Origin: Kordia aestuariivivens | GTDB taxonomy: Bacteria > Bacteroidota > Bacteroidia > Flavobacteriales > Flavobacteriaceae | Assembly: GCF_014397005.1 (NCBI RefSeq) | Contig: NZ_JACGWS010000013.1 | Coordinates: 62,001 to 126,000 of the forward strand | Reading direction: 5' to 3' | DNA length: 64,000 bases | Shown here: in pieces, positions 1 through 64,000 of the stretch | Layout: each line of letters begins with the position of its first letter | Numbering within the stretch: position 1 is the first letter of the stretch | Position numbers and translations under genes: made by a program | Notes under the pieces: generated by a model | The model's input: only the letters and a program-made list of their open reading frames with translations | Database searches by the model: none | Told to the model about the DNA's origin: nothing

Positions 1-182
1 TACGGAAACGCATAATCTTGCGGTACTAATTGCATTCCCAACGCACATTGAATGGCTTCATGCCCACGTGAAGTTGCATGTACATATTTTGATACTTGCT
101 TGAAATTGTCTTCGTATAAAGTTGTCATTGCTTTGGCAGTGCAGAGCAATGAGAATCCTTTTTGTAATGTTTCTTTGTTCAT
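1..182 (-). CDS. 2-oxoacid dehydrogenase E1 component, N-terminal part (cut by window edge)
   Basis: The first 60 codons are visible, starting at ATG 182-180; the rest lies beyond position 1. The translation begins MNKETLQKGFSLLCTAKAMT and later reads TSRGHEAIQCALGMQLVPQD, the RGHE signature of the thiamine-diphosphate E1 alpha domain of pyruvate and branched-chain 2-oxoacid dehydrogenases. In Bacteroidota this gene is usually a single alpha/beta fusion of about 660-690 aa, which cannot be checked here. It would decarboxylate branched-chain 2-oxoacids and reductively acylate the lipoyl domain of the E2 at 1656-2948. It lies downstream of ilvE, which makes those oxoacids. Family confident; substrate inferred from context. 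Confidence 0.85.
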   Translation of the reverse strand, partial: MNKETLQKGFSLLCTAKAMTTLYEDNFKQVSKYVHATSRGHEAIQCALGMQLVPQDYAFP

Positions 183-201
183 AAGATTGAAATTTCCTAT
201 T

Positions 202-281
202 CGTCATTCCGAACTTGATTCGGAATCTTATTGTCTGTAACTCTTACTCTGATGTGATGCTGAATCAAGTTCAGCATGACG
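202..281. repeat. Two intergenic palindromic repeats (CAAG-centred family)
   Basis: Two palindromes lie between the E1 start and the structured element that follows ilvE. The one at 202-227 pairs ATTCCGAA with TTCGGAAT around CTTGA. The one at 255-281 pairs ATGCTGAA with TTCAGCAT around TCAAG and is followed by GACG. The second recurs almost exactly at 57272-57298, with variants at 15646-15672 and 53522-53549. They look like REP-type dispersed elements. Confidence 0.75.
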
Positions 282-297
282 TATGATTGTTATTTCT

Positions 298-410
298 GCG
301 TTAGGGATTGAGGCTTTGTTGGAGCTCTTTTCTAAAGTGGATTCCTGCCTCCGCAGGAATGACAGTTTGGAAAAAGCGACTGCCGAAAGCCCGACCTTTA
401 GGTAACGCCC
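298..410 (-). ncRNA. Conserved structured 3'-flank element, copy A (with nested palindrome)
   Basis: On the plus strand the element starts GCGTTAGGGATTGAGGCTTT and ends with GCGACTGCCGAAAGCCCGAC and then GGTAACGCCC. The terminal GCGTT and AACGC are complementary, so the whole can fold. Copies B (10453-10538) and C (18096-18171) share both ends. On the minus strand it starts 8 nt after the ilvE stop codon. In this copy the short middle hairpin of copy B is replaced by about 40 nt containing the palindrome ATTCCTGCCTCCGCAGGAAT at 341-360. It could be a structured RNA or a mobile repeat; no function is shown. Confidence 0.55.
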
Positions 411-418
411 AACTAATT

Positions 419-1477
419 TTATTCTGAAACAGCAACCATCCAGTTGTGTTTGTCTACTAGTTTCCCTGAACGAATTCCGTTAAGCGTATCCATAACCATT
501 TGTCCCACAGGACTTTCGTCAGACACATGAATTTCCTCGTCATTGTATCCAATGGCTTGTATCATGGCAATTCCAACCGCAGTTCCTGTTCCGAACGCTT
601 CTTCTAAACTTCCGTTTGCAGCCGCTTCTTTGACTTCTGTCAACGTAATTGGACGCTGCTCAACTTCATATCCGTTGTCTTCTAAAATCGTAATTACTGT
701 TTTGCGCGTGATTCCGTCCAAGATAGCGCCATCTAAACCTGGCGTGATAAATTTTCCGTTGATTTTGAAGAAAATATTCATGGTTCCAACTTCCTGAATG
801 TAGTTGAATTCATGTGCATCTAACCACAATACTTGATCGTATCCTTTTGATTTTGCAATTTCCGTTGGACGAATTGCTGCTGCGTAGTTTCCTGCCGCTT
901 TTGCTTCTCCTGTTCCGCCTTGTGTTGCTCTAATATATTTTGTTTCCGCATATAGCTTGATTCGCTTCGTAAAGAATGGACCTGCTGGCGATGCAATGAT
1001 GATAAAGTGATAGCTTGTTGCTGCGCGCATTCCAATGAACGGTTCGGTTGCATACATAAACGGTCGCAAGTACAACGCACTTCCTTCTTGTGGTGGAATC
1101 CAACCGCGTTCCATGTTTACAATTTCTTTTAATCCTGCTACAAATAAGTCTTCGGGAAATTCGGGCATTCCCATACGACGTGCACTAAAGTTCAAGCGTT
1201 TTGCATTTTCTGCTGGGCGAAATAGTAACGGTTCTCCAGCTGCATTTACCGTAGCTTTCATTCCTTCAAAAATAGCTTGTCCGTAGTGTAATGCCATTGC
1301 TGCTGGATGCGTTGGAATCATTCCCAAAGGTTGAATTTTTGGTGTTTGCCACGCTCCATCTTCATACGAACAGATAAACATGTGATCGGTAAAGGTTCTT
1401 CCTAATGGAATGTTGTCGAAGTCTAATTTTGAAACGTTAGATTCGGTTGCTTTTGTGATGTGAATATCTTGGACCAT
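419..1477 (-). CDS. ilvE: Branched-chain amino acid aminotransferase (fold type IV)
   Basis: A 352-aa PLP enzyme that interconverts valine, leucine and isoleucine with their 2-oxoacids using 2-oxoglutarate/glutamate. Visible features are the N-terminal ALHYGQAIFEGMKA, the PLP-lysine region GEAKAAGNYAAAIRPTEIAK, the signature stretch LWLDAHEFNYIQEVGTMNIF, and EAFGTGTAVGIAMIQAIGY. Length fits the family. It lies between the E2 and E1 genes on the same strand, which points to a catabolic role feeding the branched-chain dehydrogenase, though the enzyme is reversible. Twelve copies of a 7-bp repeat start 44 nt upstream of its ATG, and a structured element starts 8 nt after its stop. Confidence 0.95.
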   Translation of the reverse strand: MVQDIHITKATESNVSKLDFDNIPLGRTFTDHMFICSYEDGAWQTPKIQPLGMIPTHPAAMALHYGQAIFEGMKATVNAAGEPLLFRPAENAKRLNFSARRMGMPEFPEDLFVAGLKEIVNMERGWIPPQEGSALYLRPFMYATEPFIGMRAATSYHFIIIASPAGPFFTKRIKLYAETKYIRATQGGTGEAKAAGNYAAAIRPTEIAKSKGYDQVLWLDAHEFNYIQEVGTMNIFFKINGKFITPGLDGAILDGITRKTVITILEDNGYEVEQRPITLTEVKEAAANGSLEEAFGTGTAVGIAMIQAIGYNDEEIHVSDESPVGQMVMDTLNGIRSGKLVDKHNWMVAVSE

Positions 1478-1520
1478 AATTTCGTTGTTGGTTGTTAGCT
1501 TTTAGGGGATTTCTTTTTTG

Positions 1521-1604
1521 TTGTGTGTTGTGTGTTGTGTGTTGTGTGTTGTGTGTTGTGTGTTGTGTGTTGTGTGTTGTGTGTTGTGTGTTGTGTGTTG
1601 TGTG
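1521..1604. repeat. Heptanucleotide tandem repeat (TTGTGTG)x12
   Basis: Twelve perfect copies of TTGTGTG run from 1521 to 1604 between ilvE (start 1477) and the E2 gene (stop 1656). On the minus strand they lie in the ilvE leader. The unit length is not a multiple of three and the copies are identical, so copy number is likely to vary by slippage. Confidence 0.95.
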
Positions 1605-1620
1605 TTAATTTGTTTTTTTT

Positions 1621-1652
1621 ACTCTTAACGCTGCACTTTTTAACTCTTAACT
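1621..1652. repeat. Dispersed intergenic word, copy 1 (ACTCTTAAC...TTTTTAACTCTTAAC)
   Basis: This 32-bp AT-rich stretch is a near copy of 10357-10389 and 63296-63327. All three have the form ACTCTTAAC, a short spacer, then CACTTTTTAACTCTTAACTT with small changes. Each lies upstream of a minus-strand gene, and in two cases beyond a 7-bp tandem repeat. Confidence 0.6.
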
Positions 1653-1655
1653 TTT

Positions 1656-2948
1656 TTATATTTTTCTATTTGGATCGAATGCTTCTAGGTAATCACCCAC
1701 TTTTCGCAAGAATGATCCGCCGAGATATCCGTCGACAACTCTATGGTCAAAGGATAAAGACAGATACATCATGCTTCTGATAGCGATTTCGTCACCTTTT
1801 TTAGTGGTAATCACTTCAGGACGTTTTTTGATGATTCCTAATGCAAGAATTGCAACTTCTGGTTGATTGATGATAGGTGTTCCCATCAAACTTCCAAACG
1901 TTCCTACATTGGAAATTGTGAACGTACTTCCTTGAATTTCCTGCGGTTTGAGTTTGTTTTCGCGAGAAGCTTTTGCTAAGTGATTTACCTCAGCGGCTAA
2001 TCCTTTTAGGTTTTTTTCATCCGCATTTCTTACTACAGGAACGATTAGATTTCCACTTGGTAAAGCTGTTGCCATTCCGATATTGATGTCTTTACGCTCA
2101 ATCACTTTTTTGCCGTCTTCTGATACCGAAGCGTTGATGCCAGGGAAATCAATGACTGCTTTTGCGACTGCTTCTACAAATAATGGTGTGAACGTTAAGC
2201 GTTCATTATATTTTTCTTGGAATGGTATTTTGTGTGCATTTCGCCAATTTACCATGTTCGTCACATCTATTTCGATGTACGCTGTAACGTGTGGCGATGT
2301 GTGTTTGGAATAGACCATGTGATCCGCGATCATTTTTCGCATGCGATCCATTTCTATTACCTTATCATGTCCTTCCACATATTTGATCGGTGGCGGATTG
2401 TAACTGCTCTTGGCTGCTTTTGGCTGTGCTTGTGGGCGACTCGCCAACGGATAGTTTCTGTTTTTGAGATAGTTGAATACATCGCTTTTACGAATGCGTC
2501 CGTCTTCACCAGTTCCCGGAATGCTTTGCACTTCCTCAATGGTCATGTTTTCTTTTTTGGCAATGCTTACAATTAATGGCGAAAGAAAAGCATCAGGATT
2601 TCGAACATATTCTGAATTAGTTGGTGCTTCAGCCTTGAAGGTTTCCTGTTTTTTAGGAGCTTCTTTTTTTACTTCATCATTCGCTGTTTCAGAAACTTCT
2701 ACTTCACCAGTAGCGTCAATCAACGCTATGATTTCTCCAACAGGAACAACATCATTTGGTTGAAAGCGAATTTCTGTAATCATACCTGTACATGGCGATG
2801 GCACTTCCGAATCAACTTTATCGGTTGCTACTTCTAAAATGGTTTCATCTATTTCAATGGTATCTCCAACATTTTTCAGCCAACTGATAATGGTGGCTTC
2901 CGAGATACTTTCTCCCATTTTGGGCATTTTCAACGGTATGATAGGCAT
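1656..2948 (-). CDS. Dihydrolipoamide acyltransferase E2 of a 2-oxoacid dehydrogenase complex
   Basis: A 430-aa E2 core protein. Residues 1-80 are a lipoyl domain with the lipoylated lysine in EVATDKVDSE. About residues 110-165 form the peripheral subunit-binding domain (FLSPLIVSIAKKENMTIEEV, then GTGEDGRIRKSDV). The C-terminal half is the acyltransferase domain ending with the HxxxDG motif in SFDHRVVDGYLGG. It transfers the acyl group from the E1-loaded lipoyl arm to CoA. It is the first gene of a minus-strand set with ilvE and E1, so a branched-chain complex is likely, but an E2 of another complex cannot be excluded from sequence alone. Confidence 0.92.
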   Translation of the reverse strand: MPIIPLKMPKMGESISEATIISWLKNVGDTIEIDETILEVATDKVDSEVPSPCTGMITEIRFQPNDVVPVGEIIALIDATGEVEVSETANDEVKKEAPKKQETFKAEAPTNSEYVRNPDAFLSPLIVSIAKKENMTIEEVQSIPGTGEDGRIRKSDVFNYLKNRNYPLASRPQAQPKAAKSSYNPPPIKYVEGHDKVIEMDRMRKMIADHMVYSKHTSPHVTAYIEIDVTNMVNWRNAHKIPFQEKYNERLTFTPLFVEAVAKAVIDFPGINASVSEDGKKVIERKDINIGMATALPSGNLIVPVVRNADEKNLKGLAAEVNHLAKASRENKLKPQEIQGSTFTISNVGTFGSLMGTPIINQPEVAILALGIIKKRPEVITTKKGDEIAIRSMMYLSLSFDHRVVDGYLGGSFLRKVGDYLEAFDPNRKI

Positions 2949-3124
2949 GAGCGTGTATTATTTTAAGGAGAACAAAAATACTCTTTTATAGCCTTATAAA
3001 AACAAATACACTACAATAGGTTTTTATTAATAGTGTTTTTTTCTTTATTTTTGATTTTTAATTGTTATTTTTTCTTTTATAAACTACTTGACACAGTTTT
3101 TATATAATTTTTATCTGAATAGTT

Positions 3125-3592
3125 ATGAGATTAGATGAAATCGATTTGAAGATTTTGAAGTTATTGCAAACGAATAGTAATCGTACAACGAAGAGTTTAG
3201 CTGAGGAGTTGCAAATGTCAACTACGCCAGTTTTTGAACGCATTAAGAAGCTTGAAAAAGAAGGTTATATTGATGATTATGTAGCACTGTTGAACGCGAA
3301 AAAGTTAGGTATGAAGCAAACTGTTTTTATCGGAATCACGTTGCAAGGCCATACACGAAGTTATTTGGAAAAGTTTGTGAAGCAGATTAACGATTTTCCT
3401 GAAGTGGTGGAATGTCATCGTGTGACAGGAAATTTTGATTATTTATTAAAGCTAATTGTGGAAGATGTGGAAGCTTACGAGAAATTTATCATTACGAAAT
3501 TGACTTTATTACCATATTTGGGAAGTGTACAAAGTTATATTGCTTTGTCGAAAGGAAAACAGACGCATGAGTTGAATTTGAGAGATTTGTAA
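3125..3592 (+). CDS. Lrp/AsnC family transcriptional regulator
   Basis: A 155-aa protein with an N-terminal winged helix-turn-helix (LDEIDLKILKLLQTNSNRTT, then LAEELQMSTTPVFERIKKLE) and a C-terminal RAM ligand-binding domain (VVECHRVTGNFDYLLKLIVE). Length is typical of the family. It is divergent from the E2-ilvE-E1 set across a 176-bp AT-rich gap. Lrp-type proteins often sense branched-chain amino acids, so control of that operon (as BkdR does in pseudomonads) is a reasonable inference. No operator was identified by eye. Confidence 0.92.
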   Translation: MRLDEIDLKILKLLQTNSNRTTKSLAEELQMSTTPVFERIKKLEKEGYIDDYVALLNAKKLGMKQTVFIGITLQGHTRSYLEKFVKQINDFPEVVECHRVTGNFDYLLKLIVEDVEAYEKFIITKLTLLPYLGSVQSYIALSKGKQTHELNLRDL

Positions 3593-3773
3593 TTTTGTTG
3601 TTTGTTAAGTTGCCTACTTTCTTTTTTGTTTCAAAGTATAAACTGTTAAACTCATAAACCCTTAAATTTCAAAACTTGTGTATTTGTTTTTTCTTGGCTC
3701 TTGGTTGAGTTCAAACTGACAAAAACAGGTTTTTAAATTCTTGTTAGATTAGAATAAATAGTATTTTTAAGTT

Positions 3774-4184
3774 ATGGTAAATTTTAAACTCGATTTTTTA
3801 GATCATGTTGCGATTCTCGTAAAAGACATCGATGCTTCGGTTGCTTGGTATGAAAAGGTTTTAGGCTTGAAACGCTATCAACTTGAAAAGTGGGGCGAGT
3901 TTCCTATTTTTATGTTATCGGGAAAAACAGGAATCGCGTTGTTTCCGGCAAATACAAATGATCCAAAACTTGAACCAACTTCTAACAATGTAAAGATTGA
4001 TCATTTTGCGTTTCAAGTTAGTAATGAAGCATTTGCAAAAGCACAACAACATTACCAAAATTTAGGACTTACATATTCCTTTAAAAATCATCATTATTTT
4101 CATTCGATATACACTAAAGACTTAGATGGACATGACGTAGAATTGACGACTTTGGTGGTAGATGAAGATGCGTTTTATTCTTAA
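3774..4184 (+). CDS. VOC family protein (glyoxalase/dioxygenase fold)
   Basis: A 136-aa single vicinal-oxygen-chelate protein with paired beta-alpha-beta-beta-beta modules. The likely metal ligands are His11 (LDHVAIL), His77 (IDHFAFQV) and Glu123 (HDVELT), the usual H-H-E set. The family includes lactoylglutathione lyase, fosfomycin resistance proteins and extradiol dioxygenases; nothing here picks one. It stands alone, 59 bp before the ATP-grasp gene on the same strand. Confidence 0.85.
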   Translation: MVNFKLDFLDHVAILVKDIDASVAWYEKVLGLKRYQLEKWGEFPIFMLSGKTGIALFPANTNDPKLEPTSNNVKIDHFAFQVSNEAFAKAQQHYQNLGLTYSFKNHHYFHSIYTKDLDGHDVELTTLVVDEDAFYS

Positions 4185-4242
4185 TCACATTGCCGCTTCT
4201 TAATCTTTAAACTATCTTTATTTTTTAATAATTTTATTGCTA

Positions 4243-5196
4243 ATGACAGCTATTTCCAACAACCAACGAAACTTAGTCCGAATCGTTTATGACATTGCCA
4301 ATGATCATGAAATTGACATTGAATCTTTTTCGTATGACTGGATCTTGAAACTTTCCAAAAATGGTCGTAACAGCCATATTTTTGGGTATAATTTTGAGTT
4401 AAACTCATCTACTTCCAAAATGATTGCTGGTGATAAAAGTGCGGCTTCCGATTTATTACATGCCGCTGGCGTTTCTACCGTAATGCATCAATTGTTTTTG
4501 AATCCGAATATGGAAAAGTATGTCAGCAGCAATGGTAATTGGCAAAATATCCTTAAATTCTTCCATGATAACGACCAGCATATTGTGTGTAAACCTGTGG
4601 ATGGCACTGGCGGAAATGGAGTATTTATGGCTAACTCTATTATAAAATTAGAACAAGCAATTCATTCGCTTTTCTCCAAACATAGAAGTATTTGTTTGTC
4701 GCCTTTTTATGATATCAAGAAAGAATATAGAGCTGTTATTTTAGATGGAGAAGTTCAGTTAATGTATCAAAAAGATATTCCTTTTGTAGAAGCTAATGGT
4801 TCAAAAAATATATTAGAATTGTTACAATCAAAATTTTCAGGGGAAACGTTAGACAGCGTGATTGCTACTTTTTCTACTAAAAAAGATAGAAACTTTAGTG
4901 ACATTCCACCGAAAGGAGAAATCATAGAAGTGAATTGGAAAAGCAATTTAGCAGAAGGTGCAGAAGCAGCATTGACAGAGAATGAAACGGTAAAAATTCT
5001 TGCCGTAAAAGCTGCAAATGCGATTAACATTCGATTTTGTTCTGTAGATATTACAGAAACAACAACTGGTGATTTTTATGTGATGGAAATTAATTCTGGC
5101 GTGATGATTGAGCATTTCTTGAATAGCAATCAAGATAAATATCAAATGGTCAAAAGTATTTATGAGAAAGCGGTTTTGAAGATGTTGGAAATGTAA
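4243..5196 (+). CDS. ATP-grasp domain protein (glutathione synthetase/RimK-like)
   Basis: A protein of about 317 aa. I use the ATG at 4243 rather than the TTG two codons earlier. The ATP-grasp features are the ATP-binding strand IVCKPVDGTGGNGVFMA, the conserved KEYRAVILDGEV, and the Mg-binding end of the fold FYVMEINSGVMIEHFL (E and N ligands). Such enzymes join a carboxylate to an amine or thiol through an acyl-phosphate. The N-terminal 100 residues resemble no family I can name. The amide product is unknown, and neighbours do not indicate a pathway. Confidence 0.75.
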   Translation: MTAISNNQRNLVRIVYDIANDHEIDIESFSYDWILKLSKNGRNSHIFGYNFELNSSTSKMIAGDKSAASDLLHAAGVSTVMHQLFLNPNMEKYVSSNGNWQNILKFFHDNDQHIVCKPVDGTGGNGVFMANSIIKLEQAIHSLFSKHRSICLSPFYDIKKEYRAVILDGEVQLMYQKDIPFVEANGSKNILELLQSKFSGETLDSVIATFSTKKDRNFSDIPPKGEIIEVNWKSNLAEGAEAALTENETVKILAVKAANAINIRFCSVDITETTTGDFYVMEINSGVMIEHFLNSNQDKYQMVKSIYEKAVLKMLEM

Positions 5197-5317
5197 TATT
5201 TGTATTGGATGAAGGTGAAATTTCAACAAAATTACACTGATTACGGAAAGCCGTAATAATGTTTTAGTGAAGTAGGATATTTTTACTAAATATTAATATT
5301 CTAAATAACTAAAACTT

Positions 5318-5818
5318 ATGAAAAAGACATCCTTTCTTATTTTAATTTTACTCGTTACCATTTTAACTTCTTGTGGCTCTTATGTTCGAATTGGTGATTT
5401 AACAGGTATCAGTAATCGCAATTTAGATGATAGCGAAACTTATGTTTTATTAAAAAGAGATGTGCAAGCGATTGCGAAATCTAAAAATGATGATGCGTTA
5501 GAGCAAGCTGTGGATAATCTGACCCGAGAATATGAAGGTGAATTTCTGAGAAATGCTAAAATCTATGTAAAAAGTAATGGAGCAAAAGTAAAAGTTATTG
5601 GTGATGTTTGGGGTGTTCAACGCACTAATGTAAATGTAACAACCAATGCGAATGCTAAAATTGAATTAAAAATAGGAGACAAAGTTGTTTTTAGAAGAAA
5701 AGGTGACTTAACAGACGGAAAAATTATTGGCTTGAATGCAACCTCTGTTATTGTAGAATATGGTCGTAAAAAGAAGAAAATAGAGTTAAAATATGATGAA
5801 GTTATTAAGACAGAATAG
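5318..5818 (+). CDS. Putative lipoprotein, unknown function
   Basis: A 166-aa protein with a signal peptide ending in the lipobox LTSC (Cys19), so probably a lipid-anchored envelope protein. The mature part has a region rich in Asn, Lys and Val and ends KKKKIELKYDEVIKTE. The segment KIELKIGDKVVFRRKGDLTD looks like a small beta-rich (SH3-like) fold, but this is only an impression. It stands alone between the ATP-grasp gene and the convergent paaY. Confidence 0.7.
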   Translation: MKKTSFLILILLVTILTSCGSYVRIGDLTGISNRNLDDSETYVLLKRDVQAIAKSKNDDALEQAVDNLTREYEGEFLRNAKIYVKSNGAKVKVIGDVWGVQRTNVNVTTNANAKIELKIGDKVVFRRKGDLTDGKIIGLNATSVIVEYGRKKKKIELKYDEVIKTE

Positions 5819-5836
5819 TATTAGTTTTAATAAAAA

Positions 5837-6433
5837 TCACTCACCCATAAAATCACGTAAGGTATCATAAAACGCTTCCTGAGTTGGACGCTCTTTTGGA
5901 ACTTCACGCAACGGTTCCACTTCGCGTAAAGTTTCGTGACAATCCGTCGGTAATTGTTGATAGAGTTGCGTGCCTTTGGTTTTCCATACAATCATTTCAT
6001 CGCTTACTTGCTTGATCACTTTTGCAGGATTTCCAACTACTAAACTACGATTCGGAATGACGGTTTTTGCTTTTACAAACGTCATTGCACCAATGATACT
6101 TTCATCACCGATTTCCGCATCATCCATGATTACTGTGTTCATTCCGACCAAGACATTTCTGCCAATATTTGCACCGTGAATAATAGCACCATGACCAATA
6201 TGCGCACTTTCTTTCAACACAATCGATTTTCCTGGAAACATGTGTACGGTACAATTTTCTTGCACATTTACGCCATCTTCCAAAATAATTTCGCCCCAAT
6301 CACCACGAATCGCAGCGCCTGGACCGATGTAACAGTTTTTACCAATAATCACATTTCCCGTCACAGCCGCCAACGGATGCACAAAACTACTTTCGTGTAC
6401 GACTGGTATGTATCCTTTGAATCCGTAAATCAT
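5837..6433 (-). CDS. paaY: Phenylacetate degradation protein PaaY (hexapeptide-repeat thioesterase)
   Basis: A 198-aa left-handed beta-helix protein of the gamma-carbonic-anhydrase-like group, with hexapeptide repeats through about residues 15-135 (VIIGKNCYIGPGAAIRGDWG, then AHIGHGAIIHGANIGRNVLV). Two histidines in HIGHGAIIHG fit the metal site. PaaY is a thioesterase that removes dead-end 2-hydroxycyclohepta-1,4,6-triene-1-formyl-CoA in phenylacetate breakdown. It is the last gene of the paa cluster here, which supports the name over other hexapeptide transferases. Confidence 0.88.
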   Translation of the reverse strand: MIYGFKGYIPVVHESSFVHPLAAVTGNVIIGKNCYIGPGAAIRGDWGEIILEDGVNVQENCTVHMFPGKSIVLKESAHIGHGAIIHGANIGRNVLVGMNTVIMDDAEIGDESIIGAMTFVKAKTVIPNRSLVVGNPAKVIKQVSDEMIVWKTKGTQLYQQLPTDCHETLREVEPLREVPKERPTQEAFYDTLRDFMGE

Positions 6434-6519
6434 ATTTAGCTGTTATTAAACGTCAGTTCAAGTTGAAGCGAAATGACGTTACTTTTACATTTTATATTTA
6501 GAGTTTTACATTTTGCCTT

Positions 6520-7272
6520 TTAAGCAAACCGTTTCAGCGTTTCCTTAGTAAATTCCGAAAGCACTAATCTTCCAGAAATTGCTGCGCGTTCTGCCAATAG
6601 GTTGTCCCAATCTTCCGTTCCTGCCCAAAATGCTTTTTTCATTTCGGCCATTGCTTCAGGATTATAGGTACATAAGTGATTCGAAAACGCAGTTACTTGT
6701 TCGTCCAGTTCTTCGTTAGTTTCGTAGACTTTCATGTACAAACCTTTGCTTCTCGCCCATTCTGCATCGTAAAAACTATTGGCGTCAATGGCAATTTGTG
6801 ACATTCCGCTCAATCCTAATTTACGCTCTACAGCTGGTCCAACGACAAAAGGTCCAATTCCAACATTCAATTCACTGAGTTTGATCGATGCAAATTTAGA
6901 AGCCATGCAATAATCGACTGCAGAAGCCAATCCAACGCCACCACCAACAGTTTTTCCTTGCACACGTCCAATGATAAATTTTGGACATTTACGCATTGCG
7001 TTGATTACGTTTGCAAATCCTGAAAAGAAAATTCTTCCCGTTTCTGCATCGTTGATATTAATCAATTCTTTGAAACTTGCGCCTGCGCAGAAAGTACGAT
7101 CTCTTCCACTCTTAAGAACAATTACTTTGATGTCGTCATTCGTCCCTGCATCAGTAATCGTTTGTGCTAATTTGGCTAAAATATCTCCTGGCAACGAATT
7201 GTGCGCTGGATGAAAAAATTCAATCGTGGCAACTCCGTTGTGTATGTCTTGTTTTACGTATGGATCTGTCAT
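6520..7272 (-). CDS. Enoyl-CoA hydratase/isomerase family protein (PaaF-like position)
   Basis: A crotonase-fold protein of 250 aa from ATG 7272-7270. ATG 7278 two codons upstream is possible, but its GGGA motif would be too close. Signatures are the oxyanion-hole regions RDRTFCAGASFKEL and GKTVGGGVGLASAVDYCMAS, and a Glu in SIKLSELNVGIGPF. In the paa route a PaaF hydrates 2,3-dehydroadipyl-CoA; the cluster already has a PaaG, so this second crotonase may take that step. Sequence alone does not prove it. A CCCAC-GAAA-GTGGG hairpin abuts the start codon. Confidence 0.8.
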   Translation of the reverse strand: MTDPYVKQDIHNGVATIEFFHPAHNSLPGDILAKLAQTITDAGTNDDIKVIVLKSGRDRTFCAGASFKELININDAETGRIFFSGFANVINAMRKCPKFIIGRVQGKTVGGGVGLASAVDYCMASKFASIKLSELNVGIGPFVVGPAVERKLGLSGMSQIAIDANSFYDAEWARSKGLYMKVYETNEELDEQVTAFSNHLCTYNPEAMAEMKKAFWAGTEDWDNLLAERAAISGRLVLSEFTKETLKRFA

Positions 7273-7278
7273 ATTCAT

Positions 7279-7384
7279 TTCCCACGAAAGTGGGAATCTT
7301 ATTAATGGTTACACTTTATTTTCTTGGGATTCCCAATTTATTGACAAACTAATAGGAATCTTATTAATGGTTCTACTTTATTTT
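7279..7384. repeat. Palindrome and direct repeats next to the GIY-YIG gene
   Basis: A hairpin TTCCCAC-GAAA-GTGGGAA occupies 7279-7296. The word GAATCTTATTAATGGTT followed by an ACTTTATTTT end occurs twice, at about 7295-7323 and 7355-7383. The second copy contains the stop codon of the GIY-YIG gene (7373-7375). The first may therefore be the 3' end of a lost second copy. Another hairpin, TTCCAC-TTTC-GTGGGA (7682-7697), with the loop in opposite orientation, covers the start of the same gene. Confidence 0.7.
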
Positions 7385-7687
7385 ATCTGCTAAATCTTCC
7401 CAATTAGGATTTTCCTTTTCAATCAACTCAATTTTCCAATCACGATTCCATTTCTTCATTTTCTTTTCTCTGAGAAGTGCGTTTTCTTTTTCTTCGTGAT
7501 TTTCAAAATATACCAAAACATTCAAATTATATCTTGCTGAAAAAGTGTTTGGATGAACTTTGTTTTTATGCTGTTGTATTCTTCTTTTTAAATCTTTTGT
7601 AACTCCAATATATAAAACACCTTTTGGTTTGTTTGTGATGATGTATACTGAATATGTTTCCAAATTGATTCTATATTTAAATTCCAC
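7373..7687 (-). CDS. GIY-YIG nuclease superfamily small protein
   Basis: A 104-aa protein with the whole GIY-YIG domain. The strand pair reads YSVYIITNKPKGVLYIGVT, the catalytic Arg is in DLKRRIQQHK, and the C-terminal WNRDWKIELIEKENPNWEDL is typical of the stand-alone endonuclease-like family (YhbQ-like). The start is uncertain: the only start upstream of the domain is GTG at 7687, inside a palindrome. It interrupts the paa cluster and is bracketed by inverted copies of the CCCAC/GTGGG hairpin, which suggests a mobile origin. Whether it cuts DNA is unknown. Confidence 0.82.
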   Translation of the reverse strand: MEFKYRINLETYSVYIITNKPKGVLYIGVTKDLKRRIQQHKNKVHPNTFSARYNLNVLVYFENHEEKENALLREKKMKKWNRDWKIELIEKENPNWEDLADKIK

Positions 7688-7753
7688 TTTCGTGGGATTC
7701 TTCTCTTAATTTAATATTTTATTGACTTTGTGAGACTCCCGATTTCTCGGGAG

Positions 7754-7798
7754 CTTTGAACAATTCGGTTTGCCTAAAGCAAACCGAATTGTTCAAAG
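7754..7798 (-). repeat. Perfect 20-bp hairpin covering the paaZ stop codon
   Basis: Arms at 7754-7773 and 7779-7798 are perfect reverse complements (20 bp) around the 5-nt loop CTAAA. The loop carries the paaZ TAG stop (7774-7776). The upstream arm on the mRNA is the coding sequence for the last residues HFEQFGL, and the downstream arm is its inverted copy. There is no clear U-tract after it, so it is more like an mRNA-protecting or processing hairpin than a terminator. A second, shorter hairpin (CTCCCGA/TCGGGAG) follows at about 7733-7753. Confidence 0.85.
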
Positions 7799-10266
7799 TG
7801 ATGATTGAAATGCTTAGTATTCATCAAACTCCACTCAAATTTGTCTAAAGCTCCAAAAACTGCATTTTTAGTCGTTGCTTCAGGGTTTTCTTTGAAATAC
7901 AATTCGAATGCGTGGTATGCTTCTATCAATTTTTGTTTGGCTTCCGCCAGATTTTCGTAGCGTGCTTCTGATATTAGATTTTGTAATAATTTTGGTGCTT
8001 CAAAGTTTCTAGGCATTTTATCGTGCGTGTACAAACTGTCTTGCACTTTTTCTAGATATTTCTCTGGAGTTTCTATTTCAAAATCTTGAATTTCTCCAGA
8101 TGCTACTCGTAGTGAATATTCCAAATGCTCTACCATTTGTTGTGACGACATGTTTCCCCAAGCTGGTTTTGTATCTTCAGTAAGTTTGCCTAAATAGTTT
8201 TGAATCGATTTTTTGTCTATTGTTTTGAACGGATTGATTTTCTGAACCATTGTCAAAATTGTCGCAATTGCCACCAATTCGTCTTCCTGATCAAATACCT
8301 CAACAAACCATTTTACAATTCCGCTTGGTAATTCTTTTCCTCTAGAATCACGATCTATTTTTTGCTTACAGGTCAATCGTACATAAATCGTATCATTGTG
8401 ATAGATTGGACGCAAGAAACGACATTCTTCCAAACCATAATTTGCCGCTACTGGACCTTTGTTTGGATAGACAAACAACCCTGCCGCTGCGGCAATGATG
8501 AAATATCCGTGCGCCGTCCGTTTTTCAAAAATACTTCCTTCCAACGAAGTGATATCTGTATGCGCATAGAAATGATCCCAAGTTAAGTTTGCAAAGTTGA
8601 TAATATCCGTATCTGTAACGGTTCGTTTGTGTGTTTTTAAAGACATTCCTGCTTCGATATCTTCCCAATGATATGCAAACGGATGTTTTAGAGTTTCTTT
8701 ATATTCGGCATTCGCCTGATAGATTCCTGTAACTTCGGTTAGTGTTGTCGGCGAACCTTGAATAGCGCAACGTTGCATGTAATGTTTGATGCCGCGCATT
8801 CCGCCCATTTCTTCACCTCCACCAGCACGTCCTGGACCACCGTGAACTAATAGTGGTAATGGTGAACCGTGGCCTGTACTTTGTTTTGCCATATCACGAT
8901 TTCCGACTAAGATTCTTCCGTGATGCGATGCTGCTCCAACTACATATTCTTTGGCGCGTTTGTCGTCATTTGTAAAGATGGAAGATACTAATGAACCTTT
9001 CCCCATTTGGGCTAATTCAATAGCTTCATCCATGTTTTTGTAAGGCATAATGGTACTCACAGGACCAAATGCTTCTATTTCGTGAACCGCTGTGTTTTTG
9101 AACGGATTGTTTTCTCTTAATAAGATTGGACTTAGGAACGCTCCTTTTTCTCCATCTGCGCCAACTGCGTCAATGTTATCTAGACTTCCATACACCATAT
9201 CAGCCGTTTGTACTAATTTGGAAACCTGATCTTTTACCGATTGCACTTGTGCTTTGTTGATTAATGCGCCCATGCGAACTTCTTTGAGTCGCGGATCACC
9301 AATGGTCACTTTATCTAATTGTTTTCCAAGTGCGATTTGTACATCTTCTACTAAGTTTTCTGGAACGATGATTCTTCGGATTGCGGTACATTTTTGACCA
9401 GTTTTTACCGTCATTTCTTTTCGAACTTCTTTGACGAATAAATCAAATTCTGGAGTTCCTGGCACTGCATCTTCTCCTAATACTGAACAGTTCAGTGAAT
9501 CGGCTTCCATGGTGAATGGAACTGCTTCTTGCACTAATCTTGGATGTGCTTTTAAGATTCTTCCTGTATGTGCCGAACCTGTAAATGTTACTACATCTTG
9601 AGATTCTACTGTATCTAGAATACTTTTTGTCATTCCACTTAAGAGTTGCAATGCGCCTTCCGGCAAGATTCCAGAATCTATAATGACTCTTACAACTGCT
9701 TCTGTTAAGTAGGATGTTTGTGGTGCTGGTAATACTACTGCTGCCATTCCTGCCATCCAGTTTACGGCACATTTTTCTAACATTCCCCATACTGGGAAGT
9801 TGAATGCGTTGATGTGAACTGCAACGCCACGTTTTGGCACTAAGATATGATGCGCCATGAAACGTCCGCCACGCGACAAATCGATTGGATCGCCTTCTAC
9901 ATGGTATGGTTGATTTGGAAATAGTTTACGAAGTGAAGCATTTGCGAATAGGTTTCCGAATCCGCCTTCGATATCAATCCAACTATCCACACGTGTTGCG
10001 CCCGTTTTGTAACTGATGTCGTAGAATTGTTCTTTTCGTTTGTTGAGATATAAAGCTAGTGTTTTGAGCATGTTTCCACGCTCTTGAAAAGTCATTTTTC
10101 GAAGTTTTTCGCCTCCTTTTGTTCTTCCGTACGCAAGTGCTGACGGAATATCGAGTCCTTCTGTGGTTGCAAATCCGATGGTTTCTCCTGTTACGGCATC
10201 AAACATTGGTGAACCTTCTCCGGTTCCTTGCGTCCATTGTCCGTTAATATAGCTTTGTAGAATCAT
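7774..10266 (-). CDS. paaZ: Bifunctional PaaZ (oxepin-CoA hydrolase / semialdehyde dehydrogenase) with C-terminal DinB-like domain
   Basis: 830 aa against about 680 in E. coli. Residues 1 to about 510 are an aldehyde dehydrogenase (general base in FTMEADSLNC, catalytic Cys in VKTGQKCTAIRR). About 525-670 is a MaoC-like hotdog hydratase (WDHFYAHTDITSLEGSIFEK, then TAHGYFIIAAAAGLF). These open the oxepin-CoA ring and oxidise the aldehyde. From about 680 to 830 there is an extra domain (KPAWGNMSSQQMVEHLEYSL, ending MNTKHFNHHFEQFGLL) resembling DUF1569/DinB four-helix proteins, with histidines placed as in their metal sites. Its role is unknown. The stop codon lies in the loop of a perfect hairpin. 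Confidence 0.93.
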   Translation of the reverse strand: MILQSYINGQWTQGTGEGSPMFDAVTGETIGFATTEGLDIPSALAYGRTKGGEKLRKMTFQERGNMLKTLALYLNKRKEQFYDISYKTGATRVDSWIDIEGGFGNLFANASLRKLFPNQPYHVEGDPIDLSRGGRFMAHHILVPKRGVAVHINAFNFPVWGMLEKCAVNWMAGMAAVVLPAPQTSYLTEAVVRVIIDSGILPEGALQLLSGMTKSILDTVESQDVVTFTGSAHTGRILKAHPRLVQEAVPFTMEADSLNCSVLGEDAVPGTPEFDLFVKEVRKEMTVKTGQKCTAIRRIIVPENLVEDVQIALGKQLDKVTIGDPRLKEVRMGALINKAQVQSVKDQVSKLVQTADMVYGSLDNIDAVGADGEKGAFLSPILLRENNPFKNTAVHEIEAFGPVSTIMPYKNMDEAIELAQMGKGSLVSSIFTNDDKRAKEYVVGAASHHGRILVGNRDMAKQSTGHGSPLPLLVHGGPGRAGGGEEMGGMRGIKHYMQRCAIQGSPTTLTEVTGIYQANAEYKETLKHPFAYHWEDIEAGMSLKTHKRTVTDTDIINFANLTWDHFYAHTDITSLEGSIFEKRTAHGYFIIAAAAGLFVYPNKGPVAANYGLEECRFLRPIYHNDTIYVRLTCKQKIDRDSRGKELPSGIVKWFVEVFDQEDELVAIATILTMVQKINPFKTIDKKSIQNYLGKLTEDTKPAWGNMSSQQMVEHLEYSLRVASGEIQDFEIETPEKYLEKVQDSLYTHDKMPRNFEAPKLLQNLISEARYENLAEAKQKLIEAYHAFELYFKENPEATTKNAVFGALDKFEWSLMNTKHFNHHFEQFGLL

Positions 10267-10356
10267 ATTTCGTTGTTGGTTTCTTGTTGTTGGTTGTTGG
10301 TTGCGTCGCTTTGCTCCTAGTTTTTTTGTTTATTTGTTTTTCTGTTGATTTGTTTT

Positions 10357-10389
10357 ACTCTTAACTCATCACTTTTTAACTTTTAACTT
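10357..10389. repeat. Dispersed intergenic word, copy 2
   Basis: Within the gap upstream of paaZ (10267-10452) lie a GTTGTTGG-rich stretch right after the start codon, similar to the ilvE leader, and this 33-bp near copy of 1621-1652 and 63296-63327. The rest (about 10400-10447) is made of CTCAATACTCAATTCTC-like words. No gene was seen. Confidence 0.55.
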
Positions 10390-10452
10390 ATTTTGTTGAT
10401 TTATTATTTCGGCTTTCTCAATACTCAATTCTCATATCTCAATTCTAGCTCC

Positions 10453-10538
10453 GCGTTAGGGATTGAGGCTTTGTTGGAGCTCCTCGCAGAGAGCGACTGC
10501 CGAAAGCGCGACCGCCATTTTTCATGGTGGGAACGCCC
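10453..10538 (-). ncRNA. Conserved structured 3'-flank element, copy B
   Basis: An 86-nt copy with plus-strand ends GCGTTAGGGATTGAGGCTTT and GGGAACGCCC. Internal hairpins are GAGCTCCTCGCAGAGAGC and CCGCCATTTTTCATGGTGG. On the minus strand it begins 11 nt after the paaJ stop, so it sits between paaJ and paaZ. It shares its two conserved ends with copies A and C, while the hairpins between differ in sequence. This pattern (conserved ends, variable stems) is what a folded RNA or a REP-like element would give. Confidence 0.6.
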
Positions 10539-10549
10539 AAATTTATATT

Positions 10550-11758
10550 TTAAATAGTTACATTTTCAATGATTGCCGCATAGCCTTGTCCGACACCGAT
10601 ACACATGGTAATGAGCGCGTAACGCTTGTTGGTTTCCTGTAATTGCAACGCCGCCGAATACGCAATACGTGTTCCGGTAACGCCCAATGGATGACCGATT
10701 GCGATTGCGCCACCATTTGGGTTGATTCGTGCATCATCGTCCGCCAATCCCCATTCGCGAATGCACGCTAAACTCTGCGCTGCAAAGGCTTCGTTGAGTT
10801 CGATAACGTCCATATCATCCATCGTTAATCCTGCTTTTTGTAAGGCTTTGTTGGACGCATTTACAGGACCAATTCCCATGATGCGTGGTTCTACACCCAC
10901 AACTGCCGAACTTACGATGCGTGCCATTGGTTTTAGATTGTATTTTTTGACAGCTGCTTCCGAAGCGATGATTGTTGCCGCCGCGCCATCATTTAGACCC
11001 GAAGCATTTCCTGCGGTAACACTTCCGTTGCCTTTGAAGGCTGCTCTTAGTTTTCCTAAGATTTCTGCCGTCGTTGTTGGTTTTATGAATTCATCATCCT
11101 TGAAGATGATTGGATCTTTTTTACGTTGCGGAATTTCCACAGCTACGATTTCTTTGGCTAAACGTCCAGATTTTTGTGCTGCCGTCGCTTTCATTTGACT
11201 TCTGTATGCAAATGCATCTTGATCTTCGCGAGAGATATTGTATTTTTCGACTAGGTTTTCTGCCGTCATTCCCATGCCGTCCGTTCCGTACGCATCGTGC
11301 ATTTTTGAGTTGACGAATCGCCAACCGAAACTTGTATCGTACATTTTAGCATCCGAACCATACGCACTTGTAGGTTTCGCAATTGCATACGGACCACGCG
11401 TCATGTTTTCCGTTCCACCAGCAATGAATACATGTCCGTCACCAGCTTTGATTGCACGATTGGCGTGAATGATTGCTGATAATCCAGAGCTACACAATCT
11501 GTTTACCGTTTCGCCAGGAACCGTGAATGGCAATCCTGCAAGTAGTAACGACATGCGTGCTACATTACGATTGTCTTCTCCCGCTTGATTTGCACAACCG
11601 ATGATGACATCGTCATACGCGTCTTTTGGAATGTTTGGATTACGATCTGTGACTTCTTTGATCACCAAAGCGCCCAAATCATCTACACGTTGCGTAGCGA
11701 GTGTTCCTTTGAATTTTCCTATTGGAGTTCGAACTCCGTCTATGATGTATGCTTCCAT
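10550..11758 (-). CDS. paaJ: Thiolase of the phenylacetate pathway (3-oxoadipyl-CoA / 3-oxo-5,6-dehydrosuberyl-CoA thiolase)
   Basis: A 402-aa type II (degradative) thiolase. Cys89 in ETVNRLCSSGLSA is the acylated nucleophile. The GGAIAIGHPLGVTG histidine and the second cysteine in ALITMCIGVGQG complete the site. The length and the stretches EDNRNVARMSLLLAGLP and GGTENMTRGPYA are typical of PaaJ/PcaF rather than FadA. It splits acetyl-CoA from 3-oxo acyl-CoA intermediates. It is followed on the minus strand by structured element B and paaZ. The same protein could also serve beta-ketoadipate degradation. Confidence 0.9.
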   Translation of the reverse strand: MEAYIIDGVRTPIGKFKGTLATQRVDDLGALVIKEVTDRNPNIPKDAYDDVIIGCANQAGEDNRNVARMSLLLAGLPFTVPGETVNRLCSSGLSAIIHANRAIKAGDGHVFIAGGTENMTRGPYAIAKPTSAYGSDAKMYDTSFGWRFVNSKMHDAYGTDGMGMTAENLVEKYNISREDQDAFAYRSQMKATAAQKSGRLAKEIVAVEIPQRKKDPIIFKDDEFIKPTTTAEILGKLRAAFKGNGSVTAGNASGLNDGAAATIIASEAAVKKYNLKPMARIVSSAVVGVEPRIMGIGPVNASNKALQKAGLTMDDMDVIELNEAFAAQSLACIREWGLADDDARINPNGGAIAIGHPLGVTGTRIAYSAALQLQETNKRYALITMCIGVGQGYAAIIENVTI

Positions 11759-11849
11759 GTTTGAAATGTAAAATTTAAAACTCTAAATGTAAAATGTAAA
11801 AGTGTTTGTTTGGATTACCAAACTGTATTTAGAACTTTTTCATTGATGC

Positions 11850-12212
11850 TTATTTTTTGTTTGATGTTTTTATGCTTGTTGTAAAGATAGCAACCAATTC
11901 GCTGCATTCTTTCTCTATTTTCTTAAATTCATTGATGTCTTTAACCAAGTTTGCTTCTATCATAATCTGCATGTTTACTTGAGATTCTCTCAACTCTTTT
12001 AGACATATTTTCATTTTATGAATAAAATCTCTTTTTGATTCAGCTGCTTGCGCTTCTCCATAATTTAATGCTGACGATGTTACTGAACGAATGAGCTGTT
12101 TTAATAAATGTTCAGATGCAAATTCTTTTTTTAGTGTCGAAGCATTTATAATTATGCTTGCAGAGAATTTTACTAATCGTTCCTGTAAATTGTATTGTTT
12201 CCGCGTCTCCAC
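11850..12212 (-). CDS. Four-helix-bundle protein (S23 family)
   Basis: A 120-aa all-helical protein of the family first found as rRNA intervening-sequence (S23) proteins. It has the core YGEAQAAESKRDFIHKMKIC followed by LKELRESQVNMQIMIE, with a helix pair on each side. The only start upstream is GTG at 12212. Function is unknown; such genes are scattered in Bacteroidota. It sits inside the paa cluster between paaI and paaJ without an obvious link to the pathway, so it is probably an insertion. AAATGTAAAA-type words flank it on both sides. Confidence 0.8.
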   Translation of the reverse strand: METRKQYNLQERLVKFSASIIINASTLKKEFASEHLLKQLIRSVTSSALNYGEAQAAESKRDFIHKMKICLKELRESQVNMQIMIEANLVKDINEFKKIEKECSELVAIFTTSIKTSNKK

Positions 12213-12248
12213 TTTTACATTTTTAATTTGAAATTTTACATTTAGAGT

Positions 12249-12653
12249 TTATTCCCAATCTTTTTGTGTTCGGTACACAACTCCTTTGAATAATGCGATG
12301 AGTTCGTCACCACGTTTGACTTCAATGATGTTAAAACCGAGTTTGTTTTTTACTTTTTCTATGACAGATTCTGCATAAATATAATCACCTTCTTCTAATG
12401 CTTCAATGTGATTGATAGATGTTTCGATAGAAACCGCATATTTACCATGTGTGTTTGCCGCGAATCCAAAAGCCGTGTCTGCTAGCGAGTAACTGATTCC
12501 GCCATGTGCTTTTGCCATACTGTTGAGCATGTCTTTACGAATGGTCAATCCAACTTTACATCTTCCTATCTCACATTCCAAAATTTCAATTCCCAACCAC
12601 GTACTGAACGGATCGAGACTGAGCATTTTGTGTGGTATTTTGTTTCCTTGCAT
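12249..12653 (-). CDS. paaI: Hydroxyphenylacetyl-CoA thioesterase PaaI
   Basis: A 134-aa hotdog-fold thioesterase. The motif AHGGISYSLADTAF (His50-Gly51-Gly52, Asp59) is the catalytic signature of the PaaI group, in which the Asp activates water. Length matches the family. It releases CoA from aberrant ring-hydroxylated or stalled phenylacetyl-CoA products and so protects the CoA pool. It lies after the 106-aa unknown gene and paaH on the same strand. Confidence 0.92.
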   Translation of the reverse strand: MQGNKIPHKMLSLDPFSTWLGIEILECEIGRCKVGLTIRKDMLNSMAKAHGGISYSLADTAFGFAANTHGKYAVSIETSINHIEALEEGDYIYAESVIEKVKNKLGFNIIEVKRGDELIALFKGVVYRTQKDWE

Positions 12654-12706
12654 GTTTGAATTTTAAATGTTGAATTATAGATTTTAAGTTATAATCCTTT
12701 GCATTT

Positions 12707-13027
12707 TTATTTTTCACTCTTATATATTATTGCCGTTTGTCTTATTGATTTCGCGTCTAAAATTTGAATTAATTCTTCATCATTATCACATTCAATTAGC
12801 AATCCTGCATGTCTGGTTTTTACCTCGTCATAGTCTAAGTAATGTGGAGGACGAAAATAATCAACACCAATAATTTTTCTAACTAGAATAACATCTTCTA
12901 AATTAAATTCTAAATAATTTCCTGCTTCTATCTGTCCATGATGTTTTACATCGATATTTCCCGTCAAGACAAGACCCAATTTGACTTTAAACTTATCTTC
13001 AATATCAATTTCCAATAGTTTTTCCAT
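12707..13027 (-). CDS. Hypothetical protein translationally coupled to paaH
   Basis: A 106-aa soluble protein with no signal or membrane segment that I recognise. It is acidic and appears beta-rich at the N-terminus (LGLVLTGNIDVKHHGQIEAG, then LEFNLEDVILVRKIIGVDYF), with a DNDEELIQIL helix near the end. Its ATG overlaps the paaH stop by one base (TAATG), a sign of coupled translation. Its place inside the paa cluster may be functional or accidental. No family assignment is offered. Confidence 0.7.
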   Translation of the reverse strand: MEKLLEIDIEDKFKVKLGLVLTGNIDVKHHGQIEAGNYLEFNLEDVILVRKIIGVDYFRPPHYLDYDEVKTRHAGLLIECDNDEELIQILDAKSIRQTAIIYKSEK

Positions 13028-14199
13028 TAAAAGAAATTCTTTCCTTGACGATTTAATTTTCTAAGCAACGGCGAACAACGATATCTGTCTTCATGGTATT
13101 CGTCGTAAAGTTTGTCTAAAGTTTCCACACACCAATCGATTCCTTTTTCATCTGCCCAAGCTAATAATCCTTTTGGATAGTTTACGCCTTTGGTCATGGC
13201 GTTGTCGATGTCTTCTGTGGAAGCGATGTTTAAGAATAAAGCATCTGCTGCTTCGTTGATAAGCATTACAAGAACTCGATCGAAAATTTGATTTGCTAGT
13301 TCTTCATCATAAGGCTTCTCGACTGCGCTCGAAGTGACACGTCCGTTTTCATCGTAATCATAATATCCTTTCCCAGTTTTTCTACCTAAATACCCAGCTT
13401 CTGACAAGCGTTTTTGCGTGAATGAAGGTTTGTATCGAGCATCGAAATAGAATGCTGTAAATACAGTTTCCGTCACGGTATAGTTTACATCATTTCCAAT
13501 GAAATCCATCAATTCAAATGGTCCCATACGGAATCCGCCCAATGTCTTTAATGCTTTGTCGATGGTAGCGAAATCAGCCAATCCTTCTTCATAGATTCGT
13601 AACGATTCTCCATAGAAAGGTCGTGCAACTCTATTTACGATGAATCCTGGCGTATCTTTTGCCACAGCGACTACTTTTTTCCAATCGGCAATAGTTTTGA
13701 TTGTTTTGTCTAAGACTTCTTGCGACGTTTGAATCGCAGGAATTACCTCAACCAATTTCATTAATGGTGCTGGATTGAAGAAATGAATTCCAATACAACG
13801 CGCAGGATTTTTTAATGCAGAAGCAATGGAAGCTATTGATAATGACGAAGTGTTTGAAGCTATGATTGCTTCTTCAGAAAGATATGTTTCTAATTCTACA
13901 AATACTTTTTGCTTGATGTCTAGGTTTTCTATAATTGCTTCGATAGTTAGGTCCGAATCGCCTAAATCCTTGAGCGAATCTACATAGGAAATGTTTCCTT
14001 GAATGCGTTTTTTTTCAGCGGTATTGATTCGTCCTTTTTCGACCAATCGATTTAATATTTTTTCTAAAGCTGCTTTACTTTTGTCTAAAGCCGCTTGTTT
14101 TGTATCGTATAGTTTGACTATGCATCCAGCAGTTGCTGCAACTTGCGCAATTCCGCTTCCCATAGTTCCTGAACCTATTATTCCTACGTTTTTGATCAT
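13027..14199 (-). CDS. paaH: 3-hydroxyacyl-CoA dehydrogenase (3-hydroxyadipyl-CoA dehydrogenase)
   Basis: A 390-aa NAD-dependent dehydrogenase. The Rossmann motif is at residues 7-14 (GIIGSGTMGSGIAQ), the catalytic His is in GIHFFNPAPLMKLVEVI, and the C-terminal domain has GGFRMGPFELMDFIGNDVNY. E. coli PaaH is longer (475 aa); this is the shorter one-and-a-half-domain form. It oxidises 3-hydroxyadipyl-CoA in the last steps of the paa route. Near residue 290 the sequence reads RVTSSAVEKPYDEE. The VTSSAVE piece is encoded by a dispersed palindromic repeat (13315-13340) that lies in frame. Confidence 0.9.
   Translation of the reverse strand: MIKNVGIIGSGTMGSGIAQVAATAGCIVKLYDTKQAALDKSKAALEKILNRLVEKGRINTAEKKRIQGNISYVDSLKDLGDSDLTIEAIIENLDIKQKVFVELETYLSEEAIIASNTSSLSIASIASALKNPARCIGIHFFNPAPLMKLVEVIPAIQTSQEVLDKTIKTIADWKKVVAVAKDTPGFIVNRVARPFYGESLRIYEEGLADFATIDKALKTLGGFRMGPFELMDFIGNDVNYTVTETVFTAFYFDARYKPSFTQKRLSEAGYLGRKTGKGYYDYDENGRVTSSAVEKPYDEELANQIFDRVLVMLINEAADALFLNIASTEDIDNAMTKGVNYPKGLLAWADEKGIDWCVETLDKLYDEYHEDRYRCSPLLRKLNRQGKNFF
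13315..13340. repeat. TCGA-type palindromic repeat inside paaH
   Basis: The 26-bp sequence pairs CTTCTCGA with TCGAAG around CTGCGC and then runs GTGACAC. The same element occurs between genes at 16991-17016 and in the methyltransferase gene at 62945-62970. Here it encodes VTSSAVEK on the minus strand without breaking the frame. Confidence 0.8.
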
Positions 14200-14283
14200 A
14201 AATTATAAATGTTGAATTATAAATGTTAAATGTGAATTTCTTTACCTTTTACATTTAAACTTTTACATTTTGCTGTTTTATAT

Positions 14284-15069
14284 TTATTTCCCTTTAAAGT
14301 TTGGTTTTCTTTTTTCAACAAAAGAAGCAACTCCTTCTCTGTAATCTCCCGATTCACTTGCTTCAATTTGATGTTTTGATTCTAACGCAAGTTGCGCATC
14401 AAGGTCATTTGAAAGTGATTGATTTAATACTTTTTTCGTGAGACCTAATGCTTTTGTTGGCATTTTCGCTAGTTTTTCAGCCAACGCCGTTACCTCTTCT
14501 TTGAATGTTTCTAGTGGTAATACTTTGTATAGCATTCCTAAACGTTCCGCTTCTACAGCACCAACTTTGTCGCCTAATAACATTAAGGCAGATGCTTTTT
14601 GGAATCCGATTAATCGTGGTAAGAAAAACGTTCCCGCACTGTCTGGAATTAATCCGATTTTACTGAAAGCTTGAATGAAACTTACTTTTTCATGCGCTAC
14701 GACAATGTCACATGCTAATGCAATGTTTGCGCCTGCTCCAGCTGCAACACCATTGACAGCAGCAACAATTGGCTTTTCAATGGAACGAATTCGCTTGATA
14801 ATCGGATTGTAATGTTCTTCGAGTATTTTTTTGAATCCAGGATTGAGTTCAGGCTGCGTAACTTCTTTTAAATCTTGACCTGCGCAAAATGCTTTTCCTT
14901 CTCCTGTGAGTACAACAGAACGTACTTCATCATTTTGTTCACACTGATCTAAAGTGTCTTGCAAACGCAATGCCATTTCGCGATTGAAGCTATTGAATAC
15001 TTCTGGTCGATTGAGCGTTATGTGCGCTACATTGTTTTCAATTTTTAGTTCAATTGAATTATTACTCAT
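14284..15069 (-). CDS. paaG: 1,2-epoxyphenylacetyl-CoA isomerase PaaG
   Basis: A 261-aa crotonase-fold enzyme. Visible are the oxyanion-hole regions GEGKAFCAGQDLKEV and GVAAGAGANIALACDIVVA, and an Asp in FSKIGLIPDSAGTFFLPRL where hydratases have Glu, as in PaaG-type isomerases. It isomerises the ring epoxide to oxepin-CoA, the substrate of PaaZ, and may also shift double bonds later. It lies between paaD and paaH. The Asp and the context favour PaaG over a generic enoyl-CoA hydratase. Confidence 0.9.
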   Translation of the reverse strand: MSNNSIELKIENNVAHITLNRPEVFNSFNREMALRLQDTLDQCEQNDEVRSVVLTGEGKAFCAGQDLKEVTQPELNPGFKKILEEHYNPIIKRIRSIEKPIVAAVNGVAAGAGANIALACDIVVAHEKVSFIQAFSKIGLIPDSAGTFFLPRLIGFQKASALMLLGDKVGAVEAERLGMLYKVLPLETFKEEVTALAEKLAKMPTKALGLTKKVLNQSLSNDLDAQLALESKHQIEASESGDYREGVASFVEKRKPNFKGK

Positions 15070-15123
15070 ACCTTATTTTTTTATTTCTACTATAAATAGA
15101 GATTCCTGCTTGTGCAGGAATTA

Positions 15124-15624
15124 TTATTTTAAACATTTAAAGTAATCAAAAGGTTCTAAACAGTCTTCGCATTTGAATAATGCTTTACATGCTGTGGAAC
15201 CAAATTGACTGACTAATTTTGTGTTGGATGAATTGCAATTGGTACATTTTACAATGCGTTTGTCTCCAAGCAAGGCTTCTTTGTCTGCATCAGCTTCCAA
15301 CGGCGGCGCAATTCCGTATTCGCGGAGTGCATTTCGTCCACGTTCTGTAATCCAGTCCGTTGTCCATGCTGGCGACAGAATTAGTTTTACGCTGGATTTA
15401 TAACCGTTTTCTTCGAGTGCTTTTGTGATGTCTTCGCCAATAACGTCCATTGCAGGACAACCTGTGTACGTTGGTGTAATTTTAACTTCCACGATTCCAT
15501 CAACAAGTATCGCTGAACGCACAACGCCCATATCCATGATAGAAAGTACTGGAATTTCAGGATCGGATACTTTTTCCAGTATTGGAATGAGGTCTTCGTC
15601 TATGTATTGATTGGTTGTGATCAT
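15124..15624 (-). CDS. paaD: Phenylacetyl-CoA epoxidase assembly subunit PaaD
   Basis: A 166-aa protein with an N-terminal MIP18/DUF59 domain (VSDPEIPVLSIMDMGVVRSA, then TPTYTGCPAMDVI) and a C-terminal zinc ribbon built from CTNCNSSNTK and CEDCLEP plus further cysteines. PaaD is needed for epoxidase maturation, probably through Fe-S or metal insertion, and is not a catalytic subunit. It follows paaC on the minus strand, and a 21-bp hairpin separates them. Confidence 0.92.
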   Translation of the reverse strand: MITTNQYIDEDLIPILEKVSDPEIPVLSIMDMGVVRSAILVDGIVEVKITPTYTGCPAMDVIGEDITKALEENGYKSSVKLILSPAWTTDWITERGRNALREYGIAPPLEADADKEALLGDKRIVKCTNCNSSNTKLVSQFGSTACKALFKCEDCLEPFDYFKCLK

Positions 15625-15645
15625 TTTGATTTGTAATACGTTTGA

Positions 15646-15714
15646 TGAGATCCTGAATCAAGTTCAGGATGAAGTGGTAACATTTCTGATTTCTCAGAAA
15701 TGTTACCACTTCAT
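15646..15714 (-). repeat. Perfect 21-bp hairpin covering the paaC stop codon, beside a CAAG-type palindrome
   Basis: Arms 15669-15689 and 15694-15714 are perfect reverse complements around the 4-nt loop TTTC. On the mRNA, the first arm contains the last paaC codons (Met-Lys-Trp) and the TAA stop (15705-15703); the second arm is its inverted copy. Directly next to it, 15646-15672 is a palindrome ATCCTGAA-TCAAG-TTCAGGAT. The paaZ 3' end shows the same architecture. Confidence 0.85.
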
Positions 15715-16455
15715 GTTTGGATACGCTCTTTGCATGTATTGCATATCAGCCAATATATAGCCCATGTGTTCTGTATGAATTCCAGATTTTCCTCCTTTTT
15801 GGAAGTATTTTGATGCTGGAACCGTAAGCGTTGCTTCTTGTAGTAATGCCGTTACTTTTTCGTAATACACATCTTTTAATACTGAAACATCCACACCAAT
15901 TCCTTCTTCTGCCATGATTTTTGCATCTTCCGTCACTTCAAATAGTTCGTTGGTATATGTCCAAAGTCCATCAATAGCATTTTGCATTTTTTCATGACTA
16001 ATCTCAGTTCCATCGCCCAAACGCTTTACCCAATCGCCAGTGAAACGCACATGATACGATACTTCTTTGATAGATTTTTTTGCAATCGCGCTTAGCGTCA
16101 TATCTTGACTGAATTGTAATTTTTCGAGCAGCAATAAGTGATATACATCAAATAGATATTGTCTTGCAATTGTATATGCAAAGTCACGATTTGGTTGTTC
16201 TACTAAGAGTACATTTTTATATTCACGTTCTATACGTAAGAACGCGATATCGTCTTCTGTTTTGTCTTCACCTTTTAGTTCGGCTGCATATTGAAAATAC
16301 CCACGTGTTTGCCCAAATAAGTCTAAAGAAATGTTTGTACACGCAATATCAGTTTCCAAGTTTGGTCCGTGACCGCACAGTTCTCCCAATCGCTGACCTG
16401 CTATTAAGCAGTTGTCTGCCAATTCGAGTATGTAGTTGTATAGGTTTGTTTTCAT
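15703..16455 (-). CDS. paaC: Phenylacetyl-CoA epoxidase structural subunit PaaC
   Basis: About 250 aa, ferritin-like and all-helical, starting at ATG 16455 with a GGGA motif 8 nt upstream; ATG 16461 is possible. PaaC is the inactive partner of PaaA in the di-iron epoxidase heterodimer. Typical stretches are LADNCLIAGQRLGELCGHGP and YHVRFTGDWVKRLGDGTEIS. It lacks the full set of iron ligands, as expected. Its 3' end forms one arm of a perfect hairpin, and a palindrome lies directly upstream of its start. Confidence 0.93.
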   Translation of the reverse strand: MKTNLYNYILELADNCLIAGQRLGELCGHGPNLETDIACTNISLDLFGQTRGYFQYAAELKGEDKTEDDIAFLRIEREYKNVLLVEQPNRDFAYTIARQYLFDVYHLLLLEKLQFSQDMTLSAIAKKSIKEVSYHVRFTGDWVKRLGDGTEISHEKMQNAIDGLWTYTNELFEVTEDAKIMAEEGIGVDVSVLKDVYYEKVTALLQEATLTVPASKYFQKGGKSGIHTEHMGYILADMQYMQRAYPNMKW

Positions 16456-16461
16456 AATCAT

Positions 16462-16644
16462 TTCCCGTGAAAACGGGGGTTTTTTAATGATAGCTTACTG
16501 TTTTTTGAATTCCTGCTCACTTCGACTCCGCTCAGTGAACATGTTTAGATTCCTGCCTTCACTTCAACTTCGTTCAGTGCAAGCGCAGGAATGACAAAAC
16601 TTGCATTAGTGAGATTCCCGCCTACGCGGGAATGATGCTTTGCA
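16462..16644. repeat. Cluster of palindromic repeats between paaB and paaC
   Basis: The 183-bp gap holds at least four palindromes: TTCCCGT-GAAA-ACGGG right at the paaC start (about 16462-16477), TCACTTCGACTCCGCTCAGTGA (about 16517-16538), an ATTCCTGC...GCAGGAAT element with a further CACTTCAACTTCGTTCAGTG insertion (about 16551-16595), and ATTCCCGCCTACGCGGGAAT (about 16614-16633). No gene was seen. Confidence 0.75.
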
Positions 16645-16929
16645 TCACATATGCTTTATTTCATCCGGCAACGTATAAAACGTTGGATGACGATATACTT
16701 TGTCGTGTGCTGGTTCAAATAATTCTCCATTGTTTTCAGGATTTGAAGCTGTGATATCTTTCGATTCTACAACCCAAATACTTACACCTTCGCTTCTACG
16801 CGTATACACATCTCTTGCATTTTCTAGTGCCATTTCTGCATCAGCAGCATGCAAACTTCCAAAGTGTCTGTGTTCTAATCCGTTTTTACTTCTGACGAAT
16901 ATTTCCCAAAGTGGCCAATTTTTTTCCAT
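16645..16929 (-). CDS. paaB: Phenylacetyl-CoA epoxidase subunit PaaB
   Basis: A 94-aa protein. I start at ATG 16929, giving MEKNWPLWEIFVRSKNGLEH, the standard PaaB N-terminus; a longer open frame to 17022 has no family support. The motif HRHFGSLHAADAEMALENAR is diagnostic. PaaB bridges PaaAC heterodimers in the epoxidase. A CCCAC-GAAA-GTGGG hairpin lies 9 nt upstream of the start. Order paaA-paaB-paaC matches other paa operons. Confidence 0.95.
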   Translation of the reverse strand: MEKNWPLWEIFVRSKNGLEHRHFGSLHAADAEMALENARDVYTRRSEGVSIWVVESKDITASNPENNGELFEPAHDKVYRHPTFYTLPDEIKHM

Positions 16930-16937
16930 ATTTATTG

Positions 16938-17016
16938 CCCACGAAAGTGGGTAACTTTTAGTTATTATTACAATGTTTGTAGACTTATTGCATCTCGACT
17001 GCGCTCGATGTGACAA
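16938..17016. repeat. Two palindromes between paaA and paaB
   Basis: CCCAC-GAAA-GTGGG is at 16938-16951. The TCGA-type element (CATCTCGA...TCGATG, then TGACA) is at 16991-17016. The latter is the intergenic counterpart of the copies inside paaH and the methyltransferase at 62168-63139. Confidence 0.8.
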
Positions 17017-17027
17017 AGCCAATACTA

Positions 17028-17984
17028 TTAAACAGCTTTACTGATTTTTCTTACTTTTTTCTTTTCTGCGTAACTCATGGCTGCATCACGAACCCAAGTT
17101 CCTTCTTCCCAAGCACCAACACGTGCATTCATACGTTCTTTGTTGCATGGACCGTGCCCTTTGACTACTTGCCAAAATTCATCCCAATCGATTTCTCCAA
17201 AGTCGTAATGACCAGTTTCTTCATTCCATTTTAAGTCTGGATCTGGGATTGTTAATCCTAAGATATCTGCTTGTGGAACTGTTTGATCAATGAATTGCTG
17301 ACGTAATTCGTCGTTTGTTTTACGTTTTAGTTTCCACTTCATCGATTGTTCTGTGTGCACAGATTCTGCATCTGTTGGCCCTAACATCATTAATGATGGC
17401 CACCACCAACGATTGAGTGCATCTTGCGCCATTTCTTTTTGTTCTGGTGCTCCGTTACAGAGTTTCATCATGATTTCGAATCCTTGACGTTGGTGAAAGC
17501 TTTCTTCTTTACATACACGAATCATTGCGCGTGCATACGGTCCGTACGAAGTGTTGCATAATGGCACTTGATTGATAATTGCTGCACCATCTACTAACCA
17601 ACCAACTGCGCCCATGTCTGCCCAACTTACCGTTGGATAGTTGAAAATGCTTGAGTATTTAGCTTTTCCAGAGTGTAATTGTTCGTATAATTCTTCGCGA
17701 GAGATTCCTAAAGTTTCACATGCGCTGTATAGGTACAAACCATGTCCGGCTTCATCTTGCACTTTGGCTAACAATGCAACTTTTCTACGGAGTGAAGGTG
17801 CTCTGGTAATCCAGTTTCCTTCAGGTAGCATTCCTACGATTTCAGAATGTGCATGTTGCGATATTTGCCTGATGTGTGTTTTTCTATATTTTTCGGGCAT
17901 CCAATCTTTTGGCTCAATTTTTTCGTCATTGGCGATTCGTTGCTCAAAGATTTCTTCCAAGTTTTTTAATTGTGCTTCACTCAT
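17028..17984 (-). CDS. paaA: Phenylacetyl-CoA epoxidase catalytic subunit PaaA
   Basis: A 318-aa ferritin-like di-iron oxygenase subunit. Iron ligands are visible in [16 protein letters not shown] (ExxH) and in [16 protein letters not shown] (second ExxH). It inserts one oxygen atom of O2 into the ring of phenylacetyl-CoA to form the 1,2-epoxide, with electrons from PaaE. Length matches the family. It is the second gene of the cluster, after paaE, with a structured element between them. Confidence 0.96.
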
Positions 17985-18075
17985 GATTATGAATTTTAAA
18001 TTAAAAATGCTAAATGTAAATTTTGATAGTTTTCATTTAGACTTTGTTGTTTTTTTCTTTTTCTTTTTTAGTTTC

Positions 18076-18171
18076 CCATTTTCATGGGAAGTTCCGCGTT
18101 AGGGATTGAGGTTTTGTTGAAGCTCCTCGTAGAGAGCGACTACCGAAAGCCCGACCCAAAGGGAAACGCCC
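18076..18171 (-). ncRNA. Conserved structured 3'-flank element, copy C, with adjacent palindrome
   Basis: The element proper is 18096-18171, with plus-strand ends GCGTTAGGGATTGAGG and GGGAAACGCCC and the internal stem GCTCCTCGTAGAGAGC. It starts 11 nt after the paaE stop on the minus strand. A palindrome TTCCCATTTTCATGGGAA (about 18074-18091) adjoins it. Copies A and B lie after ilvE and paaJ at the same distance from the stop codon. Confidence 0.6.
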
Positions 18172-18182
18172 AAATTATTTTT

Positions 18183-19256
18183 CTATACATCAAAGTCAAC
18201 AATGACTTTTTCTGTGGTTGGAACGGATTGACATGATAATACTAATCCGCTAGCAACTTCGTGATCTGATAGTGCATAGTTGATTTTCATTTCCACGGAA
18301 CCTTCTACAACTCTACATTTGCACGTGCTACAAACGCCTCCTTTGCAGGCAAACGGCAAATCGGCTCCAGCGGCAAGTGCACCATCGAGAATGTTGTCAT
18401 ATTCGTCTTCCATAATGAAGTGAAATTCTTTTCCACCATCCATAATGGTTACATCGGTTCCTTCTACTTTTTTTTCTAGTATTTCTGCGATGTGTGCATT
18501 GGAAGCTTTTTTGTCTCCTGAAAAGAATAGTTCGTAATGAATGTTTTCTTTTGGCAATCCGGCAGCTTCGAGTTCATCTCTGATCAAAAAGATCATTTCT
18601 TCAGGTCCACAAATGAAACAATCGGCAGTATCATTGATATCAATGAACGTTTTTGTGAGTGTTTGAATTTTTTCTGTGGTAAATCGTCCGTTTAAAAATT
18701 CAATATCTCGTTGTTCTTTTGTTAAGAAATAGAACACATTAAAACGCTGTAAGTATTTGTTTTTCAGTTGCTCTATCTCTTCTTTAAAGATAATAGATTT
18801 TACCGTGCGATTCAAGTAGAACAACTTAAAAGTGCTGTTTGGCTCTAATGCTAAGTGTGTTTTTATGATGGATAGCATTGGTGTGATTCCACTTCCAGCG
18901 GCAAATGCAATGTAATTTTTGTGTGCGTTTGGATCAACTTCCACATAAAAGTTACCTGCTGGTGCCATTAGTTGAAGTGTATCTCCAGCTTTTAGTTCTG
19001 TGTTTGCGTATGTTGAAAATACGCCTCCAGGAATTTGCTTTACCGCAACTTTCCATTGCTTGTCTACTGGACTTGAGCATAACGAATACGATCGGCGAAC
19101 ATCTTCGCCATTAATCATTTTTCGCAAGGTTAGGTATTGTCCTTGAATATAGTTGAATTCTTCCTGAAGATTTTCAGGAATATCGAATGTGATTACAGTA
19201 CAATCTGAAGTGTCTTTGTATACTTCAGCAACTTCAATTTCATGAAACTTTGCCAT
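18183..19256 (-). CDS. paaE: Phenylacetyl-CoA epoxidase reductase PaaE
   Basis: A 357-aa flavodoxin-reductase type protein. An N-terminal FAD domain has RRSYSLCSSP, the NAD(P) domain has FAAGSGITPMLSI, and a C-terminal plant-type [2Fe-2S] domain has CKGGVCSTCKCRVVEG plus a fourth Cys in VLSCQSVP. It passes electrons from NADPH to the PaaA di-iron site. Here it is the first gene of the paa transcription unit, directly downstream of a promoter that overlaps a 22-bp palindrome. Confidence 0.95.
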   Translation of the reverse strand: MAKFHEIEVAEVYKDTSDCTVITFDIPENLQEEFNYIQGQYLTLRKMINGEDVRRSYSLCSSPVDKQWKVAVKQIPGGVFSTYANTELKAGDTLQLMAPAGNFYVEVDPNAHKNYIAFAAGSGITPMLSIIKTHLALEPNSTFKLFYLNRTVKSIIFKEEIEQLKNKYLQRFNVFYFLTKEQRDIEFLNGRFTTEKIQTLTKTFIDINDTADCFICGPEEMIFLIRDELEAAGLPKENIHYELFFSGDKKASNAHIAEILEKKVEGTDVTIMDGGKEFHFIMEDEYDNILDGALAAGADLPFACKGGVCSTCKCRVVEGSVEMKINYALSDHEVASGLVLSCQSVPTTEKVIVDFDV

Positions 19257-19278
19257 GCAGTTTTTTTAGTTCTTTTTA

Positions 19279-19309
19279 CAAAACTAACAATTGTTAGTTT
19301 TACTTGCAA
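19279..19309 (-). promoter_or_regulatory. paa promoter with overlapping 22-bp palindromic operator
   Basis: On the minus strand, TTG (19309-19307) is followed after 20 nt by TAGTTTTG (19286-19279), a perfect match to the Bacteroidota -7 consensus TAnnTTTG. A perfect 22-bp palindrome (19280-19301, core AACTAACAATTGTTAGTT) covers the spacer and the -7 box, 24 nt upstream of paaE. A protein bound there would block transcription. The TetR protein at 19703-20278 is the obvious candidate; that link is inference. Confidence 0.8.
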
Positions 19310-19353
19310 CTAAAGTTATGTTAAATATTATGGTTCAATTATTTACCAAAGAA

Positions 19354-19378
19354 AAAGAGCGCTTTAGAGGCGCTCTTT
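19354..19378 (-). terminator. Rho-independent terminator after the lanthipeptide-like gene
   Basis: A 9-bp stem AAAGAGCGC/GCGCTCTTT with a 7-nt loop, flanked by A and T runs, lies 24 nt downstream of the 19402-19581 gene on the minus strand. It separates that gene from the paaE promoter. Confidence 0.85.
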
Positions 19379-19401
19379 TATGTTTACAATTACTTACAAG
19401 A

Positions 19402-19581
19402 TTAGCATGTTCGATCACAGCTTTGCTCTTGGCAGGTTTGTTCTCCACATGTTAAGCATGTTTCTTCTTGGATACAAGAATTACTTCCTGGCGGTACTGG
19501 CGGTCCGCCTGCGACAATAGTTGTAAGATTTGAGATTACATTTTTTTTTAATCTTAAATGATTCGTAGGTTTTGTTTTCAT
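19402..19581 (-). CDS. Class I lanthipeptide-like precursor peptide (6 Cys)
   Basis: A 59-aa peptide from ATG 19581. The leader MKTKPTNHLRLKKNVISNL matches the K-K-x-I-S-N-L motif of flavobacterial class I lanthipeptide leaders. A GG at residues 25-26 may be the cleavage site. The core is PPVPPGSNS followed by a cysteine-rich tail (Cys36, 42, 45, 50, 55, 59) with Thr and Ser that could be dehydrated. No LanB, LanC or transporter gene is in the window. It has its own terminator and lies between tetR and the paa promoter. Confidence 0.75.
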   Translation of the reverse strand: MKTKPTNHLRLKKNVISNLTTIVAGGPPVPPGSNSCIQEETCLTCGEQTCQEQSCDRTC

Positions 19582-19702
19582 TATGGTAGGTTTAAAAGTT
19601 CTATACACATAAAGATATGTATGATTATCTGTTTTAGTGAAAGGTTTTACATTAGAACTTTTAGTGTGTAAGTACTTGAAAGGTTATATTTATTCTTGTA
19701 TA

Positions 19703-20278
19703 TTAGAGAGCTACACCTGTAAGCAATACTTTGCTCAATTTACCTAATAAATCTTCTTTTAGAATGTCTTCTCTTTTAGGAATCCACAGATATAATGAAC
19801 GCAAGGTAGAAAGAATAGAGAATAAGATGATTTCAGGATCTACTGTTTTGAGTTCTCTGCTTTCAATACCTTGTTTTAGAATTTGACGAAAACTTTCTTC
19901 GTAGTTTCTTCGTAATGTTAGGTAATATTCTATTTGTTCTTCTAGGTGCATCCAATCATTATTCATGGTTGCCATTCGTGAAGGGTTTTCCATAGTAATT
20001 TGCACATGAAGCGCAATGATGCGTTCTAGTTTTTCGATACTTGATATTTCGGCGGCAACTATTTGAGCCATTCCTTGTGTAAATTGTTCGCCAATGGTGA
20101 TAATGATATCTGAAAGTATTTCTTGTTTTGACTGAATGTGATTGTATAAACTGGCTGCTTTGATTCCCATAGCTTTTGCTATGTCACGCATCGTCACCGC
20201 ACTGTATCCTTTTTGCTTGAAAAGCATTTCGGCAGTACGTACAATTTCTTCTTTTCGAGTTTCGTTTTTTTGTGTCAT
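19703..20278 (-). CDS. TetR/AcrR family transcriptional regulator (PaaR candidate)
   Basis: A 191-aa regulator with an N-terminal TetR helix-turn-helix (AEMLFKQKGYSAVTMRDIAK, then MGIKAASLYNHIQSKQEIL) and a helical ligand-binding C-terminal domain. It is upstream of the paa genes on the same strand and the palindrome at 19280-19301 has the size expected of a TetR operator. Phenylacetyl-CoA-responsive TetR repressors (PaaR) control paa genes in other bacteria, so the same role here is likely but not proven. Confidence 0.85.
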   Translation of the reverse strand: MTQKNETRKEEIVRTAEMLFKQKGYSAVTMRDIAKAMGIKAASLYNHIQSKQEILSDIIITIGEQFTQGMAQIVAAEISSIEKLERIIALHVQITMENPSRMATMNNDWMHLEEQIEYYLTLRRNYEESFRQILKQGIESRELKTVDPEIILFSILSTLRSLYLWIPKREDILKEDLLGKLSKVLLTGVAL

Positions 20279-20309
20279 GATGTTGCCCTAATCAGTTTGT
20301 GAATATACA

Positions 20310-20375
20310 TATTTTATAAAATACGTTGAATATTTGCTTTTTATTGCTTGAATATTTTAGGTTTTAATAGCTTTG
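20310..20375 (+). promoter_or_regulatory. Promoter candidate of the aromatic amino acid hydroxylase gene
   Basis: TAGCTTTG (20368-20375) matches TAnnTTTG and lies 14 nt before the ATG at 20390; TTG words occur 17 and 21 nt upstream of it. A perfect AT-only palindrome TATTTTATAAAATA (20310-20323) lies midway between the divergent tetR and hydroxylase genes and could be a regulator site. Confidence 0.45.
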
Positions 20376-20389
20376 TCAAAATTTGCCGC

Positions 20390-22129
20390 ATGAACCAGAA
20401 TATTGAAACGAATCCTTTGTTGGATAGACTTCCTCCGCATTTACAACAGTATATTAAACCGCAGAATTATGACGATTATACCGCCATTAATCAAGCAGTT
20501 TGGCGTTATGTGATGCGAAAGAGCGTTTCATATTTGGGTACAGTTGCACACGATTCGTATTTGGATGGTTTGCAAAAAACAGGAATTTCTATTGATGATA
20601 TTCCAAGTATGTACGGCATGAATCGGATTCTGAAAGAAATTGGTTGGGCTGCTGTTGCCGTAGACGGATTTATTCCGCCAAATGCGTTTATGGAGTTTCA
20701 AGCGTATAAAATATTGGTGATTGCGAGTGATATTAGACAGTTAGAACATATTACCTATACGCCAGCACCTGATATTATTCATGAAGCAGCTGGACATGCG
20801 CCAATTATTGCCAATCCTGATTATGCTGAATATTTAAGACGTTTTGGAGAAATTGGAGCGAAAGCCATTTTATCTGCGCATGATAATGATATGTATGAAG
20901 CAGTTCGTAAGCTTTCTATTGTGAAAGAAGCAGCTGGAAGTACAGCAACAGAAATTGAAGCCGCAGAAAATCGTGTAAACGAATTGCAAGCCAAAAAAGT
21001 AGATTTGTCTGAGATGGCAATGATTCGAAATTTACATTGGTGGACTGTAGAATATGGCTTGATTGGCAGTGTAGATACTCCAAAAATTTATGGCGCAGGG
21101 TTGCTTTCTTCTATTGGCGAAAGTAAATGGTGCATGACTGATGAAGTGAAAAAGATTCCATATTCCGTTGATGCCGCTTATCAAGAATTTGATATTACAA
21201 AACCGCAACCGCAATTGTATGTAACACCTGACTTCTCCTATTTAATGCAGGTTCTGGAAGAGTTTACCAATACCATGGCATTGCGAAAAGGTGGATTTAG
21301 AGGTTTGCGAAAGTTGATTGAATCTAAAAAGATTGGAACGATTGAACTGAGTACTGGTTTGCAAATTTCAGGAGTTTTTACAGAAATGATTACGAATGAA
21401 GATAATGAAGTTGTCTTTTTCAGAACCGAAGGACCAACCGCATTATCGAATCGTGAAAAAGAATTGATTGGTCATGGTGTATTGACACATCCGCATGGAT
21501 TTAGCTCACCTTTAGGAAAGTTGAAAGGAATCAATTTGGCGATTGAAGATATGAGTCCGAGAGACTTGAAAGCATATAATTTTTATGACGGCGAACGCAT
21601 TGCATTTGAATACGAAAGTGGTATTAAAGTAGAAGGTTTAAATGTTACTGGAATTCGAAATATCAATGGGAAATTGATTTTAATTCAGTTTACAGATTGT
21701 ACGGTTACGTACCAAGATAAAGTATTATTTAAACCCGAATATGGAACGTTTGATTTAGCTTTAGGGAAAGAAATTGTTTCTGCTTATGCTGGCGCAGCCG
21801 ATTACCGATCGTTTGATGCTACACATTTTAAGTCAGAAATAGTAACGGTAAAAGTTCCAACATCAAAAGCAGCTAAAGATTTAGATATTTTGTATGCAAA
21901 AGTGCGTGATTTTAGAACTGGAAAAAATACTGCAATTTCGCTTGAAACTATTTTTGAAACACTTTCCAACGAACACCCAAAAGATTGGTTATTGTTGGTT
22001 GAATTGTACGAACTGACAACTAAAAATACTTCGTTACAAACAAAGGTTTTAGAACGCTTACAAACGATTCAAACTACACGACCAGAAGTTGCGCAGTTGA
22101 TTGCTGATGGAATTGAGTTGGTTGTTTAG
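20390..22129 (+). CDS. Biopterin-dependent aromatic amino acid hydroxylase with long C-terminal extension
   Basis: A 579-aa protein from ATG 20390. The N-terminal half is the phenylalanine/tryptophan hydroxylase fold, with the iron ligands in PAPDIIHEAAGHAPIIANP (His131, His136 of HEAAGH) and GRFR-type neighbourhood YAEYLRRFGEIGAKA. It would hydroxylate Phe (or Trp) with tetrahydropterin and O2. Ordinary bacterial PhhA is about 260-300 aa. Here the C-terminal 250 or so residues (from about GTIELSTGLQISGVF) are extra, look beta-rich and are not something I can name. It is divergent from tetR-paa, so a joint role in phenylalanine/phenylacetate use is possible only. Confidence 0.88.
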   Translation: MNQNIETNPLLDRLPPHLQQYIKPQNYDDYTAINQAVWRYVMRKSVSYLGTVAHDSYLDGLQKTGISIDDIPSMYGMNRILKEIGWAAVAVDGFIPPNAFMEFQAYKILVIASDIRQLEHITYTPAPDIIHEAAGHAPIIANPDYAEYLRRFGEIGAKAILSAHDNDMYEAVRKLSIVKEAAGSTATEIEAAENRVNELQAKKVDLSEMAMIRNLHWWTVEYGLIGSVDTPKIYGAGLLSSIGESKWCMTDEVKKIPYSVDAAYQEFDITKPQPQLYVTPDFSYLMQVLEEFTNTMALRKGGFRGLRKLIESKKIGTIELSTGLQISGVFTEMITNEDNEVVFFRTEGPTALSNREKELIGHGVLTHPHGFSSPLGKLKGINLAIEDMSPRDLKAYNFYDGERIAFEYESGIKVEGLNVTGIRNINGKLILIQFTDCTVTYQDKVLFKPEYGTFDLALGKEIVSAYAGAADYRSFDATHFKSEIVTVKVPTSKAAKDLDILYAKVRDFRTGKNTAISLETIFETLSNEHPKDWLLLVELYELTTKNTSLQTKVLERLQTIQTTRPEVAQLIADGIELVV

Positions 22130-22130
22130 T

Positions 22131-22328
22131 TTAACTATTCAAAAAGTCTTTGAATTTTTTATTCGTCAATAATTTCCAAATTCCTAGTAAAACTGCCAAT
22201 CCTTCTGTAAAAGAACCTATAGTTAAAACTATTGCACCATACGGCCAATGTTGAATTTTGAATAAAGCGCCAATAATTGTAAAAAATACGCCTAAAAGGA
22301 ATAATGTAATGATGTGTTTTACTTTCAT
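22131..22328 (-). CDS. GldL-related small membrane protein
   Basis: A 65-aa protein with two predicted transmembrane helices (IITLFLLGVFFTIIGALF and VLTIGSFTEGLAVLLGIWKL) around the motif FKIQHWPYG. That motif and layout match the N-terminal membrane part of GldL, the inner-membrane motor protein of gliding/type IX secretion. The cytoplasmic region of GldL is missing, so this is a GldL-like fragment family, not GldL itself. It ends 2 bp after the convergent hydroxylase gene and follows a second small membrane protein. Confidence 0.7.
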   Translation of the reverse strand: MKVKHIITLFLLGVFFTIIGALFKIQHWPYGAIVLTIGSFTEGLAVLLGIWKLLTNKKFKDFLNS

Positions 22329-22330
22329 AA

Positions 22331-22567
22331 CTATTGATTTTTAGCTCGATCTTTTTTGTAGTCTATAAAATCTTTTATAATGATTAAAATATCTACGATC
22401 AAATATGTACTCGCGATTAAAACTATTGCTATTCCACTAGGGAGTTGTTTTCCACCATGAATTGAATCGTTGAAAATCTGATAATTTTGTATCATCTCAA
22501 TTCCAATGTATATTAGAAATACACAAAATGGGTATGCAATCAATCGTATAAAGAAGCTTTTTATCAT
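22331..22567 (-). CDS. Small membrane protein, unknown
   Basis: A 78-aa protein with two likely transmembrane helices (about residues 5-25 and 44-64) and a charged tail IKDFIDYKKDRAKNQ. It is 2 bp upstream of the GldL-like gene on the same strand, so the two are probably co-transcribed. No family was recognised. Confidence 0.6.
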   Translation of the reverse strand: MIKSFFIRLIAYPFCVFLIYIGIEMIQNYQIFNDSIHGGKQLPSGIAIVLIASTYLIVDILIIIKDFIDYKKDRAKNQ

Positions 22568-22618
22568 TTTAGAAGTACGTATGAATCATGAGTATGCTTT
22601 TCGAGGTAAAAGTTACAA

Positions 22619-22642
22619 AAAAGCGAGCCGAAGTTCGCTTTT
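22619..22642 (-). terminator. Terminator after lanthipeptide-like gene 22658-22840
   Basis: The stem AAGCGAGC/GTTCGCTT (one G-T pair) with loop CGAA, flanked by A and T runs, lies 16 nt past the stop codon. It is almost identical to the hairpin at 22933-22954, as if the two peptide genes were duplicated together with their terminators. Confidence 0.8.
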
Positions 22643-22657
22643 ACTATCATGCACTTT

Positions 22658-22840
22658 CTATAATGGACAACAATGTGTTGCTTCTACTTGCGAAATACAC
22701 GTTGCTTGGTTTGTATTTGCACATAATTCACAGTTGGATCTTCTTTCTGATTTTTCTGCTCGTAATGGTACACTTCCACCGAAAGCCAAATTAGAAATTG
22801 ATTTCTTGTTCAGATGTAAACTTTTAATACTTTTTTTCAT
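22658..22840 (-). CDS. Class I lanthipeptide-like precursor peptide (5 Cys)
   Basis: A 60-aa peptide from ATG 22840. Leader MKKSIKSLHLNKKSISNL has the full LNKKSISNL motif, followed by AFGG (a GG-type cleavage site at residues 21-22). The core has Cys37, 40, 48, 57 and 58 with several Ser/Thr (SERRSNCELCANTNQATC). A longer frame reaching to 22930 lacks leader character. It is 167 bp from a sister gene at 23008-23193. Modification enzymes are not in the window. Confidence 0.8.
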   Translation of the reverse strand: MKKSIKSLHLNKKSISNLAFGGSVPLRAEKSERRSNCELCANTNQATCISQVEATHCCPL

Positions 22841-22932
22841 GATATTTAATATTTGATGTTTCTTAAAAGTAGACATCATTATATCATCAAAAAAATATAA
22901 CCTATCGAAATTTATGAATAACGAGTACAAAA

Positions 22933-22954
22933 AAAGCGAACCGGAGTTCGCTTA
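22933..22954 (-). terminator. Terminator after lanthipeptide-like gene 23008-23193
   Basis: A perfect 8-bp stem AAGCGAAC/GTTCGCTT with loop CGGA, 54 nt beyond the stop codon, flanked by A and T runs. Confidence 0.8.
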
Positions 22955-23007
22955 GTTTTCTATGGTATTACATTTCTTGTCCATCTAGTTTCAATATTGC
23001 ATAATTA

Positions 23008-23193
23008 TTAACGTCTATTAATATTACACCAACATTCTGTGTGGTTTAATGTATCGGTTGGACATACAGCAATCATTGTTTGTGGATCCCATGGAATTCC
23101 TGATGGTTGTGCAGGACTAGAACTTAATCCTCCTACTAAATTTGAAATTGACTTTTTGTTAAGCGCTAAGCTTTTAAAATTTTTGGTTTTCAT
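23008..23193 (-). CDS. Class I lanthipeptide-like precursor peptide (3 Cys)
   Basis: A 61-aa peptide. Leader MKTKNFKSLALNKKSISNL has the same LNKKSISNL motif as 22658-22840, then VGG. The core is SSSPAQPSGIPWDPQTMIAV and then CPTDTLNHTECWCNINRR, with Cys44, 54 and 56 and many Ser/Thr. Cores of the three peptides differ fully while leaders are conserved, the usual sign of a shared processing enzyme. No such enzyme is visible here, so it must act from elsewhere or the genes are orphans. Confidence 0.8.
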   Translation of the reverse strand: MKTKNFKSLALNKKSISNLVGGLSSSPAQPSGIPWDPQTMIAVCPTDTLNHTECWCNINRR

Positions 23194-23307
23194 AATATAT
23201 ATTTTTTAAGATTATATATACTAGGGTTAGATTTTAAAATTCATTACCCAACAAAAAAATTACAACTTTATTATAGCTAACTACAAGTCAACAAGTTAAA
23301 TTTAAAA

Positions 23308-24261
23308 TTATTGAAATTTCATAAAAGAAAACTGCTGTTGAAGCTTTTCAACTTTAGCTTGAAGTTTGGCTAAAAATTGTTGATGCGCTTCCGAATTTGG
23401 ATTGAATGGCTTGTGCGCCAATCCTTTTTGAATGGTTGCTACTTCTTCTAAGGTTTGTTCACTTTCGTGAGAAATCCACGCGAGTTGAAACTTTTCCCAG
23501 ATATATTTAATTGCCGTTGTATTTGGATGAATCATGTCTTCGGCATAAAAACGATAGTCACGCAATTCGTCCATCATAAGTTCATACGAAGGAAAATAAT
23601 GCACTTGATGTCGCGCAGATATAGTTTGATGAATTCCGGCTAACAAATGTGCTTTGCTTTGCTGATTTTCCACAAATCCATCTTTTAAATGTCGCACAGG
23701 CGAAACGGTATACAGCATCGTAATTTTTGGGTTGATGCTTTTGAGTAACGCAATACAGTTTTCAACACTTGCAATTACTTCATCAACGGAAAGTAATTCT
23801 TTTAAGAACTTTTTTTGCGGCACTTTATGACAATTGGCAACTGTTGTATCTGTTTCAATATGTCGATAGGTCCACGCTGTTCCTAACGTGATGATAATAT
23901 GAGAAGCTTCAAGCAGTGCTGTATGCGTTTGTTGTATTGCCAAATTCAAATTTGATAACAATACAGTTTTATCTGTGTGGCTCAACTCAGAATGTGCTTC
24001 AAAACAATGCCAACGTTCGTTTAAATAGAAAAGATCGGCTTCCGTAAATTCATCTTGATTGATGGCTCTCAGAATTAAATTTTCAATCGCTTTCGGATGA
24101 AATAGAATTCCCAACGGGTTTTGAAATGTGTCAAATTTATAATACGCCAACTTTTCGCTTATATTTTCAGAAAAACAAGAACCCAATAAACATACTTTAG
24201 AACTGTATGTTATTGGGTTATACGTTTCTTTTACGAACGGAATGTTGGTTTGCAATATCAT
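23308..24261 (-). CDS. GSCFA domain-containing protein
   Basis: A 317-aa protein with the name-giving motif KVCLLGSCFSENI near residue 30 (GSCF plus the SGNH-type Ser) and the later block HIIITLGTAWTYRH, both typical of the GSCFA family of SGNH/GDSL-like hydrolases. The catalytic DxxH appears as AEDMIHPNTTAIKYIW. The natural ester substrate is unknown. It is 5 bp downstream of a small exported protein gene on the same strand. Confidence 0.88.
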   Translation of the reverse strand: MILQTNIPFVKETYNPITYSSKVCLLGSCFSENISEKLAYYKFDTFQNPLGILFHPKAIENLILRAINQDEFTEADLFYLNERWHCFEAHSELSHTDKTVLLSNLNLAIQQTHTALLEASHIIITLGTAWTYRHIETDTTVANCHKVPQKKFLKELLSVDEVIASVENCIALLKSINPKITMLYTVSPVRHLKDGFVENQQSKAHLLAGIHQTISARHQVHYFPSYELMMDELRDYRFYAEDMIHPNTTAIKYIWEKFQLAWISHESEQTLEEVATIQKGLAHKPFNPNSEAHQQFLAKLQAKVEKLQQQFSFMKFQ

Positions 24262-24266
24262 AAAAA

Positions 24267-24665
24267 TTATTGCTTAGCTTTTTTTTCTGCGGCTCTTTTA
24301 GCGGTGTGATACATAAGGTTCAATCGGTTTTTCATTCCTTGTGTAAACCCGACTAATTCTTTGCTATCATAGGTTATTCCTTTGATACGTTCTAATTTCA
24401 AAATAGCATCACTTGTAGCTCTATCTAGCTTTCCTGGCTCACTAATATCACTTGGCTTTAATAACTCAAGATACGTTAATTTTGTTTGAAAATCCATCAC
24501 AACAGCTGGTTTTGGTGCTTCTAAAACTAACCATTCTCCTTTTTGATTTGGCATTACACACCAAACATATACACCTTTTTCAGAATCATCTTTTGCTTCT
24601 TTTTCTTGTGCAAACATTGGTACTGCAAGAAACAGTGCCAACACTATCATATATACTTTTTTCAT
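24267..24665 (-). CDS. Exported protein of unknown function
   Basis: A 132-aa protein with a clear signal peptide (MKKVYMIVLALFLAVPMFAQ, cleavage after AQ). The mature part is charged, with one short beta-like section (GVYVWCVMPNQKGEWLVLEA) and a helical, basic end (MKNRLNLMYHTAKRAAEKKA). It lies between alaS and the GSCFA gene on the same strand. No family recognised. Confidence 0.65.
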   Translation of the reverse strand: MKKVYMIVLALFLAVPMFAQEKEAKDDSEKGVYVWCVMPNQKGEWLVLEAPKPAVVMDFQTKLTYLELLKPSDISEPGKLDRATSDAILKLERIKGITYDSKELVGFTQGMKNRLNLMYHTAKRAAEKKAKQ

Positions 24666-24696
24666 CTGTTTGTTTTTATTAATATTACTACTAAGT

Positions 24697-27309
24697 TTAT
24701 TTTACATATTCTATAACACGTTCAAGTGCTTTTGGAATTCCACCAGGATTTTTTCCTCCTGCGGTTGCAAAAAATGCTTGTCCGCCGCCGCCGCCGTGAA
24801 TTAGCTTACCCAATTCTCTTACTACTTTTCCTGCGTCATAACCACGTTCTGCGGCTAATTCTTTGGAAATATAGCACGTTAACATTACTTTGCTTTCATT
24901 CGCGGTAGCAAAGAACAAAAATAAATTATTCATTTCTCCACCAAGTTCAAACGCTAAGTTTTTTATTCCGTTTTGGTCTAAATCTATTTTAGTTGCCAAA
25001 AACTGTACGCCATTCACTTCTTGCAATTGCCCTTTGAGTTCTCCTTTTAGATTTTTTGCTTTATCCTTTAACAAGTTTTCAATTTGCTTACGCAGCTGAG
25101 CGTTTTCGTCTTTCAAGTCCGAAACTGCTTTTACCGCATCTTTCGGATTGTTCAATACATCTTTTATTTCGTAATATGCTCTGTTGTTTGTAGCGTAAAA
25201 TTCTCTTGTTGCATCAAAAGTAATTGCTTCTATTCTTCGAATTCCAGCTGCAACCGCACCTTCCGATTTTATTTTAAAATGCCAGATGTCACCTGTGTTT
25301 TGTACATGTGTTCCGCCACATAATTCAATGGATTGCCCAAAACGAATCGATCTTACTGTATCGCCGTATTTCTCGCCAAATAGTGCCATTGCTCCATCTG
25401 CCATTGCATCTGCTACTGGTCTGTTTCGTTTTTCTTCTAGCGGAAGCTTCCCTTCTATTCTAGCATTTACAAAATCTTCAATATCGCGTAACTCTTCTAC
25501 CGTTAGTTTTGAAAAGTGAGAAAAGTCGAAACGCAAATATTTTGAATGCACCGCCGAACCTTTTTGCTCTACATGCGTTCCTAAAATTTCGCGCAATGCT
25601 TGATGCAATAAGTGTGTTGCGGTATGATTTGCCGCTGTACGTTGCCGTTGTTTTTCATCTACGACCGCTTTAAAAGCAGCATTTACATTTTTTGGTAGTG
25701 TTTTCGTAATGTGAATAATCAGGTTGTTTTCCTTTTTAGTATCAATCACATATACAATATCACCATCTTGTGTTTGTAAATATCCTTTATCACCAACTTG
25801 TCCACCGCCTTCTGGATAGAATGGCGTTAGATTGAATACTAATTGATATTGAACACCATCTTTTTTGGTTTCTATTTTACGATAGCGCGTTAATTTCACA
25901 TCAACTTCTAAGGTATCATATCCTACAAATTCTTCGTCTTCATCTTCTAAAACAGTCACCCAATCGTCTGCAACAATTGCAGTTGCTTCACGACCTTTTC
26001 CTTTTTGTTTTTCTAGTAATTTTTCAAATTCTTCTTTGTTGTATGATAAATCGCGTTCACGCAAAATCAATTCCGTTAAATCTTCTGGGAAACCATACGT
26101 ATCTTTTAGTTCGAAAACTTTTTTACCCGATATTTCGTTTCCACTTGTGTTTTTAATCACACGATCCAACAATACCAATCCTTGATCTAACGTACGTAAG
26201 AATGAATTTTCTTCTTCTTTAATTACGTTTTGAATGAGTTGTTTTTGCTCTTTCATTTCTGGAAAAGCGATCCCCATTTTTTTATCTAGTACATCTACCA
26301 AACGGTAAATGAATGGTTCTTTTTTGTTTAAGAACGTAAATCCGTACCGAATAGCTCTTCGTAAGATTCTACGAATTACATATCCTGCGGCATTGTTGCT
26401 TGGCAATTGTCCGTCTGCAATTGAGAAAGATACCGCACGCACATGATCTGCAATGACACGAATAGCAATATCAACTTTCTCATCTTTTCCGTATTCAACA
26501 TTTGTAATTGCTTCAATTTCTCTAATGATCGGTGTAAAAACATCCGTATCATAGTTCGATTTTACATCTTGCAACACCATACACAGGCGCTCAAATCCCA
26601 TTCCTGTATCTACATGTTGTGCAGATAATTTTTCTAGTGATTTGTCTGCTTTTCGATTGTATTGCATAAATACCAAGTTCCAGATTTCCACTACGTGTGG
26701 ATGATCCATATTGACTAACTCAGCACCTGGCGTTTTTGCTTTTTCTTCGTCCGAACGAATGTCTACATGAATTTCAGAACAAGGTCCGCAAGGTCCTTGA
26801 CTTCCCATTTCCCAGAAATTATCGTCTTTATTTCCCATCAAGATGCGATCTTCTGGAATAATTTCTTTCCATAAATCGTACGCTTCTTGATCAAGTTTCA
26901 AACCATCCTCATCACTTCCTTCAAAAACCGTTACATACAAGATATCTTTATCAACTCCGTAAACTTCCGTCAATAATTCCCATGCCCAAGCAATGGCTTC
27001 TTTTTTAAAGTAATCACCAAAACTCCAGTTTCCAAGCATTTCAAACATGGTGTGATGATAGGTATCATATCCAACTTCTTCCAAGTCATTATGTTTCCCA
27101 CTCACACGCAAACATTTTTGCGTATCGGCGATACGATTGCTTTTTGGCGTTCCATTCCCTAAGAAATATTCCTTAAATGGCGCCATTCCAGAATTGATAA
27201 ACATCAATGTTGGATCATTTTTCATGACCATTGGCGCAGAAGGCACAATTTGATGTGTTTTAGATTCAAAAAAGTCTAAAAACTTAGCTCTAATATCCTG
27301 AGATTTCAT
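24697..27309 (-). CDS. alaS: Alanine--tRNA ligase
   Basis: An 870-aa class II synthetase of normal length. The N-terminal catalytic domain starts with [20 protein letters not shown] and has [20 protein letters not shown]. The editing domain carries the zinc motif [13 protein letters not shown] plus [12 protein letters not shown]. The C-terminal C-Ala domain ends [20 protein letters not shown]. It charges tRNA-Ala and deacylates mischarged Ser/Gly-tRNA. The divergent gene to its right is an M23 peptidase. No regulatory leader was noticed. Confidence 0.98.
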
Positions 27310-27484
27310 GTCTTGTTCTTTTATATTGTACAGGTAAGATAATTCTTGGACAATTCTTAAATTTATCTTAACCTACTTTAAAATTCCTAAAAACTGTAAA
27401 ACAATAGCTATATTTGTTCGTTTCACAGGTTTCTCATTAAATTATTTCATTGAGAATCTGTGCAAAAATAGAATTTTTTAAGGA

Positions 27485-28459
27485 ATGAGTAAGGTAAAAT
27501 ATTATTACGATTCAGAAACATTGTCATATCGAAAGATTGAAGGCAAGCGTGGACGCAAAATTGGCTATATATTTTTATACGTTGCTTCGGTTGTTTTGTG
27601 TTCAATTTTACTGGTAACAATCTTCTTTTACACAGCACTAGAAACGCCTAATGAAAAGGTATTGAAGCGCGAATTGACCAATATGCAGTTTCGGTATGAT
27701 TTGCTAAATAAAAAAATTACGCAAGCCCAAACTGTACTAGAAAACGTTGAAGAAAGAGATAATAATATTTATCGTTTGTATTTTGAAGCGAATCCAATTC
27801 CTGAAGAACAACGAAAAGCAGGTTTTGGTGGTGTGAATAGATATGAAGAGATGTACAATTATGAAAATGCAGATTTGATCATTTCGACCACAAAACGCTT
27901 GGAAGAGTTACAAAAACGATTGGTTGTACAATCGAAATCACTAGACGAAATAGCAATATTAGCAGAAGATAAAGAAGAATTTTTAGCTTCTATTCCAGCA
28001 ATTCAGCCTGTAAATAATGAAAATTTAACACGCATGGCTTCTGGTTACGGAATGCGAAATGATCCATTTAATAAAACCCGAAAGATGCACTGGGGAATGG
28101 ATTTCACTGCACCAAAAGGAACGCCTGTATACGCCGCTGGTGATGGAAAAGTAGTGCGTGCAGACAATTCTGCTGCTGGTTTTGGAAAACACATTCGTAT
28201 TGATCACGGATATGGATATGTGTCGTTGTATGCACATTTGAGCAAATACAATGTACGCAAAGGTAAAAAGGTGAAACGTGGTGATTTGATAGGTTTTGTG
28301 GGAAGTACAGGCCGATCGCAAGCACCGCATTTACATTATGAAATTCGCAAGAATGGCGACAAAATAAATCCGATTAACTTCTATTATGGGAATTTATCGC
28401 CTAAAGAGTTTGAAGAATTACTTAAAAACGCTGCTAAACAAAATCAATCGCTCGACTAA
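27485..28459 (+). CDS. M23 (LytM-type) peptidoglycan endopeptidase
   Basis: A 324-aa protein. One transmembrane helix (about residues 27-49) is followed by a coiled-coil region (about 60-190) and a C-terminal LytM domain (about 195-305). Zn ligands are in KMHWGMDFTAPKGTPVYA (H, D) and APHLHYEIRKNGDKINP (HxH). Full catalytic residues suggest an active cell-wall hydrolase anchored in the inner membrane. Its stop overlaps the start of the MerR gene by one base (TAATG), so the two are translationally coupled. Confidence 0.93.
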   Translation: MSKVKYYYDSETLSYRKIEGKRGRKIGYIFLYVASVVLCSILLVTIFFYTALETPNEKVLKRELTNMQFRYDLLNKKITQAQTVLENVEERDNNIYRLYFEANPIPEEQRKAGFGGVNRYEEMYNYENADLIISTTKRLEELQKRLVVQSKSLDEIAILAEDKEEFLASIPAIQPVNNENLTRMASGYGMRNDPFNKTRKMHWGMDFTAPKGTPVYAAGDGKVVRADNSAAGFGKHIRIDHGYGYVSLYAHLSKYNVRKGKKVKRGDLIGFVGSTGRSQAPHLHYEIRKNGDKINPINFYYGNLSPKEFEELLKNAAKQNQSLD

Positions 28460-28788
28460 TGCACATTAATTTACCTGATAAATTATACTACAGCATCGGC
28501 GAAGTTGCCAAGGCTTTTGACGTAAATGCTTCTTTGATTCGCTTTTGGGAGAAGGAATTTGATGAAATTCAACCCAAAAAAAACGCGAAAGGAAATCGTA
28601 AGTTTACTCCTGAAGATATTAAACATATAGAACTCATCTATCATTTGGTAAAAGAGCGTGGCTTTACACTTGAAGGCGCAAAAGTTCATTTAAAAGAGGA
28701 AAAGAAGAAAATACTTTCCAATTTTGAGATTATTCGTAAATTACAACATATTCGAGCTGAACTTGTAAAGATTAAGGATAACATGTAA
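28459..28788 (+). CDS. MerR family transcriptional regulator
   Basis: A 109-aa protein with the MerR winged helix (YYSIGEVAKAFDVNASLIRF, then WEKEFDEIQPKKNAKGNRKF) and a short helical tail with no cysteine-containing effector domain. Coupled to the upstream M23 peptidase gene and followed by lemA. This small MerR type next to an M23 gene is frequent in Flavobacteriaceae. Target genes are unknown. Confidence 0.9.
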   Translation: MHINLPDKLYYSIGEVAKAFDVNASLIRFWEKEFDEIQPKKNAKGNRKFTPEDIKHIELIYHLVKERGFTLEGAKVHLKEEKKKILSNFEIIRKLQHIRAELVKIKDNM

Positions 28789-28837
28789 CGCTTTTATATT
28801 ATCAATAACTAATAACAATAAATAACATTTTAGAATT

Positions 28838-29428
28838 ATGAAAAAATGGTTAATCCCTTTAGTGATTGTAGCCCTTCTTGCTTTTGGTATTTTTAAATGG
28901 GGAGTTGGAGTTAACAATGAAATTATTGAACAAGAAGGCCTAGCGAAAGCACAATGGGCAAATGTTGAAAGTTCTTATCAACGAAGAGCGGATCTTATTC
29001 CAAATTTGGTTGCAACTGTAAAAGGATACGCAGCACACGAAAAAGAAACATTGGAAGGTGTAATTAAAGCACGTTCTGAAGCTACAAAAACAACTATTGA
29101 TGTTGGTAACTTAACACCAGAAAAAATGGCAGCTTTTCAACAAGCACAACAAGGACTTAGTGGAGCTTTATCAAGATTATTAGTAACCGTAGAACGCTAT
29201 CCTGAGTTAAAAGCAGATCAAAGTTTCTTAGAATTACAAAGTCAATTAGAAGGTACAGAAAACCGGATCAATGTAGAGCGCAATCGCTTTAATACTATAG
29301 CTGGTGCATATAATATATTTATTGCTAAGTTCCCAACAAATATAGTTGCCAACTACATAGGTAAAGAAGGAATGTCATTGTTTAAATCTGCTGCTGGAAG
29401 TGAAAATGCTCCTAAAGTAGAATTTTAA
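28838..29428 (+). CDS. lemA: LemA family protein
   Basis: A 196-aa protein with an N-terminal membrane anchor (WLIPLVIVALLAFGIFKWGV) and the LemA core: AQWANVESSYQRRADLIPNL, VKGYAAHEKETLEGVIKARS and RNRFNTIAGAYNIFIAKFPT. The outward-facing domain is a helical bundle of unknown molecular role. Two TPM-domain genes follow, the usual LemA-TPM arrangement. Confidence 0.95.
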   Translation: MKKWLIPLVIVALLAFGIFKWGVGVNNEIIEQEGLAKAQWANVESSYQRRADLIPNLVATVKGYAAHEKETLEGVIKARSEATKTTIDVGNLTPEKMAAFQQAQQGLSGALSRLLVTVERYPELKADQSFLELQSQLEGTENRINVERNRFNTIAGAYNIFIAKFPTNIVANYIGKEGMSLFKSAAGSENAPKVEF

Positions 29429-29437
29429 TTTTCTCAT

Positions 29438-29878
29438 ATGTCTGAAGTAGAAGATTTCCTAACGGCTCATCAAGAACAAGAAATCATAACTGCCATTAGA
29501 ACGGCAGAACGAAATACTTCTGGTGAAATACGAGTTCATCTAGAAACACATACCGATATTGATGCGTTTGAGCGTACATTGGAAGTATTTCATTTACTTA
29601 AAATGGACAATACTAAACTTCGTAATAGTGTTTTAATTTATGTTGCCGTTCATGATAAAACATTTGTAATTTATGGTGATGAAGGCATTCATAATGTGGT
29701 TCCAACTAACTTTTGGGATAGTACACGCGATGTGATGCGCAATCATTTTCAACAAGGAAATTTTACACAAGGAATGATTGAAGGTATATTGCAAGCCGGA
29801 TTGGAATTGCAAAAACATTTCCCTTGGGATGTTGATACGCATGAAGACGAACTACCAAACGAAATTTCAAAAGGCTAA
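29438..29878 (+). CDS. TPM domain protein, soluble form
   Basis: A 146-aa protein without a signal peptide, made of one TPM (TLP18.3/Psb32/MOLO-1) fold: AIRTAERNTSGEIRVHLETH, then VLIYVAVHDKTFVIYGDEGI. It follows lemA after 9 bp and overlaps the next TPM gene by one base (TAATG). TPM proteins may act on phosphate esters or as membrane-complex chaperones; function is not settled. Confidence 0.88.
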   Translation: MSEVEDFLTAHQEQEIITAIRTAERNTSGEIRVHLETHTDIDAFERTLEVFHLLKMDNTKLRNSVLIYVAVHDKTFVIYGDEGIHNVVPTNFWDSTRDVMRNHFQQGNFTQGMIEGILQAGLELQKHFPWDVDTHEDELPNEISKG

Positions 29879-30696
29879 TGCTGAACACCTCAACAATATA
29901 TTTTAAAACGTTTATTTGCATCGTTGGATTGTTTTTTCTGAACGTTTCATACGCTCAGTTTAAAATTCCGCCAAAACCTACAAAAGCAACTCCTGATGCA
30001 GTATACGATTATATCAACTTACTTTCTATTGGTGAAAAAAATGCCCTAGAAAATAAACTTATCAAATATTCTGATACGACTTCTACGCAGATTGTTGTTG
30101 CCATCATTAAATCGACAAAAGGAGAAAATATTGATTATTTAGCTTCAAATTGGGGGCATGAATGGCAAGTTGGTCAAGAAAATCATGATAATGGAATTTT
30201 TATATTATTAGCCAGAGACGATCGTAAAATTAGCATTCAAAACGGATATGGCGTTGAACATTTAGTGACCGATGCACTTTCCAAACGTATTATTGAAACA
30301 CGTATAATTCCACATTTTAAAAGAGGAAATTATTATGACGGATTAAACGCTGGTGTAGAAGCTATTTTTCAAGTGATGAATGGTGAATACACAGGATCTC
30401 GAAGTCGCTCAGGAACTGATGAAGGCATTCCTTCTGCTGTTGTCATTTTCTTAGTAATCTTCTTTTTTGTGTTACTTTCTATTTTATCAAATAACAAACG
30501 TAACGGCGGTAATAATCGCGGTGGCAGACACGGCACAGGAGGCGGTTTACTAGATATTATTATTTTGAGTAGTTTGGGTAAAGGCGGATTTGGCGGTGGA
30601 AGCAGCGGTGGATTTGGCAGCGGAAGTAGCGGCGGATTTGGTGGTGGCTTCGGCGGCGGCGGATTCGGTGGCGGTGGCGCGAGTGGAAGTTGGTGA
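29878..30696 (+). CDS. TPM domain protein, exported, with Gly-rich tail
   Basis: A 272-aa protein: signal peptide (IVGLFFLNVSYAQ), TPM domain (about 35-170; GIFILLARDDRKISIQNGYG), one transmembrane helix (AVVIFLVIFFFVLLSILS) and a long Gly/Ser-rich tail, as in the YgcG family. It completes a lemA-TPM-TPM operon with 1-base overlaps. The stop codon abuts a TCGA-type palindromic repeat (30694-30712). Confidence 0.9.
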   Translation: MLNTSTIYFKTFICIVGLFFLNVSYAQFKIPPKPTKATPDAVYDYINLLSIGEKNALENKLIKYSDTTSTQIVVAIIKSTKGENIDYLASNWGHEWQVGQENHDNGIFILLARDDRKISIQNGYGVEHLVTDALSKRIIETRIIPHFKRGNYYDGLNAGVEAIFQVMNGEYTGSRSRSGTDEGIPSAVVIFLVIFFFVLLSILSNNKRNGGNNRGGRHGTGGGLLDIIILSSLGKGGFGGGSSGGFGSGSSGGFGGGFGGGGFGGGGASGSW

Positions 30697-30825
30697 TTTC
30701 GACTACGCTCAATCTCCTTTGAAATTGTTTTTTAGACTTGTTGGATTGTTTGGACTTCTTGGAGTTTTAGATTATAGCACACTGAACGAAGCCGAAGTGT
30801 AGACTTAAACAATCTCAATACTAAA
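30697..30825. repeat. Repeat-rich gap between convergent genes
   Basis: It contains TTTCGACTACGCTCAA (TCGA-type palindrome), a degenerate series of TTGGA/TTAGA words (about 30730-30775, e.g. TTAGACTTGTTGGATTGTTT) and an ACACTGAACGAAGCCGAAGTGT palindrome (about 30779-30800). The degenerate words resemble the reverse complement of 53565-53650. No gene or clear terminator was seen. Confidence 0.6.
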
Positions 30826-33249
30826 CTATCTCTTTAATGTAAAATGTCCCGTAAAGGTTCGTCCGTCTTCTAGCGCAACGGAAAACCAATAATCACTTGA
30901 CGGCATTTTTGCGCCTTTATTTGTTCCATTCCAAGCGTCTTCAGCGTTGATTAAGATTCTGAGTAATTTTCCATAACGATCGTATATAAACACTTGTGTT
31001 CCAGCTTGAAATTCCGCAGAAATTCCTTTAAGTTGCCAAGTATCGTTTGCACCATCATTGTTTGGTGTGAAGAATTTTGGATAGCCAATGACAGCAATAT
31101 CTTCATTTACAATTCCACAATTATTTTTGATGTCTTTGATATATACCGTGTGAAATCCTGCTGCTACGTTTTGAAAAATGTTTGATTCTTGGTAAATTCC
31201 ATTTGGATTGTCTAATGCAAATACATACTCACCTTCCCCAGAAACGATCACTGTTACCACATTAACATCTGAAATATCATCAATTAAAATATTCCCAATA
31301 GTTGCAATGTTTGACGGTTGCACAGCAATTGTTTTTATTTTTGAACAAGCTCCAATTTCAGTTACTTCAACCGTATAATTCCCTAATTGATTTACTTGAA
31401 TTTCAGGCGTGGTTTCTCCTGTTGACCAAGCAAACGTATAATCACTAAAGTTATTCGTAATTCCGCTTTCAAGTGTGATGAGTTGCGGTGAAAAGTTTAC
31501 ACAATAATATACTAATTCTTCCGAAGGAATATCGGGCAAACCGATTACATTAAGCATCACCTCTCCAATTCCAAAACAATCTCCATTCTGCTCAACCCGC
31601 GCATATATTGTCTGTGAATATGCTATTGTATTCGTATATTGATTTGCTAATGGATTTATTAAAAGTAACGCATTTTCCAGCGTTTCGTAATAGGCAACCG
31701 TAACACCTGACGGCAATCCGTTTGTAATTTGCAAGTCTGCTAATGACAAATCAAATTGTGTGATTCCAACTTCTTCAATTGCATCGCAAGCAGTTAAAAC
31801 AGGATTACTTACTGCGTTAGAACTTACTTCCAAACGTACTTCTGCCGTGTTTACACAACCCGAAACTAAGTCAGTAACTTCCGCATATACTGTTTGCGGA
31901 TTTGACGTATTTGTATACGCACTTGTCGTGATTTCTTGCGTCAAGCCACTATCAATATAATACCGAACTTGTCGATCGGCTAAAATTCCTGCGGCAACTT
32001 CTTCATTGTTTTCAAATAGATTAAACACAGTAATTCCACTTGTAGCACCACATTGCACAATGTTTATATCTTGCGTTGCTGGAAGCCCAAAAACGGAAGC
32101 AGTAATTGCACTTCTTGCGCCACCAGTACATCCTGAAAATGCTGGCAATACCCAAAATGTGGTGGTTTGGGTTACAGTTATTGTGTAACTTGTTCCTGAG
32201 TGAATTGGCGTTGTGGACGTTTCTGTTTCAAACCATAAAACACTATCCGTATTGGTATCTACACTTAGCGTGATTTCACTCGGATCGCAATTTCCATCTT
32301 CGTTTAGTGTAAATTTTGGTGTTTCAATTTGTGTACTTGCCGATAGATTTATGGTTGGTTCGCCTGGCATTCCACCATATTCAATGATATATCCTTGTGG
32401 ATGATACGGATTGTTTGGATCTGTTGATCCTACATTTGGCAAATCGTTCCAAGAACCTAATAATCCAATACTTGGATCAGTGATGTGCGCATAATGTTCT
32501 TCTCCAAAATTATTGGGTTCGCCAGAATTCCAAAAAGAATATTCTCCATTTTGTGGTGTTCCATTGACTTCTCCAATCCAGAAAACAGTTCCTGCTTCTG
32601 GTCCAGTAACCCATTGCCACGTTCCTTCTTGATCTACATCTGTAGCACCAATCCAACCTGTTCCAGAGCTTTGCGAGCCTGCCAGCTCTGCTTCTTCTAC
32701 GGTGGTTAGTGTAGCTAAATACCCTTGTAAACCGAAATACGTTTGCGTTGCTGCCAAATCGCGTGCTTGCGTCCATGTAATTCCTGCGTTTTGCACATAG
32801 AAATAGTAATGACCTGTAGATGGCAAATAGTTGGCATCACCTAAGTTGATAGAGAAGAATTTATCTTCGGTAAAATTGGTTTGTGTGGTTTCAAATACAA
32901 TGTCTTGAATTGCTGCTTCATATTCGGCAAATGTTGCAGGACCAACTAACGCCATTCGTCCCAAAGCTGGTGTCCAAAATCCATTAATATTTGGATGCGT
33001 TCCTGTTAAGGTTAATTGATCTTGTCCATTGGAATATCCTTCTGAAATTTGAACATATACAACTGGCAATGTTGTATCCGTAGGATCAGGATCAGTGATT
33101 GATACAGAAGTCACAATATTCATCGGCATATCTCCGCAATACTGCTGATTTCCTGTTGCTGTAATGGTTGGCGGCGTGTTTTGCGCATGCGCGATTGCGG
33201 AAGCTAGAAGCAAAAAAGAGAGTTGTATCAACCGAGAAAAACTGCGCAT
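30826..33249 (-). CDS. T9SS type B sorting-domain protein with C-type lectin domain
   Basis: An 807-aa exported protein. After the signal peptide (LIQLSFLLLASAIAHAQ) come a cadherin-like start, then a C-type lectin-like domain (about 145-290) with GTGWIGATDVDQEGTWQWVT and the WNSGEPNN calcium/sugar motif. Several Ig-like repeats follow with paired cysteines. The C-terminus (from about 720: YPKFFTPNNDGANDTWQLKG, then VFIYDRYGKLLRIL) is the gliding-motility-associated type B sorting signal used by the type IX secretion system. It is probably a cell-surface adhesin or glycan binder; the ligand is unknown. Confidence 0.9.
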   Translation of the reverse strand: MRSFSRLIQLSFLLLASAIAHAQNTPPTITATGNQQYCGDMPMNIVTSVSITDPDPTDTTLPVVYVQISEGYSNGQDQLTLTGTHPNINGFWTPALGRMALVGPATFAEYEAAIQDIVFETTQTNFTEDKFFSINLGDANYLPSTGHYYFYVQNAGITWTQARDLAATQTYFGLQGYLATLTTVEEAELAGSQSSGTGWIGATDVDQEGTWQWVTGPEAGTVFWIGEVNGTPQNGEYSFWNSGEPNNFGEEHYAHITDPSIGLLGSWNDLPNVGSTDPNNPYHPQGYIIEYGGMPGEPTINLSASTQIETPKFTLNEDGNCDPSEITLSVDTNTDSVLWFETETSTTPIHSGTSYTITVTQTTTFWVLPAFSGCTGGARSAITASVFGLPATQDINIVQCGATSGITVFNLFENNEEVAAGILADRQVRYYIDSGLTQEITTSAYTNTSNPQTVYAEVTDLVSGCVNTAEVRLEVSSNAVSNPVLTACDAIEEVGITQFDLSLADLQITNGLPSGVTVAYYETLENALLLINPLANQYTNTIAYSQTIYARVEQNGDCFGIGEVMLNVIGLPDIPSEELVYYCVNFSPQLITLESGITNNFSDYTFAWSTGETTPEIQVNQLGNYTVEVTEIGACSKIKTIAVQPSNIATIGNILIDDISDVNVVTVIVSGEGEYVFALDNPNGIYQESNIFQNVAAGFHTVYIKDIKNNCGIVNEDIAVIGYPKFFTPNNDGANDTWQLKGISAEFQAGTQVFIYDRYGKLLRILINAEDAWNGTNKGAKMPSSDYWFSVALEDGRTFTGHFTLKR

Positions 33250-33319
33250 ATCGTTATGAGTCTGACTTTAAAAATAAGCCTTTTTCTTTTCAATTTCCAA
33301 TGCGAATCAGTTTTTTAAC

Positions 33320-33337
33320 AACTACAACGTTGTAGTT
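33320..33337. promoter_or_regulatory. Perfect 18-bp palindrome upstream of the T9SS protein gene
   Basis: AACTACAACGTTGTAGTT is a perfect 18-bp inverted repeat, 71 bp upstream of the T9SS gene and 43 bp past the broken hydrolase gene. It could be an operator or a terminator without a T-run; the sequence does not decide. Confidence 0.4.
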
Positions 33338-33379
33338 ATTGCGATTTGATTTTTACAACTCTTTAGCGCTATTGTATTA

Positions 33380-34276
33380 TTACTTTTCAAGCTGTTTTTT
33401 AATAAAGTTCATCAACTTATTTTCATAGTCTTTTCCACCTTTTGCATACACATCAAAATGTCCTGCGCCTTCTACTAAAACGAATTCTTTTTCTGCGGAA
33501 GCGAGATTTTCATAGAGTTGTTTTCCATATTCAAAACTGATATTTTCATCACTATCGCCATGCGCAATGAACATTGGTTGCTCAATTTTTGCCACAGAAA
33601 TAATCGGTTTTACTTCATCAGGATTGAAGTTTGCGATGTTTCCAGCTTCTTGTAATGCTGCATCTGACATGAAACGCAATCCGAAACCTTTAGCCATCTT
33701 CTTTTGGTAATCGTATACAATTTGATCTAATTCCGTAAATGTACTTTCCACAATCCCAAATTCAATACGTTTCTCTATTTCCAAAGCTTGAATCGCGATA
33801 GCACCACCTAAAGAGTTTCCCCAAATTCCAATTGGTAATGACGAATTTCTCTTTTTGAGTTCATCAACAATGGCGATAATGTCTTGTTTTTCATGAAAGC
33901 CATAGGTGCAATATTTTCCGCCACTTTCACCATGTGCTCTACCATCAAATAATACAGAAGCAATTCCGTTGTTTGCCAAGTTTCCCGCTAAGTTTAAGAA
34001 ATGCTATTTACAACCGCCAACTCCATGAATTAAGATGATGATTCCTTTGGTTTCTGACGTATTAGATTGAATGTAATACCCTTTTAAGGAAATACTGTCT
34101 TCTACATTCACCGTTAGTTTTTCGCCCTGTAATCCAAGTTTTTGTGGTGTTAGTGCCAGGTTTATTTTTTGCGGTTGTACAATCGCATACGGTAATACAT
34201 GAATGGTAAGAATGTATCCTGCAATTCCTATTAATAGTGCAAAAATTAAAAATACGTATAGAAGTTTCTTTTTCAT
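33380..34276 (-). pseudogene. Alpha/beta hydrolase interrupted by one in-frame TAG
   Basis: Reading in one frame from ATG 34276, the first 90 codons give a membrane anchor and ETKGIIILIHGVGGCK, then TAG (34006-34004), then HFLNLAGNLANNGIASVLFD and on to the end at 33380. Both sides belong to one alpha/beta hydrolase of about 298 aa: oxyanion loop HGVGG, nucleophile GIWGNSLGGAIA, acid HGDSDENI and GAGHFDVY. The downstream open frame would have only a TTG start. One substitution (for example from GAG or CAG) explains it, and nothing else is decayed, so the loss is recent or a sequencing error. Confidence 0.85.
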
Positions 34277-34297
34277 TTTAATTCTATTGTACTATCA

Positions 34298-34843
34298 CTA
34301 TTTTTTTTTGGAAGCATTGTATTTATCTAGTAGTGAAAACGTGAGATATTTATAGAAATCATTTGTAAAATCTTTTACTTCAAAGACTGCCAATAATTGA
34401 CTTGCTAATACTGAAATTTTAGGATTGTTTCCAGAAGTAGATAGCTTTATAAATTTAGCTAATTTTGAATCTTTATAGCTTGGATCTGTCAAAATTCCAT
34501 TCATACAAGTTGCGTACGTTTGCGCATTTTCACCACCTTGAAGTGCAGCTACGATAAGGTTACTAATTCCTAAGTTTTCAAGTCTACCATCAACTGCTGT
34601 TTCAATATTTTCATAAAACGCCATATAACTTTCGCCACTCGTGTCTTTTAGCAATTTTGCTTCTATGAGCTTTTGTTCTGATTTTTGAATTAACTCTTTT
34701 AGTTTTGCTCCTTCGTCATCTAGTAAATTATAGATACAATCCATGAATCGTGTTTCTAATTCGTAGGTATTGTTTTGTGCAAAACTTGCGCATGAAGTAA
34801 ATAATATTAGGGCGCAAATAAATGGTTTTAGTATCTTATTCAT
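34298..34843 (-). CDS. Exported helical protein, unknown
   Basis: A 181-aa protein with a signal peptide (LKPFICALILFTSCASFAQ; the internal SC could also be read as a lipobox). The mature part is mostly helical (DEGAKLKELIQKSEQKLIEA) with two Cys. It is 21 bp upstream of the broken hydrolase gene on the same strand. No family recognised. Confidence 0.65.
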   Translation of the reverse strand: MNKILKPFICALILFTSCASFAQNNTYELETRFMDCIYNLLDDEGAKLKELIQKSEQKLIEAKLLKDTSGESYMAFYENIETAVDGRLENLGISNLIVAALQGGENAQTYATCMNGILTDPSYKDSKLAKFIKLSTSGNNPKISVLASQLLAVFEVKDFTNDFYKYLTFSLLDKYNASKKK

Positions 34844-34972
34844 CTATATCTGTACTTTTAATTTTTAATGGATAGGTCTTTTTTATTTCTTCTTTTTCAG
34901 TTTGACGATCAATTGTCCTGATCCGTTACATTTCGTTTTTTTTACTTTTCCAAGATACAAAGTTCATTCCAC

Positions 34973-35008
34973 AAAAAAAGCTTTTGAGAATATTCAAAAG
35001 CTTTTTTT
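34973..35008 (-). terminator. Strong terminator after the outer-membrane barrel gene
   Basis: A 15-bp perfect stem AAAAAAAGCTTTTGA/TCAAAAGCTTTTTTT with a 6-nt loop, 20 nt past the stop of the 35029-37791 gene. Symmetric A/T runs would let it act in both directions. Confidence 0.9.
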
Positions 35009-35028
35009 TAATGAGTTCGTAATTACGA

Positions 35029-37791
35029 TTAGAAATATTCTATGTTACTTTTCTTGCCACCAACTTTGCTAAGTTTATAGGTAAATCCTAGCATGAAATA
35101 CCGTTGCAATACGGTACTTTGTGAATCCTGAATGTAATCTGCCGTCACACTTCTACGTGTGTTAATGTTTTGATCTAATAAGTCATACGCTGTCAACTTG
35201 ATGGTTCCTTTGTCGTTGAGAATTTTTATACCTAAACTCATGTTCCAAAATAAAGCACTTCGCTCAAATCCTGGCGCAACATTGGTTCGATAGGTGTATC
35301 GTAAGTCGTTTCCAAATACAATCTTTTTTGGCCAGAAAGTTGTCGTTTTTAAACCTACATTATGATTTTGAAACGTTTCATTCTCAAGATTTTCCAAACT
35401 GTATTGTATGGTATTAAACGACATTGAATATCTAGGTTCTATTTCTAATAATTCTCTATAATTGTATGTCATTCGTACACTTGGCGTCAATCTGTTTTGT
35501 TTTGTGGAGAATTTTACACTGTTGCTAAAGTTAAATTCTTTAGTGTAATTATTGTACAAGCCAACTCTGAAACGCACCGAACTACTATCGCGTTTGATGG
35601 TTTTACTGTAGGATACACCACCATTTCCTCTAAAAACTCCATCTACGTTTGTGTAGGTTGTAGTTCTAATTCTGTTTTCGTCTGTTGTAGAAAATGGAAC
35701 AATTTTGTCATTGGTTAATGTTGCCGAAAACCATGCAAAGAATCCGCTTTTACTTTTGAAATCGTAATTGTTGAAATTCAAATACATACTTTGATTGAAT
35801 TCTCGATTCAAATTCGGATTACCGACAACAATGTTTAATGGATTACTTACATTGGCAACAGGCTGTAATTGTTGCGCACTTGGCGATTGCGTATTGGTAT
35901 TATAGTTTACATAAACGCTCATTCCTTGTTTAATACTATAGCGCATGTAACTGTTGATACTTATATCTGAAAAACTTGATGTAACCGAGGTATTTTGAAT
36001 TAATTCTTCATTTTTTAATTCAGAGAATAGTAATCCTGTATTGAAACTTAGGTAGAGTTTTTCACCTTCATAATTGATTCCAATTTTTGGTGTATGTGTT
36101 TGGAAGTTTACTTTTAAATCTGAACTTAGGGTTTGATTGAAAGCGTCGTATTGATTCGTTGTATTGTCAAAATCAAAAACACGTCTGTCATTGCGTTCGC
36201 GTCTGTTAGCAAAACGATAATTTAAGTCTAAAAATAGTTTTTCTTTTAGTGGAATCCGATATTCTATGTCTGCTGATATTTGATTTTGTTTGGATTCCGT
36301 ATCCGTCAATTGATCTCTAGTTTCTGTTGAAGGTGTTGTCCCAAATATTTCGTTGGTTGTGTTTAAGAAGTTGTCTGAAACATTATTGATGAAGCTATTG
36401 TTGATTCCAAGACTTATATACGAACCTTTGCTTCCAAACTTTTTGATAACATCTATATTGTTTGCAAAGTTTCGACGTTCAGAATCAGTACTATTTTGTG
36501 AATCTCCTCGGTTTAATAACGTTCCTTCATCGTCTAACGATTCTTCATTTCGCGAAGAAAAATTTTCACCTTCTGTATATCTAAAACTTGGCGCAACTAT
36601 AATTTTGAATGTTGAATCTATTTTAAATTGGAGTTCTGAAGTTGCTCTGTGACTGTCGTTTACATTCATGGAAGTACTGGTCGAATTTGTAAAGAAACTT
36701 CCATCGGGGAGAATGTTTTCGCGTTCTACTCTACTTTCATTTTCCGAATCGGAACGCGAGAAAAAGTAATCTGCAAGAATTTCTGTTTTGTCCTTGAATT
36801 CATCTACAAAACTTGCGCCTGCATTACTCGATGTGGTAATTCCTTGTCCGCCGCCACCTCTTAATCCGCCAAAACCTTGACCGTCTCCGAAATAGACATT
36901 CCCACCAGAATTCCCCATCATGTCATAGATTTCATCATAACTAAATCCTGAACTGTTAATGTTGTTTTTACTTGCCAAAACACTAATTCGCTGATTTTCA
37001 TTGAAATAATTTCCAATTCCACTCATGGCATAACGTTCATCCGTTCCGCCGCTGACAGTGGCTCGCCCAAAGAACCCTTTGTTTTGATCTTTTTTGAGTT
37101 CAATATTAATCGTTTGTTCTTCAGAAGTCCCTTGTTTTCCTGTGAATTCTTCCGATTCGCTTTTCGTGGCCATTACTTGAATTTTGTCTACGATATCTTT
37201 GGTTAAATTTTTTGTAGCAATGTTAGGGTCGTTTCCAAAGAATGGTTTTCCGTTTACCAAAATTTTATTGACTTCTTTTCCGTTGACTGTTATTTTTCCG
37301 TCACTATCAACTTCAACACCTGGCAATTGTTTGATTAGGTCTTGTACTGTAGCATCTGGTCGTGTTTTGAACGAGTCTGCATTAAATTCTAAGGTATCTT
37401 TTTTGACTGTAATTGGCGCACGTATGGCAACAATTTGAACCGCATCCAACTCATTGGAAGCTAGTTCTAATCCAATATCTGGCAATCTTATTACAGATGT
37501 ATCAAGTGTTACTTTTTGCTTGTATGTCTGAAATCCGTTAAAGGTTACAAATAGGTTTACTTCTTTGAGTTTTGTTCGTGTTGATAATTCATAGTTCCCT
37601 TTTCTATCGCTAATTGTATAGGTAATGAGTGTACTATCTTTTATAGATTCTATGTAAACAGTTGCAGATTCTAGAGGAGTTTTTGCAGTTTTGTCTATAA
37701 TTTTACCTGTAATTTCAAATTCTTGTGCGCAAAGTGAAGATGTAAATATACTGGCTATTAATACCAGTATTACAATAAATGGTTTAGTCAT
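35029..37791 (-). CDS. TonB-dependent-receptor-like outer membrane beta-barrel protein
   Basis: 920 aa from ATG 37791; the frame opens further upstream but the signal peptide MTKPFIVILVLIASIFTSSL fixes the start. After it comes a carboxypeptidase-regulatory-like domain (about 23-105; EITGKIIDKTAKTPLESATV), a plug (VQDLIKQLPGVEVDSDGKIT, then NGKPFFGNDPNIATKN) and a C-terminal barrel (about 250-920). This matches the Bacteroidota OMP_b-brl_3 / TonB receptor group. A glycine-rich loop (GGLRGGGGQGITTS) lies near residue 320. No SusD partner is adjacent; substrate unknown. Confidence 0.88.
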   Translation of the reverse strand: MTKPFIVILVLIASIFTSSLCAQEFEITGKIIDKTAKTPLESATVYIESIKDSTLITYTISDRKGNYELSTRTKLKEVNLFVTFNGFQTYKQKVTLDTSVIRLPDIGLELASNELDAVQIVAIRAPITVKKDTLEFNADSFKTRPDATVQDLIKQLPGVEVDSDGKITVNGKEVNKILVNGKPFFGNDPNIATKNLTKDIVDKIQVMATKSESEEFTGKQGTSEEQTINIELKKDQNKGFFGRATVSGGTDERYAMSGIGNYFNENQRISVLASKNNINSSGFSYDEIYDMMGNSGGNVYFGDGQGFGGLRGGGGQGITTSSNAGASFVDEFKDKTEILADYFFSRSDSENESRVERENILPDGSFFTNSTSTSMNVNDSHRATSELQFKIDSTFKIIVAPSFRYTEGENFSSRNEESLDDEGTLLNRGDSQNSTDSERRNFANNIDVIKKFGSKGSYISLGINNSFINNVSDNFLNTTNEIFGTTPSTETRDQLTDTESKQNQISADIEYRIPLKEKLFLDLNYRFANRRERNDRRVFDFDNTTNQYDAFNQTLSSDLKVNFQTHTPKIGINYEGEKLYLSFNTGLLFSELKNEELIQNTSVTSSFSDISINSYMRYSIKQGMSVYVNYNTNTQSPSAQQLQPVANVSNPLNIVVGNPNLNREFNQSMYLNFNNYDFKSKSGFFAWFSATLTNDKIVPFSTTDENRIRTTTYTNVDGVFRGNGGVSYSKTIKRDSSSVRFRVGLYNNYTKEFNFSNSVKFSTKQNRLTPSVRMTYNYRELLEIEPRYSMSFNTIQYSLENLENETFQNHNVGLKTTTFWPKKIVFGNDLRYTYRTNVAPGFERSALFWNMSLGIKILNDKGTIKLTAYDLLDQNINTRRSVTADYIQDSQSTVLQRYFMLGFTYKLSKVGGKKSNIEYF

Positions 37792-38074
37792 TTTAGATTT
37801 TAATTGATGGTGAATCGGTTCAACACACAAACAAACATAAAAAATGATGATTTATTATTAAAATAATCATAAAACCCTTTTTGTAAATCTTAAAATATAG
37901 AAACGCTTTAAATTAGATTACTGATTTAGAATAATTTAGAACTATGTAGATACATTCTAATTATGACTGCTTATTAATTCGCTACGAGTACCATCTAGCG
38001 AAAGCTGAAAAAACTACTACTTCCTGAATTTTCAAGTAAAGAAATGACATTTTAATTAAATTGAAGAAAGTAGA

Positions 38075-38692
38075 CTAATCCTTTAATACTGCGTTAAAGA
38101 TGATCTCTTTTTTATTTTTAATATCGTTTTCCATGGTAGTTAATTTCACATAAGATGCTATCACAGGAAAGCCCTTAAAGTTGTAGCTTAACCAATCTTC
38201 GTTTTCTCTTATGTCCGTCCGTAGTTTAAATTTCTGTGTGTTTGTTTTCGGAAATTCAAGATGGATGATTGCTACTATGTTTTCGTAGGCTTCTATTTTG
38301 GCAAGAAATTGTGATGCTTTTTCGGAATGTTGCCCATTTTCTAAAAAGAATACTACATTATTTTTTGCGATTTCAGGATCTTCGTAGTTATAATCCGTAA
38401 GACCATTTGGAATGAGTTCTTTTTTTATGAGTAGAATGTTTGCCAATAATTCATCAGCTTTTGCATTGAATTGTAGCACGATTTCTGGTATAGCTTCTGT
38501 TGATGTTTCTAGTTGTTTTTGAAGCGAATCTACTTTTGCGGCTACAGATTCATTTGCTTCTATAAATTTCTCTTCTATCGTTGAAAAACGCTCTAAAACA
38601 TTAGTACTTCTTGCATCAGCAACTAATAACATCAGTCCAATTAATAGTAGACTAACAATGAGAACCGTTACAAGAAATACCTTTTTAGACAT
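38075..38692 (-). CDS. GldM N-terminal-like membrane protein
   Basis: A 205-aa protein with one N-terminal transmembrane helix (VFLVTVLIVSLLLIGLMLLV) and a helical periplasmic domain. The order (helix, FSTIEEKFIEANESVAAK, then FKGFPVIASYVKLTTMENDI) resembles the first periplasmic domain of GldM/PorM of the type IX secretion motor. GldM has about 510 aa and three more domains; they are absent. So this is a short paralogue or relative. It ends 2 bp from der on the same strand. The homology is my reading and would need a profile search. Confidence 0.55.
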   Translation of the reverse strand: MSKKVFLVTVLIVSLLLIGLMLLVADARSTNVLERFSTIEEKFIEANESVAAKVDSLQKQLETSTEAIPEIVLQFNAKADELLANILLIKKELIPNGLTDYNYEDPEIAKNNVVFFLENGQHSEKASQFLAKIEAYENIVAIIHLEFPKTNTQKFKLRTDIRENEDWLSYNFKGFPVIASYVKLTTMENDIKNKKEIIFNAVLKD

Positions 38693-38693
38693 T

Positions 38694-39998
38694 TTATTTT
38701 TTCCTAAAATAGACGGTTACTGGAACTCCAGTAAAGTCAAATTGTTCACGCAATTGATTTTCAATAAATCGCTTATAAGGATCACGTACATATTGCGGCA
38801 AGTTTGCAAAGAATGCAAATTGCGGATATGCAGTTGGTAATTGTGTACAGAATTTTATTTTTACATGTTTCCCTTTGTATGCTGGCGGCGACATGCGCTC
38901 AACTATTGGCAACATGATGTCGTTTAACTTACTTGTAGAAATTCTTTTCGTACGCTTTTGATACACTTCAACCGCAGTTTCAATAGCTTTGAAAATACGT
39001 TGTTTTGTCAATACAGAGATGAATACAATTGGTACATCTGTAAATGGTTCTATTTGTGAACGAATGTGTTTTTCAAATTCTTTTACTGTAGATGTATCTT
39101 TTTCTACTAAATCCCACTTGTTTACTAAAATCACGATTCCTTTGTGATTTTTTGCTGCCAACCAGAAGATGTTTTGTACTTGCGAATCAAATCCTCTTGT
39201 AGCATCAACAATGAGTAAACATACATCACTGTGTTCAATAGCACGCACGGAACGCATTACTGAGTAAAATTCTAAGTCTTCTTTTACTTTGGCTTTTCTA
39301 CGAATTCCAGCAGTATCTACCAAGTTGAATTCAAATCCAAAACGGTTGTATTTGGTATCAATAGAATCACGTGTAGTTCCAGCAATATCTGTTACGATAT
39401 AGCGATCTTTCCCAATTAAGGCATTGATAAACGACGATTTTCCAGCATTTGGTCTTCCAACAACTGCAAAACGTGGTAAGGTTATTTCTTCAGCTTCTAC
39501 AGCTTCTGGTAACGCTTCAATTAATGCATCTAACATTTCACCTGTTCCACTTCCGTTGATACTTGCAATTGGATAATATTCTCCTAATCCTAATGAATAG
39601 AATTCGGCAGCATCATGCAAACGATTGGCTGCATCTACTTTATTTACAACGAGTAAAACTGGTTTTTTTACTCTACGTAGCAATTTTGCCACATCTTCGT
39701 CCATTCCTGTAACGCCAGATTCTACATCTACTACAAAAAGAATTGCATCTGCTTCATCAATTGCCAATTCTACTTGCTTATCTATCTCTTTTTCAAAGAC
39801 ATCATCACTTCCAACGACATATCCACCAGTATCGATTAACGAAAATTCTCTTCCGTTCCAATCTGATTTTCCGTAATGTCTATCTCTTGTTACACCACTT
39901 ACCGCATCAACAATCGCTTCTCTACGTTTAATCATTCGGTTAAACAAAGTCGATTTTCCAACATTTGGACGTCCTACTATGGCTACTATATTACTCAT
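38694..39998 (-). CDS. der: Ribosome biogenesis GTPase Der
   Basis: A 434-aa protein with two GTPase domains: first P-loop [15 protein letters not shown] with DTGGY, second [15 protein letters not shown] with [10 protein letters not shown], each followed by NKxD ([16 protein letters not shown]). A C-terminal KH-like domain follows. Length is typical. It helps 50S subunit assembly. The GldM-like gene lies 1-2 bp downstream. Confidence 0.98.
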
Positions 39999-40088
39999 TT
40001 CATTCTATTTGTGCCTGCAAAGGTACATTTTCTGTTTATGAGTAAAAAGTTATTTTGTGTAAGTATTCTGTGAATGTTGCTTCTAGCT

Positions 40089-40120
40089 TTTCTTTTCTTT
40101 GCTTTCCCAAAGAAAAGAAA
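40089..40120. repeat. Intergenic hairpin (TTTCTTTTCTTTG / CAAAGAAAAGAAA)
   Basis: A perfect 13-bp inverted repeat with a 6-nt loop lies in the gap upstream of der. A related shorter form, TTCTTTG-CCCGTA-CAAAGAA, is at 51547-51566. Purine/pyrimidine-rich arms suggest a dispersed element rather than a terminator. Confidence 0.65.
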
Positions 40121-40253
40121 CAAAAGAAAGAGAGCTTTTATGAGGTGTTTTTAATCTTTTTCTAGCGAAAAGAATATACTTTAAGCGCAGATGATAATTA
40201 TCAGTTTTTGTTTTGATGAGAACTTGTATTTTGGAATACTTAAAGAAATTGTG

Positions 40254-40748
40254 ATGCATATAGGTGAAGAAATTGTTTTACGGCCGCGTTTTAAGAGAAC
40301 GATACCAGAAGCGAGCGAAGTTGTGCTTGATCGTTTGGAAGTGACTAAAGGAACACAAACCGATTTTGTGGTTTCTCGTATAGACAATCATGTTTTTATC
40401 CGAATTCCGAAGAGCAAGCAACATTTTTGGTCGCCACAATTGCATGTAGAAGTCGATGAAATAGACGAACAAAACTGTGAATTGCACGGATTGTTTGGTC
40501 CGAGTCCGACCGTTTGGACATTTTTTATGTTTTTACACTTTTTAGTTGCGTGTCTTTTTATCGGATTTGGCGTTTGGGCATACACCAATGCCACTTTGAA
40601 AACTTCTTATGGAATTCAACTTGGTTTAATGGTATTGATGATCTTCGTTTGGTTTGTGCTTTATGTTGCAGGTCGCATGGGAAAAGCCACAGGAAAACCT
40701 GAAATGATTGAGTTGAATCATTTTTTGAATCGGACTGTTGGTTTGTAA
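40254..40748 (+). CDS. Membrane protein of unknown function (two C-terminal helices)
   Basis: 164 aa from ATG 40254; a longer frame from ATG 40191 has less plausible sequence. The N-terminal 85 residues are soluble and beta-rich (IGEEIVLRPRFKRTIPEASE). Two transmembrane helices follow (about 88-110 and 118-140) and a GKATGKPEMIELNHFLNRTV tail. Monocistronic, upstream of another small membrane protein. No family recognised. Confidence 0.65.
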   Translation: MHIGEEIVLRPRFKRTIPEASEVVLDRLEVTKGTQTDFVVSRIDNHVFIRIPKSKQHFWSPQLHVEVDEIDEQNCELHGLFGPSPTVWTFFMFLHFLVACLFIGFGVWAYTNATLKTSYGIQLGLMVLMIFVWFVLYVAGRMGKATGKPEMIELNHFLNRTVGL

Positions 40749-40880
40749 TTTTCTACTTAAATCACTTACAATTGCCTCAACTTTTCTGCAGCTACGGGAA
40801 ACCACATTTATATGTGTGATCTTTATTTTACTTTTATAAAACTTATTTAATCCTCAAATCGGTAAACAAAAACTTCAATC

Positions 40881-41141
40881 ATGAACTATAAATTATTAAA
40901 AATAGGATATGTATCGTTAGGAATTATTATTTTGATTTCTTGCGTATTGGGATTTATATTTATTGATGAAGTGTTGCAAAAAGTTTCTGTAAATACGCTA
41001 ATAATTATTTCTGCATGTTTATGTTTTCCGATGTTTGTCTTGAAAATTCTGCATGAACAAAAATACCCACCGACTAAGAAAGATAAGATTATAGGCGCAA
41101 TTATAGCTATGGCTACACTGATATTGATTTTTATAATATAA
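40881..41141 (+). CDS. Small membrane protein, unknown
   Basis: An 86-aa protein with three predicted hydrophobic helices (about 8-28, 36-52 and 68-86) and a short polar loop EQKYPPTKKDK. It is convergent with era. Nothing in sequence or context indicates a function. Confidence 0.55.
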   Translation: MNYKLLKIGYVSLGIIILISCVLGFIFIDEVLQKVSVNTLIIISACLCFPMFVLKILHEQKYPPTKKDKIIGAIIAMATLILIFII

Positions 41142-41213
41142 TTGTGTGAATCTATACCAGTAAATTTAATTTTCACTCAATACTCACTACTAAAATCTCA
41201 AAACTAAAAAAAC

Positions 41214-42095
41214 CTAATTATTATACCCAAAACGTTTCAACTGTCGCGAATTGCTACGCCAGTTTTTGTTGACTTTTACATACAATTCAATGTGAATTTG
41301 CTTTCCGAAGAATTTCTCTAAGTCTTTTCGTGCTTGGATTCCAACAGTTTTTAACGCGCTTCCTTTGTGACCAATGATGATTCCTTTTTGCGTTTCGCGT
41401 TCTACCATAATGACAGAACGAATACGAATGATGTTTTCTTCTTCAAAAAATTCTTCCGTTTCTACTTCAACCGCGTACGGGATTTCTTTTTTGTAGTTGA
41501 CCAAGATTTTTTCGCGAATTGATTCGTTTACGAAAAAACGCTCTGGTTTGTCTGTTAATTGATCTTTTGGATAGAATGCTGGCGACATAGGAAGCAACTC
41601 AATAATTCTTGAAAATACTTCGGTGACATTGAAGTTTTCAAGTGCTGAAATTGGATAGATTTCTGCCGTTGGCACTTTCGCTTTCCAGAAGTCCATTTGC
41701 GCTTCTAATTCTTCTTGTGAAGACTTATCAATTTTATTCAATAATAATAATACAGGAATTTCACTGTTGATGATCTTATTGAAAAAGGCTTCATCTTTTA
41801 GATCTTTTTCGCCAATTTCTACCATATAGATTAACACATCGGCATCTTCAAAAGCAGATTTTACAAAGCCCATCATAGATGATTGCAATTCGTACGCAGG
41901 TTTTATAATTCCTGGTGTATCAGATAGAATCACTTGAAAATCGTCTCCATTGACAATTCCTAAGATTCTGTGACGTGTTGTTTGCGCTTTTGAGGTAATA
42001 ATCGAAAGTTTTTCCCCAACAAATGCGTTCATTAAGGTTGATTTTCCAACGTTTGGATTTCCGATAATATTAACAAATCCTGCTTTGTGTGTCAT
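41214..42095 (-). CDS. era: GTPase Era
   Basis: A 293-aa GTPase: P-loop [21 protein letters not shown]3 DTPGI, NKID, and a C-terminal type II KH domain with IGHKGSALKTVGIQARKDLE. It binds the 3' end of 16S rRNA in 30S assembly. Typical length and single copy. It is convergent with the small membrane protein before it and divergent from the TetR gene after it. Confidence 0.98.
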   Translation of the reverse strand: MTHKAGFVNIIGNPNVGKSTLMNAFVGEKLSIITSKAQTTRHRILGIVNGDDFQVILSDTPGIIKPAYELQSSMMGFVKSAFEDADVLIYMVEIGEKDLKDEAFFNKIINSEIPVLLLLNKIDKSSQEELEAQMDFWKAKVPTAEIYPISALENFNVTEVFSRIIELLPMSPAFYPKDQLTDKPERFFVNESIREKILVNYKKEIPYAVEVETEEFFEEENIIRIRSVIMVERETQKGIIIGHKGSALKTVGIQARKDLEKFFGKQIHIELYVKVNKNWRSNSRQLKRFGYNN

Positions 42096-42320
42096 ATATA
42101 GTATTGATCATCAAGAATATTCGTCAACTGTGATTTTTTTCACACAATTGAATTTTACTTGAGAAATTAAAGTGCAAAAATACACATAATTTCCCAAAAT
42201 CATTGACTTTACACTATTTTTCATAGACATGATTTTCAGGCACTTTACCTTTAATTTTTAAGATGAACTATAAAATTAATTTACATTTTTTTCAAAAAAA
42301 ATAGTTAAACTTTTAGTTTT

Positions 42321-42343
42321 TAATAGTAATACTATTATATTTG
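42321..42343 (+). promoter_or_regulatory. TetR-gene promoter with overlapping 17-bp palindrome
   Basis: TATATTTG (42336-42343) fits the -7 consensus TAnnTTTG. The palindrome TAATAGTA-A-TACTATTA (42321-42337) overlaps its first bases, and a further TACTATTAGTA word runs into the start codon. This layout suggests autorepression by the TetR protein encoded at 42355. Confidence 0.6.
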
Positions 42344-42354
42344 CTACTATTAGT

Positions 42355-43023
42355 ATGGAAAATTTACAAATACATATTGTCATCAGCGAAGAGCTGTACA
42401 CTAAGAATCCTGAATCGTCAGAATTAGGAAAGAAGATTGTATCGCGCAGTATTGAAATGATTGACGAATTGGGTTTTGAAGCGTTTACGTTTAAAAAATT
42501 AGGACAATCTATTGGTTCTAACGAAAGCTCTATTTATCGTTATTTTGAAAGCAAGCATATATTGTTAGTGTATTTGATATGTTGGTATTGGAGTTGGATT
42601 GAGTATAAATTAGTATTCGCTACGACAAATGTTAAGTCATTTGAAGAAAAATTGTCAGCTGCTGTTGAAATTTTAACTCGAAAAACGGATGTTGATAATT
42701 CATTCTCGTACATCAACGAAGTGATTTTGAATCGAATTATTATTGCAGAATCTTCAAAAGCATACCATACTAAAGATATTGACAGCGAAAACGAAAAAGG
42801 ATATTATAAAGTGTACAAACGTGTTGTACAACGTGTAAGCAATATGGTTACTGATATTAATTCTGATTTTGAATTTCCTCACATGTTGATATCAACTGTG
42901 ATTGAAGGCGCACATCAGCAACGTTATTTTTCGGAGCATTTACCTTCCTTAACAGATGTAAAAGCAGGAAAAGATACTATCATTAAGTTTTATACAGATT
43001 TAGTTTTTAAAGTAATCAAATAA
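42355..43023 (+). CDS. TetR family regulator of the SulP/carbonic anhydrase module
   Basis: A 222-aa protein with a TetR helix-turn-helix (IDELGFEAFTFKKLGQSIGS, then NESSIYRYFESKHILLVYLI) starting about residue 24 and a large helical C-terminal domain. The gene is followed without gap by a small membrane protein gene (TAA then ATG) and then by SulP, USP and carbonic anhydrase on the same strand. A palindrome at its own promoter suggests autoregulation. The ligand is unknown. Confidence 0.88.
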   Translation: MENLQIHIVISEELYTKNPESSELGKKIVSRSIEMIDELGFEAFTFKKLGQSIGSNESSIYRYFESKHILLVYLICWYWSWIEYKLVFATTNVKSFEEKLSAAVEILTRKTDVDNSFSYINEVILNRIIIAESSKAYHTKDIDSENEKGYYKVYKRVVQRVSNMVTDINSDFEFPHMLISTVIEGAHQQRYFSEHLPSLTDVKAGKDTIIKFYTDLVFKVIK

Positions 43024-43350
43024 ATGTCATTGGAACGTAAACACATATTGAACCTTATAAAGCAAATTCCTTTTTTGCTGGTTTTGTGTGCGATGTTGTT
43101 ACAACCAATTGCAAATACATTTTCTATTTTTTCTGACACTTCTTTTGAGCTGGTTGATTATGATTTTGAAGATGATACCGAAGAAGAAGTCGAAGATAAA
43201 ACAGAGAAAGACACTAAAATAGAACCTCAACGTATACATTCTACCATAGCGTATTGCGATCTTAGCAATATAAACGCAAATCATTATTTACAACAATCAA
43301 GATGGTCTTGTAATCTCGACATCCTAATTCCGCCGCCAAGGCACGCCTAA
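43024..43350 (+). CDS. Small membrane-anchored acidic protein
   Basis: A 108-aa protein with one hydrophobic helix (IPFLLVLCAMLLQPIANTF) and then a strongly acidic stretch (DYDFEDDTEEEVEDKTEKDT). Its ATG follows directly on the TetR stop, a sign of coupled translation. Three Cys are present. I recognise no family; the position suggests an accessory of the TetR/SulP module. Confidence 0.6.
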   Translation: MSLERKHILNLIKQIPFLLVLCAMLLQPIANTFSIFSDTSFELVDYDFEDDTEEEVEDKTEKDTKIEPQRIHSTIAYCDLSNINANHYLQQSRWSCNLDILIPPPRHA

Positions 43351-43524
43351 TTTTACATTTCGTACATGCTATTATTCCGAGAATAGCTAGAATATTCTTC
43401 TAACTAACAACTACAGAAGAACCATTCTATTTTTTACAACAACAAAATAATCAAACTAACTGTGAATTGAAATTCATGCAGGGTTTATATACATCTTTTT
43501 CAATTCAAAAAAATTATTGCTATA

Positions 43525-45120
43525 ATGAATAGTTCAAATCCATTCAAAAATTTAAAAGCGGATTTTCCCGCAAGTATTGTCGTTTTCTTCGTTGCACTTC
43601 CACTCTGTTTAGGAATTGCTTTGGCCAGTGGCGCACCTTTATTTTCAGGACTAATTGCTGGAATTGTTGGTGGTATTGTCGTTGGTGCTATAAGTGGCTC
43701 ACAAGTTGGAGTTAGTGGGCCAGCCGCAGGTTTAGCAGCAATTGTCCTAGTTGCCATTACTTCGCTAGGAAGTTTCGAAAACTTCTTAGTTGCCGTGGTA
43801 CTTGGTGGTGTTATTCAAATACTTTTTGGTGTTTTAAAATTCGGAATTATTGGATATTTTTTCCCTTCTTCTGTAATTAAAGGAATGCTAACAGGTATTG
43901 GACTCATTATTATCTTAAAACAAATTCCACACTTTTTCGGATACGATTCAAATACTGAAGGAGAACTTCCCCTTTTCCAATCAGACAGTCAAAATACATT
44001 TTTAGACATTTTCGACTCGGTCAATCACATCAGTCCTGGAGCAACGATCATTGCAGTTATTGGATTGGCAATTTTAATTCTTTGGAATACCGTTTTATCC
44101 AAAAAAGGAAAAATATTTCAATTGGTACAAGGACCATTGGTTGCCGTAGTTATAGGTATTATTTACTTTTTATTAACACAAGGAAATGTGGCATATGGAA
44201 TTTCTGCAGATCACTTAGTAAAAGTGCCTGTACCAGATGATTTTAGTTCTTTTCTCGGACAGTTTAGCTTTCCGAATTTTTCTGCCATCGGAAATCCTGC
44301 TATATGGGTAACAGCTTTTACAATTGCCTTAGTTGCAAGTTTAGAAACCTTATTATGTGTGGAAGCAACTGATAAACTAGATCCACGAAAACGTGTAACA
44401 CCAACAAACAAAGAATTATTTGCACAAGGAACAGGAAACATTCTTTCTGGATTAATTGGTGGATTGCCAATTACACAAGTAATTGTTAGAAGTTCAGCAA
44501 ACATTCAATCTGGTGGAAAAACAAAAATGTCTGCGATTATTCACGGTTTCTTATTATTAATTTCTGTGATTTTGATTCCAACATTATTAAACATGATTCC
44601 ACTTTCAGTATTGGCTGCAGTTTTATTAATTGTAGGATATAAATTAGCAAAACCTGCCTTATTCAAGCAAATGTATAAAGCTGGTTGGAAACAATTTATT
44701 CCATTTACAATTACTGTTTTAGGAATTGTTTTTATCGATTTATTATGGGGAATTGGATTAGGACTTGCCGTTGGTATTGTCGTAATATTAATTAAGAGTT
44801 TCCAAAATTCTCACTTCTTGCATATTGAAGATAAAAGTAACGGAAAACATAGAATTAAAATGACTCTTGCCGAAGAAGTAACATTCTTTAACAAAGGAGC
44901 TATTTTAAAAGAATTAGACAGTTTACCAAGAGATACATTCTTAGAATTAGATGTACGTAAAACACGTTTCTTGGACAATGATATTATAGAAATATTAGAA
45001 GATTTTTCAGAAAAAGCACGCAACAGAAACATTGATATTAAATTGATTTCAGAACGTGGAACTGTGGAAAATCCAACTAGTTTTCTTGAATTTTTTCAAC
45101 TTAGACCAAAAAGCGCTTAA
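43525..45120 (+). CDS. SulP family anion transporter (putative bicarbonate uptake)
   Basis: A 531-aa protein with about 11-14 membrane helices starting LKADFPASIVVFFVALPLCL and ending with a STAS domain (about 440-525; TFLELDVRKTRFLDNDIIEI). SulP proteins carry sulfate, bicarbonate or other anions. The adjacent carbonic anhydrase gene points to bicarbonate, as in BicA-type systems; substrate is not proven by sequence. A universal stress protein gene lies between. No promoter was recognised in the 174-bp gap upstream. Confidence 0.88.
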   Translation: MNSSNPFKNLKADFPASIVVFFVALPLCLGIALASGAPLFSGLIAGIVGGIVVGAISGSQVGVSGPAAGLAAIVLVAITSLGSFENFLVAVVLGGVIQILFGVLKFGIIGYFFPSSVIKGMLTGIGLIIILKQIPHFFGYDSNTEGELPLFQSDSQNTFLDIFDSVNHISPGATIIAVIGLAILILWNTVLSKKGKIFQLVQGPLVAVVIGIIYFLLTQGNVAYGISADHLVKVPVPDDFSSFLGQFSFPNFSAIGNPAIWVTAFTIALVASLETLLCVEATDKLDPRKRVTPTNKELFAQGTGNILSGLIGGLPITQVIVRSSANIQSGGKTKMSAIIHGFLLLISVILIPTLLNMIPLSVLAAVLLIVGYKLAKPALFKQMYKAGWKQFIPFTITVLGIVFIDLLWGIGLGLAVGIVVILIKSFQNSHFLHIEDKSNGKHRIKMTLAEEVTFFNKGAILKELDSLPRDTFLELDVRKTRFLDNDIIEILEDFSEKARNRNIDIKLISERGTVENPTSFLEFFQLRPKSA

Positions 45121-45148
45121 ACACACTAACCACTAAAAACTTAAAATC

Positions 45149-45967
45149 ATGAACACACCAAAATATAAATTACTAGTATTAACAGATCTTTCTGAAGCAT
45201 GTAACACAGCTCTGGAAAACGCGGTAAATCTTTCAAAAATCATCAATGGAAGCGTTGAAGTTTTTCATGTATTGAAACCTTCTGACATAGCAGAATACGA
45301 AAATCAATTATCTGCCATGCGTTCTATTGATGAAGAACGTGTTAATAAGAAAGCAAAACTAAAAACATTGGTTCGTGAAATTTCTAAAAAGACGGGCGTT
45401 ACCATTACGGCAAGTTCCATTTTAGGAAATTTGAAAGACGAAACCATGGAACGCATTGAAGCGGTAAAACCTGATATTGTTGTATTAGGAAAACGCACAC
45501 AAAAATTGATCAACTTTTTAGGTGACGGATTCACAAAATTTATTTTAGACACTTTTAATGGTTCTGTATTAATTTCTGGAAAAGACAAAATAATGAGTCC
45601 ATCGGAAGCAATGTCCATAGGTTTATTCAATACAACTCCAGAAGAATTATCATTAGAACTCACAAAAGATTTGCGCAAGCATACTAAAAACCCTATCAAA
45701 CGTTTTAAAGTACGTACGGATGCTGAAAAAGCAGAAGCAATTGCTGAAAACGTAATAACGTATGAGTTTGAAAACGGAAGCAATACGATGAATAATATCG
45801 CATCGTATGTTGCCAAAAATAATATTGGACTCTTATGTATGAATCCGCACACGAAGAAAAGTACTGGACCATTCCAAGGACTGAGATCTAACATTAAACA
45901 AGCGATTCAAAAAATCAACGTGCCAATTTTAATCGTGAATAACCAAGCATCAATTCAATTACAATAA
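45149..45967 (+). CDS. Universal stress protein (tandem domains)
   Basis: A 272-aa protein with an N-terminal UspA domain (YKLLVLTDLSEACNTALENA ... IVVLGKRTQKL) and a second, more divergent domain ending NVPILIVNNQASIQLQ. ATP-binding glycines are only partly kept. It is encoded between SulP and carbonic anhydrase, 28 bp and 11 bp from them, so it is probably part of the same operon and may modulate transport. Confidence 0.88.
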   Translation: MNTPKYKLLVLTDLSEACNTALENAVNLSKIINGSVEVFHVLKPSDIAEYENQLSAMRSIDEERVNKKAKLKTLVREISKKTGVTITASSILGNLKDETMERIEAVKPDIVVLGKRTQKLINFLGDGFTKFILDTFNGSVLISGKDKIMSPSEAMSIGLFNTTPEELSLELTKDLRKHTKNPIKRFKVRTDAEKAEAIAENVITYEFENGSNTMNNIASYVAKNNIGLLCMNPHTKKSTGPFQGLRSNIKQAIQKINVPILIVNNQASIQLQ

Positions 45968-45978
45968 ATACAAAAGCT

Positions 45979-46605
45979 ATGAAAGCACATACAAAAGAAA
46001 CACAAGAGATAATGACTCCAGAAACATCTTTACAAGCGTTAAAAGATGGAAACGAACGATTTATAAACAACACACAAGTAACACGTGATTTACTCGATCA
46101 GGTTTCAGATACAAGCACAGGACAATATCCGTTTGCTACTATACTGAGCTGTATTGATTCTAGAGTTTCTTCTGAATTAATTTTTGATCAAGGAATCGGA
46201 GACATTTTCAGCGTTCGTATTGCAGGAAACTTTGTCAATGAAGACATCTTAGGAAGCATGGAATTTGCGTGCAAACTTGCCGGAACAAAATTAGTGCTTG
46301 TTTTAGGACATACGGCATGTGGCGCTGTAAAAGGTGCTTGCGATCATGCAAGACTTGGAAACCTAACTGCATTAATCAACAAAATAGAACCTGCGGTAGA
46401 AGCAGTTACTGAACCAACAGACGAAAGTTTACGCAACTCAGGAAATATAGAATTCGTAAACAATGTTGCGGTTAAAAATGTAGAAATGACCATTGAAAAC
46501 ATTCGCAATCAAAGTCCTGTGTTAGCCGAACAAGAACGCAACGGAGAAATCAGCATTGTCGGTGGAATGTATGATATTAATAATGGTAAAGTAACGTTTT
46601 TATAG
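45979..46605 (+). CDS. Beta-class carbonic anhydrase
   Basis: A 208-aa protein with the zinc ligands Cys58, His111 and Cys114 (ILSCIDSRVSSELIFDQ and VLGHTACGAVKGAC) and the Asp60-Arg62 dyad. It hydrates CO2 reversibly. Paired with the SulP transporter, it would equilibrate imported bicarbonate with CO2 for carboxylases. Length is typical. Confidence 0.96.
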   Translation: MKAHTKETQEIMTPETSLQALKDGNERFINNTQVTRDLLDQVSDTSTGQYPFATILSCIDSRVSSELIFDQGIGDIFSVRIAGNFVNEDILGSMEFACKLAGTKLVLVLGHTACGAVKGACDHARLGNLTALINKIEPAVEAVTEPTDESLRNSGNIEFVNNVAVKNVEMTIENIRNQSPVLAEQERNGEISIVGGMYDINNGKVTFL

Positions 46606-46607
46606 GA

Positions 46608-47303
46608 ATGAATTTTAAACAGAAAATAAGTGCCATTTTACTAACACTTTTCATGATTCCACTATTAAGTTGGAGTCAAGACGAAACTGGAAATTGGTTG
46701 ATGTATTTTGGAACCAACAAAATCAGTGAAAAATTTAGTATTCATACGGAAGTTCAATTTCGTAATCACACGATTTTTCCTAACAATACGGAACAATGGT
46801 TGTTGCGAACTGGATTAAACTATCACTTTGCCAAAAATGCGTTTGCAACTGCTGGATATGCTTATATCGGAAGTTTTGTATACGATAGCGAACGTGATAG
46901 TCCAGAAACGGAAGAACATCGTATTTGGCAACAATTGATTACCACAAATAATCTAGGACGCGTAAAATTTGAACATCGATACAGAGCTGAACAACGTTGG
47001 GTTGAAGACGATTTTAAAACACGTTTTCGTTACCGATTGATGCTTTTTATTCCCGTAAACAAACCCGTAATAGAAACAGGAACATTTTTCTTTGGTGTCT
47101 ACAATGAAATCTTTGTCAACGGAGAAGAAGAATTTTTCGACAGAAATCGATTGTACGGCGGTATCGGATATCAATTAAACAAAAACCTAAACTTACAAAC
47201 TGGAATGCTATACCAGCGTGTAAGTACAACAGGAAAAGGATATTTACAATTTAGTGTGATTTACAATACAGACTTACGAAAAAAAGAAAAAGAAAAAAAT
47301 TAG
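46608..47303 (+). CDS. DUF2490 domain outer-membrane protein
   Basis: A 231-aa exported protein (signal peptide ending LLSWSQ) of the DUF2490 family, a small beta-barrel type: WLMYFGTNKISEKFSIHTEV, RTGLNYHFAKNAFATAGYAY, FEHRYRAEQRWV. It begins 2 bp after the carbonic anhydrase stop, so it belongs to the operon. A strong hairpin terminator follows. It could be a pore, but that is speculation. Confidence 0.88.
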   Translation: MNFKQKISAILLTLFMIPLLSWSQDETGNWLMYFGTNKISEKFSIHTEVQFRNHTIFPNNTEQWLLRTGLNYHFAKNAFATAGYAYIGSFVYDSERDSPETEEHRIWQQLITTNNLGRVKFEHRYRAEQRWVEDDFKTRFRYRLMLFIPVNKPVIETGTFFFGVYNEIFVNGEEEFFDRNRLYGGIGYQLNKNLNLQTGMLYQRVSTTGKGYLQFSVIYNTDLRKKEKEKN

Positions 47304-47324
47304 TTAGTTTATTTTTGTTGTTAC

Positions 47325-47363
47325 GAAAAGCTACAATGTCATCAAGTGACATTGTAGCTTTTC
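47325..47363 (+). terminator. Terminator of the SulP/carbonic anhydrase operon
   Basis: A perfect 17-bp stem GAAAAGCTACAATGTCA with its complement and a 5-nt loop TCAAG, followed by TATTTTAAA, 22 nt after the DUF2490 stop codon. Confidence 0.9.
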
Positions 47364-47455
47364 TATTTTAAAATGTAAAGATTGGAAGATAAAAAAAAAA
47401 CCCTTGCTACTTTTCAATGTTACACAGGAAAAACCGTCAATTTGTCGTATCTTTA

Positions 47456-47618
47456 ATACCATTTCTGATGTTAAATTACACATAAGAAAAATGATGAGTT
47501 TTTGCGTTAGATAAAAAAAGAAAAAATATTCATAGCAGTAGCTACAACTTATTTCTATTTTGAAATATAACGTGAAAAGGTGTATTTTAATTGAGTGATT
47601 TAATATTGGAAATGGTAT
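47456..47618. mobile_element. Candidate MITE-like element with 10-bp inverted ends
   Basis: ATACCATTTC (47456-47465) and GAAATGGTAT (47609-47618) are exact inverted repeats that enclose 143 bp of very AT-rich, gene-free DNA. Outside them TTTA and AAA also nearly match. This is the pattern of a small non-autonomous transposon, but it could be chance or a regulator site pair; no other copy is in the window. Confidence 0.4.
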
Positions 47619-47650
47619 AAAGTGCTAAAAAACCAAGAAAAAGAAAAAAC

Positions 47651-47812
47651 ATGTTCGGATTATTCAAAAAGAAAACAGAAAAAGAAAAACTCTACGATCA
47701 ATACGGAAAGCTCACTAAAGAAGCTTTTGATCTCTCAACCTCAAACAGAAAACTAAGCGATCAGAAAGCTGCTGAAGCCGAAGAAATCATGAAAAAAATT
47801 GAAGCCTTGTAA
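47651..47812 (+). CDS. Lacal_2735 family small protein
   Basis: A 53-aa protein: MFGLFKKKTEKEKLYDQYGK, then LTKEAFDLSTSNRKLSDQKA, ending EIMKKIEAL. This is the flavobacterial Lacal_2735 family, often encoded near Crp/Fnr-type regulators and stress genes. It is helical and highly charged with no known function. It is 40 bp upstream of the operator of the Crp/Fnr gene. Confidence 0.85.
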   Translation: MFGLFKKKTEKEKLYDQYGKLTKEAFDLSTSNRKLSDQKAAEAEEIMKKIEAL

Positions 47813-47851
47813 CAAAATCTTCCGTTAGATATTGTTTGTTAAAAAAGTTCT

Positions 47852-47895
47852 GTGACTTTTGTTACTGAGCAACGCTGTGGAAAACAATACTTTTG
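47852..47895 (+). promoter_or_regulatory. Operator 1 (GTGAC-TTTT-GTTAC) and -7 box of the Crp/Fnr gene
   Basis: The palindrome lies at 47852-47865 with one mismatch to the other sites (GTGAC). The -7 box TACTTTTG (47888-47895) is a perfect TAnnTTTG; its end is 30 nt beyond the palindrome. The regulator may therefore control its own gene. Confidence 0.75.
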
Positions 47896-47946
47896 CTTTC
47901 TAAATACTTTCTTTACCTTTAAAGACGAAAAACTGCTAATCCAATT

Positions 47947-48582
47947 ATGATTCAGGAACTCAAAAACAGCTACGGACATCTATTTGAAGATGAACTACTG
48001 AATGAAATAGCGCAAGTAGGAACTTTTAAAGAAGTCCCAGCTGGCTTTACGCTGATGTCCATTGGCGATTATGTACGTGGAATGCCGTTGCTAGTTTCTG
48101 GAGCCATCAAAATCATGCGAGAAGACAAAGAAGGAGACGAATTACTACTCTACTATTTAGAACAAGGAGAAACCTGCTCTATGACGATGAACTGTTGCAT
48201 GGGACAAACCAAAAGTGAAATTAAAGCAGTTGCTGAAAAAGACACAAAACTCATCATGGTTCCTGTTCAAAAAATGGAAGAGTGGACTGCAAAATACAAA
48301 TCCTGGCGAAATTTTGTATTCCAAAGCTATCATACACGTTTAAACGAAGTATTACACATTTTGGATAGTGTGGCTTTTGAAAAAATGGATCAGCGTTTAC
48401 TCAACTATTTAAAAGAAAAAATTCGAGTAAACAAAACAAATACAATTCACAACACGCACCAAGAAATCGCGTATGATTTACACACTTCCAGAGTTGTAAT
48501 TTCACGACTTCTAAAAAAATTAGAACAAATGGGGCGCATAGAATTACACAGAAATCATATTAAAATCATAAATTTAGTCTGA
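47947..48582 (+). CDS. Crp/Fnr family regulator with Cys cluster (putative sulfane-sulfur sensor)
   Basis: A 211-aa protein: N-terminal cyclic-nucleotide-binding fold (about 15-125), long dimer helix, C-terminal winged helix with recognition part NTHQEIAYDLHTSRVVISRL (about 169-188). Cys77, Cys83 and Cys84 (GETCSMTMNCCMG) lie where CRP binds its ligand; there is no N-terminal Fnr-type Fe-S cysteine cluster. It heads a run of sulfur genes that all carry the same palindrome upstream. I infer that it senses sulfide/persulfide or thiosulfate through these cysteines and activates those genes. Confidence 0.85.
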   Translation: MIQELKNSYGHLFEDELLNEIAQVGTFKEVPAGFTLMSIGDYVRGMPLLVSGAIKIMREDKEGDELLLYYLEQGETCSMTMNCCMGQTKSEIKAVAEKDTKLIMVPVQKMEEWTAKYKSWRNFVFQSYHTRLNEVLHILDSVAFEKMDQRLLNYLKEKIRVNKTNTIHNTHQEIAYDLHTSRVVISRLLKKLEQMGRIELHRNHIKIINLV

Positions 48583-48586
48583 TTAT

Positions 48587-48630
48587 GTAACTTTTGTTAC
48601 TGTGTGATCATTCCATAAAATGGTACTTTG
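48587..48630 (+). promoter_or_regulatory. Operator 2 (GTAAC-TTTT-GTTAC) and -7 box of tauE
   Basis: Perfect 14-bp palindrome at 48587-48600, four bases after the regulator stop codon. The -7-like box GTACTTTG ends at 48630, 30 nt beyond the palindrome. Confidence 0.82.
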
Positions 48631-48653
48631 CACTAACAAATATCTGAACAACT

Positions 48654-49451
48654 ATGGAAATACTTGGCTATGTTAGTGCCTTGATTATTGGAATTTCATT
48701 AGGACTTATTGGCGGCGGCGGCTCTATACTAGCCGTTCCTGTACTTGCATATCTATTCTCTGTAAACGAAAAAGTAGCTACTGCATACTCACTATTCATC
48801 GTGGGAACAAGTGCGCTAGTTGGCGGTTTAAAGCAGCACTTAAAAGGCTATGTAGATTGGCGTACTGCTGTCGTATTCGGAATTCCTGCCATTATTGGTG
48901 TCACCTTAGTTCGTTACTATGTCGTTCCTGCATTACCAGATACACTATTCACTATTGGAAATTTTGACTTCACACGCCGAATGGGAATGTTTGGTTTATT
49001 TGCTGTATTAATGTTTCCCGCTGCATTTTCGATGCTAAAAGAACGTAAAGAAAAAGTTGCCGAAGGAACGGTTCATTACAACTATCCATTAATATTAATT
49101 GAAGGATTAGTTGTCGGTGCTATTACAGGTATGATTGGTGCTGGCGGCGGATTCTTAATAATTCCTGCTTTGGTTTTACTAGCAAATGTAGACATGAAAA
49201 TTGCCGTTGGAACTTCACTCATTATCATTGCGTTTAAATCATTACTAGGTTTCTTTTTGGGCGATGCACTAACGATGGAAATCGATTGGGAATTTTTAGC
49301 AATATTCACGAGTATTTCATTGGTTGGAATCTTCATCGGAAGCTATCTAGGGAACTTTATTGACGGAAAAAAGCTCAAAAAAGGATTTGGCTATTTCATC
49401 TTTATCATGGCAATCTTTATCTTCTACATGGAATTCTTCGTGAAACAATAA
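48654..49451 (+). CDS. TauE/SafE family sulfite/organosulfonate exporter
   Basis: A 265-aa membrane protein with about eight helices and the two family signatures SLGLIGGGGSILAVPVLAYL and ITGMIGAGGGFLIIPALVLL. The family moves sulfite, sulfonates or sulfoacetate across the inner membrane. In flavobacteria a TauE gene next to an MBL-rhodanese is a usual partner and may export sulfite made by persulfide oxidation. It carries operator 2. Confidence 0.9.
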   Translation: MEILGYVSALIIGISLGLIGGGGSILAVPVLAYLFSVNEKVATAYSLFIVGTSALVGGLKQHLKGYVDWRTAVVFGIPAIIGVTLVRYYVVPALPDTLFTIGNFDFTRRMGMFGLFAVLMFPAAFSMLKERKEKVAEGTVHYNYPLILIEGLVVGAITGMIGAGGGFLIIPALVLLANVDMKIAVGTSLIIIAFKSLLGFFLGDALTMEIDWEFLAIFTSISLVGIFIGSYLGNFIDGKKLKKGFGYFIFIMAIFIFYMEFFVKQ

Positions 49452-49552
49452 TTCCCTCAAAAAAAGTACACACAGTGGATTCTTTAAATTTCACAAAAGC
49501 TATATTTAGCTCAAATTAAATAAAAAACTCACTCAAAAAAACTCACGCTACT

Positions 49553-49596
49553 GTAACAAAAGTTACTGTGTACGTAGCAAAAACAGCCTAATTTTG
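49553..49596 (+). promoter_or_regulatory. Operator 3 (GTAAC-AAAA-GTTAC) and -7 box of the MBL-rhodanese gene
   Basis: Perfect palindrome at 49553-49566, followed by TGTGTA. The -7 box TAATTTTG (49589-49596) is a perfect consensus match; its end is 30 nt beyond the palindrome. Confidence 0.85.
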
Positions 49597-49622
49597 TTCC
49601 TGTAATTATAAAATAAGAAATC

Positions 49623-51029
49623 ATGAACATTGAACAAATATATACAGGCTGTTTAGCACAAGGTGCTTATTATATAGAAAGTAATGGCGAAGTTGCTATT
49701 ATTGATCCATTACGTGAAGTACAACCATATTTAGATAAAGCTACAAAGCAAAACGCAAAAATTAAATATATTTTTGAAACACATTTTCATGCAGATTTTG
49801 TAAGCGGACACGTAACACTTGCCAAAAAAACAGGCGCGCCAATTATATACGGACCAAATGCAACACCATCTTTTGACGCTATCATTGCGGAAGACAATCA
49901 AGAATTCAAATTAGGAAATATTACAATTATTGCATTGCATACGCCTGGTCACACGATGGAAAGTACCACGTATTTATTACGTGATGAAAACGGAAAAGAT
50001 CATGCTATCTTCAGTGGTGACACCTTATTTTTAGGCGATGTTGGAAGACCCGATTTGGCTCAAAAACTTGGAAAGATTACTATAGACGATTTAGCAGGTT
50101 ATCTATATGATAGCTTACGCGAAAAAATCATGCCGTTAGCAGATGATGTCATTGTATATCCTGCACATGGAGCGGGTTCTGCATGCGGAAAAAACATGAT
50201 GAAAGAAACCATTGATACGTTGGGAAATCAGAAGCAAATGAACTACGCGTTACGCGCTGATATGACCAAAGAAGAATTCATCAAAGAAGTGACAGACGGA
50301 TTGCTTCCACCACCAAGTTATTTCCCAGACAATGTAAAACTCAACAAAGAAGGTTATGCTGATATTTCCGAAGTATTACAACGTGGAACTCAAGCATTAA
50401 CTCCAGAAGTATTTGAAACCATTGCCAACGAAACTGGGGCTATTGTGTTGGATGTTCGCCATCAAGATGAATTTGTAAAAGGACACATTCCACGTGCTAT
50501 TTTTATAGGATTGGATGGAAGTTTCGCTCCTTGGGTTGGCGCATTAATTGCTGACATTCAACAACCTATATTATTAGTAACACCAGAAGGTCGCGAAAAA
50601 GAAGCTGTAACACGCTTATCAAGAGTTGGATTTGATCATACCTTAGGTTATTTAGAAGGCGGATTTGACGCTTGGAAAAAAGCTGCCAAAGAATACGATA
50701 CAATGAGTTCAATTTCAACGCTAACTTTTCAAGAAGTATTCAATAAAAACAGTCAAGTTTTTGATGTACGTAAAGAAAGTGAATTCAAATCTGAACACAT
50801 TCTAGATGCAAAAAATACACCTTTAGATTTCCTAAATAATCACTTAGCCGAATTTCCGAATGACCAACCGTTTTACGTGCATTGCGCAGGCGGTTACAGA
50901 AGTGTCATTGCGGCATCTATCTTAAAAAGTAGAGGAATTCATAATATGATCAATGTAGAAGGTGGTTTTAAAGCCATCAAGGAAACGAATATTCCTGTTT
51001 CTGCATACGTTTGCCCATCAACGTTATAA
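49623..51029 (+). CDS. Metallo-beta-lactamase fold persulfide dioxygenase-like protein with two rhodanese domains
   Basis: A 468-aa fusion. Residues 1-240 are an ETHE1/BlaC-like MBL domain with THFHADFVSGH (His54, His56, Asp58, His63), HTPGHTMES and GDTLFLGDVGRPD. Two rhodanese domains follow: the first (about 250-350) has PEGREKEA in place of the active Cys loop and is probably inactive; the second (about 365-465) has the active loop HCAGGYRS. It likely oxidises glutathione or protein persulfide to sulfite and handles sulfane sulfur. It carries operator 3. Confidence 0.93.
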   Translation: MNIEQIYTGCLAQGAYYIESNGEVAIIDPLREVQPYLDKATKQNAKIKYIFETHFHADFVSGHVTLAKKTGAPIIYGPNATPSFDAIIAEDNQEFKLGNITIIALHTPGHTMESTTYLLRDENGKDHAIFSGDTLFLGDVGRPDLAQKLGKITIDDLAGYLYDSLREKIMPLADDVIVYPAHGAGSACGKNMMKETIDTLGNQKQMNYALRADMTKEEFIKEVTDGLLPPPSYFPDNVKLNKEGYADISEVLQRGTQALTPEVFETIANETGAIVLDVRHQDEFVKGHIPRAIFIGLDGSFAPWVGALIADIQQPILLVTPEGREKEAVTRLSRVGFDHTLGYLEGGFDAWKKAAKEYDTMSSISTLTFQEVFNKNSQVFDVRKESEFKSEHILDAKNTPLDFLNNHLAEFPNDQPFYVHCAGGYRSVIAASILKSRGIHNMINVEGGFKAIKETNIPVSAYVCPSTL

Positions 51030-51044
51030 AAATAAAAGCGTTCT

Positions 51045-51088
51045 GTAACTTATGTTACTGTGTAGGATTTGTAACACACTTATTTTCG
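51045..51088 (+). promoter_or_regulatory. Operator 4 (GTAAC-TTAT-GTTAC) and -7 box of the rhodanese gene
   Basis: Perfect half-sites at 51045-51058, followed by TGTGTA. TATTTTCG (51081-51088) is one mismatch from the -7 consensus; its end is 30 nt beyond the palindrome. Confidence 0.82.
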
Positions 51089-51119
51089 CTTCAAATTAAA
51101 AACCCCTAAATACGAATAT

Positions 51120-51464
51120 ATGTCATTTTTCACCTCTTTATTTGGCGACAAAACCAAATCAACTGATCAAATTGAAATTTTAGATGTTGACACATTTAAC
51201 AAATTAATTACTGCTGAAAATGTACAACTCATTGATGTTCGAACTGGTTTTGAATACAAAGCTGGACATATTCAAAACGCTGTGAATATTGACTTTTTTG
51301 ATCGTGCAAATTTTAATGAAAACTTTTCAAGTTTCGACAGAGAAAAACCGATCTATCTATATTGCAGATCAGGAAATCGAAGTCAACGAGCGGCAAAAAA
51401 ACTACTTCAAATTGGGTTCAAAAAAATATACGATCTAAAAGGCGGTTATAAGGCTTGGAAGTAA
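51120..51464 (+). CDS. Single-domain rhodanese (sulfurtransferase)
   Basis: A 114-aa protein with one rhodanese fold: VQLIDVRTGFEYKAGHIQNA and the active-site loop YCRSGNRSQRAAK with the persulfide-forming Cys. It moves sulfane sulfur between donors and acceptors. No signal peptide. It carries operator 4 and follows the MBL-rhodanese gene; separate operators suggest each gene is its own unit. Confidence 0.92.
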   Translation: MSFFTSLFGDKTKSTDQIEILDVDTFNKLITAENVQLIDVRTGFEYKAGHIQNAVNIDFFDRANFNENFSSFDREKPIYLYCRSGNRSQRAAKKLLQIGFKKIYDLKGGYKAWK

Positions 51465-51542
51465 TTTTATTTAATGTGAGTTCGATATAAGAATTATCTA
51501 AATTAAATTTGAACTAACGGAGTAAATAGTTAATTCAAACTT

Positions 51543-51606
51543 CATTTTCTTTGCCCGTACAAAGAATACTGAATCAAGTCAGCACAGGCTTCAACAAAAG
51601 AAAATG
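51543..51606. repeat. Nested palindromes downstream of the rhodanese gene
   Basis: TTCTTTG-CCCGTA-CAAAGAA (51547-51566) is followed by ACTGAATCAAGTCAGCA, a shortened CAAG-type palindrome. CATTTTCTTT (51543-51552) and AAAGAAAATG (51597-51606) form outer arms. It may serve as a bidirectional terminator between convergent genes. Confidence 0.55.
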
Positions 51607-51629
51607 TGCTTAGAAAAAAATATTGACTA

Positions 51630-52226
51630 TTATTTGGAAAGCACCAACGTTGACATACTTCGTAAGTCGTTAACGTTGGTGCTTTTTACGAGTTCTAAAA
51701 ATGAAAGCTGATGTGTTTCCATGAGTTCGTTTAGTAGACTTCGAGTTAATAAAAAACGTTCAGATTCATCTCTCAGGAAATAAACTCCATCTTGTAAATG
51801 CGTTGCTTTTCCTTCTACACCAATATCGGAAGTCATTCGGATAAACAAACTTCCTTCCTTTTTCAATACACGGACCAATTCTGCAAATAATTGTTTAAAA
51901 TGTGTTTCGCTTCTCGCGAAATGCAATACGGCATTACAAATAATATGATGAAATGTATTTTCTGGAAACGGAATTTTTTCTATTGGTGCGACTTTAAAAT
52001 TAGCTTCAAGTTCAGGATAGCGGTTTTTTAAATTTTCAATGTGAGTTGAATTAGTATCTATTGCATAAAACTGAAATCCACTTTCGTGAAAATACTGCAA
52101 GTTTCGTCCACTTCCGCAACCTGCATCCAATACAAGATCGTTCGCTTGATAGCGACCTTTTAAAATTTGATCGATCAAATAAATATCTGCATTGCCTAAA
52201 ATTTCAATCAACTGTTTTTGTTTCAT
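51630..52226 (-). CDS. Class I SAM-dependent methyltransferase
   Basis: A 198-aa protein of the Methyltransf_11 type: motif I LVLDAGCGSGRNLQYF, acidic residue FYAIDTNSTHI, and post-I IICNAVLHFARSETHFKQLF. It may methylate a small molecule. It points away from the sulfur genes and shares the intergenic region of operator 5 (palindrome 66 bp upstream of its start), so it may belong to the same regulon; that is only inference. Confidence 0.85.
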   Translation of the reverse strand: MKQKQLIEILGNADIYLIDQILKGRYQANDLVLDAGCGSGRNLQYFHESGFQFYAIDTNSTHIENLKNRYPELEANFKVAPIEKIPFPENTFHHIICNAVLHFARSETHFKQLFAELVRVLKKEGSLFIRMTSDIGVEGKATHLQDGVYFLRDESERFLLTRSLLNELMETHQLSFLELVKSTNVNDLRSMSTLVLSK

Positions 52227-52291
52227 CAGGATAAAAATAAAACACTTTTAGCATACAAACACGTGTTCATCATAGAACTTTTTAAGACTTT

Positions 52292-52335
52292 GTAACAAAA
52301 GTTACTTCCGTTTTGAATAGATTTTCTTTTTTTTG
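52292..52335 (+). promoter_or_regulatory. Operator 5 (GTAAC-AAAA-GTTAC) and -7 region of the YeeE pair
   Basis: Perfect palindrome at 52292-52305. The T-rich -7 position TTTTTTTG (52328-52335) has one mismatch (second position) to TAnnTTTG; its end is 30 nt beyond the palindrome. It lies between the YeeE gene and the divergent methyltransferase. Confidence 0.75.
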
Positions 52336-52351
52336 CTTAAAAATTATAAAT

Positions 52352-52909
52352 ATGGAATGGATTTATGAACCGTGGCCGTGGTATATTTCGGGCTTTATGA
52401 TTGCTTTGGTGATGTTTTTATTAATCATGGTTGGAAAAAACTTTGGAATGTCGGGAAATCTCCGAACGATTTGTACCATCTGCGGAAGCGGAAAGAAGGT
52501 TGATTTTTTTCGATTCGATTGGAAATCTCAACGCTGGAATTTAACAGTAGTTTTAGGTGCCATTATTGGCGGATTCATCGCGCATCAATTTTTAACGGTT
52601 GAAGCAACAGTTGCGTTAAATCCGGATACAGTTTCAGATTTACAATTGCTAGGATTTGAAAATGCTGGAAAAACGTATATGCCAGAAGAATTATTTTCAT
52701 CTGCCGTTTTTACAGATCCAAAAAACATCATTTTATTAGTCATCGGTGGATTTTTAGTAGGTTTTGGTGCTCGCTACGCTGGCGGATGTACTTCCGGACA
52801 TGCCATTTCAGGATTGAGCAATTTGCAACTTCCTTCTTTAATTGCCGTTATTGGTTTTTTCATTGGCGGATTGACCATGATTCATTTAATTTTCCCCTTA
52901 CTTTTTTAA
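52352..52909 (+). CDS. YeeE/YedE-type thiosulfate transport protein, first half
   Basis: 185 aa from ATG 52352, giving [20 protein letters not shown]; the frame is open 13 codons further up. It has about five helices and the Cys motif [20 protein letters not shown], the DUF395/YeeE signature thought to relay thiosulfate by Cys hydrogen bonding. A Cys pair [11 protein letters not shown] is also present. It forms a pair with the next gene 3 bp downstream; together they equal one full YeeE. Confidence 0.9.
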
Positions 52910-52912
52910 GCT

Positions 52913-53329
52913 ATGAAAAGAACACTTATCTATTTATTGATCGGGATTCTGTTTGGAATCATCATGTTTAAGTCAGAAGCCGCTTCTTGGTTTCGTATTT
53001 ACGAAATGTTCAAGTTTGAAGCTTTCCACATGTATGGAATTATTGGAACTGCAGTTTTCTTAGGAGTTGTCACGATTGCACTCATTAAACGTTTTAAAAT
53101 AAAATCATTTTACGGCGAACAAGTTCATTTTCCTCCGAAACAGAAAAGTTTTGCGCGGTATGCAATTGGCGGAATTCTATTTGGATTGGGTTGGGCGTTG
53201 GCGGGCGCATGTCCTGGACCGATGTTTACGTTACTTGGCGCAGGATTTTTACCAATTATCATTGTGATTGTTGCTTCGCTTTTAGGAACCTTTGTATATG
53301 GTTTGTTGAGAGATAAGTTGCCGCATTAA
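52913..53329 (+). CDS. YeeE/YedE-type transport protein, second half (DUF6691)
   Basis: A 138-aa membrane protein with about four helices and the second YeeE Cys motif GLGWALAGACPGPMFTLLGA. It starts 3 bp after the first half, so both are made from one message and probably assemble into one thiosulfate or sulfane-sulfur uptake pore. It closes the sulfur gene set. Confidence 0.9.
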   Translation: MKRTLIYLLIGILFGIIMFKSEAASWFRIYEMFKFEAFHMYGIIGTAVFLGVVTIALIKRFKIKSFYGEQVHFPPKQKSFARYAIGGILFGLGWALAGACPGPMFTLLGAGFLPIIIVIVASLLGTFVYGLLRDKLPH

Positions 53330-53644
53330 CGGATTGTTGGTATCGCTTCGCTTTTAGAAACGGCTGCGCCTTTGGTATCGCTTCGCTGTTAGATTCACTT
53401 CACTTCGACAAGCTCAGTGTGAACGCTCTTGGTATTTTAGTTGGTTTGCTTTGTCATTCCTGCGAAGGCAGGAATCCATTTCATTTTTTGGCACGAGTTA
53501 CATTTGTTTTAGCAACTTTATGTGACCTTGAAGCAAGTTCAAGGTGACGAAATCTTCAAACAGATCTAAAAATCTAACTTTCTAATAAAGTCCAATAATC
53601 TAAATGAGTCCAACAAATCTAACATGTCTAAAAATCCAAGAAGT
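53330..53644. repeat. 315-bp gene-free stretch made of repeats
   Basis: It contains two GGTATCGCTTCGCT words (53338-53390), a TTCACTTCGACAAGCTCAGTGTGAA palindrome arms pair (about 53395-53420), ATTCCTGCGAAGGCAGGAAT (about 53456-53475), ACCTTGAAGCAAGTTCAAGGT (about 53525-53545), and a run of degenerate words of the type AAATCTAA/AAGTCCAA (53560-53645) that extends into the end of the response regulator gene. No coding sequence or RNA gene was seen. Confidence 0.7.
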
Positions 53645-54295
53645 CTAAATAAGCTTCTGCGATTTTGCTTTTTGAACGGCTTCCATTTTGTTGTGTACTT
53701 GCAATTTTCGGTAAGTATTTTCAATGTGTTTTCGGATCGTTCCAGAAGATATAAATAGATTCTCCGCAATTTCATTATAATTCAGGCCTTTGCTTAGTTG
53801 TAATAAAACGTCCGTTTCACGTTTGGTGAGTTTTACTTTTTCCACATCGGAATCAACAGTAATAGTTAACGGATTCCTGAGTAAATTCAGCGCTTTTAAC
53901 GCAATACTTGGCGACATTGGCGCGCCGTCATTCACAACTTCCAAGATTGATTTATGAATGTTTTCCGCGTTGATTTCTTTCAACAAATAACCATCTGCGC
54001 CCGCTTGAATTGCTTTAAAGATATGTTCTTCATCATCAAACACTGTCAACATTATGATTTTAATTTGCGGATGTTTTTCTTTGATGATTTCCGTTGCTTT
54101 GATTCCATCCATTACTGGCATTTGAATGTCCATCAAAATAACATCTACATTATGATTTTCTTCTAATTTCCCAATCATTTCTGCACCATTTGCCGCTTTA
54201 AACTTAAATACAAAATCGTCAAAGAAAGATAACTTTTCAATGACGGCTTTTGCCAAAAAGTGATTGTCTTCCGCGATGGCTATTTTGAGTTTCAT
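53645..54295 (-). CDS. NarL/LuxR-type response regulator
   Basis: A 216-aa regulator. The receiver domain (1-120) has the acidic pair AIAEDNHF, the phospho-acceptor Asp in VDVILMDIQMPVMDGIKA, and Lys in GYLLKEINAE. The C-terminal LuxR helix-turn-helix (about 150-210) reads LTKRETDVLLQLSKGLNYNE, then IAENLFISSGTIRKHIENTY. It is encoded 158 bp downstream of its likely kinase. Six copies of TATTAGG lie 10 nt upstream of its start codon. Confidence 0.95.
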   Translation of the reverse strand: MKLKIAIAEDNHFLAKAVIEKLSFFDDFVFKFKAANGAEMIGKLEENHNVDVILMDIQMPVMDGIKATEIIKEKHPQIKIIMLTVFDDEEHIFKAIQAGADGYLLKEINAENIHKSILEVVNDGAPMSPSIALKALNLLRNPLTITVDSDVEKVKLTKRETDVLLQLSKGLNYNEIAENLFISSGTIRKHIENTYRKLQVHNKMEAVQKAKSQKLI

Positions 54296-54305
54296 GGTTT
54301 TTGGA

Positions 54306-54347
54306 TATTAGGTATTAGGTATTAGGTATTAGGTATTAGGTATTAGG
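54306..54347. repeat. Heptanucleotide tandem repeat (TATTAGG)x6
   Basis: Six perfect copies, 10 nt upstream of the response regulator start codon, in the place where a ribosome binding site or leader would be. On the mRNA strand the unit is CCTAATA. Confidence 0.95.
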
Positions 54348-54453
54348 TAAAATATTATTTCTTTTAAAATTTAAAAATAATCATCAACACTTTTTAATTT
54401 CGCTATCCAAACATTTTCAAATTTTCAAATCAACACATTGATAAATTGCTACA

Positions 54454-56280
54454 TCAAATATGATATTTCACCGTAATTGTCGTTCCTTTTGATGGTTCGG
54501 AATGAATATCAATATTCGCGTTGATTTCATCCATACGTTTTTGCATATTGTACAATCCGTTTCCAAGTTGAACGGTTTCTTTTTCAAATCCAATTCCGTT
54601 GTCTTTTATTTGTACTCGTAATTGCTTTTCCGTTTCGCTAAAATCTACTGTTACTAAGGTTGGTTCTGCGTATTTCAGTGAATTATTTACTGCTTCTTGA
54701 ACAACTCTGAATAAATGCATTCCTTCAATTGCTGTAAATACAATTGGCATTTCTACTTCATTATTGAACTCAAATTTAACGTTCTCCTTTGCCTTTTTTG
54801 CTTTTTCAATAAACGCCAATACTCTACTTTGTAAGTCTGTAATAGAAATTTCATCTTTGTTCATTGCCCAAATCGTATCGCGTAATTGATCAATCGTTGC
54901 AGATGTAAATTCACTAATGTAACTGAGTTTGTCTTTGAATTCGTCTGAAGTTTCTTTGGAAGCGTATTTTAAATTATCAATCGACGAAATGATAAACGAT
55001 AGTTGTGCGCCAATATTATCGTGTAAATCGCGTGAAATTCGTAACCGCTGTTCTTGCAATTTGTTTTGTGTTTCTATTTCTCTCAACGCAACTTTTAGCT
55101 TGTTTTCCTTGACTAATTGTGTGTTTTTTAATTTTTGTTGATTGTAAAATAGATAGCCCAAAATAAAGATTACCAATGCCAAACCTAACGCGCCATAGAT
55201 TTGATATTGCCGTGTATTTAACAATAATTGTTTTTCGGCAATATCTGTACGCTGTTCTAAAATTTCGCGCTCTTTCTCGGCAGTTTTATACTTGGTTTTT
55301 GCTTCTGAAATTCCATCCGCAAAACGTTTGTCGAAATTTACAATACTCAATCCGTAAATAGAATCGCCAAAACTACTCGCAGCTTTAAAATCTTCCATTT
55401 TCACCAACGTGCGTTTTTTTTCTACATACGCATATAATAACGATGGATTATCGTCAGCATCTTTATACGTTTTGATGGCTTTATCTAACATTTTATTAGC
55501 CTGTGCGTATTTTTTATCTTTTGCTAACAAGTTTCCCTTTTTAATCAATGCGAAGCCTTCTTGACTCAAGCTTTTATCTTTTTTGGCAAAATATATTGCG
55601 CTGTCTAAAAGTCGAAGTGCTTCTTCTTTGTTTTTTTGCTGGTTATACGCTTCTGCCAATAAACTGTAATTGGAAGCGAGTTTAGTATTATTTTTTCTTT
55701 TTCGATTGATTGAAATCGCTTGATTTAATCCAATAATTGCATCGTTAAACAATGCTGGATTTGGTAGTAGCATACCATTTTCAATATCGAGAGCGCCAAC
55801 ATTCGCAATAGCACTCGCTTTCAAATCTTCTGTAACATACTGGCTATTTTCTATGACAGCTAACATATGTACTTTGGCTTCTTCTCGCCTGTTTATGTAG
55901 TAATAACAAATACCGATTTTATAACGTCCGCGATAGTAATTTTTGTAATCATCTTGTCGTTTGAAAAATTCCGCTGCTTTTAGCAATACGTTCATTGCTT
56001 TATCCGATTGTGTATCGCGGATTAACATAGAACCTCTGATTAAGTCTGCTCTGTAATTATAGGATGAATCTTGCGTTTTGGGAAGTAACGCGTCTAACTT
56101 TGCTAAGTAGACTCGCATAGAATCGAGTTCGCGTTTTTGAATGAAGTCTTCGCTTTTTTGCTCGTAGAGTTCAAATAATGCACTGGCTTCTTTTTTCGCT
56201 TTCGCTGAATTTGACACTGTGTTTTGCCCAATTAGCAAGCCAGAGAATAAAAGCAAGAATGTTAGTATGCGTTGTTTCAT
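54454..56280 (-). CDS. TPR-containing sensor histidine kinase (NarX-type)
   Basis: A 608-aa protein: signal peptide (FLLLFSGLLIGQ), periplasmic TPR repeats (about 25-330), one transmembrane helix (YQIYGALGLALVIFILGYLF, about 360-380), coiled coil, a HisKA_3 domain with the phospho-His in LRISRDLHDNIGAQLSFIIS and a HATPase_c domain (VVQEAVNNSLKYAEP, DNGIGFEKE, NGLYNMQKRM). It partners with the LuxR-type regulator just downstream. The TPR sensor part is common in Bacteroidota; its signal is unknown. Confidence 0.94.
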   Translation of the reverse strand: MKQRILTFLLLFSGLLIGQNTVSNSAKAKKEASALFELYEQKSEDFIQKRELDSMRVYLAKLDALLPKTQDSSYNYRADLIRGSMLIRDTQSDKAMNVLLKAAEFFKRQDDYKNYYRGRYKIGICYYYINRREEAKVHMLAVIENSQYVTEDLKASAIANVGALDIENGMLLPNPALFNDAIIGLNQAISINRKRKNNTKLASNYSLLAEAYNQQKNKEEALRLLDSAIYFAKKDKSLSQEGFALIKKGNLLAKDKKYAQANKMLDKAIKTYKDADDNPSLLYAYVEKKRTLVKMEDFKAASSFGDSIYGLSIVNFDKRFADGISEAKTKYKTAEKEREILEQRTDIAEKQLLLNTRQYQIYGALGLALVIFILGYLFYNQQKLKNTQLVKENKLKVALREIETQNKLQEQRLRISRDLHDNIGAQLSFIISSIDNLKYASKETSDEFKDKLSYISEFTSATIDQLRDTIWAMNKDEISITDLQSRVLAFIEKAKKAKENVKFEFNNEVEMPIVFTAIEGMHLFRVVQEAVNNSLKYAEPTLVTVDFSETEKQLRVQIKDNGIGFEKETVQLGNGLYNMQKRMDEINANIDIHSEPSKGTTITVKYHI

Positions 56281-56413
56281 CTTTATAAAGATAGAAAAAT
56301 GTTTTGGTTGAGTGTGTTTTGTGTGATTTTATCACACTAACAATATTCCATCTTTTTTAGTAAAATTCCAATACGATGAGTTGCGTATTTTTTTGAATAG
56401 TTTTATTCGATTT

Positions 56414-56461
56414 GTCATTCCTGCGTGGTCACTGAGTTTATCAAAGTGAAGGCAGGAATCT
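56414..56461. repeat. Composite palindromic repeat
   Basis: ATTCCTGC (56416-56423) pairs with GCAGGAAT (56452-56459); between the arms is GTCACTGAGTTTATCAAAGTGAAG, a degraded TCACT/AGTGA palindrome. One dispersed element seems to be inserted in another, as at 298-410. Confidence 0.65.
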
Positions 56462-56533
56462 TTAACGTCATTTAGATTTCTATGACATTTGCAAACGATT
56501 TTGGCAAAAGTCTGATTCGCATACGGATTGGTT

Positions 56534-57223
56534 TTAAGGATTTTTCATTTTGGAAAAGTCTATTTTACCTTTGAACAAATTTTTCTCTGGATTTGATACA
56601 ATATAGAAATCAATCAGTGCTTTTATTCCAACAATGAGCAACGCCACAATATCGATCGCAAACGAGAAGATGAAGAAGAAAAATCCGAGTATTACAGCAA
56701 ATTGCTGCACCACAATTCTCCCGTAAGGACCTAAAAAACTTTGCTCTATTGTGATGTTTTGATACGCTTTTGGCACTATGAAATTCAGATAGAAATCTGC
56801 AATGTTAAAAATAGCTAATGATATTAAAATTGGGTAGATTCCTTCGTAGGTTGTTAAGATATGTTCTATGTTTTGCAGAATGCTGAATGGATCAATTTTA
56901 GGGTCTTTCATTTCCAATAATACAAAGACAAAAATAGATTGAATCGCCACAAAAAACGTGTAATGAACTATGAAAAAAAGAATCATTCCGCCGCCATTAT
57001 TTGCTGTACGTTTCACTCCTGTTGTATTGGCATACTTTAAAATTCTGTACATTTTCACAACGTGAATCGCGCCAATGATTAGCGTTTCCATAAAATACGC
57101 CATTACAATCGAAAACGCATCCGTTTCTCCTGTGAGCAATAAAGTTGCCACAAAGAGTACGTTAAACCATATAAATGCGTTTTGACGATTGGGAATGATC
57201 TGTATGTTTATTTTTTGTTTCAT
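56534..57223 (-). CDS. DUF6498-type membrane protein
   Basis: A 229-aa protein with about six hydrophobic helices. Typical stretches are FSIVMAYFMETLIIGAIHVV and IILFFIVHYTFFVAIQSIFV-like segments. It resembles the DUF6498 family; function unknown. It is monocistronic between the kinase gene and the lipoprotein pair. Confidence 0.75.
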   Translation of the reverse strand: MKQKINIQIIPNRQNAFIWFNVLFVATLLLTGETDAFSIVMAYFMETLIIGAIHVVKMYRILKYANTTGVKRTANNGGGMILFFIVHYTFFVAIQSIFVFVLLEMKDPKIDPFSILQNIEHILTTYEGIYPILISLAIFNIADFYLNFIVPKAYQNITIEQSFLGPYGRIVVQQFAVILGFFFFIFSFAIDIVALLIVGIKALIDFYIVSNPEKNLFKGKIDFSKMKNP

Positions 57224-57271
57224 TTTAAAAGAATACAGATACGTACATATGTTATATTCTAGCTTCTTGTG

Positions 57272-57298
57272 TGATGCTGAATCAAGTTCAGCATGACG
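57272..57298. repeat. CAAG-type palindromic repeat
   Basis: ATGCTGAA-TCAAG-TTCAGCAT followed by GACG, almost identical to 255-281. It lies 13 nt beyond the stop of the 57311-57925 gene and may serve as its 3' hairpin. Confidence 0.8.
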
Positions 57299-57310
57299 AT
57301 TATTTAGTAT

Positions 57311-57925
57311 TTACCTTAAATATTCAAAAGTTTTCCAAACAGTTGAAATTGCAAGTTTGTCTTTGAAGTCTTCATAAATTTTTACTTGATCATCTCTTGC
57401 CGCCATAAGCATGATAATGTGTGTGTTTCCATGAGGATTTGGTTTCGCGATGACATTGAAGAAATAACGTCCAACAAATAGGTCACTTAGTCCTTCTTTC
57501 ATTGTTCCAATGGCTTGTAATGACAAGTATTTTTCTCCGTCAAATTGTAACATTCCCATAGTATCTTCTTCTATTTCGTATCCGCCACTTTTGAGCATAT
57601 CACGGATTTGCTTCATAAACGCTTGTCCATCTTTTTCTAGTGACATTCCATCCATGGTAATGTAGCCAAAAGAAAACATTTCGGTTACGATACTATCTTT
57701 GTTAACTTCTTGAATCATTCCGTACGAATAGCCTTTTTTGCCTTCTACAGGTTTTTCTAATTTTAATTGCTTTGGAATGTCTACTATGAAATGAACTTCT
57801 GGTTTGTCTATTTTTTCAGCAAATTCGGGCGTTACTTCATACGTAATAACTTCTTGTTTGGTTTCGCATTGAACAAAAGCGAAGTGTATGATAAGTGAGA
57901 ATGCGATGAGTTTTATTTTTTTCAT
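57311..57925 (-). CDS. Putative lipoprotein, unknown
   Basis: A 204-aa protein with a signal peptide and lipobox (FAFVQCETK, Cys20). The mature region starts with a beta-rich part (PEVHFIVDIPKQLKLEKPVE) and has GYSYGMIQEVNKDSIVTEMF. It is 8 bp downstream of another lipoprotein gene on the same strand, so probably co-transcribed. No family recognised. Confidence 0.7.
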   Translation of the reverse strand: MKKIKLIAFSLIIHFAFVQCETKQEVITYEVTPEFAEKIDKPEVHFIVDIPKQLKLEKPVEGKKGYSYGMIQEVNKDSIVTEMFSFGYITMDGMSLEKDGQAFMKQIRDMLKSGGYEIEEDTMGMLQFDGEKYLSLQAIGTMKEGLSDLFVGRYFFNVIAKPNPHGNTHIIMLMAARDDQVKIYEDFKDKLAISTVWKTFEYLR

Positions 57926-57933
57926 CGGTATTA

Positions 57934-58635
57934 TTATTTGTGCTCTACAATTTTCATAGTGTTCATCAATTCATCACACATGTGTATTTTAACAGTTTGA
58001 TTATTGAATACATTTTTAGACAATTTGTCTTTAAACATATATAATAAACTAACGGTATTTTTGTCTTCTATTCGACTTTTGTCTAAAACCATTTTAAAAA
58101 TGTAAGCATCATTTTCTTTGTCTAATGCGACTGTTTTACGGTTTTGATCGTCTGAAAAACCAAATTCAATTAAGAAGTCTTTTAACTTTTCTGCTTCGGC
58201 AAGTGTTACATTTTTAGTATAACGAACTTCCGTTGCTTTTGCCATAATTGTTTGTATAGCATCTGCCAATTTGTGTACGCGCAACGTAGTAAACGAATCG
58301 TCGCACAAGTGCAAATCAACAGGTAAATCCATATAGTCTGAGAGTTCTTTTGGGAAGATGTTAAACACGCTTTCCATCGATTTGTCATTCAAAAAATCGT
58401 CTTTGATTACCATTTTAAAAATATAATTTTCACCATCTTTTAAAAACTGCACAGATTTTCCAGCTCCATCAGCAAATCCAGAAGTGACCAAGCTTTCGCC
58501 TAATTTATCTGCTTGTGCTTCTGTGACTCCATCTTTATAATAAACTTCCGTTCCGTTGAAGATCTTTTTTTCGCCATAGTTAGCACAGGAAACTAATAAT
58601 GCGATTGCAGCAAGTAGTGTGATTATTTTTTTCAT
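57934..58635 (-). CDS. Putative lipoprotein with internal duplication
   Basis: A 233-aa protein with lipobox LVSC (Cys17). Two repeats of about 95 residues follow: the first has EVYYKDGVTEAQADKLGESL ... ENYIFKMVIKDDFLND ... LPVDLHLCDD, the second has EVRYTKNVTLAEAEKLKDFL ... DAYIFKMVLDKSRIED ... QTVKIHMCDE. So one domain was duplicated in tandem. Each repeat keeps one Cys before an acidic residue. Function unknown. Confidence 0.75.
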   Translation of the reverse strand: MKKIITLLAAIALLVSCANYGEKKIFNGTEVYYKDGVTEAQADKLGESLVTSGFADGAGKSVQFLKDGENYIFKMVIKDDFLNDKSMESVFNIFPKELSDYMDLPVDLHLCDDSFTTLRVHKLADAIQTIMAKATEVRYTKNVTLAEAEKLKDFLIEFGFSDDQNRKTVALDKENDAYIFKMVLDKSRIEDKNTVSLLYMFKDKLSKNVFNNQTVKIHMCDELMNTMKIVEHK

Positions 58636-58738
58636 AATGATGTTGTTATTAAGTTATAAAAGTCATTTTTTGACATTTTTCATTGTTACAAAACTCAGCA
58701 TTTCTCTAAGTTTTAACAATACGACGAATTACGTATTT

Positions 58739-59377
58739 TTAAGGCTTTTTGCATTTTCCATAATACCGATTTACGTTTCCTGTATATCCAAGTGCTATTG
58801 CTTTCTTCCAGTTTTCACAAGCTTTTACAAGGTTTTGCATCATATCGTATACATTTCCTTTATTGGAATAAGCTTTTGCATAATTTGCATCATACCCAAT
58901 GGCTTTTTCAAAATAACTCAAGGCTTCAGCTACATTTCCTTTTTTCGCATGGCACACTCCAATACTATTGTACACTTTTGGCTGATTTTCGTCTATGCCT
59001 ACCGAATTCATGTAATCTAATATTGCTTCATTTAAAAAACCCATTGCATCGTGTGCGCCACCACGATAAAAGAAAGCTTCTGCATGTTTCGGTTCAAGTT
59101 CAATGACTTTGGTATAATTGGCTATTGCCGCTTTATAATTTTTATAATCTTCTCCAGCGTTTTGCTTGTTGATTAATGCTGTGTGAAATCCTGCTTTATA
59201 TAAATAAGCTGTTGTCAATGTGCTGTCTAAAGAAATGGCTTGCTCACAAAGTTTAATGCTTTCTTTGTAGTGATGTTGTTCTTTTTTAACCAAAGCACTA
59301 TCTAATAATACTTTTGTAGTTTGCGCATTCGCGAAAGAAAAAACGCTTAAAAAAATAACTATGTACGTATGTTTCAT
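58739..59377 (-). CDS. TPR repeat protein, exported
   Basis: A 212-aa protein with a signal peptide (IFLSVFSFANAQ) and about five tetratricopeptide repeats (e.g. ANYTKVIELEPKHAEAFFYR, ALSYFEKAIGYDANYAKAYS). It ends with a cysteine-containing segment KCKKP. It is a periplasmic scaffold; partners unknown. Confidence 0.85.
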   Translation of the reverse strand: MKHTYIVIFLSVFSFANAQTTKVLLDSALVKKEQHHYKESIKLCEQAISLDSTLTTAYLYKAGFHTALINKQNAGEDYKNYKAAIANYTKVIELEPKHAEAFFYRGGAHDAMGFLNEAILDYMNSVGIDENQPKVYNSIGVCHAKKGNVAEALSYFEKAIGYDANYAKAYSNKGNVYDMMQNLVKACENWKKAIALGYTGNVNRYYGKCKKP

Positions 59378-59563
59378 TTATTAAAAAGTTTACACCTTAA
59401 AATTCCGTTTTTATAGGGTTTAAAACAATACGAAGAATTACGTATTTGTGAAGTCATACAATATGAACAGTTCTCTGTTAGATTTGACGCTTCTCAATAA
59501 AAATATGTACATTGCTTGTGTATAGTCACAAAAAAATAACCCTAACCATTAAAGCTTAATCGT

Positions 59564-59695
59564 ATGAATGAAACCTCTATTCCGTGTCCTGTTTGTAAAA
59601 CATCAATTGCAGTAAATTTTCAACAATTATTAACAGGAACACCATTTAAGTGCAAAGGATGTGAGTCTGAAATCAGTCTTGGAGATAAAAATTAG
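59564..59695 (+). CDS. Small zinc-ribbon protein (43 aa)
   Basis: From ATG 59564: MNETSIPCPVCKTSIAVNFQ, then QLLTGTPFKCKGCESEISLG, ending DKN. Two CxxC pairs form a plausible zinc ribbon, and a stop follows. It has a sequence-like gene structure and precedes a small membrane protein gene on the same strand by 40 bp. No family given. Confidence 0.7.
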   Translation: MNETSIPCPVCKTSIAVNFQQLLTGTPFKCKGCESEISLGDKN

Positions 59696-59735
59696 TACTA
59701 ATACCAATAAGACTCAAAAAACATAAATTATAACT

Positions 59736-60095
59736 ATGTTGAACGTACTTTTTGTCGTTATTATTGGCTTTATCACAATTGCTATATTTGATGCTATTGG
59801 CGCTATTCTTTCTAGAAAACTAAATTTTAATTATGCGCTATTAACGATAGGCTCAATTAGTATTTATGCAACTATTGCCGTTTATACAGCAATATATGGC
59901 GGCATACTTATCGGAATCATTTCTAGTTTTTTAATGGGTTTGTTTGATGCAACTGTTGGATTAAAAATTTCAGAAAAATTTAAAGCAAATATCCCTGATA
60001 AAAGCATTACATTTAAGATAGATTTTAAAACAGTATTCGCTGTAAGTATTTTTGCCACAGTTATTGGCACAATTGCTATTTTACTCATCCTTTAA
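59736..60095 (+). CDS. Small membrane protein, unknown
   Basis: A 119-aa protein with four likely helices (about 1-22, 27-45, 46-70 and 98-119). It is Ile/Ala-rich and has few charges except KISEKFKANIPDKS. It is between the zinc-ribbon gene and a lipoprotein gene, 11 bp from the latter, so possibly one transcript. Confidence 0.6.
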   Translation: MLNVLFVVIIGFITIAIFDAIGAILSRKLNFNYALLTIGSISIYATIAVYTAIYGGILIGIISSFLMGLFDATVGLKISEKFKANIPDKSITFKIDFKTVFAVSIFATVIGTIAILLIL

Positions 60096-60106
60096 AAATA
60101 AATTTT

Positions 60107-60643
60107 ATGAAATCTAATTTTACGTACATCGTACTTTTTCTGAGTTTACTTTTATGTGTGAATTGTGCTGAAAAAGATAAAAAAACAGCAAAGCCAACGA
60201 CTGATATAGAAGCTGAAAAGCAAGCGAAGTCAAAGGATTCTATCAAAGATGCAGCAACAATAGAAGAAATAGAAAACATCAAAAGCAAGATTGTACACCA
60301 CTATATTTGTTACAAAAATGATGACAAAACTTCAATGCAACTTTCTATTGCTTTCAATGATGAAGGAAATGCATTGTTTGTAAAATATAAAGGTCAAAAA
60401 GGTACAATTCCATTAAAAAATGTAAAAGAAGATTATGAAGAAGGTGGCGCATATCCAACAATTACGCAGTTTTATCATGAGATGTATGAAGGTAAAAAGA
60501 ACGGCGTTTACGAATTAACACATTCGGGAAATTGGGATTACGCAACGTATACCAGTGAAAAAGATGGTGAACAATTCAAATTTACAATTGATCATGAAAC
60601 GACTGTTGTTGCTGGCGAATACAGAAAGACACCTTGTTTTTAA
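60107..60643 (+). CDS. Putative lipoprotein, unknown
   Basis: A 178-aa protein with lipobox LCVNC (Cys20), then a charged linker rich in Lys/Ala/Glu (DKKTAKPTTDIEAEKQAKSK) and a beta-rich C-terminal domain (KTSMQLSIAFNDEGNALFVK, then GVYELTHSGNWDYATYTSEK). A terminator follows at 60669. No family recognised. Confidence 0.7.
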   Translation: MKSNFTYIVLFLSLLLCVNCAEKDKKTAKPTTDIEAEKQAKSKDSIKDAATIEEIENIKSKIVHHYICYKNDDKTSMQLSIAFNDEGNALFVKYKGQKGTIPLKNVKEDYEEGGAYPTITQFYHEMYEGKKNGVYELTHSGNWDYATYTSEKDGEQFKFTIDHETTVVAGEYRKTPCF

Positions 60644-60668
60644 GCAATTAAAATAGCACAAAAAATTC

Positions 60669-60702
60669 AAAAAGCAACTTGTATACATGAGTTGCTTTTT
60701 TG
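60669..60702 (+). terminator. Rho-independent terminator
   Basis: An 11-bp stem AAAAAGCAACT/AGTTGCTTTTT with a 10-nt loop that itself contains TGTATACA, followed by a T-rich end, 26 nt past the lipoprotein stop. Confidence 0.88.
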
Positions 60703-60756
60703 TTGGTATACTTATTGGTGTAGTTAAAAAGTTATTATTTCCTAGAGCCTAATCGC

Positions 60757-61686
60757 ATGAACAACAAACTTTTACTAGCATTCTTTTTCTTCATTTGCAA
60801 CCAATTCGTTCAGGCGCAACATTGTGAATATGACAATGCACAATTGATCGGAATGCTGCCACATGCAGAAAATTCAAATCAAATTATTGAAGGTTTAAAA
60901 ATTACATGGATTGATAAAGACGGAAATCCTGTGTTGTTAAATAAGACACCATATCAAGATGATCCAAAAGCATATTCAATAGAAAAATCATCATTAATTG
61001 CTTGGCGAAATCCTCACTTATATCTTTCATTTTTAAATGAAAAACGAAACTTACAAAAACGGTACTTTCCATTCGCAAGTAATCATTATATATTGATAAG
61101 TAGTTTTTATGGACAAGATATTTTCGTTAAAATAGAAGATATTGACAAAGAACATAATGGTGGACATTTTGAAACCAAAATAGTGACTGTTCCCGCAGCA
61201 TATATTCTAAAATTATGCGGCTATCGACATCCTTCTCTCAAACATGAAACTACTTATAAAGCAATCAATATCGAATTAAAACGTTTAGATAAAGACAAAA
61301 AAAATGCTGTTGAGAAGCAATTTGGAGATTATAATTTTGATGGATTTGAAGATTATAGAATTCTCACACAAGTATATTACGCAAGCTATGATTATTTTAT
61401 TTACAATACCACTACAAATACGTACATAAAAGATACGTTTTTAAGCACGATGAGTAACACCATTTTCGATTGGACACATAAAAACTTTCGAGGTGGGCAG
61501 TTAATTATTTTAAATAAACTTTCGCGACAAGCGGATCACTATGATTTTTACGAAGGAAAATTAACGGTCGTACATCGATCTATTTGCACACAAGTACATG
61601 AAAACTCTGAACGCAGTGATTGTACCATTTATAGATTAAAAAAAGGAAAATTAGAATTTGCCGAATATTTACAAGGTGCAGAGTAA
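60757..61686 (+). CDS. Exported protein with VCBS-like acidic loop
   Basis: A 309-aa protein with a signal peptide (LAFFFFICNQFVQAQ). Residues about 188-200 read FGDYNFDGFEDYRI, the Ca-binding-like D-x-N-x-D-G loop of XAC2610/VCBS-related proteins. The Cys pairs near the C-terminus (SICTQVHENSERSDC) may be disulfide-bonded. The first part is not recognised. Probably periplasmic or secreted. Confidence 0.7.
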   Translation: MNNKLLLAFFFFICNQFVQAQHCEYDNAQLIGMLPHAENSNQIIEGLKITWIDKDGNPVLLNKTPYQDDPKAYSIEKSSLIAWRNPHLYLSFLNEKRNLQKRYFPFASNHYILISSFYGQDIFVKIEDIDKEHNGGHFETKIVTVPAAYILKLCGYRHPSLKHETTYKAINIELKRLDKDKKNAVEKQFGDYNFDGFEDYRILTQVYYASYDYFIYNTTTNTYIKDTFLSTMSNTIFDWTHKNFRGGQLIILNKLSRQADHYDFYEGKLTVVHRSICTQVHENSERSDCTIYRLKKGKLEFAEYLQGAE

Positions 61687-61842
61687 CGTACTTTTACATA
61701 GTTCTTTTTCTCGTTCGGGCAGAATCTCCATGTTGTCCCACAATCCTGTTTGAAGCGTGGCTGCATACGAAACTGAAAATTCGTTTTTAAGCATGATTTT
61801 CACGGCTTCTTCATGATTATACTTAATGTATAATAGTTCACG
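61669..61842 (-). other. Short open frame, possible gene remnant
   Basis: A frame without a usable start reads RELLYIKYNHEEAVKIMLKN, then EFSVSYAATLQTGLWDNMEI, and ends KELCKSTLLCTL at 61669. The composition is protein-like. A separate frame just upstream encodes a short hydrophobic start MDNVTIWQLVLLIAVTILQ (from ATG 61912). The two could be parts of one decayed gene joined by a frameshift. No homologue is known to me. Confidence 0.3.
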
Positions 61843-61969
61843 CTAAAACCATCTGTAAAATCGTAACCGCAATCAATAGAACCAATTGCCAAATGGTGAC
61901 GTTGTCCATGATTTTACAGTTATTATATTTTACTACTTTTGTTTTTAATCAGTTAACACTTCATTGCAA

Positions 61970-62089
61970 ATGTTTTTACACGGAACTTTTGATCTTGGGC
62001 TCTCCGATTACCTTTTTTGGGTTGGTATGATTTTAATAGTGATCATCATTATCGCCGTCTTAAAAGCACTGTTTACTACTAAAAAGTAA
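61970..62089 (+). CDS. Putative small membrane protein (39 aa)
   Basis: From ATG 61970 the frame reads MFLHGTFDLGLSDYLFWVGM, then ILIVIIIIAVLKALFTTKK and stops. It has one transmembrane helix with a basic end. A perfect -7 box TACTTTTG (61934-61941) lies 29 nt upstream, which supports expression. No Shine-Dalgarno motif is visible, as is usual in Bacteroidota. Confidence 0.5.
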   Translation: MFLHGTFDLGLSDYLFWVGMILIVIIIIAVLKALFTTKK

Positions 62090-62167
62090 TTACCGTTAAG
62101 TACTCTTTATAATTGTGATTAGTATGCGAATGTATTTGCGTTTTTGACAGATGATGTCAAAAATGTT

Positions 62168-63139
62168 TTATTTTTTAAAAATTAAAGTTCCACGTTGATA
62201 TCTGCATACGTCTTTCACATTTTGAAGCTGCTTATATTTTTTAATCACATCTTCATGAATTTCGTCTGCTGACAACGGATTATGCGCCCTGTAATTTTCT
62301 CCTTTAAAGTCAATCACAGTGAGATCATTTTCTTTACACAATTCAAGATAAAACAGATACGAAAGTCTATTTGTATACGCAATATCGTTTCCTGCCCAGT
62401 ACTTCCAAGTCTTATCTGAATACTTTAAAAAGTTGAACTCCGAGATGTTTTTGTCTTGAAAAAATCCTGGATTTGTAAAATGATCTATAAAATTAATAGT
62501 ATGAACCGCAAAACCATCTTTCGTTAACCAACTTTTCATTTTCTGGAATAATTCCGTTAAAAATGTTGGCGGAATATGCTCAAAAACAACTTGCGAACAG
62601 ATATAATCAAACGAAGTACTTTGTTTCTCAATATCGCTCAATGTGTACTTTGGAATGTATGTAATATTGCAAGATTCAAACAAACTTTTGAGGGTTTGAA
62701 ACGATTGTAGTTGCGCTATTTTTTCTTTAATTTCAGTCGAACTGAATGTGCTTTTTGCTGCAATTCTCGTTAAGAAATCATCATGATCAATGTGTTTAAT
62801 TTGCTTCTGGAACGTTTTGATTGAAACATCTTTGGAAATATCCACCGTGATAATTTTGTCAAATCCTAACAAGTGTAAAATCACAGGCGAAATCAACGAA
62901 TATCCTGTCCCGATTTCCAACGCTGTTTTTGTATTTCCTGTTTTCATCTCGACTCCGCTCGATGTGACAGTTGTTGAATGTTGAGTTTCATCAAACTTAC
63001 GCAAACATTCATACGCTTGATACAGACAGACATTTTTGTGATAGTCTTTTTTCAACGTAGCAGGAATGTGATTGAGCTTATCGCCAATCTTCGTAAAATG
63101 CAATAGCTTTTGTAGGCTTGCTTTTAGTTTCCAGTTCAT
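62168..63139 (-). CDS. Class I SAM-dependent methyltransferase with repeat-encoded insert
   Basis: A 323-aa protein. Motif I is ALEIGTGYSLISPVIL, the acidic loop follows in KIITVDISKD, and motif IV is FDYICSQVVFEHIPPTFLTE. Directly before motif I the sequence VTSSGVEMKTGNT is encoded by the TCGA-type palindromic repeat at 62945-62970, in frame. Substrate is unknown. It stands alone. A 7-fold GGTTCTA repeat lies 7 nt upstream of its start. Confidence 0.82.
   Translation of the reverse strand: MNWKLKASLQKLLHFTKIGDKLNHIPATLKKDYHKNVCLYQAYECLRKFDETQHSTTVTSSGVEMKTGNTKTALEIGTGYSLISPVILHLLGFDKIITVDISKDVSIKTFQKQIKHIDHDDFLTRIAAKSTFSSTEIKEKIAQLQSFQTLKSLFESCNITYIPKYTLSDIEKQSTSFDYICSQVVFEHIPPTFLTELFQKMKSWLTKDGFAVHTINFIDHFTNPGFFQDKNISEFNFLKYSDKTWKYWAGNDIAYTNRLSYLFYLELCKENDLTVIDFKGENYRAHNPLSADEIHEDVIKKYKQLQNVKDVCRYQRGTLIFKK
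62945..62970. repeat. TCGA-type palindromic repeat inside the methyltransferase gene
   Basis: This 26-bp sequence CATCTCGA-CTCCGC-TCGATG-TGACAG differs from the paaH copy at four positions. Two of these (T to A, A to T) are paired changes that keep the stem. It encodes VTSSGVEM on the minus strand. Confidence 0.85.
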
Positions 63140-63145
63140 GCTTAT

Positions 63146-63194
63146 GGTTCTAGGTTCTAGGTTCTAGGTTCTAGGTTCTAGGTTCTAGGTTCTA
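63146..63194. repeat. Heptanucleotide tandem repeat (GGTTCTA)x7
   Basis: Seven perfect copies, 7 nt upstream of the methyltransferase start codon, followed by a partial copy GGTT. This is the third 7-bp repeat in this position in the window. Confidence 0.95.
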
Positions 63195-63456
63195 GGTTTA
63201 AAATTAAAAAATGTTTTTTTTGCCACGAATTCACAAATGCTTTTTCTTCTCAATACTCAATACGAATAGTTAACTTCTTGTTCGTTATTTGTTTCACTCT
63301 TCACTCATCACTTTTAACTCTTAACTTATATTATTTGCTTGCGAAAATACGAAAACTGAGCATTATTGAGATTAAAATATATTTTGATCGAAAATACCTA
63401 GCGAAGCCATCGAAGTTTTACATTTAAAATTCAACATTTAGAATTTAAAATTTCCT
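63195..63456. repeat. Gene-free stretch with dispersed intergenic word, copy 3
   Basis: It contains CTCAATACTCAATACG (about 63249-63264) and the 32-bp word at 63296-63327 that matches 1621-1652 and 10357-10389. The rest is AT-rich with ACATTTAAAATTC-type words near 63418-63450. No RNA gene was seen. Confidence 0.6.
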
Positions 63457-63766
63457 TTATTCATTCCGCCAAACAAGAACATTAATACTATTTCCATTCG
63501 TTGCTTGTGCTGCTTGATTGTAATTTATAGTGTTTAACGTCGCTTCTTCCGCAGGATATGGCATACGTACAGGAATCAATCCGTTGTTGAGACTCGCCGA
63601 AAATGCTGGCAAATTCGGAAATCCTGTTTTTTGAACTTTTTCAAGAATTTGTGCGTTAAAGTATGAGAAACAATTTTTCTCCACCAACAATTGTTTTGTG
63701 CTGCGATTCTTCTTGAGAGGAATTTGCAAAGATCAAAATTGCAGTCGCATTTGTTGGTTTCAACAC
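63457..63766 (-). pseudogene. Chimeric pseudogene: DUF2064-like start joined to SusD-like end
   Basis: From GTG/TTG at 63766-63761 the first frame reads LKPTNATAILIFANSSQEES and QHKTIVGGEKLF, then stops. One base out of frame it continues SYFNAQILEKVQKTGFP. Both match the N-terminus of the DUF2064 (TIGR04282) glycosyltransferase-like family. Then, in that second frame, come NLPAFSASLNNGLIPVRMPY and PAEEATLNTINYNQAAQATN, ending VLVWRNE, which look like the C-terminus of a SusD/RagB-type lipoprotein. So two gene remnants are fused by deletion and the first carries a frameshift. Neither is functional. Confidence 0.65.
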
Positions 63767-63895
63767 GTAAGTTATAAGGTGTTTTGTAATATTTGGGTTT
63801 AGTTAGCTAATTTATTAAAACCTTACACTTGTTTTTTATTTTTTTTGACTAATTTTAACATATATTTAAGAAAATATTGAAACCGATTACACAAA

Positions 63896-64000
63896 TTGAA
63901 AGAATTAAATAAAAACCTACATTTATCTTTGTCTGCCATTGCCGTCGTGGTTGTTGGCATCACCTACGGATTGTATCCGAGCACTTTTTTGCCTTTATTT
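63896..64000 (+). CDS. DUF4345-like membrane protein, N-terminal part (cut by window edge)
   Basis: The first 35 codons from TTG 63896 read LKELNKNLHLSLSAIAVVVV, then GITYGLYPSTFLPLF and run off the window. No ATG occurs in this frame after the preceding stop, so the TTG is the likely start. The hydrophobic helix with GITYGLYP and FLPLF is typical of the DUF4345 membrane family. Function unknown. Confidence 0.6.
   Translation, partial: MKELNKNLHLSLSAIAVVVVGITYGLYPSTFLPLF

Follow-up and report, generated by a model that had tools for sequence, protein, structure and literature searches.

The question raised by this locus is whether the palindromes that lie upstream of a Crp/Fnr-type regulator gene and of several neighbouring sulfur genes are operators of that regulator and, if they are, how the protein would act on them and to what signal it would respond. 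The window referred to throughout is the whole stretch of DNA that was analysed, 64 kb in length, from the marine bacterium Kordia. In the list below, operators and -7 boxes were taken from the letters of the window, the boxes by box scoring and operators 2 to 5 with reference to relatives. Genes were assigned from open reading frames and domain profiles, with the addition of a structural model for the regulator; the metallo-beta-lactamase (MBL)-rhodanese protein was assigned from domain profiles and structure matches.

47852..47865, + strand: operator 1, GTGACTTTTGTTAC, upstream of the regulator gene; K. algicida and K. jejudonensis have a palindrome at the same place
47888..47895, + strand: -7 box TACTTTTG, 6/6, ending 30 nt past operator 1
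47947..48582, + strand: Crp/Fnr-type regulator, 211 amino acids, with cysteines 77, 83 and 84 and recognition helix SRVVISR
48587..48600, + strand: operator 2, GTAACTTTTGTTAC, upstream of tauE
48623..48630, + strand: -7 box GTACTTTG, 4/6, TTTG kept
48654..49451, + strand: TauE/SafE-family exporter (PF01925)
49553..49566, + strand: operator 3, GTAACAAAAGTTAC, upstream of the MBL-rhodanese gene
49589..49596, + strand: -7 box TAATTTTG, 6/6
49623..51029, + strand: MBL and two rhodanese domains, a CstB-like persulfide dioxygenase/sulfurtransferase
51045..51058, + strand: operator 4, GTAACTTATGTTAC, upstream of the rhodanese gene
51081..51088, + strand: -7 box TATTTTCG, 5/6
51120..51464, + strand: single-domain rhodanese (PF00581)
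52292..52305, + strand: operator 5, GTAACAAAAGTTAC, upstream of the YeeE pair
52328..52335, + strand: -7 box TTTTTTTG, 5/6
52352..52909, + strand: YeeE/YedE half (Sulf_transp, PF04143), with ATG at 52352; the listed open reading frame begins at an upstream TTG
52913..53329, + strand: second YeeE/YedE half (DUF6691), without an operator of its own

The first-pass annotation placed five GTRAC-N4-GTYAC palindromes at these coordinates, and all five are present. They are the sole matches to GTRACNNNNGTYAC in the 64 kb, for which the chance expectation is 0.10 and the maximum in 100 shuffles was 1. The end of a -7 box was said to fall exactly 30 nt past each palindrome, which is true of all five sites; the boxes score 6, 4, 6, 5 and 5 of 6 for TAnnTTTG, that is, two are perfect, two have one mismatch and one keeps TTTG. 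None of 20,000 sets of five local intergenic 60-mers, for which the best offset was left free within 8 to 60, reached the observed sum of 26, the maximum being 23.

A scan of relatives, proposed before this analysis, showed that the sites recur before the same gene set at the same distance. A TAnnTTTG box of at least 5/6 stands at exactly +30 in 320 of 370 distinct palindrome contexts from 153 regulator-centred regions, compared with at most 12 of 370 in 200 shuffles. The corresponding counts are 134 of 161 palindromes for a first set of 80 regions and 188 of 211 for a further 73 named regions, the box at +30 being absent for 27 and 23 palindromes, respectively. When all inverted repeats were counted in 330 upstream regions of target genes, GTAAC with a gap of 4 was by far the most frequent (172 regions); GTGAC with the same gap was found in 12. 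Each of the five Kordia sites has a counterpart in two other Kordia; among the three genomes the palindrome and the position of the box are constant, whereas the N4 and most of the spacer have diverged. The site, its spacing and conservation, the associated gene set and the co-occurrence are established from sequence. The TGTGT(A/G) noted downstream of three window sites did not prove to be a conserved element: in the 320 pooled sites the bases just after the palindrome show no more than a faint preference for T, G, T (0.38, 0.29 and 0.29 bits; 0.09 at the next base).

The palindrome occurs at 20 places in the Kordia genome, compared with 30 for a reversed control pattern, so the motif is clustered at the locus and is not enriched genome-wide. 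Such enrichment is ruled out by counts below the control in all three Kordia (19 versus 30 in K. algicida and 17 versus 29 in K. jejudonensis); the counts were 17 versus 11 in M. orientalis and 20 versus 16 in C. baltica. Fifteen of the palindromes in the Kordia genome lie outside the cluster. Ten of these are within open reading frames of at least 100 amino acids, three are intergenic and lack a box at +30 on both strands, and two fit the pattern, one before an FNR-type gene and one before a DUF983 gene (box 6/6 at +29).

Among homologues of the target genes, the palindrome lies no more than 250 nt upstream of 93 of 129 MBL-rhodanese genes, 67 of 90 tauE genes, 26 of 49 YeeE halves and 22 of 62 single-domain rhodanese genes; it was found upstream of none of 48 homologues of the second YeeE half. 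The annotated site before the crp/fnr-like gene is present in the window but is not general: such a site precedes 18 of 157 regulator genes, which rules out autoregulation as a general rule. The MBL-rhodanese product matches 3tp9, 3r2u and ETHE1. Genes behind sites in other genera encode SQR, peroxiredoxin, cytochrome bd, SulP, TolC-type and DUF983 proteins, which the regulon would add there, as well as cytochrome c and a ferritin-like protein; the SQR-like target of one relative (L061) matches mitochondrial SQOR (2e-104). In the Kordia genome itself the SQR matches lie where contig C12 ends; K. algicida and K. jejudonensis gave no SQR match. The gene set (CstB-like persulfide dioxygenase, rhodanese, TauE and YeeE) matches known sulfide-detoxification operons, CstB being the persulfide dioxygenase of the Staphylococcus aureus cst operon. 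The Flavobacteriaceae regulon would be one of sulfide and sulfane-sulfur detoxification, comprising the CstB-like persulfide dioxygenase-rhodanese, the rhodanese, TauE and YeeE/YedE.

The regulator contains a cNMP-binding domain (PF00027) and a C-terminal HTH_Crp_2 domain (PF13545), both over cut-off, and 3dv8, CRP, FNR and NtcA head the Foldseek list for its predicted model (pLDDT 88). In CRP, E72, R82 and S83 contact cAMP; in the regulator the first two are replaced by M and K, respectively, and S83 is kept. The protein scores 47 bits against the NCBIfam CRP equivalog (cut-off 266) and 42.1 bits against that for NtcA (cut-off 244.95). Its sole cysteines, 77, 83 and 84, are conserved in 81, 79 and 77 of 81 homologues, respectively. 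Three cysteines in place of a cAMP pocket suggest a putative thiol or sulfane-sulfur switch, and the signal would most likely be reactive sulfur, sensed through cysteines 77 and 83/84 at the place where CRP holds cAMP. We offer this sensing step tentatively, at not quite an even chance. Model confidence is lowest in the cysteine loop (residues 80-84, pLDDT under 50), and a sister subfamily (L277, L279 and L280) keeps C77, lacks C83 and C84 and is still found beside sulfur genes, so a three-cysteine switch is not obligatory.

A serious, if less probable, alternative is that the same regulator and operator serve another signal: cysteines 77, 83 and 84 may serve to bind heme, a metal or an iron-sulfur cluster, or what is sensed may be NO, a small thiol or the redox state, the sulfur genes being one output. 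Cysteines of Crp/Fnr proteins often bind iron-sulfur clusters, as in FNR, or heme, and the cytochrome bd, cytochrome c, peroxiredoxin and ferritin-like genes behind sites elsewhere would suit such a role. In addition, the Crp-family proteins Vfr and PrfA are activated by glutathione, as stated in PMC7315123. Against this, the FNR-type N-terminal cysteine set was not found in the regulator sequence, which has only the three cysteines, and sulfur genes are the commonest targets, although the regions had been picked around the regulator.

The geometry of the sites bears on the mode of action. In Flavobacterium psychrophilum a mapped -7 box spans -12 to -5 (PMC9723704). With the box placed likewise, the palindrome centre is computed as -41.5 for all five sites; the first-pass annotation had named a centre near -41.5 as the one from which Crp/Fnr activators make class II contacts. 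A centre at -41.5 is the position of a class II activator, the box position being taken from F. psychrophilum and predicted in Kordia. We propose that the regulator (47947-48582) would bind GTAAC-N4-GTTAC (TGTAA-N6-TTACA in the CRP register), centred at -41.5, and act as a class II activator at sigma-A promoters that retain a -7 box of the TAnnTTTG type; the operator's proximal half would occupy the place of a -33 box.

It is unlikely that the protein is instead a repressor, or a repressor and an activator. An operator that overlaps the -35 region can also block polymerase. Repressor operators are usually variable in position, whereas here a single centre at -41.5 is seen in 320 of 370 contexts, the -7 box is kept and no TTTG was found at -33 in the pooled sites, which is the pattern of a class II activator. 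Also in favour of repression is that CstR and SqrR/BigR, which regulate in response to reactive sulfur, act as repressors (PMC9774590 and PMC7315123). In our view, the Crp/Fnr-type protein is probably a class II activator of sulfide-detoxification genes that works through the palindrome; we infer binding, activation and signal from comparison of sequences.

Synteny, the phylogenetic profile, co-variation of the recognition helix (few independent events) and the different helices of its paralogues support the assignment of the sites to this regulator. A site before the MBL-rhodanese gene was found in 0 of 16 readable rows from regulator-less genomes and in 12 of 24 rows from regulator-bearing genomes, the other half being without a site; for rows with at least 60% identity the counts are 0 of 8 versus 11 of 17. 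Regulators with V at residue 183 have GTAAC/GTTAC at 150 of 170 oriented boxed sites and a G half at 20, nine of these being GTGAC-N4-GTCAC; for regulators with E, a G half is seen at 17 of 18 (a few palindromes boxed on both sides were entered in both orientations). Twenty of 94 V-type regions and 11 of 26 E-type regions gave no boxed site at all. We discarded the p value of 4e-13 for this co-variation as independent evidence, because the tree holds two changes among site-bearing rows (one to two independent pairs), too few for a sign test. The half-site had been described as different from that of classic CRP. One base does differ, TGTAA for TGTGA, but the CRP register is the same, as in NtcA, and the half-site is thus not foreign to the superfamily.

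Four more HTH_Crp_2 proteins are encoded in the genome and an FNR-type gene has the same palindrome upstream (L050 and L360); binding by another paralogue is nevertheless very improbable, as their helices (TATETAIR, TATESAIR, IATETLIR and TSRPTLNI, none of them SRVVxSR) differ from SRVVISR and the sites follow the neighbourhood and the genomes of this regulator. Chance, or shared ancestry without function, can practically be set aside: the genomes compared are kin, so their sites are non-independent, and the half-sites are set by the search pattern itself, but the divergence around a constant palindrome and box in the three Kordia argues against it, as do the low yields of shuffled sequence, of the reversed motif and of every other inverted repeat. 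The neighbouring regulator very probably binds the palindrome and would switch the sulfide genes on in Kordia and most sampled relatives; a homologue at E 1e-15 or better is found in 126 of 149 genera sampled.

Class II Crp/Fnr regulons are already a known kind. NtcA, the cyanobacterial nitrogen regulator of this superfamily, recognizes GTA-N8-TAC at a class II position, a consensus which four of the five window sites fit, and alignment with PDB sequences places V at the CRP E181 position in both proteins; NtcA, however, serves nitrogen genes and 2-oxoglutarate rather than sulfur genes. Escherichia coli CRP is similar in fold (1zrf, Foldseek 5e-15), in operator register and in the SR and R positions of the recognition helix, and differs in its TGTGA half-site and in the two pocket residues noted above. 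The top structural and sequence match, the Crp/Fnr protein EUBREC_1222 (PDB entry 3dv8), has cysteines aligned with C77 and C83 but a REVITR helix, which makes it E-type.

CstR of the S. aureus cst operon and SqrR/BigR share effector genes with the proposed regulon (persulfide dioxygenase, TauE, SQR and YeeE), and sensing through cysteines, as proposed for the Kordia regulator, would be a further common feature, but they are CsoR- and ArsR-family repressors (PMC9774590 and PMC7315123), whereas a Crp/Fnr activator is predicted here. FisR of Cupriavidus and Acinetobacter activates an SQR-PDO-TauE operon and in Cupriavidus has three conserved cysteines (PMC9774590 and PMC7315123); it is a sigma-54 AAA+ activator, unrelated in fold and promoter type. 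The Crp of Acinetobacter baumannii was found to be persulfidated after sulfide treatment of cells (PMC7315123), but it is a near relative of E. coli Crp without a link to a sulfide operon. Among the best-matching titles in the openly accessible literature we found no report of this regulator, and no regulator of sulfide detoxification in Flavobacteriaceae came up there.

The dedicated reactive-sulfur regulators named in a 2022 review are CsoR-type CstR, ArsR-type SqrR/BigR and sigma-54 FisR (PMC9774590). If our reading is correct, a Crp/Fnr member would join them. It may be, though we would stop just short of calling it probable, that the protein is a dedicated sulfane-sulfur sensor in which the nucleotide pocket has given way to a C77/C83/C84 thiol switch, so that persulfides or polysulfides would bring about class II activation, in most Flavobacteriaceae, of a regulon for the oxidation and export of sulfide. 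If the reading of a class II activator is right, the palindrome, the 30 nt and the end of the -7 box form a readable regulatory code in a phylum with unusual promoters. The Flavobacteriaceae are abundant heterotrophs of sea and sediment, and one activator with one operator grammar would account for sulfide handling across many genera.

The genes considered here form a single row, broken by one gene:

47947 to 53329: Crp/Fnr-type regulator (47947-48582), TauE/SafE exporter, metallo-beta-lactamase with two rhodanese domains (MBL-rhodanese), single rhodanese and split YeeE/YedE pair
51630-52226, minus strand: methyltransferase gene, which breaks the row and is left out of it

The window belongs to a Kordia genome, the best named relatives of the regulator being those of K. 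algicida (identity 92%) and K. jejudonensis (identity 89%), and no NCBIfam equivalog matched it above cut-off (CRP, 47 of 266 bits; NtcA, 42.1 of 244.95). Within the window (C5:62001-126000 of the organism's own genome, G000) the palindrome GTRAC-N4-GTYAC occurs at 47852, 48587, 49553, 51045 and 52292 and nowhere else, where 0.10 matches would be expected; these are the five sites recorded in the first-pass annotation. That a TAnnTTTG -7 box ends exactly 30 nt past each palindrome (+30), as also claimed there, was borne out at all five (box scores of 6, 4, 6, 5 and 5 of 6), and in 20,000 random draws of five stretches of local intergenic DNA the five-site box score was never equalled, whichever offset from 8 to 60 was taken. 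Counted over the organism's whole genome, the palindrome shows no enrichment (20 places vs 30 for the reversed control). We also note that a row at 43525-47303, comprising genes for a SulP-type permease, a universal stress protein, a carbonic anhydrase and a DUF2490 protein, resembles a bicarbonate-uptake operon and has no palindrome upstream. Short repeated phrases (cgcttcgct, caagctcagtgtgaacgctcttggt), seen by eye only in the intergenic stretch 53330-53644, look like dispersed genomic repeats.

Because the TAnnTTTG box is placed at -12 to -5 in Flavobacterium psychrophilum (PMC9723704), all five palindrome centres are calculated to lie at -41.5, with leaders of 12 to 47 nt. Judged from sequence, a palindrome so placed before a -7 box is a predicted class II architecture. 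A -33 TTTG box is described in Bacteroides fragilis and was not found in F. johnsoniae, according to PMC7366714; its would-be position is here taken by the proximal half-site, where the logo reads AC followed by a weak TG.

Related Flavobacteriaceae had been proposed as the place to look for the same arrangement and the same gene set, and both recur there. Eighty regions around regulator homologues, hand-picked as most of the closest and a sample of the more distant, held 161 palindromes, 134 of them with a box (5/6 or better) at exactly +30 (83 perfect); every other offset from 8 to 60 gave at most 12, and the reversed motif occurred three times. A second set of 80 named loci, reduced to 73 by dropping seven repeats of first-set regions, gave 211 palindromes, 188 boxed at +30 (control, 6), with at least one palindrome in 71 of the 73. 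When pooled, 320 of 370 distinct contexts carry the box at +30, compared with at most 12 in 200 shuffles. In the logo of these 320 sites the half-site letters G, T, A and C are set by the search pattern itself; at the free positions the variable half-site base is A94/G5 and T90/C9, T85 lies directly 5' of the palindrome, the N4 is AT-rich and the spacer up to the box is nearly random. A motif-free search for inverted repeats (gaps 2-8 and 10) in 330 distinct 150-nt regions upstream of tauE, MBL-rhodanese, rhodanese and YeeE genes returned GTAAC with gap 4 in 172; the counts of 33, 14 and 26 at gaps 2 and 6 are a shifted register of the same sites, and all remaining repeats, including GTGAC with gap 4, were found in at most 12 regions. 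K. algicida and K. jejudonensis have counterparts of all five sites, with the N4 and most of the spacer diverged.

A palindrome lies within 250 nt upstream of MBL-rhodanese in 93/129 cases (86 with box), tauE in 67/90 (64), the YeeE half in 26/49 (20), rhodanese in 22/62 (21) and the regulator gene in 18/157 (17); the second YeeE half, an internal negative control, has none (0/48). Further first genes 3' of sites, named by Pfam, encode SQR-like flavoproteins, 1-Cys peroxiredoxin, TolC-type, cytochrome c-like, HMA, YgaP-type, DUF983, NrfD-type, DUF2202 and SulP-STAS proteins, thioredoxin, cytochrome bd subunit I and a ferritin-like protein, a list tilted to the regulator's neighbours since the regions were chosen around it. 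As a control, six genomes were scanned in full with the palindrome and the sequence was read at a selection of the hits; of 119 distinct oriented sites, 29 lie outside coding sequence and have a box between +29 and +31. Most of these stand 5' of the same gene kinds as in the regulator-centred regions; two (fetched regions L350 and L363) have no gene within 300 nt, and some lie ahead of genes that were unplaced or named by eye only (one for a sulfite-oxidase-like protein in L344, others in L366 and L367). Maribacter orientalis has 13 of its 17 palindromes within a single 25-kb island populated by sulfur, cytochrome and export genes (L366/L367, G342:C17:277428-302907). The SQR-like protein of region L061 matches mitochondrial SQOR (2e-104), and the MBL-rhodanese of the window matches 3tp9, 3r2u (S. 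aureus CstB) and ETHE1. PMC7315123 describes overlapping effector sets in Acinetobacter that sulfide induces under the control of FisR and, once fisR is mutated, of BigR, and PMC12345210 lists Bacteroidota among the taxa with higher sqr and pdo transcripts in NaHS-treated sediment.

Two single genes deserve separate mention. One DUF983 gene is preceded by GTGACAAAAGTTAC, whose perfect box lies at +29 (G000:C5:136426, 10.4 kb past the window end; L049:3001), its counterparts in K. algicida (L359) and K. jejudonensis (L333) have the same site with the box at +30, and in other genera the site lies beside the regulator or within a sulfur island (L061, L064, L367); we regard DUF983 as a likely member of the sulfur regulon, as yet uncharacterised. 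Two Kordia genomes carry GTAACAAAGGTTAC before an FNR-type gene (MSNCEQC...), each time with a box of 5/6 at +30 (G000:C10:46758, L050/L380; K. algicida, L360), and the sulfur regulator may engage in cross-talk with an oxygen-type regulator.

As to which protein binds, the palindromes track the regulator locus. Twenty-three genomes had no regulator match, and 20 of them were searched for MBL-rhodanese, which was found in 16 (17 rows); none of the 16 readable rows has a palindrome 5' of the gene (L295, a partial row with unreadable upstream sequence, was left out). The comparison was with 16 regulator-bearing genomes, picked because MBL-rhodanese was either missing around the regulator or present there without a site, and here the palindrome precedes 12 of 24 rows (13/25 before L322, a repeat of L306, was dropped), seven of the regulator-bearing rows being paralogues of about 35%. 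Among rows of at least 60% identity the site is present in 0/8 vs 11/17, the regulator-less genomes being mostly small and more distant than the regulator-bearing ones. Residue 183 in the recognition helix, which aligns with E181 of CRP, is V in 94 regions and E in 26. Contact positions of the recognition helix are also given in PMC2633013. Oriented boxed sites read GTAAC/GTTAC in 150/170 cases with V vs 1/18 with E, and any G half occurs in 15/74 V regions vs 15/15 E regions. On a tree built without the helix columns this co-variation amounts to just two changes, so the tie that it may provide between regulator and palindrome is only suggestive. The organism's own genome encodes four more HTH_Crp_2 proteins, whose recognition helices differ from the regulator's.

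The sensor domain is without the cAMP contacts of CRP and has in their place G-D/E-T-C77-x-M-T-x-x-C83-C84, with C77 conserved in 81/81, C83 in 79 and C84 in 77. The AlphaFold model (pLDDT 88 overall) is worst at residues 80-84, which would be consistent with a flexible switch loop. PDB entry 3dv8 keeps C77 and C83, and a sister Crp/Fnr subfamily keeps C77 alone of the three (GESCIMSFLGG). CstR, SqrR and FisR exert reactive-sulfur control via cysteine pairs or triads (PMC9774590), and the regulators named in part of that review include no dedicated Crp/Fnr sensor; persulfidated Crp is reported in A. baumannii, as a modification only (PMC7315123). On balance we tentatively propose, with a little less than even confidence, that C77, C83 and C84 in the former cAMP pocket might act as a sulfane-sulfur switch. 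The sister-subfamily regions (L277, L279, L280 and L283) adjoin tauE, MBL-rhodanese or YeeE genes, and L280 is the only one with a palindrome.

In our view, the regulator very probably binds the palindrome and would activate the sulfur genes from a class II position. The first-pass annotation was right in its observations and largely right in their interpretation. Neither class II Crp/Fnr regulation nor a sulfide-detoxification regulon is new in kind; what would be new is their union, together with an operator code that is family-wide and a pocket modified by cysteines.
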